Part shown: positions 1 through 64,000 of the stretch, piece after piece
Position numbering within the stretch: position 1 is the stretch's first letter
Layout of the letters: each line of letters opens with the position of its first letter
From: Acinetobacter pittii
GTDB lineage: Bacteria > Pseudomonadota > Gammaproteobacteria > Pseudomonadales > Moraxellaceae
Reading direction: 5' to 3'
Assembly (NCBI RefSeq): GCF_034064985.1
Contig: NZ_CP139249.1
Location: 496,001 to 560,000, forward strand
DNA: 64,000 bases
Notes under the pieces: generated by a model
What the model saw: only the letters and a program-made list of their open reading frames with translations
What the model was told of the DNA's origin: nothing
Database searches by the model: none
Translations under genes and position numbers: made by a program

Positions 1-5
1 TTATA

Positions 6-2249
6 TTAAACAGTATTGAAAGAGTTTTCTAAGAAGTTATCGGTAAGTAATGATGTAGGTACGATAGTATGCGTTGTATTAGTTACGCTTGATACTGTCG
101 ACGTTACACCACCGAGTAAGCTGCCACCAGTTAATCCGCCCAATAAATTAGAGATAACATCTAAGCCGCCTTCACCAGTAGTAACACCACCCGTTAAGCT
201 ACCAACGATATCTGTAACGATACCGATAGGGTTGTCTGTACCGCCAGTCACACCACCAGTTAAGCCGCCTAGAAGGTCGGTCACTACACCAAGAGAGCTA
301 TCGCCACCAACGCTACCCGTTAAGCCACCAAGTAAATCAGTTAGTAGACCAAGTGAACTATCCCCACCAGTTACCCCACCAATAGTTCCTGTCACGCCAC
401 CAATGATTTCTGTGACTAAACCAGTAGCAGTTGTACCATTTGTAATCAGCGTATCGAGAATACCAGTAGCAGATTCAGTAGCGCCTTGAATATCACCACC
501 AACTAAGTCAGAAACTACTTCAAGTGCACCATTTACTGTGTCGCGAGAAGTTTCAAAGGTTAATGTGCCGAGGTCGGCAATTTCAGAAACTGGATGTTCT
601 GCTTGTGGAAGGATGCCGATAATTGTATCTGCAACTGTATCAATGCCAGTGTTGATAATTTCTGTTTTTAGGCTTTCTACACCTTGAAGAATATCAATAC
701 CGCCTTGAACAACATCAATCACTGGAGAGATTGGGGAAGTTCCACCACCGATACCGCCAGTTACACCGCCGATAATGTCAGTAATTACTTCAAGTGGATT
801 ACCATCAACACCACCAGTTACACTGCCAATAATGTCAGTAATTACTTCAAGCGGGTTACCGTCAATGCCACCAGTTACACCTCCAATAATGTCAGTAATT
901 ACTTCAAGCGGGTTACCGTCAACACCACCAGTTACACCACCGATAATATCGGTAATCACTTCAAGCGGGTTGCCGTCAACGCCGCCAGTTACACCACCGA
1001 TAATATCGGTAATCACATCAAGTGGACTTCCATCAACACCACCAGTTACGCCACCGATAATATTATTCACAATTCCAGTTGCGGTTGTACCATTAGTGAT
1101 AAGTGTGCCCAGAATGCCTGTAGCAGATTCAGTAGCGCCTTGAATATCACCACCCACTAAATCGGAAACTACCTCAAGTGCACCATTTACTGTGTCGCGA
1201 GAAGTTTCGAAAGTTAGTGTGCCAAGATCTGCGAGGTCTGAAACAGGATGTTCAGTTTGAGGAAGGATACCAATGATTGTGTCAGCAACAGTGTCGATAC
1301 CTGTATTGATAATTTCAGTTTTTAAACTCTCTACACCTTGTAGAATATCAATACCGCCTTGAACGACATCAATCACAGGTGAAATTGGAGATGTGCCATC
1401 ACCGATACCGCCAGTTACGCCGCCGATAATATCAGTAATTACTTCAAGCGGGTTACCGTCAACGCCACCAGTTACGCCACCGATGATGTCAGTAATTACT
1501 TCAAGCGGGTTGCCATCAACGCCACCAGTTACACCACCAACGACATCTGTAATGCTTCCGACAACGTCAGTAACAATACCTGTCGCAGTTGTACCATTAG
1601 TGATTAATGTTTCAACGACACCAGTAGCAGACTCAGTTGCGCCTTGAATGTCTCCACCCACTAGATCAGAAATGACTTCAAGCGTGCCATTTACCGTGTC
1701 ACGAGAAGTTTCGAAAGTTAGAGTACCAAGATCAGCAATTTCAGAAACAGGGTGTTCAGTTTGAGGAAGGACACCAATGATAGTATCAGCAACAGTGTCG
1801 ATACCTGTATTGATGATTTCAGTTTTTAGGCTTTCAACACCCTGAAGAATGTCGATGCCACCTTGAACAACGTCAATAACTGGAGCAATTGGAGAAGTTC
1901 CAAGATCAATACCGCCAGTTACTCCGCCAATAATATTAGTTACGGTTTCAAGAGGATTGCCACCACTAATTCCGCCAGTCACACCACCAATAATATTAGT
2001 TACCGTGTCAACAGGGCTTGTGGAACCAATACTACTTGTAACCGTGCCCACTGCATCAGAAACAAGACCAGTTGTGGTTGTCGTAAGTGTATTTGTTGCT
2101 GTAGATAGAGTATCTGAAAGTAAGCCAGAAGTTGATATGTGACCATCAACAGTAGAGCCGCCCGTTACATTAGTATTCACCGATATAATATTGCCCAAAT
2201 CTTGAGTAACTTTTGATATCGAAGAAACGAGATTTTTTAGTAAGAACAT
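6..2249 (-). CDS. Repeat-built Val/Gly/Thr/Ile-rich protein, function unknown
   Basis: This is a complete 747-residue reading frame with its stop at 6-8. I do not recognise a named family. The protein has no Cys, Trp or Tyr. After a unique N-terminus (about residues 1-75) come three copies of a 108-residue block at 118-225, 286-393 and 504-611, each starting TSPI and containing VQGGIDILQGVESLKTEI and LTFETSRDTVNG. Between them lie tandem 19-residue units of the type EVITDIIGGVTGGVDGNPL: two between blocks 1 and 2, five between blocks 2 and 3. The C-terminus is further Gly/Leu/Thr repeat (LLGGLTGG). There is no classical signal peptide, anchor or lipobox, although residues 1-12 are mildly hydrophobic. 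A surface or secreted structural role is inferred from composition only. The long plus-strand frames opposite are by-products of the repeats. Confidence 0.75.
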   Translation of the reverse strand: MFLLKNLVSSISKVTQDLGNIISVNTNVTGGSTVDGHISTSGLLSDTLSTATNTLTTTTTGLVSDAVGTVTSSIGSTSPVDTVTNIIGGVTGGISGGNPLETVTNIIGGVTGGIDLGTSPIAPVIDVVQGGIDILQGVESLKTEIINTGIDTVADTIIGVLPQTEHPVSEIADLGTLTFETSRDTVNGTLEVISDLVGGDIQGATESATGVVETLITNGTTATGIVTDVVGSITDVVGGVTGGVDGNPLEVITDIIGGVTGGVDGNPLEVITDIIGGVTGGIGDGTSPISPVIDVVQGGIDILQGVESLKTEIINTGIDTVADTIIGILPQTEHPVSDLADLGTLTFETSRDTVNGALEVVSDLVGGDIQGATESATGILGTLITNGTTATGIVNNIIGGVTGGVDGSPLDVITDIIGGVTGGVDGNPLEVITDIIGGVTGGVDGNPLEVITDIIGGVTGGIDGNPLEVITDIIGSVTGGVDGNPLEVITDIIGGVTGGIGGGTSPISPVIDVVQGGIDILQGVESLKTEIINTGIDTVADTIIGILPQAEHPVSEIADLGTLTFETSRDTVNGALEVVSDLVGGDIQGATESATGILDTLITNGTTATGLVTEIIGGVTGTIGGVTGGDSSLGLLTDLLGGLTGSVGGDSSLGVVTDLLGGLTGGVTGGTDNPIGIVTDIVGSLTGGVTTGEGGLDVISNLLGGLTGGSLLGGVTSTVSSVTNTTHTIVPTSLLTDNFLENSFNTV
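417..1898 (-). repeat. Coding repeats: three 324-bp blocks and 57-bp tandem units
   Basis: Three in-frame copies of a 324-bp block lie at 1575-1898, 1071-1394 and 417-740. Tandem 57-bp units lie between them at about 1389-1502 (two units) and 735-1019 (five units). Copies differ mostly at third codon positions (for example gcc/gct/gca interchange). This suggests old duplications kept under protein-level selection, with unit number free to change by slippage or recombination. Confidence 0.85.
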
Positions 2250-2309
2250 TTCAGTCTATTTCCTATATAATTATGTATTTTTAAGTAAGTATTATTTATT
2301 GCGCGAGTT

Positions 2310-2337
2310 AATTATTGAGATATATCTCTCAATAATT
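2310..2337. promoter_or_regulatory. Perfect 11-bp inverted repeat upstream of the repeat-protein gene
   Basis: The arms AATTATTGAGA and TCTCAATAATT pair perfectly around a 6-base loop, 61-88 bases upstream of the start codon at 2249. It could be an operator or a hairpin in the 5' leader. No T-run follows on either strand, so an intrinsic terminator is unlikely. Confidence 0.4.
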
Positions 2338-2806
2338 GCGATTTAGTATTGGTGAGATCTCAAAAGCTGTCAATGTGTATTTTTAGTCACATTTTTTGAT
2401 ATTAAATAATATTTAAAGCAATAATAATTTATTTAATTTAGACGTAAAAATAATAATATTTTTTATATAATATTTTTTTCATTAATTATTTTTTAATCAT
2501 TTTTTCACTCATTTGAAGCATTATCCTCGATAAATTTTACTTATGCTTATAATGTTAAAGCTTAACCAGAAATATATTATTTCTATAATGTTGACTAAAA
2601 CAGTAGCCTTTATCTTCTAGGTATATGGCCAAAAGCCTCAAAAATCCAATAAAACTTATTTGAAAAAAAATATTTCAAATACATCTTAAGTGAGAAAAAT
2701 ACTAATAATTTTAGCAACTATTTGATGTAAACTAGATTGATGGCTAAGAACTAGACGTTTGATGACAGAAAGATGAAAAAAGGCTTCCTAAGCTTTGAAA
2801 AATGCG

Positions 2807-2812
2807 TATAAT
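2807..2812 (+). promoter_or_regulatory. -10 box of tRNA-Arg promoter
   Basis: TATAAT is followed by a GC-containing discriminator (GCGCAACA), about 17 bases before the mature tRNA. The -35 region is weak, with no good match 16-18 bases upstream. A GC-rich discriminator is typical of stringently controlled stable-RNA promoters. Confidence 0.5.
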
Positions 2813-2828
2813 GCGCAACATCAAGTAC

Positions 2829-2905
2829 GCGCTCATAGCTCAGCTGGATAGAGCACTTGGCTACGAACTAAGGGGTCGGGAGTTCGAATCTCTCTGAGCG
2901 CACCA
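2829..2905 (+). tRNA. tRNA-Arg (anticodon ACG)
   Basis: A 77-nt cloverleaf. The acceptor GCGCTCA pairs with TGAGCGC, the anticodon stem is CTTGG/CTAAG with loop CTACGAA, giving anticodon ACG. The T-arm has TTCGAAT and CCA is encoded. The wobble A is expected to be deaminated to inosine to read CGU, CGC and CGA. Confidence 0.97.
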
Positions 2906-2916
2906 CTTGAAGAATT

Positions 2917-2941
2917 AACCGCTATATGTAGCGGTTTTTTT
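2917..2941 (+). terminator. Intrinsic terminator of tRNA-Arg
   Basis: The hairpin AACCGCT / AGCGGTT is followed by a run of T, 11 bases after the tRNA CCA end. Confidence 0.85.
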
Positions 2942-3020
2942 ATGCTTGTTTTTTACTATTTCGATTTAAAAGCTAGTGCTCATGGCAACCAGCTCTTAAA
3001 TGATTTGAAGTTTAAAAAAT

Positions 3021-3713
3021 TTAGCCAAATGTTTTAAAACGGCTTTCGTCTTCAATAAAAGCTTTTTCACCTGCCTGGCCTTCAATTGAACCAAATACTA
3101 ACTGAGCTCTTAATTTCCACTGAGTAGGGATGTTAAAAGTAGTGTTAATTTTCTCATCGATAATTGGATTGTAGTGCTGTAAAGAGGCTCCAAGACCCTG
3201 TTCAGCGAGTACGCTCCATACTGTAAATTGGGCAATTGCTGTTGAATGTTCAGACCACACTGGGAAATTATCAGCATATAACTCAAATTGTTCTTGTAGA
3301 CCTTTAATCACATCCTGATCTTCAAAAAATAAAACTGTACCTGCACCTGCTGCAAAACTTTGAATTTTTTGTTCAGTTCCAGCTAATGCTTCAGCAGGGA
3401 CAATCGTTTTTAATACATCTAAAACAATATTCCAGAAGTTTTCATGAGACTGATTAAATAAAATCACAACGCGAGAAGATTGAGAGTTGAACGCTGAGGG
3501 GCTATGTTTGACCGCTTCTTGAATCAATTCTTCAATTTCCGAAGGTGTATGCTTTAAATTTTTTCCAATCGAATAGATAGAACGACGTTTTTTAATTAAT
3601 TCTAAAAAGTTAGTTTCATTTGAAAGATGATTTTCTTGAGTGGCTTGAATAACCACATCTTTTGAGACTGTTGCTTTTTGATTTAAGCCAAATAATTTTG
3701 CAAGAAAAGACAT
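3021..3713 (-). CDS. Nitroreductase-family oxidoreductase (Frm2-like)
   Basis: A flavin-dependent NAD(P)H oxidoreductase-like protein of about 230 residues. The N-terminal part has the family pattern KKRRSIYSIGKNL, followed by PSAFNSQSSRVVILF, where the FMN phosphate and ring are bound. The C-terminal half includes the GLGASLQHYNP segment. This arrangement fits the Frm2/YdgI-like branch (COG3560), which reduces nitro-aromatics in known members; the physiological substrate here is unknown. A longer frame begins with GTG at 3725. I prefer the ATG four codons later because a weak GGAA lies just before it. The gene stands alone and is convergent with tRNA-Arg. Confidence 0.85.
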   Translation of the reverse strand: MSFLAKLFGLNQKATVSKDVVIQATQENHLSNETNFLELIKKRRSIYSIGKNLKHTPSEIEELIQEAVKHSPSAFNSQSSRVVILFNQSHENFWNIVLDVLKTIVPAEALAGTEQKIQSFAAGAGTVLFFEDQDVIKGLQEQFELYADNFPVWSEHSTAIAQFTVWSVLAEQGLGASLQHYNPIIDEKINTTFNIPTQWKLRAQLVFGSIEGQAGEKAFIEDESRFKTFG

Positions 3714-3936
3714 GAGACATTCCACTAAGAAGTTGATGTTCCCATTGTAGAAATTTTAAAAACTGAAATAAGCTCAAAAAATATGAATCTACGTTCTATA
3801 TATGCAACGTAGCTGATCTTCCAATCTAATAATAAGCTCCACTTTTAAACAAAATAAAAAATAGCTTTTGATTCATTTTAAAGCTGAAATGAATATGCTC
3901 TAATAGTTTCGATTTATTGAGTATTGATGCAGTGCA

Positions 3937-4434
3937 ATGACCGAGCAAAAAACAGCTTTATCTTTACGTTACTATTTGAATTTAGAAGAGTCACAAGATG
4001 GATTTTCATTAGTGACGTTTGGGAAAAAGCAAATTACCCGTTTTTTAACACCTGCGATTAGTATTGCAATTATTATTTGGGGGTTTTATTTAGGCCTCTC
4101 TAGTGTTGGACGATATTATGTCGGGTTAGGCGTATTTTTTCTAGTGATGCAAGGTCTCATGCGTTACTGGCTTTTACCGATGTTATTTAAACGACAATTT
4201 GTGCGTTACCAGTTTGGAAAGAGTGAGCAGGGAATCGACTTATATCAAGATTATTTTGAGCTTTACGCCAATGGCCGTAAGCAAGTGATGCAATATGCAG
4301 ATGTGCAAACTTTTGCTAAAGGCAAGTTGACCTATATGCTTGAGCTAAAAAATAAAACTGTAATTATTGTGCCAAAGCGTGCATTCGCACAGGTTTCAGA
4401 TCAAACTATATTTGAAAATACATTTAAGAAATAA
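3937..4434 (+). CDS. YcxB-like membrane protein
   Basis: A 165-residue protein with a cytoplasmic N-terminal strand region, two hydrophobic segments at about 36-56 and 61-78, and a C-terminal soluble domain (about 85-165). The C-terminal domain resembles the YcxB-like domain, with GIDLYQDYFELYANGRKQVMQYADV and a VPKRAF motif. Function is unknown in this family. The next gene begins 39 bases downstream on the same strand, so co-transcription is possible. Confidence 0.7.
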   Translation: MTEQKTALSLRYYLNLEESQDGFSLVTFGKKQITRFLTPAISIAIIIWGFYLGLSSVGRYYVGLGVFFLVMQGLMRYWLLPMLFKRQFVRYQFGKSEQGIDLYQDYFELYANGRKQVMQYADVQTFAKGKLTYMLELKNKTVIIVPKRAFAQVSDQTIFENTFKK

Positions 4435-4473
4435 ATTATTGGAATTATTAGCCGCAACAACAAAGGAAGCCTC

Positions 4474-5115
4474 ATGAATACCCGTCCTTCAAAAATCGTT
4501 TGCGTGGGCAGAAGTTACGCCGATCATGTCAAAGAATTAAATAATGCTATGCCTGATAGGCCGATATTATTTATTAAACCACCGAGTAGCTTGATTGGTT
4601 TAAATGACGGTATTTCATGGAATCCAGCTTGGGGCAGTTGTCATTTTGAGTGCGAGTTAGTTTTGCGCATTGATCAGCCTTTAAAGGGTGAAACAGATCC
4701 TGAAAAAGCATTAAAAGCGATTGGTGCAGTGTCTTTGGGTCTCGATCTAACAATGCGTGATTTACAGAATGAACTAAAAGGTAAAGGTCATCCATGGGAG
4801 CGTGCTAAAGCTTTTGATGGCGCCTGTGTTTTGTCAGACTGGGTCGATGTGAGCGAAATTACAGATTGGCAAGAGACCAAATTCACTTTCCATATTAACG
4901 ATGAGTTGCGTCAAGATGGAAATACTGCACTGTTAATGTTTAGCATTGCCGATCTATTAATTGATATTAATCAAGTCTTTTCACTTGAACCGGGTGATGT
5001 AATTATGACTGGTTCGCCTGCTGGTGTTGGACCATTACATGCAGGTGATCAGCTGAAAATGACATTAAAAGGTGCAACGCAAGAGTTTGTATGGAAAACT
5101 TTTGTGAAAGCCTAA
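4474..5115 (+). CDS. Fumarylacetoacetate hydrolase family protein (acylpyruvase/decarboxylase type)
   Basis: A 213-residue single-domain FAH-family enzyme similar to YcgM/FAHD1. The metal-binding acidic residues are visible as E59 and E61 in HFECEL and D91 in GLDLTMRD. The family motifs GKGHPWERAKAFDG and MTGSPAGVG are also present. Such enzymes hydrolyse acylpyruvates or decarboxylate oxaloacetate; the exact substrate cannot be read from sequence. A good Shine-Dalgarno (AAAGGAAG) precedes the start, and a strong hairpin terminator follows. Confidence 0.88.
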   Translation: MNTRPSKIVCVGRSYADHVKELNNAMPDRPILFIKPPSSLIGLNDGISWNPAWGSCHFECELVLRIDQPLKGETDPEKALKAIGAVSLGLDLTMRDLQNELKGKGHPWERAKAFDGACVLSDWVDVSEITDWQETKFTFHINDELRQDGNTALLMFSIADLLIDINQVFSLEPGDVIMTGSPAGVGPLHAGDQLKMTLKGATQEFVWKTFVKA

Positions 5116-5136
5116 TCCATTCCTAAAATGGATAAT

Positions 5137-5170
5137 AAAAAACCCTATTTTTCAGTAATAGGGTTTTTTA
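5137..5170. terminator. Bidirectional intrinsic terminator
   Basis: The hairpin AAAAAACCCTATT / AATAGGGTTTTTT sits between two convergent genes. It has a T-run on the plus strand and an A-run before the stem, so it can stop transcription from both sides. Confidence 0.85.
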
Positions 5171-5216
5171 TTGTCTCGATGTGGAGCACTTCTATATTAA
5201 TAAATAATCTTATTTT

Positions 5217-6464
5217 CTATTTCTCTTCAAAAATTGTTGAGAGAGGAATAGAAAGTTTTGCAGCCAAGTAATCATTAGATTCGACTAAGGCAGGTCCTAT
5301 TTTTTCCATCCATTCATCGTCGTCATGTACATTTTGAACATCTTGGCGTAACGGTAAAGGATATGGAAGAGCTGTGAAAAAACTCCAGAAATCAACTTGG
5401 GTTAAATTACGGGCAAGCACATATTCATCTTTATCAGTGCGTTTAACCAGATTTTGCTCTTCAAGTAAGAGTACATAGGCTGGCCAACGGCCAACTTCTC
5501 CACGGCCTAAAATTTCAAGAGCTTCTTTATCACTTACACTTTCGCCAAGTTTTTGTTTTTTATAAAACAGCTCAAGAATATCTAATAGCATTAAAACAGG
5601 ATGACGTTTTTGTTCTTTACCCGAATGAAATGCAGTTAAAGCAAAACTCACTTCTACGCCTAGCAAAATAATATTCCATGAAAGAAAGATCCATAGAAGG
5701 AAAATTGGCACTGCTGCAAATGCACCATAAATAATTTCATAGCTAGTGAAATTTGACATCACAAAGCTAAATAAATTTTTGAGTATTTCAAACAGTACTG
5801 CACTTAAACAAGCGGAAATTCCTGCTGCATACACAGGGACCGTGCGATTGGGAATGGTCCAATATAAAATGAAGAAACCCAAAATAGTGAGTGCAAAAGA
5901 AATTAGCCAGAGTAGAAATGCGCCATCAAGTTGATAACCTGTGAAGTTATTGCTTAATAAGTTCATCGAAGCAACAGTTGATGAAATAACAAATGCACTG
6001 CCTAAAATAATAGGGCCAAGTGAAATAATGGTCCAGTAGCGCATAAAGCCCATAATGCCACTACGCGTTTCTTTTACACGCCAAATACGATTAAAAACTG
6101 TTTCAATTGAGGTCAGCATTAAAACTGTCGTGACGAATAAAAATAGCACACCAATTACAGTTAAGTTACTCGACTTTTCTGTAAAAGCATTTAATGCTTT
6201 ATCAAATGCGATTGTGCTCTTCGGTAAAAAGTTACTATAAATTAAATGTTGAAGCTGTTGTCTCGCAGGTTCTAACGCTTTAATTGAAGAAATAATTACT
6301 AAAAAAACCGTTAGCATCGGTACAACTGCAAATAGTGTTGTATAGGTGAGAGAGCCAGCTTGTTCACGGCACCGATCAGCTTCAAAACGCTTAAATACAT
6401 ATAAAACGAACTGAAACCAGGTTTTCTTATAAAAAGGAAGTTTCTCTAAAAAACGTTGTAACAT
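5217..6464 (-). CDS. YihY/BrkB-family inner membrane protein
   Basis: A 415-residue protein whose first ~290 residues form the YihY (former RNase BN/BrkB) domain with about six membrane segments. The family sequence RCREQAGSLTYTTLFAVVPML is near the N-terminus, and YAAGISACLSAVLFEILKNLF and LWIFLSWNIILLGVEVSFAL are further on. The C-terminal ~120 residues are cytoplasmic and winged-helix-like (KEALEILGRGEVGRWPAYVLLLEEQNLVKR). Members were once called ribonuclease BN, but that activity belongs to another gene; the true role is unsettled. The gene is monocistronic and converges on the FAH gene. Confidence 0.88.
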   Translation of the reverse strand: MLQRFLEKLPFYKKTWFQFVLYVFKRFEADRCREQAGSLTYTTLFAVVPMLTVFLVIISSIKALEPARQQLQHLIYSNFLPKSTIAFDKALNAFTEKSSNLTVIGVLFLFVTTVLMLTSIETVFNRIWRVKETRSGIMGFMRYWTIISLGPIILGSAFVISSTVASMNLLSNNFTGYQLDGAFLLWLISFALTILGFFILYWTIPNRTVPVYAAGISACLSAVLFEILKNLFSFVMSNFTSYEIIYGAFAAVPIFLLWIFLSWNIILLGVEVSFALTAFHSGKEQKRHPVLMLLDILELFYKKQKLGESVSDKEALEILGRGEVGRWPAYVLLLEEQNLVKRTDKDEYVLARNLTQVDFWSFFTALPYPLPLRQDVQNVHDDDEWMEKIGPALVESNDYLAAKLSIPLSTIFEEK

Positions 6465-7425
<961 letters not shown>

Positions 7426-7436
7426 TTTTGAACAAA

Positions 7437-7466
7437 TAAAAAAGAGCGGATATCCGCTCTTTTTTA
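7437..7466. terminator. Bidirectional intrinsic terminator (wrbA / xpt)
   Basis: The hairpin AAAGAGCGGA / TCCGCTCTTT with a T-run on both strands lies between the convergent wrbA and xpt genes. Confidence 0.85.
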
Positions 7467-7476
7467 GATATACATT

Positions 7477-8124
<648 letters not shown>

Positions 8125-8838
8125 TTAATTCGTCTTACCTGAATAACTTGTTAATAACAATCCATAAGAAGTTTTACCATCAATATGACTTACTTTAACT
8201 GGTAAATAATCTAATTTCGGTGCTAACCAAAAGATTGTGCTACGTTCAGGTTTTTTATGTTGTAAAACGACTTTAATGGTATCGAATGTTCCATAAGAGG
8301 TTTTAACTTTCTCGTTGCCTTGTTTTACAAATCGACGATTTTCAACTTCTTTTGCATCTGCAAGTGGGTAAGAAGTTTTAAGTGAGCCATTTTTTAAATC
8401 TTCACGCAGTTGTAACTCTGCATTTAACTCATCAAGAACACCTGCTTGCCAAGCAAATGAACGGGCCTTATCGTCTTTCTTAGTCGAAATAGTTTTACTA
8501 TTCGGATTAAAGTTAATACTCATGGTGTTGTTGTGGATCAAAATTTTGCTGGTACGGCTAAAACTTTGAGACCCAATTTTACCATTAGCAAAACTAAATT
8601 TACTTGTTTCACTTGCAGAAGCAATGCCACCTGCTTTTGCAGTGAAATTATAAGTCCAATTATTACCTTGCTGGCTTAAAGCACGTGTAGCTGTACCCAT
8701 ACCTTTATTATTATAAGTAAACTGATAATTTGCCTGAAATGGGCTCATGGCAAGAGCATGACTTGAGAAGCCTGCAAAAAGCAAAGTTGTTGAAATACCT
8801 GTTGCGATGCCAAACGATTTCAGAAATTTTGTTGCCAT
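8125..8838 (-). CDS. DUF3108-domain periplasmic protein
   Basis: A 237-residue protein with a signal peptide (positively charged start, hydrophobic GIATGISTTLLFAGFSSHALA, cleavage near residue 30). The mature part is beta-rich and matches the DUF3108 pattern: ANYQFTYNNKGMGTATRAL near its start and ERSTIFWLAPKLDYLPVKV near its end. Function is unknown. DUF3108 proteins resemble lipoprotein-carrier-like beta barrels and lie in the envelope. xpt follows on the same strand after 72 bases and a hairpin. Confidence 0.85.
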   Translation of the reverse strand: MATKFLKSFGIATGISTTLLFAGFSSHALAMSPFQANYQFTYNNKGMGTATRALSQQGNNWTYNFTAKAGGIASASETSKFSFANGKIGSQSFSRTSKILIHNNTMSINFNPNSKTISTKKDDKARSFAWQAGVLDELNAELQLREDLKNGSLKTSYPLADAKEVENRRFVKQGNEKVKTSYGTFDTIKVVLQHKKPERSTIFWLAPKLDYLPVKVSHIDGKTSYGLLLTSYSGKTN

Positions 8839-8997
8839 AAGTAAGTATCCTTGTACAGACTAAAAAGTTAGTGCTGATGCATCTGTAACTTAAACATATT
8901 ATGCCTGTTGATCATGGAGAAAAAATCAGGATTTATGCTAAATGTGTAATCTATTTGTGTTTTTTTTGGCAGCGAGTTAATTTTCATTTATATCCAT

Positions 8998-9669
8998 TTA
9001 AGCTTCTTTTTGCTGAATTGGTGTTATTTCAGAGTCTTCTAATTCATCTTCAAAATCATCATCCTGATCACGGTATAGTAGTGCTGCTAAATTCACATTT
9101 CCAAATACGACTAATTCAGCTTCACGCACCCGTGCATAATTTACATGCACTTTACCTAATGTTTCGATAATACTGGCTTTTTTACCAAACCAACGGTTGA
9201 GATCAAGAAATATAAGTTCATCACGTTCTTCTGCTACATTAAAACGTTCAAGAATCATCCCTAAAGGGTCTTTCTTCAAAATCTTATGGTAGTAAAAAAC
9301 TGCGGCTTTCACGGCGATTTTTTGCCAAAAGTTTTTATATTTTGCTTCAATAATTTGTGTATTACTAATTTGTTCAAAAACTAAAAGCTGTTGTTCTTTA
9401 TTAAATTCCATCTGAATTAGTTTTAAATCAACTGATAATGTTGTTTCTAAACCTTTTACATGCATAGTTGCATATAATCTTAACCAGTCATGATAAAGAT
9501 CAGCATGTAGGTCATCTAAAAATTCAACATTATTGGTGACATAACGTTGCAAAGTTGCATTCAGAAAGGTTTGCGATAACGTAAAATCTCTTTCTTCCTC
9601 AATGAATGCTTCTGCTTTTTTATAGACTTTTTGAAGGCGTCTGACTAATGAGGAAAATAGCGTTTGCAT
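8998..9669 (-). CDS. Hypothetical protein, 223 aa
   Basis: I do not recognise the family. The protein is predicted soluble and mostly helical with no signal peptide. It has a charged N-terminal helix (RRLQKVYKKAEAFIEEERDF), a central beta region, and an acidic C-terminal tail (DQDDDFEDELEDSEI). The frame extends upstream to a TTG at 9711, but ATG at 9669 has GGAAG nine bases before it and is the better start. It stands alone between a DUF3108 gene on the same strand and the divergent TonB-like gene. Confidence 0.65.
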   Translation of the reverse strand: MQTLFSSLVRRLQKVYKKAEAFIEEERDFTLSQTFLNATLQRYVTNNVEFLDDLHADLYHDWLRLYATMHVKGLETTLSVDLKLIQMEFNKEQQLLVFEQISNTQIIEAKYKNFWQKIAVKAAVFYYHKILKKDPLGMILERFNVAEERDELIFLDLNRWFGKKASIIETLGKVHVNYARVREAELVVFGNVNLAALLYRDQDDDFEDELEDSEITPIQQKEA

Positions 9670-9901
9670 AAAAGAACTTCCAGAAGATAATTTACTAAAG
9701 AGCCCACACAATCTTTATTATGATAAAAAACGGGTTTTGATATTGCAGTGTAACAAATTTAATTGATACATTTTGACAAAATGAAAATGGATAAAACCCT
9801 CTCTTTGAAGTGAATCACACTTTTATCCAGATTTGAATATTAGTTTACATTTTATTCGGTATTAAACCGTGGGGAAAAGGCATTTATATGCTTTTAAGAT
9901 T

Positions 9902-10786
9902 ATGCTGAACAACAGAAGTCGATCCATAGAGCCTTTTCATTGTTGGTGGCAAGACCGAGTCTTTATAGCTGCAACAATATTGGCAATCTTACTGCATGTT
10001 TTTGTGTTGCTCATCCACTTTGCCATGCCTAGCCCGTCAGAGCAATCTACTAAAGAAATTGCAATTTCAATTCGACCAGGCAATGAGCCAGTTAATCAGG
10101 CAGATTTTTTGGCTCAAGCAGACCAGCAGGGTTCAGGTGTATTTCGTGAGGCTCACCGGATTTCTAGTGATACTCCAAATCCCATGCTTAATGATGCTTC
10201 AACTGGAAGCTCAGAGTTAGAAACTTTACAAAAGGTTCAGCAACAAAGAGAACTGAAATTTGAAGAAAAAGTTTTAATGACGGTTTTGAGTTGGCAAAAA
10301 CAAGCTGATACAAGTCAAAGGAAGAAAGAATTAGAACAATTACAAAGTCAATTTCAAGCAAAAGCTGCGATGGTTGCCAGCCTTGAAGCACAATATTTAC
10401 AACGCAGGCAAGATTTCAGCCGCCAGCAAAAAATAAAGACAGTAGACGGAATTCAAGCGAAGAAAGATGCCTCGGCTGCTTATTTAGATAAGTTCCGTGA
10501 AAAAGTGGAGCTTTACGGTAACCGCTATTACCCAGAAGAAGCCAAACAGCAACAACTAAGAGGTGAGGTCCGTTTAATGGTGATTTTGAATGCTCAAGGT
10601 GGAATTCGTGCAATCCGTTTGCTTGAAAGCTCAGGGCATTCAATACTAGATGAAGCTGCTAAGTCTTCAGTACGTCGCGGTGCACCATTTGGACATTTTG
10701 ATGCCAACATGAAAGATATTTCGGAGTTACGTATTGTACGTACTTGGCGTTTTGATCCAGCTGAAGCGGAATTTGAGATCCACTAA
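9902..10786 (+). CDS. TonB-family protein (energy-transducer-like)
   Basis: A protein of about 294 residues with one N-terminal membrane segment (FIAATILAILLHVFVLLIHFAM), a long Gln-rich coiled-coil region in place of the usual proline-rich spacer, and a C-terminal TonB domain (GEVRLMVILNAQGGIRAIRLLESSGHSILDEAA). TonB proteins carry proton-motive energy from ExbB/ExbD to outer-membrane receptors. No exbBD or receptor gene is nearby, so a different partner is possible. A GTG at 9869 could extend the protein by 11 residues; neither start has a clear ribosome site. It converges with ybeY. Confidence 0.8.
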   Translation: MLNNRSRSIEPFHCWWQDRVFIAATILAILLHVFVLLIHFAMPSPSEQSTKEIAISIRPGNEPVNQADFLAQADQQGSGVFREAHRISSDTPNPMLNDASTGSSELETLQKVQQQRELKFEEKVLMTVLSWQKQADTSQRKKELEQLQSQFQAKAAMVASLEAQYLQRRQDFSRQQKIKTVDGIQAKKDASAAYLDKFREKVELYGNRYYPEEAKQQQLRGEVRLMVILNAQGGIRAIRLLESSGHSILDEAAKSSVRRGAPFGHFDANMKDISELRIVRTWRFDPAEAEFEIH

Positions 10787-10792
10787 TTAAAA

Positions 10793-10874
10793 AATGTGGA
10801 TAAGTTTTAGCTTATCCACATTAATTATAATTAATTAGACAAAAAACCATCTGAAGACAGACTAGTTTTTTATC
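10793..10874. terminator. Two hairpins between tonB-like gene and ybeY
   Basis: A perfect 12-bp stem (10793-10804 with 10811-10822) is followed by a T-run on the minus strand and fits termination of the miaB-ybeZ-ybeY operon. A second, imperfect hairpin at 10841-10874 has A/T runs on both sides and can serve the plus-strand gene. Confidence 0.7.
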
Positions 10875-10887
10875 TAATTAAGAATGA

Positions 10888-11370
10888 TTAGATTTGTTCT
10901 TGGTAAGGATTATCGATATTCAGCTTTTCTAGAATTTGCACTTCAATCCCTTCCATTTCTTCTGCATCTTCATCACTGGTTTCATGGTCATAGCCAAGTA
11001 AATGCAGAACACCATGTACTAAAAGATGTGCAAAATGATTTTGTGCAGTTTTCTTTTGTTCCAAAGCCTCTTGTAATACCACTGGAATACAAATTACTAA
11101 ATCACCCAACGGTAATGCGTCGAGCATTGGTAAAACTTCTTCTGGAATATCACTTGGAAAAGATAAGACATTAGTCGGTTTGTCTTTCTCTCGGTACTGC
11201 AAATTGAGTTGCTGGCTCTCGTCCAGATCAACGCAAGCCACCCCAATTTCGCAATCTTCTTTATAACCAACGTGGCGTAAAGTTGTCTCAATAATTTTTT
11301 TGAGTTGAGCTCTTTTGAGCTCTAACTCAGGTGATTGAAAGTCTTGTTGTAAACTTAAACTGATTTTCAA
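10888..11370 (-). CDS. ybeY: rRNA maturation endoribonuclease YbeY
   Basis: A metal-dependent endoribonuclease for 16S 3'-end maturation and ribosome quality control. The zinc-binding signature [11 protein letters not shown] is complete, with ligands H119, H123 and H129. The conserved region [19 protein letters not shown] is seen around residues 58-72. The length of 160 residues is normal. It starts 9 bases after ybeZ and is the last gene of miaB-ybeZ-ybeY; the corC-type gene that follows ybeY in E. coli is absent. Confidence 0.95.
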
Positions 11371-11379
11371 AATGAATCC

Positions 11380-12468
11380 TTAAGCATCCTGATGTTGCAA
11401 GTCTGCTGCTGTATCGTTTTCAGCAACTAATGCTTCTTGACGTGCTTTACGTTCAGCACGTGCTTCAGCATTAAGACGCTGTTGTTCACCATCCCAACCT
11501 TCATACGCTTCAACAATTTTTTGAACAAGTTGATGACGTACAACGTCACGGGAGTGGAAACGGGTAATATGAATTTCTTTAATATTCTCAAGTACACGTA
11601 ATGCGTGAGCTAAACCAGATTGTTGGCCTCGAGGTAAATCTACTTGGGTAATATCACCTGTAATCACTGCACGAGAACCAAAACCTAAACGGGTCAAGAA
11701 CATTTTCATTTGTTCAGGCGTTGTGTTTTGAGCTTCATCCAAAATTACAAATGAATGGTTAAGTGTACGACCACGCATATATGCAAGAGGTGCAACTTCA
11801 ATCACTTGACGCTCGATTAACTTGGCAACTTTTTCAAAGCCGAGCATTTCGTAAAGAGCATCGTAAAGAGGGCGTAAGTATGGGTCGATTTTCTGAGTTA
11901 AATCACCCGGTAAGAAACCCAGCTTTTCTCCAGCTTCTACAGCAGGACGTACAAGTAAAATTCGCTGAATTTCGTTACGTTCGAGCATATCTACTGCGGC
12001 AGCAACTGCTAAATAGGTTTTACCTGTACCAGCAGGGCCAACACCAAAAGAAATATCGCTTTGCAAAATACGCTGTACATAACGTTTTTGATTGGCACCA
12101 CGTGGGTTAATACGCCCTTTTCTAGTCTGGAAATAGACATCCATTGGTGCATCATGTTCATCCATTTCTTCTCCAACTAACTCGAAATTACGTTCGGTTT
12201 GAGAAGATTGAATTAACAGATGCAACAGATCGGCACTGATTTGCTGGGATACCTCAGACTCTTCATAGAGTCGTTGCAATAATGCTTCGGCTCTCCCAAC
12301 AGCATCTATCTCACCATCGATATGAAAAACATCTCCACGATGAGTAATTTTGACATCTAAACGCTGTTCAATTTGCTTAAGGTGCCCATTATAGGCACCC
12401 AAGATGCTCTTTAAACGTTCCATTGAAATTTCAGGAAATGTTACGGTACGTCGAATCGCTGCAGTCAA
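11380..12468 (-). CDS. ybeZ: PhoH-family ATPase YbeZ
   Basis: A 362-residue PhoH-like P-loop protein that works with YbeY in ribosome metabolism. An N-terminal KH-like region (residues about 10-70) precedes the PhoH ATPase domain with Walker A GPAGTGKTYLA and Walker B FVILDEAQN. The motif VITGDITQVDLP follows, and the C-terminus is charged and Ala-rich. miaB ends 37 bases upstream and ybeY follows after 9 bases, so the three genes form one transcription unit. Confidence 0.95.
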   Translation of the reverse strand: MTAAIRRTVTFPEISMERLKSILGAYNGHLKQIEQRLDVKITHRGDVFHIDGEIDAVGRAEALLQRLYEESEVSQQISADLLHLLIQSSQTERNFELVGEEMDEHDAPMDVYFQTRKGRINPRGANQKRYVQRILQSDISFGVGPAGTGKTYLAVAAAVDMLERNEIQRILLVRPAVEAGEKLGFLPGDLTQKIDPYLRPLYDALYEMLGFEKVAKLIERQVIEVAPLAYMRGRTLNHSFVILDEAQNTTPEQMKMFLTRLGFGSRAVITGDITQVDLPRGQQSGLAHALRVLENIKEIHITRFHSRDVVRHQLVQKIVEAYEGWDGEQQRLNAEARAERKARQEALVAENDTAADLQHQDA

Positions 12469-12505
12469 GAGAAAACCTTTCAGTAGACTTTAGAATACCT
12501 CTACA

Positions 12506-13957
12506 TTACGCCACGTCAGGCTCAAGATTCAAGAGCTCACCGTAAACTAAATTTAAAGTTTTAATTTCAGTAATCTCGATCTCTGCAAAACGACCTACCC
12601 AAGAAGCATCACCGACAAAAGTGACTAGACGTGTATTATCGGCTGTGCCTAGTAAAATATTAGGGTCTTGGTCCGAAACTTTTTCAATAAGAACACGTTC
12701 AATTTTACCAAGCATTGCATCAGTTTTTTCAATGCTAGATTGTTTAATCACTTTTTGAACTTGAGCTAAACGCTCTTTCTTAACGTGCTCAGGCGTAGTA
12801 TCAGGCAAGTCTGATGCAGGTGTACCCGGACGTTTTGAATAAACAAAGCTATATGAGTGATCAAAATCTAAGTCTTTGATAAATTGAAGTGTTTCGGCGA
12901 AGTTTTCATCAGTTTCACCAGGGAAGCCAATAATAAAGTCACTCGATAAGTGCATATCAGGGCGTATTTTTCTTAATTTGGCAATCTTGTCGATATAAAC
13001 ATCGATCGTATGATTTCGTTTCATTGCCTGTAAAACATCATTAGATCCACTTTGAACAGGCAAGTGTAAATGCGACACCATTTGAGGTAAATCTTCATAA
13101 CACTGAATTAGCTCGTCAGAGAACTCAAGTGGGTGCGAAGTCGTATAACGTAAACGTCCAATACCCGGAATTTCTGCAACGAGTCGTAACAATTCAGGGA
13201 AGGTACAGATGCCACCTTCGAATGTTTCACCGCGGTAACCATTTACATTCTGGCCCAGAAGTGAAATTTCACGCACACCTTTTTCCGCAAGACCTGCAAT
13301 TTCTGCAAGTACATCATCTAATGGACGAGAAACTTCTTCACCGCGTGTGTAGGGAACTACACAGAAAGAACAGTATTTAGAGCAGCCTTCCATAATAGAA
13401 ACGAATGCTTTAAAGCCTTCTACACGTGGTTCGGGTAAAAAGTCGAATTTTTCAATATCTGGGAAAGAAATATCAACCAGTTTGATTTTATCTTTTTTAG
13501 GTTTTTCTACTTGAGCATTATGTTGATCAAGCATTTGCGGTAAACGGTGTAATGTTTGTGGACCAAAAATCATGTCTACATAAGGCGCACGTTTTTGAAT
13601 ATTGTCACCTTCTTGAGAGGCAACACATCCGCCGACACCAATTACCAGATCAGGATTTTTGTCTTTTAGTTTACGCCAGCGGCCTAATTCACTAAATACT
13701 TTTTCCTGCGCTTTTTCACGAATAGAACACGTATTCATGAGCAGAATGTCTGCTTCATTAGGGTTGGTCGTCAAAACGTAGCCGTGAGAATCCCCTAAAA
13801 GGTCTGCCATACGGTGACTGTCATACTCATTCATCTGACACCCTTGAGTTTCAATATAAAGTTTTTTTATTGAAACATCAGTGGTGTGCGTTGGCTGGGT
13901 AACAGTGTTTTCTGAGGCAGCTTTGGCACCATTGGGAATGAAGGTTTGAACCGTCAT
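12506..13957 (-). CDS. miaB: tRNA-2-methylthio-N6-dimethylallyladenosine synthase MiaB
   Basis: A radical-SAM methylthiotransferase that converts i6A37 to ms2i6A37 in tRNAs reading codons starting with U. The N-terminal UPF0004 domain begins [15 protein letters not shown] with its cluster cysteines. The radical-SAM motif CSKYCSFC is present, and a TRAM domain closes the protein ([10 protein letters not shown] onward). At 483 residues it is slightly longer than E. coli MiaB because of about 28 extra N-terminal residues. It is the first gene of the operon with ybeZ and ybeY. Confidence 0.96.
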
Positions 13958-14243
13958 GCAGGCTCCTAACAGATCGATCTAAAAAGAATAAATTGGCCCA
14001 AAATGGGTCAAACTATCTATTATAACAGTATTTGAGCTGAACCGATAACAGTAAACTTTCAGAACATAACAAGGTTTTTGTGAACTAAATTAGGTGAATT
14101 TTAATGATGTTGAATCATAGAGTTACATAACACAACAAAAGAAAGCACGAAGAATAATTAAACTATGCGTTGAAGGTGAATAGTCAGGGTTTAGCACATA
14201 TATGAGACCAAGTAGAAAGAGCTCATCAATACATAGTCGTGTA

Positions 14244-16187
14244 ATGAAAAATAAATATATGCATCGTAGCTGGTTAGGAGTTATGTGTTTACTTGGTTGT
14301 TCATTTACCTATGCTGCTGAAGAGCAGTTTAATGACGCACTAAATGCTGCAAATAGCGGTAATACTGCGTTATTAGACCAATATCAGCTTGCAATGCAAA
14401 ATGATGTATTGGGATATTATCCAGAGTATTGGAAACTCAATACCAACCTTGGCTTTCAACCTACTGCCTCTATCGTAAGCTTTGCTCAACGTTATCCACA
14501 ATCAGCAATGGCTGAAAAATTAGCAGCCGATTATGTTGAAGAAAAAGTTAAACAAGCTGACTTTGCATCTGCACAACCTGTCTTATCTTATGTTACCAAT
14601 CCTGACCAAGCTGAAAATTGTGCTTTAGCACAAGTGCGGGCGAAAAGCGGTGATGCATTAGTTTTTGCTGAATATAAGGATGTTTGGTTAGCAACTGAAT
14701 CACAACCAGAATCTTGCTTAGGTTTAGGGCGCATGATGTTATCTAGTCCTTTAATGAGCGCACAAGATAAACAACAGCGTCTATGGGTACAATTGCGTGC
14801 AGGTTTGTCGGGACAGGCGCTCGCGACAGCACAGACTTTGGGCTTGAATCTTTCTTTGGCTCAGCTTAACCAAATTCAGGCCAACCCACTTAACTATTTA
14901 TGGAGTGCGCCTAAGACAAATGATGCAGATTATGCTTATTTAATTTTTGCTTTAGGGCGTTTAGCTAATAATGACTTGAGTAATGCTTTTTCAAATGTAC
15001 AGCGTGTTGCCCAAGGTACGCCACAAAATGTACAAAAATATTTATATCGTACGGTAGCCTATATTGGTGGCACCACGGTAATGAAAAATAATTTTAATCG
15101 TGAAGTTCTTCAATATTTTGATGCAAGTTATGGTTATCCATTAAGTCCAGAAGAAGCTGAAATTTATGCACGTCAGGCGATTCGTTTTGGCGCGTGGGAA
15201 AGCTTAATCCGTGCGATTGATAGTATGACCGTGACCCAAAAACAAGAAGACCGCTGGCAATATTGGCTTGCTCGTGCGACAGAGCAGCGTGGCGATAGTG
15301 CTTCTAAAGCAACAGCACAACAAATTTATAGAAAATTAGCTCAGGCGGGTGATGACTATCATAACCTTTTAGCAAAAGATCGCTTAGGTGAACGTTATAA
15401 CCACCAACCTTATGATGATCAGCCAACGGCAAGTGATTTAAGACGTTTAGATCAGAATATTCACTTTAATCGTGCTTTTACTTTGAGACGTATTAATGCA
15501 AATCCAACTTACACTAACCGTGAGTGGAATTGGGCAGTTCGTCAAGCTTATCTTCAGCACGATGATGGTTTACTTTTAGCTGCGGCAAAGCGTGCCCATG
15601 ATATGGGATGGTATGACCGTGCAATCTATGCAGCAGATCGTACAACTAATAAGCATAATGATACGTATCGTTATGTGACCCCGCATAAGACTAATGTCGT
15701 AAGTCATAGTTACAATGCAGGAATTGATCCAGCATGGGTTTATGGTTTAATGCGTCAAGAAAGCCGGTTTGTCACCTCTGCGCGTTCTCATGTTGGGGCG
15801 GGTGGTCTTATGCAAATTATGCCTGATACAGCGAAGTTGATTGCACGACAAATGGGTGAAACTTATAATCCTGCTGCATTAAATGAAATGAATACCAATA
15901 TTCGATATGGAACATTTTATTTGTCGATGATTCAGGGGCAATTAAGCAATAACCCTGTTTTGGCAACTGCAGGTTATAATGCGGGACCTAATCGGGCTAG
16001 ACGTTGGCAACCGGACTATCAATCAATTTCGGCTGACCAATATACTGAGACAATTCCATTGTTAGAAACTAGAGACTACGTCAAGCATGTTATGACGAAT
16101 GCAACACATTACGGTGTGATATTGGGTCAAGGGGCTCAGTCGTTATCACAACGTATGAAAGTCATTCCAATGCGTACGTCGCCTTAA
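14244..16187 (+). CDS. Soluble lytic murein transglycosylase (Slt family)
   Basis: A periplasmic muramidase-like lyase that cleaves the MurNAc-GlcNAc bond, forming anhydromuropeptides. The long helical superhelix domain (U and L regions) fills residues to about 480. The catalytic SLT domain follows with GLMRQESRF (catalytic Glu), GAGGLMQIMPDTA and ATAGYNAGPNRARRW. The frame is open from ATG 14202. I prefer ATG 14244 because it gives a compact signal peptide (KNKYMHRSWLGVMCLLGCSFTYA), but no clear ribosome site decides it. The RNase T2-like gene follows after 57 bases on the same strand. Confidence 0.9.
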   Translation: MKNKYMHRSWLGVMCLLGCSFTYAAEEQFNDALNAANSGNTALLDQYQLAMQNDVLGYYPEYWKLNTNLGFQPTASIVSFAQRYPQSAMAEKLAADYVEEKVKQADFASAQPVLSYVTNPDQAENCALAQVRAKSGDALVFAEYKDVWLATESQPESCLGLGRMMLSSPLMSAQDKQQRLWVQLRAGLSGQALATAQTLGLNLSLAQLNQIQANPLNYLWSAPKTNDADYAYLIFALGRLANNDLSNAFSNVQRVAQGTPQNVQKYLYRTVAYIGGTTVMKNNFNREVLQYFDASYGYPLSPEEAEIYARQAIRFGAWESLIRAIDSMTVTQKQEDRWQYWLARATEQRGDSASKATAQQIYRKLAQAGDDYHNLLAKDRLGERYNHQPYDDQPTASDLRRLDQNIHFNRAFTLRRINANPTYTNREWNWAVRQAYLQHDDGLLLAAAKRAHDMGWYDRAIYAADRTTNKHNDTYRYVTPHKTNVVSHSYNAGIDPAWVYGLMRQESRFVTSARSHVGAGGLMQIMPDTAKLIARQMGETYNPAALNEMNTNIRYGTFYLSMIQGQLSNNPVLATAGYNAGPNRARRWQPDYQSISADQYTETIPLLETRDYVKHVMTNATHYGVILGQGAQSLSQRMKVIPMRTSP

Positions 16188-16244
16188 CTTTAAGGTGGTT
16201 GATGATGGATCTTCTTTTAATTGGCATATTCAAGTTTTAATTAA

Positions 16245-16907
16245 ATGAAATATAGATATTTGGAACTTCGTTCAATTTTGCAACTTGCATGGTGGTTAGT
16301 CTGTGCAGGGGTAGGATTGATGAGTTCCGTGTTACATGCCGAATCTGTTAATTTACAGGGGTATGTTATGCATGTGCAAATGACACCAGCTGCATGCGCA
16401 TTAGATCCCTCTAAACAAAAACAACGTAAATGTCTTGAAGGCTATTCACTGACAATTACAGGCCTTATGCCGGAAACCACAAAAACTGATTGTTCAACAG
16501 AAAGTTCAGCAGCCCTCTCTCCATTACAAGCTAAAGTCGTAGCTCGGGTTATGCCTGATAATAATGCTCGTGTGCAGCTATGGAAAAGTGTAGGGGGGTG
16601 CGTTCCTATGAATGCAAGCCAATATTTCCGTACAGTTATTAATTTTGCTGAACGTTTAAAAATCCCGGCTAGTCTTACAAGTTCAACAAATGTTGAAATG
16701 CAGCAATCAGCATTAAGACAGCAGTTTACTCGTCTTAATCCAAGCTTACCTCAAAATGGTATCCGTTTTAGTTGCCAGTTATCGCGTTCAGATGTGGTCT
16801 TAACAGAAGTGAAAGTTTGTTACACGGTAAAAGGCCAATATAAACAATGTGCAAATCATGTGGTATCGAATTGCCCTGGTGAAATCATGATTAAAGGTAG
16901 TTACTAA
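16245..16907 (+). CDS. RNase T2-family protein lacking both catalytic histidines
   Basis: A secreted 220-residue protein (signal peptide to about residue 32). Its layout follows the bacterial RNase T2/RNase I family: an opening strand with C51 and C63, then the first active-site region, the second one, and a C-terminal strand/disulfide region (RFSCQLSRSDVVLTEVKVCYT). In active enzymes the first motif is HGLWP; here the aligned residues 72-76 are TGLMP. The second, W-x-K-H-G-T-C, is WKSVGGC at 113-119, so the second histidine is V116. Both catalytic residues are therefore missing. Family assignment is by my own reading. The protein should be inactive as an RNase and could be a binding or inhibitor-interacting protein. 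Confidence 0.7.
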   Translation: MKYRYLELRSILQLAWWLVCAGVGLMSSVLHAESVNLQGYVMHVQMTPAACALDPSKQKQRKCLEGYSLTITGLMPETTKTDCSTESSAALSPLQAKVVARVMPDNNARVQLWKSVGGCVPMNASQYFRTVINFAERLKIPASLTSSTNVEMQQSALRQQFTRLNPSLPQNGIRFSCQLSRSDVVLTEVKVCYTVKGQYKQCANHVVSNCPGEIMIKGSY

Positions 16908-17118
16908 AGGTAGTAAACATTTCGTAAGAAAATGCTCGCCATACATTGAATCTATTTATAAAGGTTAATTTGTATTTTCTATCAGACTTTTGGTGAAAAT
17001 GAGTCGCTTTTACATGCATCTGCCAAATCTTTAGAGTACAATCTTTGCCGTTTATGATGATTTGGTTAGATGGAATTCCTATTTAGCCCGATTAAGGACA
17101 CTCATTGGAGACAATTAC

Positions 17119-18105
17119 ATGAAGCAACCCGTTCGTGTTGCCGTGACTGGCGCTGCAGGTCAAATTGGTTACAGCTTATTATTCCGTATCGCAAGCGGTG
17201 AAATGTTAGGTAAAGATCAACCTGTTATTTTACAATTGCTTGAAGTTCCAGTTGAAAAAGCACAACAAGCGCTTAAAGGCGTAATGATGGAACTTGATGA
17301 CTGTGCTTTCCCTTTATTGGCTGGCATGATCGGGACTGATGATCCGAAAGTTGCATTTAAAGATGCTGACTACGCATTATTGGTAGGTTCTCGTCCACGT
17401 GGTCCTGGTATGGAACGTGCTGACTTGTTAAAAGTTAACGGTGAAATTTTCATCGGTCAAGGTCAAGCATTAAACGAAGTTGCTAGCCGTAACGTTAAAG
17501 TATTAGTTGTAGGTAACCCTGCAAACACTAACGCTTACATCGCAATGAAATCTGCTCCAGATCTTCCAGCGAAAAACTTCACAGCGATGTTGCGTCTTGA
17601 CCACAACCGTGCGTTGACTCAAGTTGCTCAAAAAGCTGGCGTTGCAGTTGCTGATATCGAAAACTTAACAGTTTGGGGCAACCACTCTCCAACAATGTAT
17701 GCTGACTATCGTTTTGCAACTGCAAATGGCGAAAGCTTAAAAGACAAAATCAACGATCCAGCTTGGAACAAAGACGTATTCCTTCCAACTGTTGGTAAAC
17801 GTGGTGCTGCGATCATCGAAGCGCGTGGCTTATCTTCTGCTGCTTCTGCTGCTAACGCTGCAATTGACCATATGCGTGACTGGGCGCTTGGTACAAACGG
17901 CAAATGGGTAACTATGGGTATTCCATCTGATGGTTCTTATGGTATTCCTGAAGGCGTTATGTTCGGTTTCCCTGTTACAACTGAAAACGGTGAATACAAA
18001 ATCGTTCAAGGTTTAGAAATCGATGAATTCAGCCGTGAGCGTATCAACTTCACTCTAAACGAGCTTGAAGAAGAACGTGCAGCAATTGCTGACATGGTAA
18101 AATAA
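17119..18105 (+). CDS. mdh: Malate dehydrogenase
   Basis: NAD-dependent TCA-cycle enzyme interconverting malate and oxaloacetate, of the 328-residue type found in Acinetobacter and related bacteria. The nucleotide loop is [22 protein letters not shown]. The catalytic region has [12 protein letters not shown] and the active histidine in [11 protein letters not shown], and the substrate arginine lies in [13 protein letters not shown]. The frame is open from 17062, but ATG 17119 has TTGGAGAC just upstream and matches the family N-terminus. A terminator follows directly. Confidence 0.97.
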
Positions 18106-18124
18106 TTCATCAATTTGATGAGTT

Positions 18125-18154
18125 AAAAAAAGCACTCTTTTAGAGTGCTTTTTA
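18125..18154 (+). terminator. Intrinsic terminator of mdh
   Basis: The hairpin AGCACTC / GAGTGCT is flanked by an A-run and a T-run, about 20 bases after the mdh stop codon. Confidence 0.85.
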
Positions 18155-18277
18155 TTGAATCCTGAAAAAGCAAACACAAAAAGCAACAAGAAAATATAGA
18201 CACTATCATGCAAGTAAAAACGTTTTATTGTTAGAGTAGTTAATAGATGATTTAAAAGAAGTTATAGGAGAATAACA

Positions 18278-18523
18278 ATGTTTGAGCAGCAACCTACATT
18301 AGAGCTTTTATTTGATCAACTGGGTTTGGACTCGGATGAAGCAAGTATTGAAAATTTTATTAAGACACATCAATTGCCAGCCGAACAAAAATTACATGAA
18401 GCTTCTTTTTGGTCAAAGGGGCAAAGTGATTTTTTAAAAAGTCATTGGGAAAAAGATGATGAGTGGATTGTGGTTATTGATGAACTGAATGAACAACTGC
18501 ATGAAGACAGTGTGAAAAAATAA
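18278..18523 (+). CDS. DUF2789-family small protein
   Basis: An 81-residue soluble acidic protein that fits the DUF2789 pattern: TLELLFDQLGLDSDEASIENFI, then LHEASFWSKGQSDFLK and a closing WIVVIDELNEQL. Function unknown. A strong ribosome site (ATAGGAGA) precedes the ATG, so it is well translated. It stands alone between two hairpins. Confidence 0.8.
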   Translation: MFEQQPTLELLFDQLGLDSDEASIENFIKTHQLPAEQKLHEASFWSKGQSDFLKSHWEKDDEWIVVIDELNEQLHEDSVKK

Positions 18524-18530
18524 TTTCAAA

Positions 18531-18573
18531 AATAAAGTCTGTTTTACAAGTAATACGTAAAACAGGCTTTATT
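18531..18573. terminator. Bidirectional terminator-like hairpin
   Basis: AATAAAGTCTGTTTTAC pairs almost perfectly with GTAAAACAGGCTTTATT around a short loop between convergent genes. The T-tract is short, so termination may be weak. Confidence 0.6.
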
Positions 18574-18584
18574 ACATTAAGGGT

Positions 18585-19112
18585 TTAATGTGTCTTTACT
18601 TTTAATTGGTCTTTATACCATGGCTCATGACGTACAAGGTCAAATACAGGTTGGCCATGAAGCAATTCAAGATCACACGTAGACGTTGATAAATATTTAG
18701 TTAACCAATGTCGTGTTAATGCTGACTCTTGTCGTGCTGCTGACGCATATGCCAAGAAGAAATAGATATCAGCATGTTCATGATGCGCTAAGGGCTTCAA
18801 AATTTGTTGAGTAATTAACGCAAAACGTTTTTCTTTATTGAGTTCAAAATAAAGCATATAGGCTTTGGCTAAGTGTAAAGACAAATTAAGATATAAGCTC
18901 AATGGCATTTCTTCATATTCCATACGAGCTTGTTCAAGTAAGACAATAGCTTCTTGTAGAAAATGAAGTTGTTCTTGGCGAACACGACTTAATACTACAA
19001 GTTGCATGCGTAACTCAGCACGCTCCAAAGCAAGCTCAGGCGTATTTTCAGTCAAATAAAGTTGGTCTGTTTCACCAATTCGGTTCACAATTGTTTTACT
19101 TTCAATAGACAT
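18585..19112 (-). CDS. Hypothetical helical protein, 175 aa
   Basis: No family recognised. The protein is almost entirely helical, with paired helices rich in Leu, Ala and Glu (ELALERAELRMQLVVLSRVRQEQLHFLQEAIVLLEQ-like region, then LYLNLSLHLAKAYMLYFELN). That is reminiscent of TPR repeats. It has no signal peptide or membrane segment. It lies 67 bases downstream of the 2OG-oxygenase gene on the same strand and may share its transcript. Confidence 0.6.
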   Translation of the reverse strand: MSIESKTIVNRIGETDQLYLTENTPELALERAELRMQLVVLSRVRQEQLHFLQEAIVLLEQARMEYEEMPLSLYLNLSLHLAKAYMLYFELNKEKRFALITQQILKPLAHHEHADIYFFLAYASAARQESALTRHWLTKYLSTSTCDLELLHGQPVFDLVRHEPWYKDQLKVKTH

Positions 19113-19179
19113 ACGCCATCACCTTTTCTAATCAATAGCTTTTATATCGGGTTTATTTACCAAATTTAAAGAGTAACCT

Positions 19180-19785
19180 TTAGACCCAAATGGAATTTCC
19201 ACTACGAAGCCAAGCTGTAATAGAGAGTCTTTGTTGTTTTGAGGTTAATACTTCATGTAATAAATCACTTTGAAATATTACCAGGCGATTGGGTTCAGGA
19301 TTAACAATATGCCATTTATCATTTTTATCTTGTAGTCGTAATTGTCCACCCCAATCTTCTTGCCATTCTGGATGTAAGTAATAGACAGTTGACATCATAC
19401 GATCATTTTTTTGTTGAGGATTGTCTCGGTGTAAAGCATAGAATTCACCTAAATTATAACGGGCAAAATGAGCTTCAACTTCTTTAATTCCTAAATAGAA
19501 TGCTTGATTTAAACTTTGTGAAAATAAACGTAAAGTTTCAATATGTTGCTGAGCAATAGGAAGCTGATCGTTAATCCAAAGAATATGGTCACTACGAATA
19601 TTACTAACTACACCGTTTTGAATACCCGCTTCTCTAAATTCATCCATGTGATGGCTGCACTCATTGGCGACCTGAGCGCGATATTGATCGGGATAGGCCT
19701 GATTTATAATGGCAAAGCCATGTGTATTTAAATCATCTAAAATTTGATCCAAATTCCATGAATCAAGAAGCGAGTGAGAGTGCAT
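19180..19785 (-). CDS. 2-oxoglutarate/Fe(II)-dependent oxygenase family protein
   Basis: A 201-residue prolyl-4-hydroxylase-like enzyme. The iron triad is H119-x-D121 (LHRDN) and H177 (LLHEV), and the 2-oxoglutarate-binding arginine is R186 (QQRLSITAWLR). The jelly-roll strands around MSTVYYLHPEWQEDWGGQLRL are typical. Related proteins hydroxylate proteins or small molecules; the substrate here is unknown. It is divergent from rlmJ, with about 115 bases between. Confidence 0.85.
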   Translation of the reverse strand: MHSHSLLDSWNLDQILDDLNTHGFAIINQAYPDQYRAQVANECSHHMDEFREAGIQNGVVSNIRSDHILWINDQLPIAQQHIETLRLFSQSLNQAFYLGIKEVEAHFARYNLGEFYALHRDNPQQKNDRMMSTVYYLHPEWQEDWGGQLRLQDKNDKWHIVNPEPNRLVIFQSDLLHEVLTSKQQRLSITAWLRSGNSIWV

Positions 19786-19902
19786 ATAACCTCAGGTAGA
19801 TCGTAAAAATATCAAGCAGCTCTATTTTAGATGATCACAACCTTACGAAAGAATATTTTTTTCATGTTAAACTATTTGTTGAATTGAGGAATTAAAGTCA
19901 AC

Positions 19903-20760
19903 ATGAATTACCGTCACCATTTCCATGCGGGCAACTTTGCAGATGTTATGAAGCATGTGCTTTTGCTACAGCTGCTCAACCGTTTAAATGCTAAAGATAA
20001 ACCTTATCGTTATATCGATACGCATGGAGGGGCAGGCAAATATGATTTATCTCTGGCACCTGCACAAAAGTCTGGAGAGTTTCTCACAGGCATTCATCGT
20101 CTAGTTCAACTATCTGACATGGAAAAGCGTCAGGCACCTGAAGCAATCCAGCAATATTTGAAATTGGTCGAACAATTACGTTCTGAGGAAGGAAAGGGTA
20201 GTTATCCTGGTTCTCCTTGGTTTGCCCTGCAAGGCATGCGTGAAATCGACAAAGCGACAATATTTGAAATGCAGCGCGATGTATTTCAGCAATTACGTCA
20301 TAATATTCGCGATAAACGTGCAGGTTTACATGAGCGCGATGCATATGAAGGCTTGCTTGGCGTAATTCCGCCAAAAGAAAAGCGCGGTCTAGTTATGATC
20401 GACCCACCTTACGAATTAGAACGTAAAGACTTTCCGCAATTAGTTGAACTTTTACAGCAAGCTTATAAAAAATGGCCAACAGGCGTTTTTGCAGTTTGGT
20501 ATCCAATTAAAGACCGAGCGATGATTGAACGTTTTGAAAAGAAAATGTTTAAAACGGGTATTCGCCGTCAGTTAGTTTGTGAAATTTGTGTATGGCCAGA
20601 TGACACTCCTGTAGGTCTAAATGGTTGTGGTTTATTAGTGATTAACCCACCTTGGCAGTTCTCTGAACAAGCAGACCAAGCACTACAGTGGTTATTCCCG
20701 CATCTACGCATGCAAGAAACTGGTGGTCATGCTGCTGTTCGCTGGTTGGTAGGTGAGTAA
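19903..20760 (+). CDS. rlmJ: 23S rRNA (adenine(2030)-N6)-methyltransferase RlmJ
   Basis: Methylates A2030 of 23S rRNA using S-adenosylmethionine. The family N-terminus MNYRHHFHAGNFADVMKHVLL is intact. The ligand-binding Y-x-DTHGGAGKYDL region and the catalytic motif MIDPPYELERKD follow, and the length of 285 residues is normal. A GAGGAA ribosome site precedes the start. pssA begins 41 bases downstream on the same strand. Confidence 0.95.
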   Translation: MNYRHHFHAGNFADVMKHVLLLQLLNRLNAKDKPYRYIDTHGGAGKYDLSLAPAQKSGEFLTGIHRLVQLSDMEKRQAPEAIQQYLKLVEQLRSEEGKGSYPGSPWFALQGMREIDKATIFEMQRDVFQQLRHNIRDKRAGLHERDAYEGLLGVIPPKEKRGLVMIDPPYELERKDFPQLVELLQQAYKKWPTGVFAVWYPIKDRAMIERFEKKMFKTGIRRQLVCEICVWPDDTPVGLNGCGLLVINPPWQFSEQADQALQWLFPHLRMQETGGHAAVRWLVGE

Positions 20761-20801
20761 CAGTTAACTTAAATCAATGCACATGTTTGGAATAGAAAAT
20801 A

Positions 20802-21635
20802 ATGACAAATGCGCCTAAACCAGAGCAAGATTTAACTCATAATGAACATTCATTTGATGGGATTACATTTGAAGTGGTTGAAGAAGAAGATAATCCGGAA
20901 GGACAAAAAGTGAAGCGCCGAGGTATTTATCTTTGGCCTAACTTAATTACAACCGCTGCTCTGTTGTCCGGTTTCTATTCCATCATTGCAAGTATGAATG
21001 GCGATTTTAATCAAGCGATCTATGCCATTTTTATTGCAGCGCTATTAGATGGTTTAGATGGTCGAGTTGCTCGAGCAATTGGCGCGCAAAGCGCTTTTGG
21101 CGAACAATATGATTCTCTCTCGGACTTGTTAGCTTTTGGTGTGGCTCCGGCAATGCTGATGTATAGCTGGAGTTTGCATGATTTAGGTCGTATTGGTCTG
21201 GCTTGTTGTTTTGTTTATACAGCCTGCGCAGCCTTCCGACTAGCGCGTTTTAATGTGCAAATAGGCGTTGTTGATAAGCGTTATTTTATCGGCATTGCAA
21301 GTCCACTCGCTGCTATTATCATTATTTCACTTGTCTGGGTTGCTCGCGATTATCCTTTCATTTTTGATTTACGTGATATTGCGATTCAAACTATTAATGC
21401 TGTTCTTATGGTAATTGTGGGATTACTCATGATTTCCAATATTAAATATTATTCTTTCAAGCAGATGGATCGTAAACGCGTTCCTTTTGTAGTTATGTTG
21501 CCAGTAGTACTGATTTTTGCGGCAATCACTTATAATATTCCAATGGGCATTTTGACAGTTTCAATTATCTATGCTCTATCTGGCTTTGTTACGACTCTAT
21601 TTGCACGCAAGAGTAATGAAACACTAAAAACATAA
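20802..21635 (+). CDS. pssA: CDP-diacylglycerol--serine O-phosphatidyltransferase
   Basis: Makes phosphatidylserine, the precursor of phosphatidylethanolamine, in the inner membrane. The CDP-alcohol phosphotransferase signature is complete: DGLDGRVAR, eight residues, GEQYDSLSD. There are about eight membrane segments and a 45-residue hydrophilic N-terminus, as in the type II (PssA of non-enteric Gram-negatives and Bacillus) enzymes. The next gene starts 17 bases downstream. Confidence 0.94.
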   Translation: MTNAPKPEQDLTHNEHSFDGITFEVVEEEDNPEGQKVKRRGIYLWPNLITTAALLSGFYSIIASMNGDFNQAIYAIFIAALLDGLDGRVARAIGAQSAFGEQYDSLSDLLAFGVAPAMLMYSWSLHDLGRIGLACCFVYTACAAFRLARFNVQIGVVDKRYFIGIASPLAAIIIISLVWVARDYPFIFDLRDIAIQTINAVLMVIVGLLMISNIKYYSFKQMDRKRVPFVVMLPVVLIFAAITYNIPMGILTVSIIYALSGFVTTLFARKSNETLKT

Positions 21636-21652
21636 AATAGAAGAGGTCCAGT

Positions 21653-22720
21653 ATGCCTAAGTTGATAAGTGAAATTAATCAATTACAGCAACTGGGCCTT
21701 AATGCTAAAGAGGGGGTTGTTTATCAACCTTCTCGTGGCTTTTTTAAAATCGTTTATCAAGCTTTAATCCTTCCCAATTTACCCACACCGCTTCGTTATT
21801 TTAATTATATTAGTTTAGTTGGACAGCCGCGCATTCCTCTTTGTTATAACGCTCACAGTATTACAACTTCAGCAATCGACACTGCAACAGTGCTTGTAAG
21901 TAATAGCCAACATAGCGTGGGACATTTAAAAACATATTCTATTCGACGCCAATGCCAGTTTGATTCAACTCTCTATCAGTTTGATAAAACTGATCTGATT
22001 CAATGGCAAATTCCAATGATTCGCCTTCAGCGATTAGACTCGGAAATGGGATGTGATCTTACGATTCAAATCCCAGAAAATATATCTAATGCCTCTGCAT
22101 TACAGTGGGGCGTTTCTGACTATTGGTCAACACTGTGTGTTTGTGTAGGAGAAATTTTTTATAAAGGGCAAAAATATGAAATTGAAGGATTGGGGCGATT
22201 TAAACACGCAAGGGCTCTGCATTTACCGTTCTTATCTTTATGTTTCTATACATGCCAAATTATTAATTTGAATGAGACGACACAGCTTACATTCCTACAA
22301 ATAAGAAATCAGTGGAATATCATTTTATGCTCAAGACTAGAGATCCATGAATTTGGGAAGCCTGTTGAAATTTTTACCGAAGATGTAAATTTACATATCC
22401 ATCGGGTTTATCCAAAGGTTAAAACACCAAATGGTAAAGAGATGTATTTGCCACGAGAGTTTTCTTGGCAGTGTAAGAAAAATGGAAAAATAATTTTTGA
22501 ACTGTATGCACAAAGCCGTGGTGACTACAAGTTTGGTTTGGCGGCTGGATATGTAGGAAGCTTTCAATATCAATTAAGCTGGAATGAACAGTGTCTACAA
22601 GGAGAAGGTGGATATTGTGAATATATTGATTGTCGCCCACTTAGGTGGCAAGAAAAGAATCAAGACGAGAAAATTTTAGATAAATTGATGCTTTTGCAGC
22701 CATGTTTATATAAAAAATGA
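21653..22720 (+). CDS. Hypothetical protein, 355 aa (possibly DUF6670)
   Basis: A beta-rich protein without signal peptide or clear membrane segment. It reads like the Acinetobacter DUF6670 group, but I am not certain. The C-terminal half has repeated strand motifs (YKFGLAAGYVGSFQYQLSWNEQCLQGEGGYCEYIDCRPL) reminiscent of lipocalin- or AttH-like folds. Its AGAGG ribosome site is good, and it lies 17 bases after pssA, so it is probably co-transcribed. A link to lipid metabolism is inferred only from this position. Confidence 0.6.
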   Translation: MPKLISEINQLQQLGLNAKEGVVYQPSRGFFKIVYQALILPNLPTPLRYFNYISLVGQPRIPLCYNAHSITTSAIDTATVLVSNSQHSVGHLKTYSIRRQCQFDSTLYQFDKTDLIQWQIPMIRLQRLDSEMGCDLTIQIPENISNASALQWGVSDYWSTLCVCVGEIFYKGQKYEIEGLGRFKHARALHLPFLSLCFYTCQIINLNETTQLTFLQIRNQWNIILCSRLEIHEFGKPVEIFTEDVNLHIHRVYPKVKTPNGKEMYLPREFSWQCKKNGKIIFELYAQSRGDYKFGLAAGYVGSFQYQLSWNEQCLQGEGGYCEYIDCRPLRWQEKNQDEKILDKLMLLQPCLYKK

Positions 22721-22780
22721 CTATTTTTATCATTTTTGGTTAAAAAGCGAACTGTTGTTGCACTAATGTTAAAAAAGGTA

Positions 22781-22808
22781 TTGCAAAGGGAATGAGATGG
22801 TCTATAAT
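22781..22808 (+). promoter_or_regulatory. rRNA operon promoter, copy 1
   Basis: TTGCAA and TATAAT are 16 bases apart, followed by a GCAC discriminator and a long untranslated leader. The upstream part differs from the second operon; identity begins within the spacer at 22792. Confidence 0.75.
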
Positions 22809-23182
22809 GCACATCCATCGGCGGTGATGTAGATAGAAACTTGTTGAAAAACAGTTACTTGTGATTAGATTGGTTGCTTTAAGTGATGAATTTGATGGTA
22901 AGTTGGTTTTGAGAATAAGTTTTAAAAATATCGAAATTACCTGTTGACTTTTAAGAGATTAAGAGTAATATAGCCGACCTAGCTTGCTGGTGACGAACCA
23001 GGAAGAAGATCATTAAGAGAATTGAAGAACAACTTGTGTGGATTTTTACTGATTGATTAATCGAAATAATTTTCATTGATTGATTGGTTTAAATTACTCG
23101 AAGTTTATTTGAGCGAAATTTAAGTCAGTAATTGATGAGCCAGAATTGGCACCTTGTCTTTAATAAGGTGCAAAATGATTTT
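22809..23182 (+). other. rRNA leader with 16S processing stem
   Basis: A transcribed leader of about 370 bases. Positions 23023-23044 are complementary (with a small bulge) to 24743-24765 after 16S and would form the double-stranded RNase III site around pre-16S. A separate hairpin, GCACCTT / AAGGTGC, lies at 23149-23171 just before the mature 16S end. Confidence 0.65.
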
Positions 23183-24719
<1,537 letters not shown>

Positions 24720-24778
24720 ACGAAAGATTGACGATTGGTAAGAATCCACAACAAGTTGTTCTTCATAGATGTATCTGA

Positions 24779-24855
<77 letters not shown>

Positions 24856-24910
24856 TGACTTTGACTAGTTGAAGTTATAGATAAAAGATACATGACTGAT
24901 GATGTAAGCT

Positions 24911-24986
24911 GGGGACTTAGCTTAGTTGGTAGAGCGCCTGCTTTGCACGCAGGAGGTCAGGAGTTCGACTCTCCTAGTCTCCACCA
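24911..24986 (+). tRNA. tRNA-Ala (anticodon TGC), copy 1
   Basis: 76-nt cloverleaf. The acceptor GGGGACT pairs with AGTCTCC, the anticodon stem is CCTGC/GCAGG with loop TTTGCAC, and CCA is encoded. Confidence 0.97.
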
Positions 24987-25347
24987 GAACTTAAGAGAAG
25001 TTCGGATTACAGAAATTAGTAAATAGAGATTTTAAGATCTTGGTTTATTAACTTCTGTGATTTAAGTATCACGGTATTAAGCATGACCTGACGAAGGCAT
25101 GTTTATTCATTAACAGATTGGCAAAATTGAGTCTGAAATAAATTGTTCACTCAATAACAAAAAGAGAGGAAGTAATTCTGATCTTGGAGTTGATTGAGAA
25201 CTAGCAAATTAACTGAATCAAGCGTTTTGGTATATGAATTTAGATTGAAGCTGTACAGTGTTTAAGTACACAGACAACAGATAGTAGCGATGAAGAATCG
25301 CACGGACAACACTCACTTGTAGGTGTTGACGACTGTTTGGGGTTGTA
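24987..25347 (+). other. tRNA-Ala to 23S spacer
   Basis: A transcribed spacer without a gene. Its last ~20 bases plus the 23S start (ending TATAGTCAAG) are complementary to the sequence after 23S (CTTGACTATACAACACCC), forming the pre-23S processing stem. Confidence 0.6.
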
Positions 25348-28239
<2,892 letters not shown>

Positions 28240-28422
28240 ACAACACCCAAGCAGTTGTATGTGAAGCATCAATCGATTCATAAACATGCAAAGCAACTTG
28301 ATTTAGTTAAACGCTTAGCTAAAATGAACAAAATCAGATTCAATCAGCCCGTCTGTAAAGATTTGGAAAACGCAACGTATCACACAGTGAATAAAACGAA
28401 GCAAGTATCCATAAACAGTTGT

Positions 28423-28537
28423 GCTGGCGACCATAGCAAGAGTGAACCACCTGATCCCTTCCCGAACTCAGAAGTGAAACCTCTTAGCGCTGATGGTAGT
28501 GTGGGGTTACCCATGTGAGAGTAAGTCATCGCCAGCT
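28423..28537 (+). rRNA. 5S ribosomal RNA, copy 1
   Basis: About 115 nt. The terminal pairing GCTGGCGA / TCGCCAGC and the conserved CCCGAACTCAGAAGTGAAAC are present. Ends are approximate to one or two bases. Confidence 0.95.
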
Positions 28538-28546
28538 CATTATTCT

Positions 28547-28582
28547 AAACACCCCCGTTCCAATGAATGGGGGTGTTTTTTT
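28547..28582 (+). terminator. rRNA operon terminator, copy 1
   Basis: A strong hairpin with AACACCCCC / GGGGGTGTT arms followed by seven T, right after 5S. Confidence 0.9.
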
Positions 28583-28708
28583 ATACCTAAAATATTTTTG
28601 GGGGGATAAAGTGGAAACTTAATCGCCAATTCTTCAGACATTAAAATTGATTCAAATTATAAAGAAATAAAGCTAATCTAAAATTATTTACCTAATTAGA
28701 AATTTAAT

Positions 28709-29104
28709 ATGCCGTGGATCGTAGTTAAAACTTTCTCGTTTCCTTATGAGGCACAAATTGCAAAGACTCAATTAGAAGCATTTGGAATTCCTGTTTATAT
28801 TGAAAATGAGCATACAATTAATATGGATTGGCTCTATTCTAATGCTTTAGGTGGAGTTCGCTTATTAGTTCCAGAGAACTATGTTGATGAAGCGAACTCA
28901 TTTCTTGAAAAAGACTTCAGTGATGAGCTTGAACAAAAGTTTGGGGAGAGTAAAGAATGTTGCCCTGAGTGTGGAAGTTTGGATATAGAAGTTAATACTG
29001 AAGGAAAAAAATCTGCCTTTATAGCGTTTATGTTTTTCGGTCTACCTTTATTTTCTTTTAAAAAAGGTAATAGATGTAGGCATTGTGGGCACTTTTGGAA
29101 TTAA
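28709..29104 (+). CDS. DUF2007-domain protein with C-terminal zinc ribbon
   Basis: A 131-residue protein. Residues about 1-72 match the DUF2007 (putative signal-transducing) domain: WIVVKTFSFPYEAQIAKTQLEAFGIPVYIENE, then GGVRLLVPENYVDEA. Residues 85-131 form a zinc ribbon with two Cys pairs (CCPECGS and CRHCGHFW) bracketing a hydrophobic segment. Function unknown. It lies just downstream of the first rRNA operon terminator. Confidence 0.8.
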   Translation: MPWIVVKTFSFPYEAQIAKTQLEAFGIPVYIENEHTINMDWLYSNALGGVRLLVPENYVDEANSFLEKDFSDELEQKFGESKECCPECGSLDIEVNTEGKKSAFIAFMFFGLPLFSFKKGNRCRHCGHFWN

Positions 29105-29148
29105 ATATACAGTAAAAGATTATTGATTATCTTAATTATGGAACCTAA

Positions 29149-29286
29149 TGTAGATATATTAGAGTTATTTCTATCTCTGCAATTAATGTTCGAGGCAGAG
29201 AAGCACCAGATACTAAAGAAAGAAAATTTATTGTTTTGACAGACGTTCAATTTAAGAAATATAAGGAATTATTCCATGACAACTAA
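29149..29286 (+). pseudogene. Possible remnant of a gene 3' end
   Basis: An open stretch of 45 codons with no start codon, preceded by a stop, ending in TAA inside the next gene's 5' end. Its translation looks protein-like (RVISISAINVRGREAPDT, then KERKFIVLTDVQFKKYKEL). It may be a decayed C-terminus, or chance; I recognise no family. Confidence 0.25.
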
Positions 29287-29839
29287 AAAACAGTTATCTC
29301 CAAAACAAATAGAGGTTTTAATTGAACTATTAAAAGCTAGATTTGAAAAGAATTCACATCGCCATAAAGAAATTGAGTGGACAAATGTGCGAGCAAAATT
29401 AATAGAGTCACCAGAAAAATTGTGGTCATTGCAAGAAATGGAGAATACTGGGGGAGAGCCAGACGTTGTAGCGTATAATCAGCAAAAAGATGAATATTTA
29501 TTTGTCGATTGTTCTGCTGAAACACCCAAAGGTCGTAGAAGCCTTTGCTATGATCGTGAGGCTCTACAATCTAGAAAAGATCATCCTCCTAAAAATAGCG
29601 CAACAGACTTACTCCAAGAAATAGGGGCTGAACTTCTAACAGAAGAGCAATATCACCAATTACAACAGCTCGGGGAGTTTGATCTAAAAACATCTAGCTG
29701 GCTTGCTACTCCAGAGGAAATCCGAAAATTAGGAGGAGCTCTTTTTGCGGACTGTCGCTATGGTCGAGTCTTCATCTATCATAATGGAGCCCAGTCTTAT
29801 TATGCAGCTCGTGGTTTTCGCTGCTGTTTAAGGGTATAA
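29276..29839 (+). CDS. DUF4256-family protein
   Basis: A 187-residue soluble protein matching the DUF4256 pattern: WSLQEMENTGGEPDVVAYN, FVDCSAETPKGRRSLCYDREAL, GAELLTEEQYHQLQQLGEFDLKTSSWLATP, and a C-terminal RVFIYHNGAQSYYAARGFR. Function unknown. An AAGGA ribosome site lies nine bases before the ATG. It is a stand-alone gene upstream of the terpene cluster. Confidence 0.85.
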   Translation: MTTKKQLSPKQIEVLIELLKARFEKNSHRHKEIEWTNVRAKLIESPEKLWSLQEMENTGGEPDVVAYNQQKDEYLFVDCSAETPKGRRSLCYDREALQSRKDHPPKNSATDLLQEIGAELLTEEQYHQLQQLGEFDLKTSSWLATPEEIRKLGGALFADCRYGRVFIYHNGAQSYYAARGFRCCLRV

Positions 29840-29975
29840 GCCTTTTGAATCAACTCAATCGTTTGGATTTGATATTTTATGCCAAGAAAATGGAGATTCT
29901 TGCAACTTTTGACTGATAGTAAACATGACAAGATATGTTCTGGAATTAAATAAAAATATCAGGACATTTCTAAAA

Positions 29976-31139
29976 ATGCAGCTCAATCCAATTTACTATA
30001 ATGAACAACATATAGCTTTTGCCGATAATGTTCGTAGATTTGTACAAAAAGAAATGGCCCCTTTCGTTAATGACTGGGATGAGGCTGAGACATTCCCAAG
30101 AGAACTTTATAAAAAGGCTGCTGAAATTGGTCTATTAGGTTTAGGTTTTTCTGAGGAATATGGCGGTATTCCTGATGCAGATCCATTTTATTCATTACTG
30201 GCTGGTGTAGAAATGGCAAAAGCTGGTTCGGGTGGAGTACATATTTCACTCATGGTACATACAATTGGAGCACCACCGATTCAGCATTTTGGAAGTGAAG
30301 AACTAAAGTCAAAAGTTTTACCAAGGATTATTTCTGGAGAAAAGATTTCAGCATTGGCGATTACAGAACCAGGTGGTGGTTCTGATGTGGCTGCATTACA
30401 GACTAAAGCTGTCAGAGATGGTGATTACTATATTGTTTCTGGTGAGAAAACCTTTATTACATCGGGAATTCGTGCAGATTATTATACAGTTGCAGTGCGT
30501 ACTGATCCGACAAAAACGGGTGCAGAAGGCATTTCAATGTTGCTCATTGATGCACACAGTGAAGGTATTACTAAAACACCTTTGAAAAAAATGGGATGGT
30601 GGGCTTCTGATACGGCGCATTTGCATTTTGATCAAGTACGAGTACCTGCATCAAATCTACTTGGTAAAGAAAATTCTGGTTTTAAAGTTATTATGAATAA
30701 CTTTAATATGGAGCGATTTTTCTTGGGAGTAGTGGCTTATGGGTACGCGTTAGTCTGTTATGAAGAAGCTTTAGAATGGGCACAGCAGCGTAAAACTTTT
30801 GATAAAAGATTAATAGATCATCAAGTAGTACGCCATAAGTTGGTAGATATGGCAACCCAGCTGACCTCAACGAGGGCATTACTTGAAGAAACTGCATGGA
30901 AAATGACTCAACCAAAACTACAAGGGCCTGACTTGGTGGCGCAAATTTCAATGCTTAAAAATGTTGCGACTCGCACAATGCAGTTTTGTGCTGATGCGGC
31001 TGTACAAACGTTAGGTGGTATGGGCTTTATGCGAGGTACCAAGTCGGAACGTATTTACCGTGAAGTGAAGGTCAATATGATTGGTGGTGGTGCTGAAGAA
31101 ATTATGAAAGATTTAATTAGTAAACAGTTGAGTTATTAA
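29976..31139 (+). CDS. Acyl-CoA dehydrogenase, probably part of the terpene pathway
   Basis: A 387-residue FAD enzyme that introduces an alpha,beta double bond in an acyl-CoA. Family motifs include ALAITEPGGGSDVAALQTKA, the flavin-binding YIVSGEKTFITSG and a C-terminal QTLGGMGFMRGTKSERIYREVKVNMIGGGAEEIM. It differs clearly from the second acyl-CoA dehydrogenase (36359-37516) but shares its GGGA(E/D)EIM end. It precedes and converges on the TetR gene, so it is probably a separate transcript. The frame extends to ATG 29925; ATG 29976 fits family N-termini better. Confidence 0.88.
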   Translation: MQLNPIYYNEQHIAFADNVRRFVQKEMAPFVNDWDEAETFPRELYKKAAEIGLLGLGFSEEYGGIPDADPFYSLLAGVEMAKAGSGGVHISLMVHTIGAPPIQHFGSEELKSKVLPRIISGEKISALAITEPGGGSDVAALQTKAVRDGDYYIVSGEKTFITSGIRADYYTVAVRTDPTKTGAEGISMLLIDAHSEGITKTPLKKMGWWASDTAHLHFDQVRVPASNLLGKENSGFKVIMNNFNMERFFLGVVAYGYALVCYEEALEWAQQRKTFDKRLIDHQVVRHKLVDMATQLTSTRALLEETAWKMTQPKLQGPDLVAQISMLKNVATRTMQFCADAAVQTLGGMGFMRGTKSERIYREVKVNMIGGGAEEIMKDLISKQLSY

Positions 31140-31145
31140 TTATTG

Positions 31146-31173
31146 CAAGGTGGCCTTTGAGCCACTTTTTTAT
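31146..31173. terminator. Terminator between acyl-CoA dehydrogenase and atuR
   Basis: GTGGC / GCCAC hairpin followed by six T on the plus strand, directly after the dehydrogenase stop codon. Its end overlaps the last codons of the convergent TetR gene. Confidence 0.65.
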
Positions 31174-31769
31174 TTCAAAGCCATTTCCCAGACCATTTCG
31201 GTTAACTCATCAATTTTGACTTTACCCTCAGCTTTATACCAAGTTACGGTCCACGAAATTGCACCACCAACTAATCTTCGCCAAATAAAGGCATCATGCT
31301 TTACCTTGCCTTCAGTGCGTAATTTTTCAATAACATCTAACCAGATTTGCTCATATTCATTACGCATTTTTAGAAGATAATCTTGTTTTTCTTTTGACAG
31401 GGCAAACCATTCATAGACCAAAACAGCCATGGCTGCACCAGTATCTCCAGTAATTGAAATGAGTTCAGATTTAATAAGAGCACGTAATTGTTGTTCTGGA
31501 TCGGTAGATTGAGCGGCTGCATCTTTTAAACGAGCAAGATTGTAAATAATGGTTTCCTCCATCACGTGAGCGAGGATGTCATCTTTACTTTTAAAGTGGT
31601 GGAATAAGCTTCCCGACTGGATTCCAATAAATTGAGCAAGTTCGCGTACAGTGGTTTTGTCATAGCCTTGTTTATGAAATAGGTAGGCAGCCCCTCGTAA
31701 TAAGCGACCACGTGGGCTGTCATCAAAACAAGAGATATTTGGAATCTGTTCAATTGAAGTCGCAATCAT
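31170..31769 (-). CDS. atuR: TetR-family repressor of the terpene cluster (AtuR-like)
   Basis: A 199-residue TetR regulator. The N-terminal helix-turn-helix is GAAYLFHKQGYDKTTVRELAQFIGIQSGSLFHHFKSKDDIL, and the C-terminal part is the ligand-binding dimer domain. It is transcribed divergently from atuA, as atuR is in Pseudomonas aeruginosa, where AtuR represses the cluster by binding inverted repeats before atuA. A perfect palindrome lies in the shared intergenic region. The inducer is expected to be a pathway acyl-CoA; this is inference. Confidence 0.85.
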   Translation of the reverse strand: MIATSIEQIPNISCFDDSPRGRLLRGAAYLFHKQGYDKTTVRELAQFIGIQSGSLFHHFKSKDDILAHVMEETIIYNLARLKDAAAQSTDPEQQLRALIKSELISITGDTGAAMAVLVYEWFALSKEKQDYLLKMRNEYEQIWLDVIEKLRTEGKVKHDAFIWRRLVGGAISWTVTWYKAEGKVKIDELTEMVWEMALK

Positions 31770-31888
31770 ACGAAAGCCGAATCCTTTATATAAAAATACT
31801 TAACAGAAAAGTTTGCCAAATCTCATCATGTTTTACCTGAGCTGTCGAGTTTGGCAGTTTTGGTCAATTTCACAATAACATTTTGCTC

Positions 31889-31918
31889 TTTACAAACCAA
31901 GCGCTTGCTTGGTAATGT
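31889..31918 (+). promoter_or_regulatory. atuA promoter with palindromic operator
   Basis: The sequence ACCAAGCGCTTGCTTGGT at 31896-31913 has perfect 7-bp arms around GCTT. It sits between a plausible -35 (TTTACA, 31889-31894) and -10 (TAATGT, 31913-31918), 18 bases apart, just upstream of atuA. Binding there would block the polymerase, as expected for a TetR repressor. A further inverted pair, TGCCAAA / TTTGGCA (31814-31820 and 31850-31856), could belong to the atuR side. Confidence 0.6.
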
Positions 31919-31942
31919 TGAGTTTAATTTTTAAACAAAATA

Positions 31943-33760
31943 ATGAGAAATAATATGGCAAGTAATCAACAGGATGATGAGCGTGTCGTAAAAATAGGGT
32001 GTGCCTCTGGTTTTTGGGGAGATACCAATACTGCTGCTTTTCAATTGGTACATCTAACCGATATTAATTATTTGGTTTTTGATTATTTGTCCGAGATCAC
32101 CATGTCGATTATGGCAAAAGCGAAAATGGTAGAACCGAAACATGGCTATGCTTTGGACTTTGTCAGTCGGGTGATGGCGCCTCTACTTAAAAAAATTGCA
32201 GAAAAAAAGATTAAGGTTATTAGTAATGCTGGTGGTGTTAACCCATTGGCATGTCGAGATGCTTTGCAAAAAATAATTAAAGAATATGGACTAGATCTGA
32301 AAGTGGCTGTGGTATTAGGTGATGATCTTTTGCCAAAACATGAGCAGCTAAAATCACAGAATATTCAAGAAATGTTTAGCGGAGAAGCTTTGCCAGAACA
32401 GGTGGCAAGCAGTAATGCTTATTTAGGCGCGGTTGCTATTCGTGACGCCTTAGACTTAGGTGCAGATATTGTGATTACGGGTCGTGTAGTTGACTCTGCT
32501 GTGGTACTTGCACCCTTACTTCATGAATATCAGTGGTCGCTCGATGACTATGACAAATTAGCACAAGGTTCCTTGGCAGGTCATGTCATTGAATGTGGGG
32601 CTCAATGTACGGGTGGTAACTTTACCGATTGGCAATTGGTGCAGGGCTTCGACAACATGGGCTTTCCAGTCGTTGAAGTGAGTGAAGATGGCTCATTTGT
32701 TGTGACGAAACCACAGGGTACAGGTGGGCTGGTATCTACTGCCACGGTTGCTGAACAAATTGTTTATGAAATTGGTAATCCTCAAGCATATTTACTACCC
32801 GATGTAATTGCTAATTTCAGCCACGTGCATTTAGAACAAGTCGGAGAGCATCGAGTTCGTGTGACGGGTGCAAAAGGACAAGCACCAACTACACAATATA
32901 AAGTCAGCGCGACCTATCCTGATGGTTATCGGGTTTTAGTAAGTTTCCTCATTGCAGGTCGTGAGGCACCGAAAAAAGCGCAAGTCATTGCTGATGCGAT
33001 TTTGGTTAAGTGTGAGCGTGTTTTAGCAATGCGTTCAGTGCCACCTTTTAGTGAAAAATCGGTTGAAATCTTAGGGATTGAAAGTACCTATGGTGGACAT
33101 GCTCAGGCATTAGATAGTCGTGAAGTGGTAGTCAAAATAGCTGTAAAACATATGTTTAAAGAAGCATGTATGTTCTTTGCATCTGAAATTGCACAAGCTT
33201 CAACAGGTATGGCTCCAGCCGTGACAGGAATTGTTGGAGGCCGACCCAAAGCATCTCCAGTGATCAAATTATTTTCATTTTTAATTAATAAAAATCAGGT
33301 GAATGTTGAAATCGATTTTGATGGCCAACGTCATGCGGTTGAAATTCCACAAGGGGTTTCTACAGAGCAATTGCCTACATTAACAACAGGCGAAAATGCA
33401 GTTTATCAAGGGGATGAAATTGAAGTTCCTTTGATTGAAATTGCGCATGCTCGCAGTGGTGATAAAGGCAATCATAGCAATATCGGCGTGATTGCACGTA
33501 AAGCAGACTATTTACCATGGATTCGTGCAGCACTAACTGAACAGTCTGTTGCGAGCTATATGCGACATGTTTTGGATGCTGAGAAAGGACGAGTAATCCG
33601 TTATGAGTTACCGGGTTTAAATGCACTGAATTTTATGTTGGAGAATGCCTTAGGCGGTGGTGGTGTTGCCAGCTTACGTATTGATCCGCAAGGTAAAGCC
33701 TTTGCCCAACAGTTATTGGATATGCCTGTTAAAGTTCCGGCACATCTTTTAGAAAAATAA
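31943..33760 (+). CDS. atuA: Acyclic terpene utilisation protein AtuA
   Basis: A 605-residue protein with the AtuA domain (about 15-450; KIGCASGFWGDTNTAAFQLV, GADIVITGRVVDSAVVLAPL and HVIECGAQCTGGNFTDW) and a C-terminal AtuA-like ferredoxin-fold domain (about 495-600; IAHARSGDKGNHSNIGVIARKA, GGGGVASLRIDPQGKA). AtuA is needed for citronellol/geraniol degradation in Pseudomonas, and its reaction is poorly defined. It is the first gene of the atuA-F operon. Starts at 31943 and 31955 are both possible. Confidence 0.92.
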   Translation: MRNNMASNQQDDERVVKIGCASGFWGDTNTAAFQLVHLTDINYLVFDYLSEITMSIMAKAKMVEPKHGYALDFVSRVMAPLLKKIAEKKIKVISNAGGVNPLACRDALQKIIKEYGLDLKVAVVLGDDLLPKHEQLKSQNIQEMFSGEALPEQVASSNAYLGAVAIRDALDLGADIVITGRVVDSAVVLAPLLHEYQWSLDDYDKLAQGSLAGHVIECGAQCTGGNFTDWQLVQGFDNMGFPVVEVSEDGSFVVTKPQGTGGLVSTATVAEQIVYEIGNPQAYLLPDVIANFSHVHLEQVGEHRVRVTGAKGQAPTTQYKVSATYPDGYRVLVSFLIAGREAPKKAQVIADAILVKCERVLAMRSVPPFSEKSVEILGIESTYGGHAQALDSREVVVKIAVKHMFKEACMFFASEIAQASTGMAPAVTGIVGGRPKASPVIKLFSFLINKNQVNVEIDFDGQRHAVEIPQGVSTEQLPTLTTGENAVYQGDEIEVPLIEIAHARSGDKGNHSNIGVIARKADYLPWIRAALTEQSVASYMRHVLDAEKGRVIRYELPGLNALNFMLENALGGGGVASLRIDPQGKAFAQQLLDMPVKVPAHLLEK

Positions 33761-33765
33761 AATGA

Positions 33766-34692
33766 ATGGATGAAACAAAGATGAGTTATCAATCAATATT
33801 TAGACCAGATGCTTTCGCCAATAAAGTCATTATTGTGACAGGTGGAGGCTCAGGTATTGGCCGTTGTACGGCACATGAGCTTGCAGCCCTTGGTGCCCAA
33901 GTGGTAATTACAGGACGCAAAATTGAAAAATTAGAGAAAGTAAGCCAAGAAATTATAGAAGATGGGGGCTTAGTTCATTTCATTGTTTGTGATAACCGTG
34001 AAGAAGAACAAGTGAAAAATATGATTGCCGAAGTGATTGAAAAATTCGGCAAACTCGATGGTTTGGTAAATAATGCAGGCGGGCAGTTCCCTTCAGCTTT
34101 AGAGAATATTTCAGCGAATGGTTTCGATGCAGTCGTGCGTAATAATTTACACGCAACTTTCTATTTAATGCGTGAAGCTTATAACCAATGGATGGCTAAA
34201 CATGGTGGCAGTATTGTCAATATGACTGCTGATATGTGGGGCGGCATGCCAGGAATGGCGCATTCTGGAGCTGCGCGTTCGGGGGTTGATAACTTAACTA
34301 AAACAGCATCGGTTGAGTGGGGCAAATCTGGCGTTCGTGTAAATGCGGTTGCACCGGGGTGGATTGTGTCATCTGGTATGGATAATTATAGCGGTGATTT
34401 TGCCAAAGTGATTATTCCAAGTCTTGCTGGCAATGTACCGCTAAAACGTATGGGAACTGAGTCGGAAGTCTCATCGGCAATTTGTTATTTACTGTCCGAT
34501 GCTGCGGCTTTTGTGTCAGGTGTAACTTTGCGTATTGATGGCGCTGCATCGCAAGGGACACGCATGTACCCACTAACCGAAGCGACAAATAGTCAGTCTT
34601 ATAATGGTTTCCATCGCGCGTTTATTCCTGAAATTTTTAAAAAAGATAAGACTGAGAAAGTCGAGCAAAGCAATAATTCAGGCTCGGAGTGA
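33766..34692 (+). CDS. atuB: SDR-family oxidoreductase AtuB-like, with non-classical active site
   Basis: A 308-residue short-chain dehydrogenase/reductase. The cofactor loop is TGGGSGIG (residues 25-32) and NNAG is at 102-105. The usual catalytic Tyr-x3-Lys is missing: the aligned positions are S167 and R171 in AHSGAARSGVDNLTK. This pattern resembles peroxisomal trans-2-enoyl-CoA and 2,4-dienoyl-CoA reductases, suggesting an enoyl- or dienoyl-CoA substrate rather than an alcohol. In P. aeruginosa an SDR (AtuB) has the same place. It starts 5 bases after atuA (or at ATG 33781). Confidence 0.85.
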   Translation: MDETKMSYQSIFRPDAFANKVIIVTGGGSGIGRCTAHELAALGAQVVITGRKIEKLEKVSQEIIEDGGLVHFIVCDNREEEQVKNMIAEVIEKFGKLDGLVNNAGGQFPSALENISANGFDAVVRNNLHATFYLMREAYNQWMAKHGGSIVNMTADMWGGMPGMAHSGAARSGVDNLTKTASVEWGKSGVRVNAVAPGWIVSSGMDNYSGDFAKVIIPSLAGNVPLKRMGTESEVSSAICYLLSDAAAFVSGVTLRIDGAASQGTRMYPLTEATNSQSYNGFHRAFIPEIFKKDKTEKVEQSNNSGSE

Positions 34693-34702
34693 GGAATAAA
34701 AA

Positions 34703-36316
34703 ATGACCATTCTTCAATCTGAAATTACTGTTGGTAGTGAACAGTATCAAAATAATAAAGAAGCACTGCTTGCTCAGCTGAGTGAAGTCCGTGCAATTCA
34801 GCAAAAAAGCATTGATAAATCGTATGCTGCTAAACCGAAGTTTGACAAGAAAGGCAAGATTTTGCCGCATGAGCGTGTACGGTTATTACTCGATGCTGAT
34901 TCGCCTTTTGTTGAGCTGTGTGGTTTGGTCGGCTACAACATGCATGATGATAAAGATGGCTCTGAAGCGGGTGGCGGCGTGATTGCCGGCATTGGTTTTG
35001 TCAGTGGTGTGCGTTGTCTGGTCTCTGCAAGTAACAGTGCGATTAAAGGCGGGACCATGTCACCCATGGGTGTACAGAAAACCTTGCGCTTGCAAAAAAT
35101 TGCTTTAGAACAAAAACTCCCACTGATTACGCTGACCGAAAGTGGCGGTGCCAACTTAAATTATGCGGCAGAAGTATTTACCTATGGCGGCATGACCTTT
35201 GCCAATCAGGCACGTCTTTCTGCGGCAGGTATTCCCCAACTTGCAGTGGTGCATGGTAATGCAACGGCAGGAGGGGCTTATCAACCCGGACTTTCCGATT
35301 ATGTCATTGTAGTACGCAAACAAACAGAGATGCTTCTTGCAGGTCCACCTTTACTTTTAGCTGCGACTGGTGAAGTAGCAACAGCTGAAGAATTGGGCGG
35401 AGCAGAAATGCATGCGCAAGTTGCCGGAACCGCAGAATATCTGGCTGAAAATGATGCCGATGGGATTCGACTGGCACGTGAAATTTTTGAACACCTGAAC
35501 TGGAAAGAGCAAATCAAACCAGTTGATGTGACTTATAAAGAGCCTCGTTACGATACCGAGGAACTGTTGGGTGTGATTCCAAGTGATCCTAAACAACCAT
35601 TTGATATGAAAGAAGTGGTTACCCGCATTATTGACGATTCAGATTTTCTAGAATTTAAGCAGGAATATGATGATTTAACGGTATGTGGCTGGGCAAAAAT
35701 TGGTGGTTTGCATATCGGTATTATTACCAATAATGGTCCGATTACCCCTCAAGGAGCAGCGAAAGCAGCTCAGTTTATTCACTTATGTGAACAGACTAAG
35801 CGTCCGTTATTGTTTTTGCATAACACCACAGGTTTTATGGTAGGAACTGACGCAGAGCAAAACGGTATTATCAAACACGGCTCGAAACTGATTCAAGCGG
35901 TTGCCAATTGTACTGTACCTAAAATTTCGATTGTTGTGGCAGGGTCATATGGTGCTGGTAACTACGCGATGTGCGGTCGGAGTTTATCGCCAGATTTTAT
36001 TTTTGCTTGGCCGAATTCGCATGTTGCTGTAATGGGTTCTGCACAGGCTGGAAAAGTATTACGTATTGTAGCCGAAGGAAAGCAAAAAGCTTCAGGGCAG
36101 GAGCCGAATCCGCAAATGCTCGATTTTCTTGAGCAAAGCACTGCGATGAAATTGGAACAACAATCTACCGCACTTTTCAATACGGCCATGCTACATGACG
36201 ACGGTATTATCGATCCGCGAGATACCCGAAAATTATTAATTTTCCTTTTACAAACCATTTATGAAGCACAGCAGCGCGAGTTGAATCCAAGCCGTTTTGG
36301 TGTGTCACGTTTTTAA
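34703..36316 (+). CDS. atuC: Geranyl-CoA carboxylase beta subunit (carboxyltransferase)
   Basis: A 537-residue biotin-dependent carboxyltransferase that transfers CO2 from carboxybiotin to the acyl-CoA. The N-terminal domain has GSEAGGGVIAGIGFVSGVRCLV and GNATAGGAYQPGLSDYVI. The C-terminal domain has NNGPITPQGAAKAAQFIHLCEQ, HNTTGFMVGTDAEQNGIIKHG and FAWPNSHVAVMGSAQAG. This could also be read as methylcrotonyl-CoA carboxylase. The surrounding atuA, TetR and hydratase genes, and the lack of an HMG-CoA lyase gene, favour geranyl-CoA. A GAGGAA ribosome site follows the atuB stop. Confidence 0.88.
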   Translation: MTILQSEITVGSEQYQNNKEALLAQLSEVRAIQQKSIDKSYAAKPKFDKKGKILPHERVRLLLDADSPFVELCGLVGYNMHDDKDGSEAGGGVIAGIGFVSGVRCLVSASNSAIKGGTMSPMGVQKTLRLQKIALEQKLPLITLTESGGANLNYAAEVFTYGGMTFANQARLSAAGIPQLAVVHGNATAGGAYQPGLSDYVIVVRKQTEMLLAGPPLLLAATGEVATAEELGGAEMHAQVAGTAEYLAENDADGIRLAREIFEHLNWKEQIKPVDVTYKEPRYDTEELLGVIPSDPKQPFDMKEVVTRIIDDSDFLEFKQEYDDLTVCGWAKIGGLHIGIITNNGPITPQGAAKAAQFIHLCEQTKRPLLFLHNTTGFMVGTDAEQNGIIKHGSKLIQAVANCTVPKISIVVAGSYGAGNYAMCGRSLSPDFIFAWPNSHVAVMGSAQAGKVLRIVAEGKQKASGQEPNPQMLDFLEQSTAMKLEQQSTALFNTAMLHDDGIIDPRDTRKLLIFLLQTIYEAQQRELNPSRFGVSRF

Positions 36317-36358
36317 TTAACCTTTACCGCAATTAAAAAAATTAATAGGAATAACACC

Positions 36359-37516
36359 ATGAAATTTACTGCCGAACATGAAGTATTGCGCCGTACAGCT
36401 CGTCAATTTGTTCAAAATGAGCTGAATCCACATATTCCAGAATGGGAAGCTGCGGGACGTTTCCCAATCCATGAAGTATTTAAGAAGATGGGTGATCTTG
36501 GTTTATTAGGAATTTGCAAGCCAGAAGAAAATGGCGGTTTAGCGTTAGATTATTCGTATAACCTCGTGGTTGCAGAAGAAATTGGCTATGCGGCTTGTGG
36601 CGGGGTGCCTCTGGCGATTGGTGTGCAAACCGATATGGCAACACCTGCTTTGGCACGTTTTGGTAGTAAAGAGTTACGTGATGAGTTTTTAACACCAGCG
36701 ATTGCAGGGGAATATGTCGCATCGATTGCAGTATCGGAAGTGCATGCCGGTTCGGATGTTGCTGCCATTAAAACCACAGCAAAAAAAGATGGTGATGACT
36801 ATGTCATTAACGGCAGCAAAATGTGGATTACCAACTCCTTGCAGGCCGATTTTTTCTGTCTTTTAGCCAATACATCTGATGATAAACCACACGTTAATAA
36901 GTCGATGATTATTGTGCCGGCAAAGACTAAGGGGATTAGTTTTTCAGAACCATTAAATAAATTAGGGATGCGCTCAACAACCACAGCACAAGTTTATTTA
37001 GACAATGTACGTGTACCACAGCGTAATTTGGTGGGTGTTGAAGGCATGGGCTTCATGATGCAAATGATGCAATTTCAGGAAGAGCGCCTATGGGCTTGTG
37101 CCAATGCCATTGGTGGGTTGGAAAATTTAATCAAAAAGACCATCGACTATACCAAAGAGCGTATGACGTTTGGACAACCCCTCATTAATAACCAATATAT
37201 CCATTTTCATTTTGCCGAACTCATGACCGAAGTGGAAGCGCTTAAAGCCTTAACCTACCAAGCGTGTGAACAGCATATTGCGGGTGAAGATGTGACCAAG
37301 CTGGCATCTATGGCAAAGCTCAAAGCTGGACGTTTAACTCGTGAAGTTGCCGATAGTTGTCTGCAATACTGGGGTGGTAATGGCTTTATGTGGGATAACC
37401 CTGCATCTCAGTTATATCGCGATGGTCGTTTAGGTTCAATTGGTGGCGGGGCAGATGAGATTATGCTAGGGATTATCTGTAAGTTGATGGACATCCTACC
37501 TAAAAAACAGAAATAA
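36359..37516 (+). CDS. atuD: Citronellyl-CoA dehydrogenase-like acyl-CoA dehydrogenase
   Basis: A 385-residue FAD-dependent acyl-CoA dehydrogenase. Motifs: IAVSEVHAGSDVAAIKTTAKKDGDDYVINGSKMWITN in the flavin/substrate region, and a C-terminal QYWGGNGFMWDNPASQLYRDGRLGSIGGGADEIM. In Pseudomonas the equivalent gene AtuD oxidises citronellyl-CoA to cis-geranyl-CoA. Position between the carboxylase beta subunit and the hydratase matches that order. An AGGA ribosome site precedes the ATG. Confidence 0.88.
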   Translation: MKFTAEHEVLRRTARQFVQNELNPHIPEWEAAGRFPIHEVFKKMGDLGLLGICKPEENGGLALDYSYNLVVAEEIGYAACGGVPLAIGVQTDMATPALARFGSKELRDEFLTPAIAGEYVASIAVSEVHAGSDVAAIKTTAKKDGDDYVINGSKMWITNSLQADFFCLLANTSDDKPHVNKSMIIVPAKTKGISFSEPLNKLGMRSTTTAQVYLDNVRVPQRNLVGVEGMGFMMQMMQFQEERLWACANAIGGLENLIKKTIDYTKERMTFGQPLINNQYIHFHFAELMTEVEALKALTYQACEQHIAGEDVTKLASMAKLKAGRLTREVADSCLQYWGGNGFMWDNPASQLYRDGRLGSIGGGADEIMLGIICKLMDILPKKQK

Positions 37517-37532
37517 AAATAAGGAGTACACC

Positions 37533-38369
37533 ATGACACTTTCAGCATCTCTACAAGTTTTAGATATAGATGACAGTATTCAATTAGAACAAGACGGCAG
37601 TATTTTATATCTCTGGTTAAACCGTCCAGAGAGCCGTAATGCCATGAACTTGAATATGGTGAATGCCATTCAACAAGTTTTTGCTGCCATTCGCGATGAC
37701 CTTTCAATTCGTGCGGTGATTATCCGTGGTGAAGGTGGGTCTTTCTGCGCAGGTGGTGACATTAAAGACATGGCAGCTTTACGTGTTGAGGCAGCTAATG
37801 TTGGCAGTTTACAACCTTATGTGGACTTTAACCGCCGTTTTGGTGCCATGCTTGAGCAAGTTGAAGCCGCACCGCAAACGGTTGTAGTGATTTTAGAAGG
37901 CGCGGTGTTAGGTGGTGGTTTTGGTCTGGTATGTGTTTCCGATGTTGCCCTCAGTCGTGATAATGCGCAGTTTGGTTTACCTGAAACTGGGCTTGGTGTG
38001 ATTCCTGCTCAAATTGCTCCTTTTGTGGTGAAACGTATTGGCCTGACTCAGGCACGCCGACTTGCTTTACTCGGCATGCGTTTTGAAGGGCATACAGCAC
38101 TGAGTGTCGGTGTAGTTCATCAAATTGCGCATAATGAAATTGAACTTGAACAAGCTTTAGAGGAAACCATTCAACACATTAAACGAGCAGCTCCTCAAGC
38201 TTCACGTGTGACTAAAGCACTGTTATATCGAACACTCAATGAACCTTTAAATGAGTTGCTAGATGATGCTGCACAGCAGTTTGCTCAAGCGGTTGGTGGT
38301 GCTGAAGGACAAGAAGGAACGATGGCTTTTATCCAGAAAAGGTTACCAAATTGGGCCGATGAATCATAA
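37533..38369 (+). CDS. atuE: Isohexenylglutaconyl-CoA hydratase-like enoyl-CoA hydratase
   Basis: A 278-residue crotonase-family enzyme. NRPESRNAMNLNMVNAI opens the fold. The oxyanion-hole segments are GEGGSFCAGGDIKDMA and ILEGAVLGGGFGLVCVSDVALS, and the acidic residue region is FGLPETGLGVIP. In the pathway it would add water to the carboxylated isohexenylglutaconyl-CoA. The AAGGAG ribosome site is ideal. It lies 16 bases after atuD and 18 before atuF. Confidence 0.88.
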   Translation: MTLSASLQVLDIDDSIQLEQDGSILYLWLNRPESRNAMNLNMVNAIQQVFAAIRDDLSIRAVIIRGEGGSFCAGGDIKDMAALRVEAANVGSLQPYVDFNRRFGAMLEQVEAAPQTVVVILEGAVLGGGFGLVCVSDVALSRDNAQFGLPETGLGVIPAQIAPFVVKRIGLTQARRLALLGMRFEGHTALSVGVVHQIAHNEIELEQALEETIQHIKRAAPQASRVTKALLYRTLNEPLNELLDDAAQQFAQAVGGAEGQEGTMAFIQKRLPNWADES

Positions 38370-38387
38370 GAGATAAGGATAAAAATA

Positions 38388-40328
38388 ATGAAATTTTCAA
38401 AAATACTGGTTGCCAATCGTGGTGAAATTGCAGTTCGGGTGATGCAAACAGCCAAGGCAATGGGCTATCAAACTGTGGCAGTTTATTCTGATGCAGACCG
38501 TAATGCTCGCCATGTGCAAGAAGCCGATGAAGCTGTTTACATTGGGGCATCTAAAGTATCGGAGTCTTATCTTTCCATTGCTAAAATTATCGAAGCCTGT
38601 AAAAAAACTGGGGCAGATGCTGTTCACCCTGGTTATGGTTTTTTGTCAGAAAATACTGATTTTGCTCAGGCATGTATCGATAACCAGATTACGTTTATTG
38701 GGCCAACAGCTTCTGCAATTGAGTTAATGGGGAGTAAACGACTCTCAAAAATTGCCATGATTGAAGCAGGCGTCCCTTGTGTGCCAGGTTATGAAGGTAA
38801 CCGACAAGATCTCGAGTATTTAGCAGCACAAGCTGAGCAGATTGGCTTTCCGATTATGGTCAAGGCCTCAGCCGGCGGTGGTGGCCGCGGAATGCGTTTG
38901 GTACAGCACTCATCCGAACTGATTGAGGCATTACAAACAGCACGTTCAGAGGCTGAAAATGCTTTTGGTTCAGGTGAGCTCATTTTAGAAAAAGCAGTAA
39001 TTGCTCCACGACATGTCGAAATTCAGGTTTTTGGTGATACACATGGCAATTATATCTATTTATTTGAGCGGGATTGTTCAATCCAGCGACGTCACCAAAA
39101 GGTTGTTGAAGAAGCACCATGTCCAGTCATGACTTCTGAACTGCGTCAACAAATGGGTGAGGCAGCTGTAGCAGCTGCTAAAGCATGTGCTTATGTAGGT
39201 GCTGGAACCGTTGAGTTCTTGCTAGATGTATCAGGTACATTTTATTTTTTAGAAATGAATACCCGTTTGCAGGTAGAGCATCCTGTTACTGAACTCATTA
39301 CAGGTTTAGATTTAGTTGAGTGGCAGTTGCGTGTTGCCAATGGCGAGCAGTTACCCTTGCAACAACATGAGTTGACCTTAACTGGGCATGCAATTGAAGT
39401 GCGCTTGTATGCAGAAGATCCACGGCAAGATTTCTTACCACAAACAGGACAAGTTCTGCGTTGGCAGCCAGCAAATTTGCCAAATGTACGGATTGATCAT
39501 GGGATGTTGGCAACTGATGAGGTTAGCCCATTTTATGATCCGATGGTAGCAAAGGTGATTGCATACGGTAAAACCCGTGAGGATGCCATTCGCTTACTCG
39601 CTCGTGCTGTGGATGATTGTGTTTTGCTAGGTGTAAATAGCAATAAACAGTTTTTGGGCAATTTACTGCGTCATCCAATTGTTGTTGCAGGAGATACTAA
39701 TACTGCGTTCATTCAACGACATTTTCAAAACGACAGCAGTCTACATAAGCAGGTTCTATCTTTAGAAACCTTAGCAATTGCTGCGGCATTATTTAGCCAA
39801 AGTAACGGTACGGCAGTATGGCAAACTGGCCTAGGTGTGCCATTACCATTAAAGCTTAAATATGATGATCAGCAAGTTCAAATGCAGCTTTCATCGCTAA
39901 ATAATACGTTTACGGTACAGCTCTGCGATCAAACTATTTGTATTGAAGTGCTTGAAAGAACGATAGAGCAATTAGTTTATTTAATTGATGGTGTACGTCG
40001 CCGTGTGCAATATGTACTAGATGGTGATCAACTTTATTTAGATCGAGATAATGGCAATGTTGCAATCCGCAACGTAACTTATGCTGCCCCAGAAATAGTT
40101 GATGTAGCGGGTGATGGTAAAATTCGTGCTCCGATGGATGGCGCTGTAGTGAATATCTTGGTTAATAAAGGTGATCAAGTCGTGAAAGGTCAGACTTTAT
40201 TAGTGCTTGAAGCCATGAAAATCCAACAACAGATTAAATCTGATGTTGATGGAGTAGTGGATGATGTTTTAGGTCAGCAAGGGCAACAAGTAAAAAAACG
40301 GCAAATGTTATTTACTATCCAAATCTAA
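38388..40328 (+). CDS. atuF: Geranyl-CoA carboxylase alpha subunit (biotin carboxylase and carrier)
   Basis: A 646-residue protein. The biotin-carboxylase ATP-grasp part (1-450) has HPGYGFLSEN, KASAGGGGRGMRLV and EMNTRLQVEHPVTELITG. A middle linker domain follows, then the biotinyl domain with LEAMKI, where K611 carries biotin. It carboxylates biotin with ATP and bicarbonate and passes it to the beta subunit (atuC). It is the last gene of the operon and is followed by a terminator. The atuG and atuH genes of Pseudomonas (an SDR and an acyl-CoA ligase) are not here. Confidence 0.9.
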   Translation: MKFSKILVANRGEIAVRVMQTAKAMGYQTVAVYSDADRNARHVQEADEAVYIGASKVSESYLSIAKIIEACKKTGADAVHPGYGFLSENTDFAQACIDNQITFIGPTASAIELMGSKRLSKIAMIEAGVPCVPGYEGNRQDLEYLAAQAEQIGFPIMVKASAGGGGRGMRLVQHSSELIEALQTARSEAENAFGSGELILEKAVIAPRHVEIQVFGDTHGNYIYLFERDCSIQRRHQKVVEEAPCPVMTSELRQQMGEAAVAAAKACAYVGAGTVEFLLDVSGTFYFLEMNTRLQVEHPVTELITGLDLVEWQLRVANGEQLPLQQHELTLTGHAIEVRLYAEDPRQDFLPQTGQVLRWQPANLPNVRIDHGMLATDEVSPFYDPMVAKVIAYGKTREDAIRLLARAVDDCVLLGVNSNKQFLGNLLRHPIVVAGDTNTAFIQRHFQNDSSLHKQVLSLETLAIAAALFSQSNGTAVWQTGLGVPLPLKLKYDDQQVQMQLSSLNNTFTVQLCDQTICIEVLERTIEQLVYLIDGVRRRVQYVLDGDQLYLDRDNGNVAIRNVTYAAPEIVDVAGDGKIRAPMDGAVVNILVNKGDQVVKGQTLLVLEAMKIQQQIKSDVDGVVDDVLGQQGQQVKKRQMLFTIQI

Positions 40329-40330
40329 TA

Positions 40331-40360
40331 AAAAATGCCACCTTTTATGGGTGGCATTTA
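40331..40360. terminator. Intrinsic terminator after atuF
   Basis: The hairpin AATGCCACC / GGTGGCATT lies directly after the atuF stop and before the end of the convergent gene. The A-run before it gives a T-run on the minus strand, so it suits both directions. Confidence 0.75.
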
Positions 40361-40381
40361 GCGGATTGTATAAGTAAATTC

Positions 40382-41041
40382 TTAAGCAATTAATTGTGTA
40401 TAAGCACAGTACAAATAGCCCAAAATTGCTAAAGCAACTACTGGGGCAACAATCTTTGACCATGTAGGTACAGAAATTTCGGCAGCTTGTTCTTCAATAT
40501 GCACGTCATCATGATGAGGTTGGGCTTGGTGAACCATTTGGTTGAACTCCTTCATTGTTGTATCCAATGATAGCTCTTCTTGTTCTACAGGTTTAGAACC
40601 AATTAATTCATTTAGATGGTTTGTTGACCAAACCCAATCTTCTGCTTGACCTGATAAATGTTCGATCTGACCTAAAATTAATTCTTTTAAGCCATTATGC
40701 CCAAAACCACCTGTCTCATCGAGCTGGTTAAGTTCTGCTAACTGCAAAGTTAAAATTTCAGAAATACTCTGTTCGAGTTCTGAATTTTTTAAAGTCGACT
40801 GATTATATTTAGAAGTCGTTAAATGACGAGCAACTTCTTGAATATAAAGTGGATCAGAGGTTTTGATTTCTTGATAAATCTTATTGTCATTCTGACGCCA
40901 TAAACTAATCAGTTTTCCAAGCGTAAGAATATTCACCTCATCAATCAGTTTATTTTTTTCATTAACTGGATATTGATTTAAAAGCTGAGGCTTTTGAATT
41001 TTTATCTGCTCAGCAAAGTATTGGACTAAATCAAATGCCAT
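40382..41041 (-). CDS. Hypothetical protein with C-terminal membrane anchor
   Basis: A 219-residue protein I do not recognise. The first ~195 residues are soluble, helical and acidic with several Leu-rich helices. The last ~20 residues (IVAPVVALAILGYLYCAYTQ) form one membrane segment with almost no tail, and there is no N-terminal signal, so it looks tail-anchored with its bulk in the cytoplasm. It follows sspB on the same strand after 17 bases and may be co-transcribed with it. Confidence 0.65.
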   Translation of the reverse strand: MAFDLVQYFAEQIKIQKPQLLNQYPVNEKNKLIDEVNILTLGKLISLWRQNDNKIYQEIKTSDPLYIQEVARHLTTSKYNQSTLKNSELEQSISEILTLQLAELNQLDETGGFGHNGLKELILGQIEHLSGQAEDWVWSTNHLNELIGSKPVEQEELSLDTTMKEFNQMVHQAQPHHDDVHIEEQAAEISVPTWSKIVAPVVALAILGYLYCAYTQLIA

Positions 41042-41058
41042 GCTTTCTTCCTCTAAAT

Positions 41059-41493
41059 TTAATCTAAAATTCTTAACGTCGGTTTTTTCTTAGTCGATGT
41101 TGTTTCAGTTGCTTCTTGTACTTCTGACTCTACTGTATCTTCTATAGGCATTACATTGGCATATTCTTCAGGGTCAAAGAATAAACCTTGTCCATTCTCA
41201 CGTGCATAAATCCCTAGAACAGCTTGAATAGGAACATAAATATCTTTTGATGCTCCCCCAAAACGAGCTGAAAAGGTAATAACTTCATTGGTAATAAGTA
41301 ATTGATGAACAGCATGCGGCACAATATTTAAAACAATTTGTCCATCTTTAACAAATTGTTGTGGAACATCGGTATGTGGCTGCGTCGCATCAACTAATAA
41401 ATAAGGCGTAAGTTGGTTATCACAAATCCATTCATAGATTGCACGAGCAAGATAAGGACGTGTAGGGGTTAAATCAATAGTTTGCTCAGACAT
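41059..41493 (-). CDS. sspB: ClpXP protease specificity-enhancing factor SspB
   Basis: An adaptor that tethers ssrA-tagged peptides from stalled ribosomes to ClpX. The N-terminal fold has TRPYLARAIYEWICDNQLTPYLLVDA and NIVPHAVHQL, with SARFGG at the peptide groove. The C-terminal tail ends KKKPTLRILD, close to the ClpX-binding tail of E. coli SspB (L-R-V-V-K type). It lies 6 bases after sspA in rplM-rpsI-sspA-sspB. Confidence 0.94.
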   Translation of the reverse strand: MSEQTIDLTPTRPYLARAIYEWICDNQLTPYLLVDATQPHTDVPQQFVKDGQIVLNIVPHAVHQLLITNEVITFSARFGGASKDIYVPIQAVLGIYARENGQGLFFDPEEYANVMPIEDTVESEVQEATETTSTKKKPTLRILD

Positions 41494-41499
41494 ATCACG

Positions 41500-42153
41500 C
41501 TATTCCATATTTAATAATTCATTGTAACGGTTTTTCTCTTGAGGCGTCATCGATTTAGCAAAAGAAGGCCGTTCAAAGATACGTTTACAGTACAAAAATA
41601 TAGGTCGACAGTGCTGTTTTGGTAAATCAATTCCCATGCTATTTAATCTTAAAAAGATAGGGGCAAGCATGCAGTCTAAGATTGTAAAATTCTCAGACAT
41701 GAAATACGGAAAATGTTGAAATAGGGGTGTAAGTGAAATTAATGTTTCACGTAGTTCTTTTTGAGCTTTTTGCTTTTGTTCGACATTTAGTGAGTCAGCA
41801 TGTTTTAACATGTGATCTGCTAACTTAAACCAGTCGTTTTCAAGTCTCCAGATATACTGACGCTGTTCTGCACGCATCATAGGTGCATCTGCATAAAGCT
41901 TACTTTGACGATAACGATCATCTAAATATTCAGCGATGATAGGCGCTGAAAATAATTTAAGATTTTGTTCGACCAACATCGGTAATTGGTTGTAAGGATT
42001 TAAGCTGGCTAAATCTTCGTCTTCATGGTCAGTTATGATCAATTGATATTTAATTTGTTTTTCTGCTAATAAGAAACGAATCCAATGAGAACGGAAATCA
42101 TCAGCATGACTGTAAAGGGTAATCCCCTGAATAGAGGTGTTTTCGACCGACAT
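41500..42153 (-). CDS. sspA: Stringent starvation protein A (GST fold)
   Basis: A 217-residue RNA-polymerase-associated protein with a glutathione-S-transferase fold. The N-terminal thioredoxin-like part has ITLYSHADDFRSHWIRFLLAEKQI and NPYNQLPMLVEQNLKLFSAPIIAEYLDD. The helical C-terminal part has FPYFMSENFTILDCMLAPIFLRL. SspA lacks GST activity and changes transcription during starvation in enterobacteria. Its place after rpsI and before sspB is the classical order. Confidence 0.93.
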   Translation of the reverse strand: MSVENTSIQGITLYSHADDFRSHWIRFLLAEKQIKYQLIITDHEDEDLASLNPYNQLPMLVEQNLKLFSAPIIAEYLDDRYRQSKLYADAPMMRAEQRQYIWRLENDWFKLADHMLKHADSLNVEQKQKAQKELRETLISLTPLFQHFPYFMSENFTILDCMLAPIFLRLNSMGIDLPKQHCRPIFLYCKRIFERPSFAKSMTPQEKNRYNELLNME

Positions 42154-42277
42154 ATCACAAGACGACGTGGTTGAGTGAATCGATTAGGATACTAAAAATG
42201 CTTTAGGAAATCACGGTTCTAAAGAGATAGTTTGTTTATATTTATAAGTTTGTATTTTGTGGCTCTATTTTCATAAT

Positions 42278-42309
42278 AAAAAAGCCTTGGAAAAATCCAA
42301 GGCTTTTTG
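42278..42309 (-). terminator. Terminator after rpsI
   Basis: The hairpin AAAAAGCCTTGG / CCAAGGCTTTTT lies after the rpsI stop and before sspA. It should reduce readthrough from the ribosomal-protein genes into sspAB. Confidence 0.8.
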
Positions 42310-42327
42310 TCCAACTCGATAAACGAA

Positions 42328-42714
42328 TTAACGTTTAGAGAATTGAGGACGTTTACGAGCTTTACGTAAACCAAGTTTCTTACGTTCAACTTCACGAGCA
42401 TCACGAGTAACGAAACCAGCTTGACGTAGAACAGGTTTTAAAGTTTCGTCAGCAGCGATAAGCGCACGAGTAATACCGTGACGGATCGCGCCAGCTTGAC
42501 CACCGATACCACCACCTTTAACAGTGATGTAAAGGTCAAACTTTTCAGTAACTTCTAAAAGTTCTAAAGGTTGACGAACAACCATACGAGCAGTTTCACG
42601 ACCGAAATATTGCTCTAAAGTACGGTTGTTAATAACGAGTTTACCTGTACCAGCTGACAAGAAAACACGTGCAGTTGCGGTCTTACGGCGACCTGTACCA
42701 TAATTAGTAGCCAT
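42328..42714 (-). CDS. rpsI: 30S ribosomal protein S9
   Basis: A 128-residue S9 protein with typical [15 protein letters not shown] at the start and the basic tail [14 protein letters not shown], whose final Lys-Arg contacts tRNA at the P site. [19 protein letters not shown] is the family core. It begins 12 bases after rplM. Confidence 0.98.
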
Positions 42715-42726
42715 GTGCTGTATCCC

Positions 42727-43155
42727 TTAGATGTCCAAAACTTGTGGCTGTTGAGCAGCATGCGGATGCTCAGTACCAGCGTACACTTTCATTTTTTTGA
42801 TCATTGCATAACCAAGAGGACCTTTTGGTAACATGCCTTTAACCGCTTTTTCAAGAACAGCTTCAGGTTTGTGAGCGATTAACTTCTCGAAGTTAGTCTC
42901 ACGGATACCACCAGGGAAACCAGTATGGCGATAATATTTCTTATCAAGTGATTTTTTACCAGTCACTTGAACTTGTTCAGCATTAATCACAACGATGTAA
43001 TCGCCAGTGTCAACGTGAGGAGTATAAGAAGTTTTGTGCTTACCGCGTAAACGACGAGCGATTTCAGTCGCAAGGCGACCTAAAGTTTTGCCAGAAGCAT
43101 CAACAACATACCAGTCATGTTGAACTTCAGCTGGCTTAGCGCTGAGAGTTTTCAT
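42727..43155 (-). CDS. rplM: 50S ribosomal protein L13
   Basis: A 142-residue L13 protein of normal length: [45 protein letters not shown] and [20 protein letters not shown]. It is the first gene of rplM-rpsI. Its leader contains a perfect hairpin that may take part in the autogenous control known for rplM in E. coli. Confidence 0.98.
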
Positions 43156-43178
43156 TAAACCACTACCTATTATAGTTG

Positions 43179-43204
43179 GTTTGGACTATGGAATCGGTCC
43201 AAAC
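43179..43204 (-). promoter_or_regulatory. Leader hairpin upstream of rplM
   Basis: GTTTGGAC / GTCCAAAC form a perfect 8-bp stem with a 10-base loop, 24-49 bases before the rplM start. Its place fits a leader structure for L13 feedback regulation. That role is inferred. Confidence 0.45.
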
Positions 43205-43343
43205 AAAAGGAGCGAGCATTCTAAACGAGTTTGTTCAAAGTCACAAGAAAAATCCAGTTTAAGCGAGATAATTTAATCCATAAACTGATGAATGTCAGAT
43301 ATGTTAAAATCAAACAAATTCTTGTTATGTGTCTGGAGTGATT

Positions 43344-44312
43344 GTGCTGCCATTATATGTCACTTCCGGTGAGCCGGCTGGTATTGGACCAGATATCTGT
43401 TTGAGCTTGGCTAAGCGGGTTGATGAACGCCCTGTTGTTATCTTGGGTGACCGAGACTTATTAGAGCAACGTGCCCAAAAAATTGGGGTCGATATTCAAT
43501 TTATAGAATATACCGGACAGCCTGAATCGTCATCTCTGAATGAACTCTATATAGAACATGTGCCTTTAGAAGCAGCTGTCATTGATGGTCAATTAAACCC
43601 AGCTAATGCAGCTTATGTATTAGAGCAACTGCGTCGTTCAGCTGATTATGCAATGTCTGGTAAAAGTGTGGGAGTAGCCACGGCACCCGTGCAAAAATCG
43701 GTTATTAATGATGCTGGTATTTTGTTTAGTGGTCACACTGAATACTATCAAGAGTTTGCAGGTGTAGAGCGTGTCGTAATGATGCTTGCAACCAAAACTT
43801 TACGTGTCGCCTTAGCAACTACACATTTACCCTTAAGAGATGTAGCGGATGCAATTACCAAAGAGCGATTGCATCAGGTCATTGATATTTTACTGCATGA
43901 CTTAAAAACTAAATTTAAGATTACAGACCCACGTGTACTCGTGTGTGGTTTAAATCCTCATGCAGGTGAAGATGGTTATTTGGGCCGTGAAGAGATTGAA
44001 ACCATTAATCCAGTACTCGAAAGTTATCGAGCGCAAGGGTTTAAAATGAGTTTAAGCTTGCCGGCAGATACCTTGTTTACTCCAGAACATCTTAAAAATG
44101 CAGACGCTGTACTTGCCATGTACCATGATCAAGGTTTACCTGTGTTAAAATCACAAGGGTTTGGTGAAGCCATCAATATTACATTGGGTTTGCCTTTCAT
44201 TCGAACTTCGGTTGACCATGGCACTGCGTTGTCTTTGGCTGGGACTGGTTTGGCAAAAAGCTCAAGTTTAAATGTCGCTGTTGATTTAGCTTTATCTTTA
44301 GCAGCGAGCTAA
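43344..44312 (+). CDS. pdxA: 4-hydroxythreonine-4-phosphate dehydrogenase PdxA
   Basis: Oxidises 4-phosphohydroxy-threonine in pyridoxal phosphate synthesis. The opening LPLYVTSGEPAGIGPDI, the metal-site histidine in SGHTEYYQEF, and LNPHAGEDGYLGREEIETI and MYHDQGLPVLK are all present. The frame is open from a GTG at 43329. The GTG at 43344 has TGGAG five bases before it and gives 322 residues with a family-like N-terminus, so I choose it. rsmA and apaH follow; surA/lptD are not directly upstream. Confidence 0.93.
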   Translation: MLPLYVTSGEPAGIGPDICLSLAKRVDERPVVILGDRDLLEQRAQKIGVDIQFIEYTGQPESSSLNELYIEHVPLEAAVIDGQLNPANAAYVLEQLRRSADYAMSGKSVGVATAPVQKSVINDAGILFSGHTEYYQEFAGVERVVMMLATKTLRVALATTHLPLRDVADAITKERLHQVIDILLHDLKTKFKITDPRVLVCGLNPHAGEDGYLGREEIETINPVLESYRAQGFKMSLSLPADTLFTPEHLKNADAVLAMYHDQGLPVLKSQGFGEAINITLGLPFIRTSVDHGTALSLAGTGLAKSSSLNVAVDLALSLAAS

Positions 44313-44335
44313 ATTTTTCATGTTGGAAATGTTCT

Positions 44336-45148
44336 ATGTATCAAATTAATGCCCTAAACCCGAAAGATGAAGGGCATAAAGCTCGTAAACGTTTTGGTCA
44401 AAACTTCTTACATGATCAGCGAGTCATTGCCAAAATTGTGCGTTCTGTAAGTCCGCGTACAGGCGACAATATTGTCGAGATTGGACCTGGTTTAGCTGCC
44501 TTAACATCTCCTTTAATTGGGGAGTGTGATGCATTAACAGTAGTAGAGCTAGATCGTGACTTAGCTGCGGGGTTACCAGAACGTGTTCCACATCCTGAAC
44601 GTTTGACGATTATAGAAGCTGACGCATTAAAGTATGACTTTAGCGAACTGGTAAAAGATGGCCGACCATTACGTGTAGTCGGTAACTTACCTTATAACAT
44701 TTCAACCCCATTACTTTTTCATCTCTTGGAATTTGGCAGCAAAGTTAAAGATATGCACTTTATGCTGCAAAAAGAGGTGGTTGACCGTATTACTGCTGAA
44801 CCGAATACAAAAGAATATGGACGCTTGTCGGTAATGATTCAATATTACTGTCAACCAACATTTTTATTTGAGGTGCCGGCTGGGGCATTTAACCCGCCAC
44901 CTAAAGTAACGAGTGCTGTTTTCCGCCTTGTTCCTTATGATCAAAAGCCAATTACAGCAAAAGATGAAAAAGCTTTAGCTCGACTGGTTGCCCATGTATT
45001 TACTCAGCGCCGCAAAACATTAAGAAACAGTCTTAAAGGTATGATTGCAGAAGATGGCTTTGAAAAAGCTGGTGTTGATCCGATGGCTCGTCCAGAGACC
45101 TTAACACTTGCCCAATTTGTTGCTTTAGCCGATCAAATGGTGACGTAA
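44336..45148 (+). CDS. rsmA: 16S rRNA dimethyladenosine transferase RsmA (KsgA)
   Basis: Dimethylates A1518 and A1519 in helix 45 of 16S rRNA, a late step of 30S assembly. KRFGQNFLHDQRVIAKIV is the family N-terminus. The SAM loop is VEIGPGLAALT, the catalytic NLPY motif is in VGNLPYNIS, and FNPPPKVTSAVFRL and RRKTLRNSLK close the core. It starts 23 bases after pdxA and its stop directly abuts the apaH start. Confidence 0.96.
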   Translation: MYQINALNPKDEGHKARKRFGQNFLHDQRVIAKIVRSVSPRTGDNIVEIGPGLAALTSPLIGECDALTVVELDRDLAAGLPERVPHPERLTIIEADALKYDFSELVKDGRPLRVVGNLPYNISTPLLFHLLEFGSKVKDMHFMLQKEVVDRITAEPNTKEYGRLSVMIQYYCQPTFLFEVPAGAFNPPPKVTSAVFRLVPYDQKPITAKDEKALARLVAHVFTQRRKTLRNSLKGMIAEDGFEKAGVDPMARPETLTLAQFVALADQMVT

Positions 45149-45991
45149 ATGACTAAGCGTTTTAACTATGTTATTGGCGATGTGCAGGGGTGTTTTGAAG
45201 CTCTAAAAGCCTTGCTTAAAGAAATACGTTTTGATCCAGATCAAGACTTTTTATGGTTTGCTGGTGATTTAGTCGCACGTGGTGAAAACTCGGTAGGAGC
45301 ATTGCGTTTTATTAAAAAGCTTGTAGATCGTGGAGCTGCTGCAACTGTACTTGGAAATCATGACCTGACTTTAATTGCGGGTGCGCGTGGTTTAAAAGAG
45401 ATTAAAGCAAAAGATCGTACCCAAGATGTTATTGATGCGATTGATGGTGATGAGTTAATCGATTGGTTACGTAAACAGCCATTATGCTTATTTCCAAACG
45501 AGCAGACAATTCTTACTCATGCAGGTATTCCTTGCATTTGGGATGCACAAAAAACTGCTAAGCTGGCAAAAGAAGTTGAGGCGGTACTGTCACATCAAGA
45601 TTTATCTGTCTTGGATGCTTTTTTAGCAGAAATGTATGGCTCAAAACCTGATTTGTGGGAAGACAACTTAGCTGGTTCAGCGCGTTTACGTTGTATTACC
45701 AATTATTTGACTCGCATGCGTTTAACCAACGCAGAAGGGGCTTTAGAGTTTACTTTTAAAGATGCTCTAGATGCGCCAATGCCAGAAGGCTATCTACCTT
45801 GGTTTGAATTTCCAAGCAAAGCTGCTCAGACTCATCAGATTATTTTTGGTCATTGGGCTGCGCTAGAAGGTAGAACTATTAATGAGCAGATCCAGAATAT
45901 TGATGGCGGCTGTGTATGGGGACGAAAGTTAATGGCTTATCGCCTTGAAGACAAAGAAATCTTTGCTGTCGAAAATCCTGTACAAATATAG
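45149..45991 (+). CDS. apaH: Symmetrical bis(5'-nucleosyl)-tetraphosphatase ApaH
   Basis: Hydrolyses Ap4A to two ADP and acts in RNA de-capping in E. coli. Metallophosphatase motifs are complete: GDVQGCFEAL, GDLVARGENS, LGNHD, LTHAGIP, and FGHWAALEG with the closing DGGCVWG. The 280 residues are normal. Its ATG follows the rsmA stop codon without a gap, so it is translationally coupled. The apaG gene, usually between rsmA and apaH, is missing here. Confidence 0.96.
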   Translation: MTKRFNYVIGDVQGCFEALKALLKEIRFDPDQDFLWFAGDLVARGENSVGALRFIKKLVDRGAAATVLGNHDLTLIAGARGLKEIKAKDRTQDVIDAIDGDELIDWLRKQPLCLFPNEQTILTHAGIPCIWDAQKTAKLAKEVEAVLSHQDLSVLDAFLAEMYGSKPDLWEDNLAGSARLRCITNYLTRMRLTNAEGALEFTFKDALDAPMPEGYLPWFEFPSKAAQTHQIIFGHWAALEGRTINEQIQNIDGGCVWGRKLMAYRLEDKEIFAVENPVQI

Positions 45992-46044
45992 GAAAAGCCA
46001 TGCTTTTCACGAGCACAAGACGAGAGTTGTGCCCGTGTGAAAGT

Positions 46045-46070
46045 AAAAAAGCCGCATAAGCGGCTTTTTT
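46045..46070. terminator. Bidirectional terminator (apaH / DUF2147 gene)
   Basis: The hairpin AAAAAGCCGC / GCGGCTTTTT with A- and T-runs lies between convergent genes. Confidence 0.85.
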
Positions 46071-46082
46071 TATTGGGAACTC

Positions 46083-46526
46083 TTATTCTACTCGAATCCA
46101 GATTTGATTACGCCCTAAAGCTGAAACTCCGAGATAACCGCGCATATGTAAGCGTTTGCCAGTTGAGCTAAGCTTCGCCTTAAGACCGTAAACTTTGCCA
46201 GTATTCGGATCTAAAATTTTACCACCCGTATAGTTAAGTCCATCTGTCTGTTTTAAACCCGTTGCGATATCCAGACCTAAAATCGGTTTATTGGTATATG
46301 GCGCAGGGCAGTTATCACAAATTTCTTTAGGCGTATAACCGGGGCGTGGCGTAAGTTTGACAATTTTTCCGGCATATGTCCCGTTCGTTTCTTTTCGTAT
46401 TTCTACCTGTGCTTTGGGAGCACCTGTCTTATCATCAATTGTTTGCCAGAGACCTGTAATATCTGCTGCGAATGTAGCAGTATTAATCCCCAATAAGAGC
46501 AGAGCTCCAATAAAAATTTTCCCCAT
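46083..46526 (-). CDS. DUF2147-domain secreted protein
   Basis: A 147-residue protein with a signal peptide (MGKIFIGALLLLGINTATFA, cleavage near 20). The DUF2147 domain follows: ITGLWQTIDDKTGAPKAQVEI, YAGKIVKLTPRPG, ICDNCPAPYTNKPILGLDI, and the closing LHMRGYLGVSALGRNQIW. Function unknown; such proteins are periplasmic or outer-membrane associated in Acinetobacter relatives. An AAAGGA ribosome site is present. Confidence 0.9.
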   Translation of the reverse strand: MGKIFIGALLLLGINTATFAADITGLWQTIDDKTGAPKAQVEIRKETNGTYAGKIVKLTPRPGYTPKEICDNCPAPYTNKPILGLDIATGLKQTDGLNYTGGKILDPNTGKVYGLKAKLSSTGKRLHMRGYLGVSALGRNQIWIRVE

Positions 46527-46608
46527 AATTAAAAATCCTTTTAACTTTGAAAGGTCATCTTATTTGGAATTGATAGACCGTTCAATGTTTATTTAATCAA
46601 CTTCTTAA

Positions 46609-47283
46609 TTATGGTGTTCCAAAAGACAACATTAATGTTGGTAGCCAAATTGCAGTAAATACGCCATTCAATGCCATACCAAATGCAGCATAACGACCTG
46701 CGACAGGTCCACGTTGCCAAGCTTGAGCTGTTCCAATGGCGTGTGCAGCTAAACCTAAGGCTAAACCTGATGCTCTCTCATCATGAATATGTTTAAGTAA
46801 GAATGGTGAGAATGCAGCGCCAATTACCCCAGACAAAATAACAATGAGGGTCACAAGTGTTTCAGGAGCATGTAATAAAGTTGCGATGTTCAGAGCAATT
46901 GGAGTAGTTACTGCACGGGTGGCAAATGCAAGGATGGTAGGTTCGGACATATGTAACAAGTATGCTAGTCCCATAGGTAGGGCAACGGCGCTAATACTTG
47001 CAAAAAGTAAAATACCAATGACCGATTTAATTGGAAGATCATCGTAGCGCATTGCAGCTAAAGGAATGGCTAAGGCGACAGTGACATAACCTAATAGATG
47101 ACCAAATAAGTCATTCACATAAAGACGATACTGCTCATATGGCACATGCAAAACTGAAAGTAATCCAATTACAATGAACATGCCGAAAACTAGAAGTGGA
47201 ACTTGCGGAAAACGTCGGTTTAAAGGCTTTGCACAAAGATAACCAATGAATGTGATCAAAAATCCGTATAAAATCGTAAACAT
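46609..47283 (-). CDS. LrgB-family membrane protein
   Basis: A 224-residue membrane protein with about six or seven segments. The LrgB/CidB hallmarks are present: PLLVFGMFIVIG, SVALPMGLAYLLHMSEP-like and IGAAFSPFLLKHIHDERASGLALGLAAHAIGTAQAW. The LrgB family is linked to holin-like control of murein hydrolases, or to export of central metabolites. A longer frame begins at 47322, but AAGGAG just before ATG 47283 decides the start. It lies 10 bases after the LrgA gene. Confidence 0.9.
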   Translation of the reverse strand: MFTILYGFLITFIGYLCAKPLNRRFPQVPLLVFGMFIVIGLLSVLHVPYEQYRLYVNDLFGHLLGYVTVALAIPLAAMRYDDLPIKSVIGILLFASISAVALPMGLAYLLHMSEPTILAFATRAVTTPIALNIATLLHAPETLVTLIVILSGVIGAAFSPFLLKHIHDERASGLALGLAAHAIGTAQAWQRGPVAGRYAAFGMALNGVFTAIWLPTLMLSFGTP

Positions 47284-47293
47284 CTTATTCTCC

Positions 47294-47665
47294 TTATAAC
47301 CAACGTTTTGCCATTTTTGCATAAACCCACAAAGGTATAAGGGTGCTGACTACTAAGACCAAAAGAAATAATGGAATTTCCTTACCCATATGTACAAGCA
47401 TAATTAATGAACCTGCACAGATGGGTAAAAAAGCGAAACCACTTTCTTTCATGATTTTATTATTGGTATCGACTATTCGAAGTGGAATTTTTTTAAACTT
47501 TCTCCAAATAAGTAAAATAATAAGTAAGCTGATTAGACCGACCAGATTACCTAATTCTGGATGACCAAAAGCACGCATGACGATGACAGAGCCTTCACGA
47601 AAACCAATAATGAGTAGTAATGTAATTGCCCATGCTGTCCAGTCTATACTTTTGATCTTATCCAT
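47294..47665 (-). CDS. LrgA/CidA-family holin-like protein
   Basis: A protein of about 123 residues with four membrane segments in the LrgA pattern (GFREGSVIVMRAFGHPELGNLVGLISLLIILLIWR, then FLPICAGSLIMLVHMGKEIPLF). It pairs with the adjacent LrgB protein, as in lrgAB/cidAB operons. The frame continues to 47695; ATG 47665 has GAGAT upstream and a plausible short N-terminus. It lies 33 bases downstream of hflX. Confidence 0.85.
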   Translation of the reverse strand: MDKIKSIDWTAWAITLLLIIGFREGSVIVMRAFGHPELGNLVGLISLLIILLIWRKFKKIPLRIVDTNNKIMKESGFAFLPICAGSLIMLVHMGKEIPLFLLVLVVSTLIPLWVYAKMAKRWL

Positions 47666-47698
47666 ATTTTTTATCTCTAAAAGTTTACTTATCAAGTT

Positions 47699-49042
47699 TT
47701 AACTGATATCGCCCTTGATTTCAAACTCTTCCAAGGGGCGCTTAAATTGACTCGCGTGTTCTCCCAATATTTCATCTAATGGAAGTTTTGCTTGGCGAAT
47801 CAGCTTTTCTAACTTATGTGGTGCAATCTTCACATCAATATGTAGTAAGCCTGCATCATCATAATGTTCAGACTCAATCACATTTAAAGCATAAAGTTGA
47901 GTGCGCAATTTGCCATAAGCTGGTTTAAGCACGAGAGAAAACTTTTGAATTTGACCCATTAAGCATTCTTGTACTGCTTTTTGGAGCAATTCTAGGCCTT
48001 GGCCAGAATGAGCCGAAACGTAAACTCGATCTGGGACGTGTGGCTCAGCATAAATAATTTTGGCTTCTTCACCGCTCAGGTCAATTTTGTTATATACCCG
48101 AAGTACGGGAGCATCAGCGCCAATTTCTTTTAATACACCTTCTACTGCTTCAATTTGGTCGAGCATGTCATGGCTATTACTATCAATAACATGCAGTAAG
48201 AGGGTAGCTTCAAGGGTTTCTTCAAGGGTTGCTTTGAATGATTCAACCAAATCATGTTGTAAGTTTCGTACAAAACCTACGGTGTCCGCGAGCACAACAG
48301 TGCCAATACCATCCCAGTCTAAACGACGTAAGGTTGGATCAAGTGTTGCAAACAGTTGATCGGCTGCGTAGACATCACTATTAGCTAAAATATTAAATAA
48401 AGTGGATTTACCAGCGTTGGTATAACCTACTAATGAAACCGTTGGAATAGCTGCTTTTTGTCTTGCAGCACGCCCTTGCATACGAGTCTGTTGTACTTTA
48501 TCTAATTTATCTTTTAATTGGGTAATACGAACACGAATGAGACGGCGATCTGTCTCTAGTTGTGTTTCACCGGGACCACGTAAGCCGATACCACCTTTTT
48601 GTTGTTCAAAGTCGGCAGACCAACCACGAATAAGACGAGTAGATAAATGTTTCAGCTGGGCAAGTTCGACCTGTAACTTACCTTCATGCGTACGGGCACG
48701 CAGCGCAAAAATATCTAAAATCAAGCCTGTGCGGTCAATAACTCGGCATTTTAATATTCTTTCTAAATTTCGTTCTTGAGCAGGTGATAACGCATGGTCA
48801 AAGATAACCAGACTCGCTTCTAGTTCCTGAACTTGCTCTGCAATTTCTTCGACTTTTCCTGAACCAATAAAAAATTTAGGATTAGGCTTATTACGCTGAA
48901 CCTTAATATGTTCAAGGATATCTGCACCAGCAGACTGTGCAAGTAGAGCAAACTCTTCGGCATCCAGATCATCTAATAATTGTACAGAAACACTCACTAA
49001 GATTGTGCGTTCACCGCCTTGATGCCGATCAACATATTCCAC
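47699..49042 (-). CDS. hflX: Ribosome-associated GTPase HflX
   Basis: A GTPase that splits stalled ribosomes, especially after heat stress. The N-terminal HflX domain has FFIGSGKVEEIAEQV-like and DHALSPAQERNLER. A helical linker (GPGETQLETDRRLIRVRITQLKDKL) follows. The GTPase domain has GYTNAGKSTLFN (G1), DTVGFVRNLQHDLVESF (G3) and YNKIDL (G4). The start is GTG with AGGA eleven bases upstream; no better start exists. 447 residues, normal length. No hfq or hflKC is next to it. Confidence 0.94.
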   Translation of the reverse strand: MEYVDRHQGGERTILVSVSVQLLDDLDAEEFALLAQSAGADILEHIKVQRNKPNPKFFIGSGKVEEIAEQVQELEASLVIFDHALSPAQERNLERILKCRVIDRTGLILDIFALRARTHEGKLQVELAQLKHLSTRLIRGWSADFEQQKGGIGLRGPGETQLETDRRLIRVRITQLKDKLDKVQQTRMQGRAARQKAAIPTVSLVGYTNAGKSTLFNILANSDVYAADQLFATLDPTLRRLDWDGIGTVVLADTVGFVRNLQHDLVESFKATLEETLEATLLLHVIDSNSHDMLDQIEAVEGVLKEIGADAPVLRVYNKIDLSGEEAKIIYAEPHVPDRVYVSAHSGQGLELLQKAVQECLMGQIQKFSLVLKPAYGKLRTQLYALNVIESEHYDDAGLLHIDVKIAPHKLEKLIRQAKLPLDEILGEHASQFKRPLEEFEIKGDIS

Positions 49043-49260
49043 GTGGCTATAAATCCTGAAAATGGGAAAACTTTATTCTAGAGGAAACTTAAGCAAAAGG
49101 GGAAAGCGTTTGTTCTTATCCTTTAGATTAGTTATATGAGATCAGTCTAGTGTTCAGATTTATTTTATTTGCCGTTCTCTATCGTCAATGCAAGTTTATT
49201 ACGAAACGTATAGAATGACTTGAGATGGGTATAACAATGATTAATCGTTAGTGAAATTTT

Positions 49261-50070
49261 ATGGCTCAAACGCAAAGTATAGTTAATTCAACGTTAAAGA
49301 AATTATCAAAAATAGGTTTATACGGAAAAAAGGTCACTTCTGCCACGGCCGCAATTAGTGAAGGTTTTTATCTAGTTTATCGACATGGGCTTTATAAAGA
49401 TCCTAATAATCCTGTTAATACACGTTATGTCCAATACTTTTGCCGCCGTTTATGTCAGGTTTTTAATTTAGATATAGAAGTACATGGCACAATTCCTAGA
49501 GAACCTGCTTTATGGGTAAGTAATCATATTTCTTGGCTAGATGTTGCGGTTCTAGGTTCAGGTGCGCGAGTTTTCTTTCTGGCTAAAGCTGAAATTGAAA
49601 ATTGGCCTATTCTTGGAAATTTAGCCAAAAGTGGTGGAACGTTATTTATTAAGCGTGGATCTGGCGATTCCGTCAGAATTCGTGAGCAAATTGCTGAATT
49701 TTTAAAACAGAATATCCCAGTATTATTTTTCCCTGAAGCGACAACTACAGATGGACATTCTGTTAAAAAAGTACATGGAAGATTACTAGGGGCAGCGATT
49801 GAAGCACAGCGTCCAGTACAGGTTTGTTTGATTTGTTATGTAAACCGCGATGGGCAACTAGATACAGTTGCGCCATTCATTGGTGACATGACATTTGCCG
49901 AACATATTCAACGTGTACTTGAAATGCCTAAAGTAACAGCTCATCTGTTAACTTTGCCTCCTATTTCAGTGGAAGGGCATGATGTCAAAAGTCTAACGCG
50001 TGAAGTGCAAGAAAAAATGGTAGAAGGTTTGGCTCAACTACATCAGAAAGTACTTAAGCCAAAAAATTAA
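49261..50070 (+). CDS. 1-acyl-sn-glycerol-3-phosphate acyltransferase-like protein (PlsC family)
   Basis: A 269-residue acyltransferase. The catalytic motif is NHISWLDV (H-x4-D), followed by FIKRGSGDSVRIREQI and the substrate motif FFPEATTTDG, and later ICYVNRDG. Members transfer acyl chains to lysophosphatidic acid or related lysolipids at the inner membrane. It converges with the phospholipase D gene, and the two stop codons touch with no gap. Confidence 0.9.
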   Translation: MAQTQSIVNSTLKKLSKIGLYGKKVTSATAAISEGFYLVYRHGLYKDPNNPVNTRYVQYFCRRLCQVFNLDIEVHGTIPREPALWVSNHISWLDVAVLGSGARVFFLAKAEIENWPILGNLAKSGGTLFIKRGSGDSVRIREQIAEFLKQNIPVLFFPEATTTDGHSVKKVHGRLLGAAIEAQRPVQVCLICYVNRDGQLDTVAPFIGDMTFAEHIQRVLEMPKVTAHLLTLPPISVEGHDVKSLTREVQEKMVEGLAQLHQKVLKPKN

Positions 50071-51696
50071 TTACATAAATCCTTCAAGTGGCAGCCATGA
50101 AAGAAATTTCATGCCTGCTTTTTGCCACCATTTCATCTCAGGTTCCTGTCTATAAATTACAGGACCATTCGGAGTTTCTTGCTGCCAATAAATATGGTTA
50201 TTAGTGTCGAGCTTTAATTTATAAGCATACTTATTCAAATTTTCATCCATTGTATGGTGAATCGTCTTAGCCAGCGATGGGCTATCTAAAATCACACCAA
50301 TTTCAGTATTTAAGTAAGCTGAGCGCGGATCAAAGTTAAATGAACCAATAAAAACCTGCTCATCTAATGCCATCAGTTTAGTATGCAAACTTGATCGGCT
50401 TAGCCCTTTCATATTTACTTTAGCTTTAGTGGCAAGCTCATCTGTATTTTTATTTAAATCTCTTTTATCTGGTGTTGGTAAAAATTCATAAAGTTGTACG
50501 CCGTTTTTAAGCAATTCTTTACGGTATTTTCCATAAAAGGCATGTACAACAGCAACGTCATTCGCCTTAAAAGAATTCGTTAAAACTCGAACTTCAACAC
50601 CCTCTTTAGCAAGCGTGCCTAAAATTTTGGCACCTTGTTTCTCAGGAATAAAATAAGCTGAGATTAAATCAACGTTACTTTCTGGTTTTTCCAAATGATT
50701 AATTAATTGGAAGTTGAGGTGTTCTTCCTTCTTAGCTTTTGATTTGATTTTATCGGGCGAGTCTTTTACAACTTCTGCTTTTACCCAATCGAATTGAATA
50801 TTGCGATTTAACCATTGATCAAATGCATGAGATTTTGACGTTAAGTTTAGAAAGTTTTGAACGGTAGCTTGTTGGTAGTGCGCTTCAAGCTGCTCTTTTA
50901 ATCCTTCATAGCGTAATCGGTGTTGCTCAGGACTTACAATACTTTGAACTGAATATGCATATTCATGATTCCAGTAATCATCAAACGAATTTACGATATC
51001 ATCGACAGCAGCACCTACCAACATTACATCGACATCAGAAAACTGATAGCTATCGCTTACATTGTAATATTGATTGGTCATGTTGCGCCCGCCAATAAGG
51101 GCAACCTCATTGTCGGCAATAAAGCTTTTATTGTGCATACGACGATTAATACGTTTTAGATCAAGCACCATATCCATCGCACGATATTTGCGGAAACGAT
51201 AGGGATTAAAAAGCTTAACTTCAATATTTTTATGCTGAGAAAGGGCTAGTAAAATCCCTTCCATTTTTTTTGCATTATTGTCATCAATAAGAAGTCGGAC
51301 TTTTACACCTCGATCAGCTGCACGAATAATAGCGTGCAACGCTAAAGCACCAACTTTGTCATTATCCCAAATGTAATACTGTAAATCTAAAGTCTTTTCG
51401 GCTTTATCAATTAATCTGAGTCGGGCAGCTAGGGCCTCCAATGGATCATTTAGAACATGGAAACCCGTTAACTTAGGATTTTGTTGACGTAAAGGTGTAA
51501 TAATTTTGGCAAGTGAAGTCTCAGAAGTATCAATATCCTTGGCATATTGCACAGGCTCAACACCATGTTTTGGCAGAGTACTACATCCTGTCAAACCCAC
51601 AGCAAAACTTGAACATAGGACTATAGAGGCTTTTATCAAAAAGCCTTTAGCTTGTTGATTCGTTTGAAGCTGTTTGGAATGAAAGGATTGTGCCAT
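50071..51696 (-). CDS. Phospholipase D / cardiolipin synthase-like lipoprotein
   Basis: A 541-residue PLD-superfamily protein with two HKD motifs: HNKSFIADNEVALIGGRN in the first half and HTKLMALDEQVFIGSFNFDPRS in the second. It has an N-terminal signal and a lipobox (GLTGC, lipidation at C38), so it is likely an envelope lipoprotein. It resembles ClsC-type cardiolipin synthases and the lipoprotein PLDs reported in Acinetobacter. Which reaction it performs (phosphatidyl transfer or hydrolysis) cannot be read here. Confidence 0.88.
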   Translation of the reverse strand: MAQSFHSKQLQTNQQAKGFLIKASIVLCSSFAVGLTGCSTLPKHGVEPVQYAKDIDTSETSLAKIITPLRQQNPKLTGFHVLNDPLEALAARLRLIDKAEKTLDLQYYIWDNDKVGALALHAIIRAADRGVKVRLLIDDNNAKKMEGILLALSQHKNIEVKLFNPYRFRKYRAMDMVLDLKRINRRMHNKSFIADNEVALIGGRNMTNQYYNVSDSYQFSDVDVMLVGAAVDDIVNSFDDYWNHEYAYSVQSIVSPEQHRLRYEGLKEQLEAHYQQATVQNFLNLTSKSHAFDQWLNRNIQFDWVKAEVVKDSPDKIKSKAKKEEHLNFQLINHLEKPESNVDLISAYFIPEKQGAKILGTLAKEGVEVRVLTNSFKANDVAVVHAFYGKYRKELLKNGVQLYEFLPTPDKRDLNKNTDELATKAKVNMKGLSRSSLHTKLMALDEQVFIGSFNFDPRSAYLNTEIGVILDSPSLAKTIHHTMDENLNKYAYKLKLDTNNHIYWQQETPNGPVIYRQEPEMKWWQKAGMKFLSWLPLEGFM

Positions 51697-51802
51697 AATC
51701 AGTACATACGATAAGGTGAGCTAGAGTATAATTCGTGCATATTGAAAGATAAATATTGAATTTGATTACTAGCAATCAATATAAGATAAGTCGAGAGTCG
51801 TA

Positions 51803-52813
51803 ATGTGGAATCCAAATTCAATCATTTTTTGTTTTTACTTTATTTTTTCAATACTTGCTCTATGGGGAATTTCTGAGGCTTGGATTCATCAATCTCGAAC
51901 CGAGACGATTCATCCATTTAAAGCTTTTGTGCATTTACTCGCATTTTATCTCTCTTATCTACTTATTCCTCTCTGGTTTTTTAATTTATATGCTGCTTGG
52001 ATTGGTTACTACTCAATTCATCAAGGTATTTTTATCTTTTTCTTAAGTGGTGTTTTAATTTATGCCCGATTTATCGAGCCTCATCTAGTCCGTGTAGATA
52101 CTCATCAATATCGCCTAAATCCAGATCGTAGTTTTGATAAGCCAGTAAAAGTAGCTCTAATTGCAGATTTACATATTGGTTTATTTTCAGGGCATGAACG
52201 TCAGCTCAAAACCATAGTTAGAAAATTAAATGAACAGCAACCTGATTTAGTCGTTGTCGCTGGCGACTGGACATATGAGCCAGAAGATAGACTGATTGAA
52301 GAGTTAAGTGTTTTAAAAGAAATTCAGGCACCTGTATATTCGGTTCCGGGAAACCATGATGAGCAATATCCTGGCCCACCGATTCAACAATTATTAAAAG
52401 ATGCTCTATTTTATAATGAAGTCATTGATATCGAAGGAAAAATTGTTGATTTTGAAGAATTTCGCTTGATTGGTATTGGTGATCTCTGGGCAGGAAAAAC
52501 CGATATGCGTTCTATGCCAGATTTCCCCCAAGACAAGCCTTGGTTAATTTTGTCTCATAATCCAGATACGGTTGACATGGTACCTAAATTACCGAGTCGA
52601 CCATTAATGTTATCTGGGCATACTCATGGTGGGCAGGTGGAGCTCCCATGGCTGACTAACTATATTATGAAAAAAGTATCAATTTTAGGTCACAAACGTG
52701 GATTTTACTCTCACGAACATGCGGATGTTTTTGTTACCGTTGGCACAGGAATGGTCGGAATCCCTTTACGTTTCAGAGTGCCACCGACCATTGATATTAT
52801 TGAGCTAGTTTAA
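51803..52813 (+). CDS. Membrane-anchored metallophosphoesterase (YkuE-like)
   Basis: A 336-residue protein with three N-terminal membrane segments (to about residue 90) and a calcineurin-like phosphoesterase domain. All metal motifs are present: ADLHIGLFSG, VVAGDWTYE, VPGNHDEQYPG, LSHNPDTVD and SGHTHGGQVELP. YkuE-type relatives act on lipid or cell-wall linked phosphates at the membrane; the substrate here is unknown. It is divergent from the PLD gene and followed by a bidirectional terminator. Confidence 0.9.
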   Translation: MWNPNSIIFCFYFIFSILALWGISEAWIHQSRTETIHPFKAFVHLLAFYLSYLLIPLWFFNLYAAWIGYYSIHQGIFIFFLSGVLIYARFIEPHLVRVDTHQYRLNPDRSFDKPVKVALIADLHIGLFSGHERQLKTIVRKLNEQQPDLVVVAGDWTYEPEDRLIEELSVLKEIQAPVYSVPGNHDEQYPGPPIQQLLKDALFYNEVIDIEGKIVDFEEFRLIGIGDLWAGKTDMRSMPDFPQDKPWLILSHNPDTVDMVPKLPSRPLMLSGHTHGGQVELPWLTNYIMKKVSILGHKRGFYSHEHADVFVTVGTGMVGIPLRFRVPPTIDIIELV

Positions 52814-52816
52814 AAT

Positions 52817-52847
52817 AAAAAGCCAATCACGTAGGATTGGCTTTTTT
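52817..52847. terminator. Bidirectional terminator (phosphoesterase / yfi-like operon)
   Basis: The hairpin AGCCAATC / GATTGGCT with A- and T-runs lies between convergent genes, so it ends both transcripts. Confidence 0.85.
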
Positions 52848-52862
52848 ATGAATTAAATTTAC

Positions 52863-53342
52863 TTATGGAATAACGATAATGGCAACACGTCGGTTAATTG
52901 CACGATTTTCATTGGTTGTATTTGGAACATAAGGTTGTGTTGAACCACGACCAATCACATAAATATTTTCTTTTTTGAATCCGCGAGCTAAGAAAAGGTT
53001 TGCTACACTTTGTGCACGTTCTTCAGATAGCTTCTGATTATAGGTAGCATCACCAACATCATCAGTGTGACCAACAATCTTTAATTTATTCAGATCATAT
53101 TTATTCAATTGATTGGCTAGACGTACTAACTCAGCTTCATGACTTTGTTTTAACTCTGCATTATTAAAGTCAAATAACAAACGTTCTGGTAAACCTAAAG
53201 TCCATCCCTCATCAGTAAGAACGAAACCTTCTTTTTTGAGCAATTTTACTTGACGATATTTTAATGGTCCAAAACTCAGGCACCCTGCAAGAGTAATGCA
53301 TAGCAATGCAATAAAGGAGAGTTTTAAAGATCTTGTATTCAT
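52863..53342 (-). CDS. OmpA-like lipoprotein, YfiB type
   Basis: A 159-residue outer-membrane lipoprotein: signal peptide, lipobox LAGC (lipidation at C21), a linker of about 25 residues, then an OmpA/Pal-like peptidoglycan-binding domain. The domain holds LLFDFNNAELKQSHEAELVRLANQL, KIVGHTDDVGDATYNQKLSEERAQSVANLFLARGF and NRAINRRVAIIV. Size and design match YfiB of Pseudomonas, which sequesters YfiR at the outer membrane. It is the third gene of the operon, 14 bases after the GGDEF gene, which supports this reading. Confidence 0.85.
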   Translation of the reverse strand: MNTRSLKLSFIALLCITLAGCLSFGPLKYRQVKLLKKEGFVLTDEGWTLGLPERLLFDFNNAELKQSHEAELVRLANQLNKYDLNKLKIVGHTDDVGDATYNQKLSEERAQSVANLFLARGFKKENIYVIGRGSTQPYVPNTTNENRAINRRVAIIVIP

Positions 53343-53356
53343 AGATTAGCCTAAAT

Positions 53357-54580
53357 TTATTTTTCAGGTTTATAGATAAACCAGTGTTCATCCGAATTTT
53401 TAGCCTTATACATTGCTTGATCTGCTTGCATAATGAAATCTTCGGGGCTAGATGCAAATTGTGATAAAGCAATACCTACACTAAAACTGAAGTAAATCGT
53501 TTGACCATTCAGATGCAAAGGTTCTTTACAGCTTTCGAGTAAATTTTCAGCAATAGATATTAAATGATCAGCATGACTAATGGAATGCAAAATGACAGCA
53601 AATTCGTCGCCACCTAACCGAGCAATAAAATCTTGATGACGTAGACGAGTTTGCAGTCGATTCGCCATTTCTTTTAAAACTTTATCTCCAGCTAAATGGC
53701 CAAATTGGTCATTAATCGACTTGAAGTTGTTGTTATCTATAAATAATAAAGCAGACTTATTGTCGAAACCTTTATCTTCAAACATGTCTAAAAGTATTTG
53801 ATAAAAATAATGTCTATTAGGCAATAAGGTAAGCTGGTCGTGATGAGCCTGAAAGGATAATTTACGATTTTCCTTTTGTAGCTGATTATCCCATATCTGA
53901 ATTTCTTCAAGTAACTCGTTAAAAACGGTATTTAAATCTTGAAATTCTTTAATTCGATTATAAGGGAAACGAAGATTATAAGCTTTTTGTTCACTTACAA
54001 TTTGAGCAATATTAGTAAGTGGATAAATAGCCTGCATAATTTGACGATACGTTAAGTTTACTGACCACCACAAAGCGCAAACAATAAACAACATCGCTAT
54101 CGCAAGCCCGACCATAATCATTTTGAGGAACTGCAATATTTTTTCAGAACTACCAAAAAGTGTGAGTTCACCTACATTTTGTTCATGGTGATAAATTGTA
54201 AGATGAACAGGCTCATTTAAAAACCAATGATCAAACCAGCCTTCTAAAATTGACGTTTGACTTGATAATTTAAAACTTTGGGCAATTAAATGATGTTCAG
54301 AATCATAAATATGAATAGTACGAATTGAATGGTCATTCGTATACTCATTTAAAATTTGCTCTATGGTAATTTTATCATTAAACACCACAGCGGGCTGGAT
54401 ACGCTCTAATAGCGTATGGCTAAGCAATTGCAAATTTTGTTTAGCGTAAGTTTCCATTGTAAAAACAGAAATTGATACAAACGTAAAAGAGCAAATAAAA
54501 AAGGTGATAGCAAAAATAGTAAATTGAGATTTTCTAAATAATGCATGCAGTGAAGTGGATTGATACAACTTTGATATCAT
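53357..54580 (-). CDS. Membrane diguanylate cyclase, YfiN type
   Basis: A 407-residue protein. It has membrane segment 1 (about 20-42), a periplasmic CHASE8-like sensor (43-150), membrane segment 2 (152-172), a HAMP-like linker, and a GGDEF domain (about 240-405). The active site GGDEF is intact at 323-327, and the product-inhibition site RHQD (314-317) lies exactly five residues before it, so it should make c-di-GMP with feedback inhibition. The layout equals YfiN/TpbB of Pseudomonas and DgcN of E. coli. The TAAGGAT ribosome site is strong. It starts 5 bases after the YfiR-like gene. Confidence 0.9.
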   Translation of the reverse strand: MISKLYQSTSLHALFRKSQFTIFAITFFICSFTFVSISVFTMETYAKQNLQLLSHTLLERIQPAVVFNDKITIEQILNEYTNDHSIRTIHIYDSEHHLIAQSFKLSSQTSILEGWFDHWFLNEPVHLTIYHHEQNVGELTLFGSSEKILQFLKMIMVGLAIAMLFIVCALWWSVNLTYRQIMQAIYPLTNIAQIVSEQKAYNLRFPYNRIKEFQDLNTVFNELLEEIQIWDNQLQKENRKLSFQAHHDQLTLLPNRHYFYQILLDMFEDKGFDNKSALLFIDNNNFKSINDQFGHLAGDKVLKEMANRLQTRLRHQDFIARLGGDEFAVILHSISHADHLISIAENLLESCKEPLHLNGQTIYFSFSVGIALSQFASSPEDFIMQADQAMYKAKNSDEHWFIYKPEK

Positions 54581-54585
54581 TATCC

Positions 54586-55089
54586 TTACTCCGCATTCTT
54601 AGCCAAGAGTAATACTCTCGGATCAATATGAACTTTGGAGTGACTTAAAGCGTCTAAGTTAACTTTAAAGGTAGTGTAATTATTCTGATTATATAAACAA
54701 AAGATACTTCCTATTTCGCACTCTGGATTATTAATGCTTAAAGAAAGTAAAGAATGATAAGGATAATTTTGAATAAGATTCTGTTGTTGCTGGGGAGACG
54801 TAGTAGAAAAATAAACAGCCTGACAATGTGATCGAGCAAAATCTTTCGCATTTACAGTTTGAACACGATAATTATAAGACATTTGCTGGATATAAGATTG
54901 AAAAGTAGATGTGATTGAAGGGTTATCAATAACACAAAGAGTAGGCGTGTTTACATTCTCCCATTTACTGTAGCTTAGAATAGATAAAGTAAGCACATAG
55001 AAGTTATGTTTTGAATTGGCATAGCAAGGCGCACTCGTAGCAAACACTACAAGTATGCAAACAAATACTTTTTTAGCGAACTGCCACAT
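54586..55089 (-). CDS. Periplasmic YfiR-like (DUF4154) repressor of the cyclase
   Basis: A 167-residue protein with a signal peptide (cleavage after about residue 24, PCYANS). It fits the YfiR/DUF4154 fold: ILSYSKWENVNTPTLCVID near the start, then CQAVYFST, and KVNLDALSHSKVHIDPRVLLLAK at the end. The four mature cysteines C52, C89, C124 and C131 have spacings 37 and 7, close to the two disulfide pairs of P. aeruginosa YfiR (C71-C110 and C145-C152). It is the first gene of the operon; in Pseudomonas YfiR binds and holds YfiN inactive. Similarity is low, so the call rests on fold, cysteines and operon order. Confidence 0.75.
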   Translation of the reverse strand: MWQFAKKVFVCILVVFATSAPCYANSKHNFYVLTLSILSYSKWENVNTPTLCVIDNPSITSTFQSYIQQMSYNYRVQTVNAKDFARSHCQAVYFSTTSPQQQQNLIQNYPYHSLLSLSINNPECEIGSIFCLYNQNNYTTFKVNLDALSHSKVHIDPRVLLLAKNAE

Positions 55090-55228
55090 GATGAGTTAAT
55101 GCCAAACTATTGCACGAATAATCTATTCTACATGAAGTTGATAACGTAAAAAAAGTTTAATATCTCATCTAAAAGTGACCAAAAAGCCTAAAAAGTAGAC
55201 AAGTGATAATATTAAATGAAAAAAGGGG

Positions 55229-55256
55229 TTGCAAAGGGGATGAGATGGTCTATAAT
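55229..55256 (+). promoter_or_regulatory. rRNA operon promoter, copy 2
   Basis: TTGCAA and TATAAT are 16 bases apart, as in copy 1. The spacer differs by one base (G at 55239 against A at 22791), and upstream sequence is unrelated apart from its A-rich character. Confidence 0.75.
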
Positions 55257-55630
55257 GCACATCCATCGGCGGTGATGTAGATAGAAACTTGTTGAAAAAC
55301 AGTTACTTGTGATTAGATTGGTTGCTTTAAGTGATGAATTTGATGGTAAGTTGGTTTTGAGAATAAGTTTTAAAAATATCGAAATTACCTGTTGACTTTT
55401 AAGAGATTAAGAGTAATATAGCCGACCTAGCTTGCTGGTGACGAACCAGGAAGAAGATCATTAAGAGAATTGAAGAACAACTTGTGTGGATTTTTACTGA
55501 TTGATTAATCGAAATAATTTTCATTGATTGATTGGTTTAAATTACTCGAAGTTTATTTGAGCGAAATTTAAGTCAGTAATTGATGAGCCAGAATTGGCAC
55601 CTTGTCTTTAATAAGGTGCAAAATGATTTT

Positions 55631-57167
<1,537 letters not shown>

Positions 57168-57226
57168 ACGAAAGATTGACGATTGGTAAGAATCCACAAC
57201 AAGTTGTTCTTCATAGATGTATCTGA

Positions 57227-57303
<77 letters not shown>

Positions 57304-57358
57304 TGACTTTGACTAGTTGAAGTTATAGATAAAAGATACATGACTGATGATGTAAGCT

Positions 57359-57434
57359 GGGGACTTAGCTTAGTTGGTAGAGCGCCTGCTTTGCACGCAG
57401 GAGGTCAGGAGTTCGACTCTCCTAGTCTCCACCA
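57359..57434 (+). tRNA. tRNA-Ala (anticodon TGC), copy 2
   Basis: Same 76-nt cloverleaf as copy 1, with loop TTTGCAC and encoded CCA. The 361-base spacer that follows (57435-57795) holds no gene. Confidence 0.97.
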
Positions 57435-57795
57435 GAACTTAAGAGAAGTTCGGATTACAGAAATTAGTAAATAGAGATTTTAAGATCTTGGTTTATTAAC
57501 TTCTGTGATTTAAGTATCACGGTATTAAGCATGACCTGACGAAGGCATGTTTATTCATTAACAGATTGGCAAAATTGAGTCTGAAATAAATTGTTCACTC
57601 AATAACAAAAAGAGAGGAAGTAATTCTGATCTTGGAGTTGATTGAGAACTAGCAAATTAACTGAATCAAGCGTTTTGGTATATGAATTTAGATTGAAGCT
57701 GTACAGTGTTTAAGTACACAGACAACAGATAGTAGCGATGAAGAATCGCACGGACAACACTCACTTGTAGGTGTTGACGACTGTTTGGGGTTGTA

Positions 57796-60687
<2,892 letters not shown>

Positions 60688-60870
60688 ACAACACCCAAGC
60701 AGTTGTATGTGAAGCATCAATCGATTCATAAACATGCAAAGCAACTTGATTTAGTTAAACGCTTAGCTAAAATGAACAAAATCAGATTCAATCAGCCCGT
60801 CTGTAAAGATTTGGAAAACGCAACGTATCACACAGTGAATAAAACGAAGCAAGTATCCATAAACAGTTGT

Positions 60871-60985
60871 GCTGGCGACCATAGCAAGAGTGAACCACCT
60901 GATCCCTTCCCGAACTCAGAAGTGAAACCTCTTAGCGCTGATGGTAGTGTGGGGTTACCCATGTGAGAGTAAGTCATCGCCAGCT
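60871..60985 (+). rRNA. 5S ribosomal RNA, copy 2
   Basis: Same as copy 1, with terminal pairing GCTGGCGA / TCGCCAGC. Confidence 0.95.
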
Positions 60986-60994
60986 CATTATTCT

Positions 60995-61030
60995 AAACAC
61001 CCCCGTTCCAATGAATGGGGGTGTTTTTTT
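60995..61030 (+). terminator. rRNA operon terminator, copy 2
   Basis: AACACCCCC / GGGGGTGTT hairpin followed by seven T. Identity with copy 1 stops two bases later. Confidence 0.9.
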
Positions 61031-61171
61031 ATTATCAGAAAAATAATTAAAAATCTAAATTAGATTTATGGATTTAAATCTTTAAATTTAATAAAAAATA
61101 TAGATAGAGTAATTAATGAGAAGAAATAGAGAAGAGCCAACTTTTATTAAAAATGGTTCTTCTAAAGTCGA

Positions 61172-62551
61172 TTATTTCAGTTGTCTACGTGCATGCTTTA
61201 GAGCAGTTCGAAGACCTTCTTCTAAAGTCGGGTGATAAAAGGGTTTCTCTAGAATATCATTTAGCGTTAATTCTTCACCGATTATCCAGCTTAATAAATG
61301 GGCCATATGTTCAGTTGCTTCTGTAAATAGCTCAGCACCTAGAAGCTTTTGGCTTTCCCGTTCTATATAAACTTCAATAGCACCTTTATTTTTTCCAAGA
61401 ACAATAGCTCTTCCTTGTCGTTCATAAGAGGCTTCACCTGTAATAAAGTCTATACCTTCGTCTTTTAGCTGCTTATAACTTTGCCCTACAATCGCCATTT
61501 CAGGATGACTAAAGACAATTCCTAATGGAGTAAGCGTCTTAACTGAGTTAACTTGTGGATAATTTAAACAGTTATAAACAACTTTTTTACCTTCATGTGC
61601 TGCTTCATGTTGTAGTGGCGTTGAGGTGTAAGCGTCACCGACAACAAAAATTGAATATGTATCTAGCTGCTTAGTTTTAGCATTTACAGGTAATAACTTA
61701 ATATCTTTGAATGAATTATCGATATTTTCTAGTTTTAAAGTATCAATTAAACTTGTACGGCCGGTTGCAGCTAAAACATATTCAACCTCGAGAGTTTTCT
61801 GTTCTTCATCAACTTGGTAAGTTAATAAAGCGTTTTCATCACTGTATTTAACTTCATTTGGCAGAGTTTCGAATAGAATTTTCAACTCTTTACCTAGCTC
61901 TTTCTGTGCAAGTTGTTGAAGCTTAGCGCTAGTAAGTACTCCAATTCTTTTACTACGAGCGAAGATTGTAGTTTCTACGCCTAAACGATGCATTGCTTGA
62001 GCAATTTCAAGGGCAATCACACCACTACCAATGACAGCAATAGATTTAGGCAGGGTTTTTAACTCAAATATTTGATCTGTAGTTATAAGCCGTTTACCAA
62101 GTTCTTCCTTCCAGGTTTGATCATAATTAGGAGTTGAACCGACAGCGAGAATAAAACTTTTTGATTGGTATTGTTGCCCATTAACTTCTACAGTTTGTGA
62201 ATCAATAAAATGTGCTTTACCAGAAATTTTATGTTCTGCAGGCCATTGTTCTACATCTTTTAATGTTGCTTGTGTAAAACGATCACGTAAAGTTTGTACG
62301 TGCTGCATTACTTGATCTGTATTAATTTTTGCAGATACATCCAAAGCAACCTCTCGAGCATTTTGGATGTCAAACATACGGTTTGCTGTAGAGATGAGAA
62401 CTTTACTTGGCATGCAGCCTACACGAGCACAAGTGGTATCCCATGGTCCATCATTTATAATTAAAATATTATTGGTATGTTTAACGGCTTCTTTATATGC
62501 GCTAATACCCGCAGTACCTGCGCCAATGATAATAATATCGAACATTGTCAT
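61172..62551 (-). CDS. Dihydrolipoamide dehydrogenase-like flavoprotein disulfide reductase
   Basis: A 459-residue class I pyridine nucleotide-disulfide oxidoreductase. The FAD motif is GAGTAG (10-15). The redox disulfide is C41 and C46 in TTCARVGCMPSK, where dihydrolipoamide dehydrogenases usually have GGTCLNVGCIPSK. The NAD(P) motif is IGSGVIALEIAQAM, the second FAD motif is VVGDAY, and the C-terminal active-site His-Glu lies in HPTLEEGL. No 2-oxoacid dehydrogenase E1/E2 genes adjoin it. It may be a general dihydrolipoamide or disulfide reductase; the substrate is open. Confidence 0.85.
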   Translation of the reverse strand: MTMFDIIIIGAGTAGISAYKEAVKHTNNILIINDGPWDTTCARVGCMPSKVLISTANRMFDIQNAREVALDVSAKINTDQVMQHVQTLRDRFTQATLKDVEQWPAEHKISGKAHFIDSQTVEVNGQQYQSKSFILAVGSTPNYDQTWKEELGKRLITTDQIFELKTLPKSIAVIGSGVIALEIAQAMHRLGVETTIFARSKRIGVLTSAKLQQLAQKELGKELKILFETLPNEVKYSDENALLTYQVDEEQKTLEVEYVLAATGRTSLIDTLKLENIDNSFKDIKLLPVNAKTKQLDTYSIFVVGDAYTSTPLQHEAAHEGKKVVYNCLNYPQVNSVKTLTPLGIVFSHPEMAIVGQSYKQLKDEGIDFITGEASYERQGRAIVLGKNKGAIEVYIERESQKLLGAELFTEATEHMAHLLSWIIGEELTLNDILEKPFYHPTLEEGLRTALKHARRQLK

Positions 62552-62584
62552 TAAGCTATTTTAATAGATATTTAGAATATATAG

Positions 62585-62609
62585 AAAAACCCTCTTGAAC
62601 AGAGGGTTT
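62585..62609 (-). terminator. Terminator of the lipoprotein gene
   Basis: The hairpin AAACCCTCT / AGAGGGTTT is followed by a T-run on the minus strand, just after the lipoprotein stop codon. Confidence 0.8.
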
Positions 62610-62627
62610 GGCTCTAATTATTTAGCT

Positions 62628-63824
62628 TTAAAATGTAAATTTTTGCATAAAAGGTGTTTTTAAAGTGGTTGAAAAAGTTCCATTTTGATTAATAGATTGA
62701 CCTTCAATACTTATACCATTAATGACATGTTTAAAGTTTAATGTAGTTCCATTCGGAGACTGTTTAAAAGTGAAAATATTTGGTCCTTCTAAATAAATAC
62801 TGCCATTAAATTTTTGTGCATTCGTGGTTGGAGATTGATTCTCAACGCGACTTCCTTCAATACCAGTAATACTTGGTAAGCTCAATACTTGACTACCACT
62901 GAGTTTCACTTGATATGTCGCATTGTTCGGATTGCCTGAAGTAGAATTCACAATAAATGAAATTGGCTCTGCAAAAGGAACATTTGGGTTGTCATTGATA
63001 AGTACGTTGAAACCAGAACCACTTTGAACTACGTAGAGATCACCATCAGTTGATGTATTATCTTTATATACACTCATTGCACCAGTAGTAACTTCTTTTT
63101 CAGTCGGTTGACCTGTATCTGGATCTTGAACAATAGTCGATGTAGTGATTTTATAATCACTTGTTGTTGAATTAATTAATACGAATCTTTTTTGCTTAGT
63201 TTGTTCAAGTCCCCATGACTGTTGGAATGGATACGCAAAGGCTCCAGTAATTGTTACATCTTGGAAGTTTTTATCATTATTTTCATTTTGAAAAATATAA
63301 ATTCTGGTATTTGATTGATAATCCTCTAAATTTGGAGATATATTGTCATTCGCTAGTTTAATATTTTTTAAATCATCTGCCGTAATATCAAAGTCCCAAT
63401 CACTATATCCAGTGAGTAAACTTTTAATTTCTTCACCTTTAAATACATAACAGGCACGGTAGTCTGTAGTACTTTTAATAAAGCATTTATCACGATAGTG
63501 GTCGGAGTACTTGGTAAGATCTACTTTGCGAATATCTAAAGTTAATTTGAGTGGACCTTGAGCGAAGGTGTCTAGTGCGTGATCAATGTAACCTTTTGAT
63601 AATTTTTCATCGTTAAGATCATAGGCACCAAACAAATATTTTCCTTCTTGCTTTACGCTATTTAAAACAGAAGTAGCCAATTCTTGATCTGTTGAAGGTG
63701 TGGTTGGTGTTGTTGTAGAGCCAGAACTTGAATTTTGGTTATAGTAGCCATCACCGCCACCTCCACCACAAGCTGTCAAAAAAGCAGCCAAAGTAATCCC
63801 ACATACCCCATGAGTAAGTTTCAT
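62628..63824 (-). CDS. Unrecognised lipoprotein, 398 aa
   Basis: A secreted lipoprotein: signal peptide and lipobox LTAC with lipidation at C19, followed by five glycines and a Ser/Thr/Pro-rich linker to about residue 50. The rest is soluble and beta-rich with many Asn, Thr and Ser. Two cysteines (DKCFIKSTTDYRACYVF) may form a disulfide. I recognise no family. The frame begins with TTG at 63836; the second of two adjacent ATGs (63824) has GGGG six bases before it and is preferred. It is monocistronic with its own terminator. Confidence 0.75.
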   Translation of the reverse strand: MKLTHGVCGITLAAFLTACGGGGGDGYYNQNSSSGSTTTPTTPSTDQELATSVLNSVKQEGKYLFGAYDLNDEKLSKGYIDHALDTFAQGPLKLTLDIRKVDLTKYSDHYRDKCFIKSTTDYRACYVFKGEEIKSLLTGYSDWDFDITADDLKNIKLANDNISPNLEDYQSNTRIYIFQNENNDKNFQDVTITGAFAYPFQQSWGLEQTKQKRFVLINSTTSDYKITTSTIVQDPDTGQPTEKEVTTGAMSVYKDNTSTDGDLYVVQSGSGFNVLINDNPNVPFAEPISFIVNSTSGNPNNATYQVKLSGSQVLSLPSITGIEGSRVENQSPTTNAQKFNGSIYLEGPNIFTFKQSPNGTTLNFKHVINGISIEGQSINQNGTFSTTLKTPFMQKFTF

Positions 63825-63935
63825 CATTATCCCCAATTAAAATGATAAGTTATTTAAAATAATTTTTTAGATTTATAAAATAACATATATTTCATGAGGT
63901 TGCTCATGATATTTATAGACAGGGAAACTGATTAA

Positions 63936-64000
63936 ATGCGTGTACCCATCGTTACTCCAACTGTAGGTTTTACTTGCATTGAAGAACATGCGGTAATGAT
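63936..64000 (+). CDS. Start of an unidentified gene, cut by the window end
   Basis: The frame opens with ATG at 63936 and reads MRVPIVTPTVGFTCIEEHAVM to the edge, with AGGGA about ten bases upstream. It is divergent from the lipoprotein gene. Too little is present to name a family. Confidence 0.4.
   Translation, partial: MRVPIVTPTVGFTCIEEHAVM

Follow-up and report, generated by a model that had tools for sequence, protein, structure and literature searches.

In Pseudomonas aeruginosa, the periplasmic repressor, the membrane-bound diguanylate cyclase and the outer-membrane lipoprotein of the YfiBNR system are encoded in the order yfiR-yfiN-yfiB. PMC3375315 counts 99 complete conserved operons of this type and places the binding of YfiR on YfiN at the motif AAVVF of the cyclase. 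The P. aeruginosa YfiN (PA1120, TpbB) carries D273 and N351 in place of the arginines of the secondary I-site, and according to PMC3838380 its product did not inhibit it over the range examined. The residues of P. aeruginosa YfiB involved in activation, in YfiR contact and in peptidoglycan binding are named in PMC4887326, as are the two cysteine pairs of YfiR, C71-C110 and C145-C152, with a spacing of 39 and 7. Another known counterpart is the YfiR-DgcN-YfiB set of Escherichia coli; among 14 control genomes the YfiR and YfiN models were over cut-off only in E. coli, and the YfiB model matched E. coli and Caulobacter, one of the two over cut-off.

The window is the whole 64,000-nucleotide stretch of Acinetobacter pittii DNA that was analysed, and the following features on its minus strand are discussed below.

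54586-55089, minus strand: yfiR, 167 aa; periplasmic repressor with a signal-like N-terminus (NCBIfam NF053586, Pfam DUF4154, match to YfiR in the PDB, predicted fold)
53357-54580, minus strand: yfiN (dgcN), 407 aa; inner-membrane diguanylate cyclase (NCBIfam NF007423, Pfam CHASE8 and GGDEF)
54380-54391, minus strand: codons for AVVF (residues 64-67) of YfiN, corresponding to AAVVF, the motif at which YfiR docks in P. aeruginosa
52863-53342, minus strand: yfiB, 159 aa; outer-membrane lipoprotein with an OmpA/Pal-type peptidoglycan-binding domain (NCBIfam NF053585, Pfam OmpA)

The trio very probably represents a complete YfiBNR (YfiR-DgcN-YfiB) operon that would work as a repressor-cyclase-activator switch, with a probability of roughly 0.93, the regulation being assigned by analogy with P. 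aeruginosa. An earlier reading made from the sequence alone had proposed a module of this type, and curated profiles, matches to solved structures, gene order and individual residues all back it. The operon shares with P. aeruginosa YfiBNR three equivalent genes, the YfiR fold and its four cysteines, the AVVF docking motif, the YfiB activation residues and an RxxD motif accompanied by a degenerate secondary I-site, but differs in that region II of the YfiB-YfiR interface is replaced. Sequence identity to the P. aeruginosa proteins was 37/132 for YfiR, 63/152 for YfiB and 75/167 for the GGDEF segment of YfiN. The operon is an ordinary member of a long-known system that is common in Acinetobacter.

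The three genes lie head to tail with intergenic gaps of 5 and 14 bases in the list of open reading frames, so the tight minus-strand arrangement described in the sequence-only reading was borne out in both coordinates and gaps. The order yfiR-yfiN-yfiB was identical in 26/26 loci of named relatives; these loci were retrieved by searching with peptides from the window YfiR, which makes them close relatives. Because all three proteins scored above their equivalog cut-offs and the order was the same in all of these relatives, the association of the three genes is not a matter of chance. The closest named relative of the window YfiR was that of A. pittii ANC 4050 at 99% identity, in a search that may omit the records nearest to the window; the host looks like a member of the A. 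calcoaceticus-baumannii complex. Scans with promoter and terminator consensus sequences did no better than on shuffled sequence, with 14 promoter matches against 12.0 expected and 1 terminator match against 1.2 expected.

The identity of YfiR was established from both sequence and predicted structure. The sequence-only reading had suggested a profile search of the 167-aa protein against DUF4154/YfiR and a structural comparison with YfiR, and both gave matches. The NCBIfam equivalog NF053586 was matched with 159.4 bits (cut-off 85, E 5.6e-47), Pfam DUF4154 (YfiR/HmsC-like) with E 6.5e-24 and the sequence of the solved YfiR in the PDB with E 1.3e-12. The structure predicted from 56 aligned sequences (pLDDT 85, pTM 0.73) had P. 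aeruginosa YfiR chains as all of its best 15 PDB matches, with TM scores to the target of 0.69-0.77. The expectation that a simple search might leave this protein as hypothetical was mistaken, as Pfam DUF4154 and NCBIfam both name YfiR, and for the same reason the idea of an orphan or cryptic protein was rejected. YfiR has six cysteines, of which C11 and C22 fall inside the N-terminal signal-like stretch and C52, C89, C124 and C131 belong to the mature protein. The spacing of 37 and 7 in the mature protein, likened to that of YfiR in the earlier reading, does mirror the 39 and 7 of P. aeruginosa. All four mature cysteines were invariant in the alignment of 67/67 Acinetobacter YfiR proteins. 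The window YfiR is accordingly described as a DUF4154 protein that is predicted to be secreted and whose two pairs of cysteines are predicted to form disulfides. A table in PMC12691633 credits an A. baumannii yfiR with transcriptional regulation of the YfiRNB operon; the window YfiR is more aptly called a periplasmic repressor. The numbering of the A. baumannii yfiR missense variant published in that paper gave no clean fit when placed on the window YfiR.

For these and the following residue comparisons, Acinetobacter proteins were aligned with the P. aeruginosa segments from the PDB matches. The alignments held 67 of 68 collected YfiR, 61 of 62 YfiB and 69 of 71 YfiN proteins, rows with less than 80% of the length of the window protein having been dropped and open reading frames running off a locus end excluded from the collection; conservation counts from these rows are not independent because the relatives are closely related.

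YfiN matched the NCBIfam equivalog for DgcN/YfiN, NF007423, with 471.9 bits against a cut-off of 325, the model covering residues 9-394. Its Pfam domains were CHASE8 and GGDEF, and the GGDEF domain of TpbB/YfiN in the PDB was matched with E 1.7e-37. Two hydrophobic stretches (18-43 and 147-178) flank a presumably periplasmic segment, and the motifs RHQD and GGDEF lie at 314 and 323. The GGDEF sequence was intact in the window protein and in 62/69 Acinetobacter YfiN, and DEF was present in 69/69. YfiN thus combines a predicted periplasmic sensor with a GGDEF domain that retains its predicted catalytic residues. The predicted structure (pLDDT 82, pTM 0.52) matched GGDEF structures including that of P. 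aeruginosa YfiN. For the HAMP domain expected between the membrane and the GGDEF domain, the Pfam scan listed no match at E values up to 10; helices were predicted at 146-198 and 211-246.

The RxxD motif was found in the window YfiN and in 58/69 Acinetobacter YfiN. At the arginine positions of the secondary I-site, the window protein has D269 and N346, matching D273 and N351 of P. aeruginosa. With those arginines missing, just as they are in the P. aeruginosa enzyme that lacks product inhibition, the RHQD of this YfiN should not be taken for a functioning brake. Of the earlier description of an intact GGDEF domain plus an I-site, the GGDEF and RxxD motifs therefore stand, but the secondary site lacks its arginines. 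Among the 11/69 proteins without RxxD, six (L087, L103, L110, L111, L112 and L116) have proline where the arginine of the primary I-site would stand, and these six retain the YfiR-docking motif.

The sensor domain of the window YfiN has AVVF at residues 64-67, which is the predicted docking motif for YfiR. The position of Phe67 held F in all YfiN that have a YfiR partner (67/67), and both orphans (2/2) of the same alignment had L or S there. In a third orphan, from genome G177, the docking motif was absent; this protein is 49% identical to that of G012. No YfiR match was found in any of the three genomes with an orphan YfiN, of which G044 was rated 91% complete. As the G012 and G177 proteins may share one loss, the cases of motif loss amount to at least two independent events and are few in number. 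YfiN homologues without yfiR had been reported in 2012 to be missing the proposed YfiR-binding residues (PMC3375315), and the pattern seen here therefore confirms a known one within a single genus, as a small natural experiment in which a YfiN without its YfiR partner is also without the docking motif. The orphan YfiN-like cyclases lie at L082:5533-6750, L083:6076-7425 and L123:1486-2727, all without the docking Phe motif. The orphan yfiN of L082 still adjoins a 16S gene, and no yfiR remnant was found between the two.

The third protein had been described as an OmpA-like lipoprotein, and this description held: it matched Pfam OmpA and passed the NCBIfam equivalog YfiB model NF053585 (159.9 bits against a cut-off of 128), and its lipobox-like LAGC ends at the lipid Cys21, which was present in 60/61 Acinetobacter YfiB. 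The solved YfiB in the PDB was matched with E 2.5e-30. An identity as Pal or YiaD was considered and rejected (YiaD 120 bits against 175, Pal 64 against 125). Counterparts of P. aeruginosa Q39, G47, F48, W55, D102, G105 and R117 were present in 61/61 proteins and that of L43 in 59/61, so that YfiB is a predicted lipoprotein with the N-terminal activation residues. Of the peptidoglycan residues, N67 was replaced by F in 57/61 proteins (F59 in the window), and the position of N68 held N in 39, D in 21 and G in 1 of 61 (N60 in the window). Most residues of the Pal-type peptidoglycan site, D102, G105 and R117 among them, are kept, and peptidoglycan binding is predicted.

The surfaces predicted to join YfiB and YfiR were less uniform. 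In region I, the YfiB residues E45 and F57 were changed to K in 50/61 and to L in 61/61 proteins, and the YfiR counterparts R60 and H177 were changed to K in 54/67 and to D in 64/67. The counterparts of YfiB E45 and YfiR H177, both of region I, were K and D together in 47/59 paired loci. In region II, the contacts observed in the crystal of P. aeruginosa YfiB with YfiR were not preserved in the 59 paired Acinetobacter loci: the E163-R96 pair was K-K in 47/59, the S146-E98 pair was E-V in 43/59 and the R171-E157 pair was variable. We take the region II contacts to be details of one species' crystal rather than a criterion for the family.

Across 149 Acinetobacter genomes, the NCBIfam models were over cut-off for YfiR in 102, YfiN in 103 and YfiB in 101. 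All three genes were over cut-off in 99/149 genomes and none in 44/149, the latter including G012, whose YfiN-like protein stays under the cut-off, and G042, whose yfiR is broken. YfiN alone was found in one genome (G044), and YfiB alone in two (G019 and G121), both highly fragmented assemblies in which yfiN is cut short by the end of a contig. Three genomes (G141, G144 and G156) had YfiR and YfiN without a YfiB over cut-off, so that some lineages can do without YfiB; the yfiB of G141 is broken into two open reading frames. Pairs of yfiR and yfiN at L085:4800-6610 and L086:4910-6723 had no yfiB detected within the fetched stretch, and the L085 pair adjoins genes that, from a reading of their open reading frames, resemble a two-component regulator and a sensor kinase. 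Decaying copies were seen at L084:6459-6707, where yfiR is broken and neither yfiN nor yfiB was detected within the sequence retrieved, and at L087:4474-5042, with yfiB as two open reading frames.

By analogy with P. aeruginosa, from which repression, release and the stress trigger are taken over, free YfiN in the membrane would produce c-di-GMP, and periplasmic YfiR would hold it off by docking at AVVF of the sensor domain. A disturbance of the envelope or peptidoglycan would activate YfiB in the outer membrane, which would capture YfiR and free YfiN. Failure of the YfiR disulfides may offer a second, YfiB-independent route to release.

That second route might instead be the principal one, with the YfiR disulfides as the real sensor of a YfiR-YfiN redox switch and yfiB as a passenger that matters little or not at all in this lineage. 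The invariance of the four cysteines, the loss of the P. aeruginosa-type region II interface and the two loci where a yfiR-yfiN pair had no yfiB detected nearby would suit such a switch, but the YfiB counterparts of the activation and YfiR-anchoring residues Q39, G47, F48 and W55 are invariant and the three genes occur together over cut-off in two-thirds of the genomes, which makes it unlikely. A different three-gene system resembling YfiBNR is far less probable still, whether of the HmsCDE or TOL_0243 kind or made up of a Pal/YiaD-type lipoprotein next to a cyclase unrelated to YfiN. DUF4154 is also termed YfiR/HmsC-like, which would leave room for such a system; the YfiR, YfiN and YfiB models were, however, well over their own cut-offs, and the TOL_0243 model NF053591 and the histidine-kinase variant model reached 24.2 bits against a cut-off of 125 and 58 against 194, respectively. 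The YfiBNR switch is retained as the reading of the operon. Points that speak against it are the replaced region II contacts, the changes in region I and at the peptidoglycan positions N67 and N68, the lack of a listed HAMP match in YfiN, and the genomes with YfiR and YfiN but no YfiB over cut-off.

The output of the switch was considered in relation to A. baumannii ATCC 17978, in which eleven GGDEF/EAL genes were found and tested (PMC7005169, also the source of the phenotypes below). Overproduction of the GGDEF protein A1S_2986 gave the most pronounced effect on surface motility and the mutant was somewhat more motile; biofilm in liquid culture was not significantly changed by its overproduction, a significant rise being reported only with A1S_2506 and A1S_3296. 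The effects of A1S_2986 extended to the matrix: in A. baumannii it promoted a component that binds Congo red, and in S. typhimurium and V. cholerae it promoted colonies of matrix-type morphology. A1S_2987 is an OmpA-like putative lipoprotein precursor and A1S_2989 a putative phospholipase D (PMC7667040), the latter named PLD in PMC5346588 too. In the window, yfiN is followed downstream by yfiB, a metallophosphoesterase gene and a PLD gene, and the gene-number order of A1S_2986, A1S_2987 and A1S_2989 parallels window yfiN, yfiB and the PLD gene. It is probable, from gene order and product names rather than sequence, that A1S_2986 is the A. baumannii counterpart of this yfiN and, by gene order, that the window PLD-like gene is the counterpart of A1S_2989. 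A1S_3296, the principal cyclase for biofilm in ATCC 17978, was also considered as the counterpart, since its neighbour A1S_3297 has been annotated as a putative outer membrane protein. It was rejected, as the PLD and OmpA-like lipoprotein neighbours suit A1S_2986 and, of the ten GGDEF loci found in the source genome, this one alone has a YfiB-like gene within the flanks of roughly 1.5 kb that were retrieved.

For Acinetobacter, surface motility is thus better supported as the probable output than biofilm, which the sequence-only reading had proposed. Whether the operon is a YfiBNR system with mainly surface motility and not biofilm as its output is evenly balanced. The parallel neighbours and the motility phenotype of A1S_2986, with its lack of a significant effect on liquid-culture biofilm, argue for it; against it, A1S_2986 was identified by gene order and product names, its overproduction beside native YfiR may mask a role in biofilm, and the same study saw the Congo red-binding matrix component and matrix-type colonies. 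A more tentative extension is a re-wired switch, in which YfiB would grip YfiR mainly by an N-terminal clamp since the second contact region is replaced, and released YfiN would chiefly drive flagella-independent surface motility, not biofilm, A1S_2986 being the effector of an unrecognised envelope-stress circuit.

The main text of PMC7005169 contains no word beginning Yfi, and that paper therefore did not link A1S_2986 to YfiR or YfiB; a regulator and a signal for A1S_2986 go unnamed there. The main text of a 2026 network study (PMC13243610) contains no YfiN, YfiB or YfiR, and none of the literature matches listed, among which subscription journals were mostly uncovered, dealt with what YfiBNR does in Acinetobacter. 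The main addition made here is the joining of the operon to A1S_2986 from gene order, through which a published motility cyclase would gain a likely regulator, its likely signal being stress on the envelope or the redox state of the periplasm.

The PLD-like protein is encoded at 50071-51696 of the window, two genes downstream of yfiB. On the other side, the window yfiR is divergent from an rRNA operon, its 16S gene at 55630-57167 being separated from yfiR by the stretch 55090-55629. The more diverged loci L085, L086, L090, L091, L092, L095 and L098 had no 16S gene in at least 1.9 kb upstream. Among the 26 named loci, 12 reach a contig end 109-429 bases upstream of yfiR, and a 16S gene, whole or partial, lies upstream of yfiR in the remaining 14; listed loci with a 16S neighbour are L056, L062-L064, L072-L073, L076, L078-L079 and L081.
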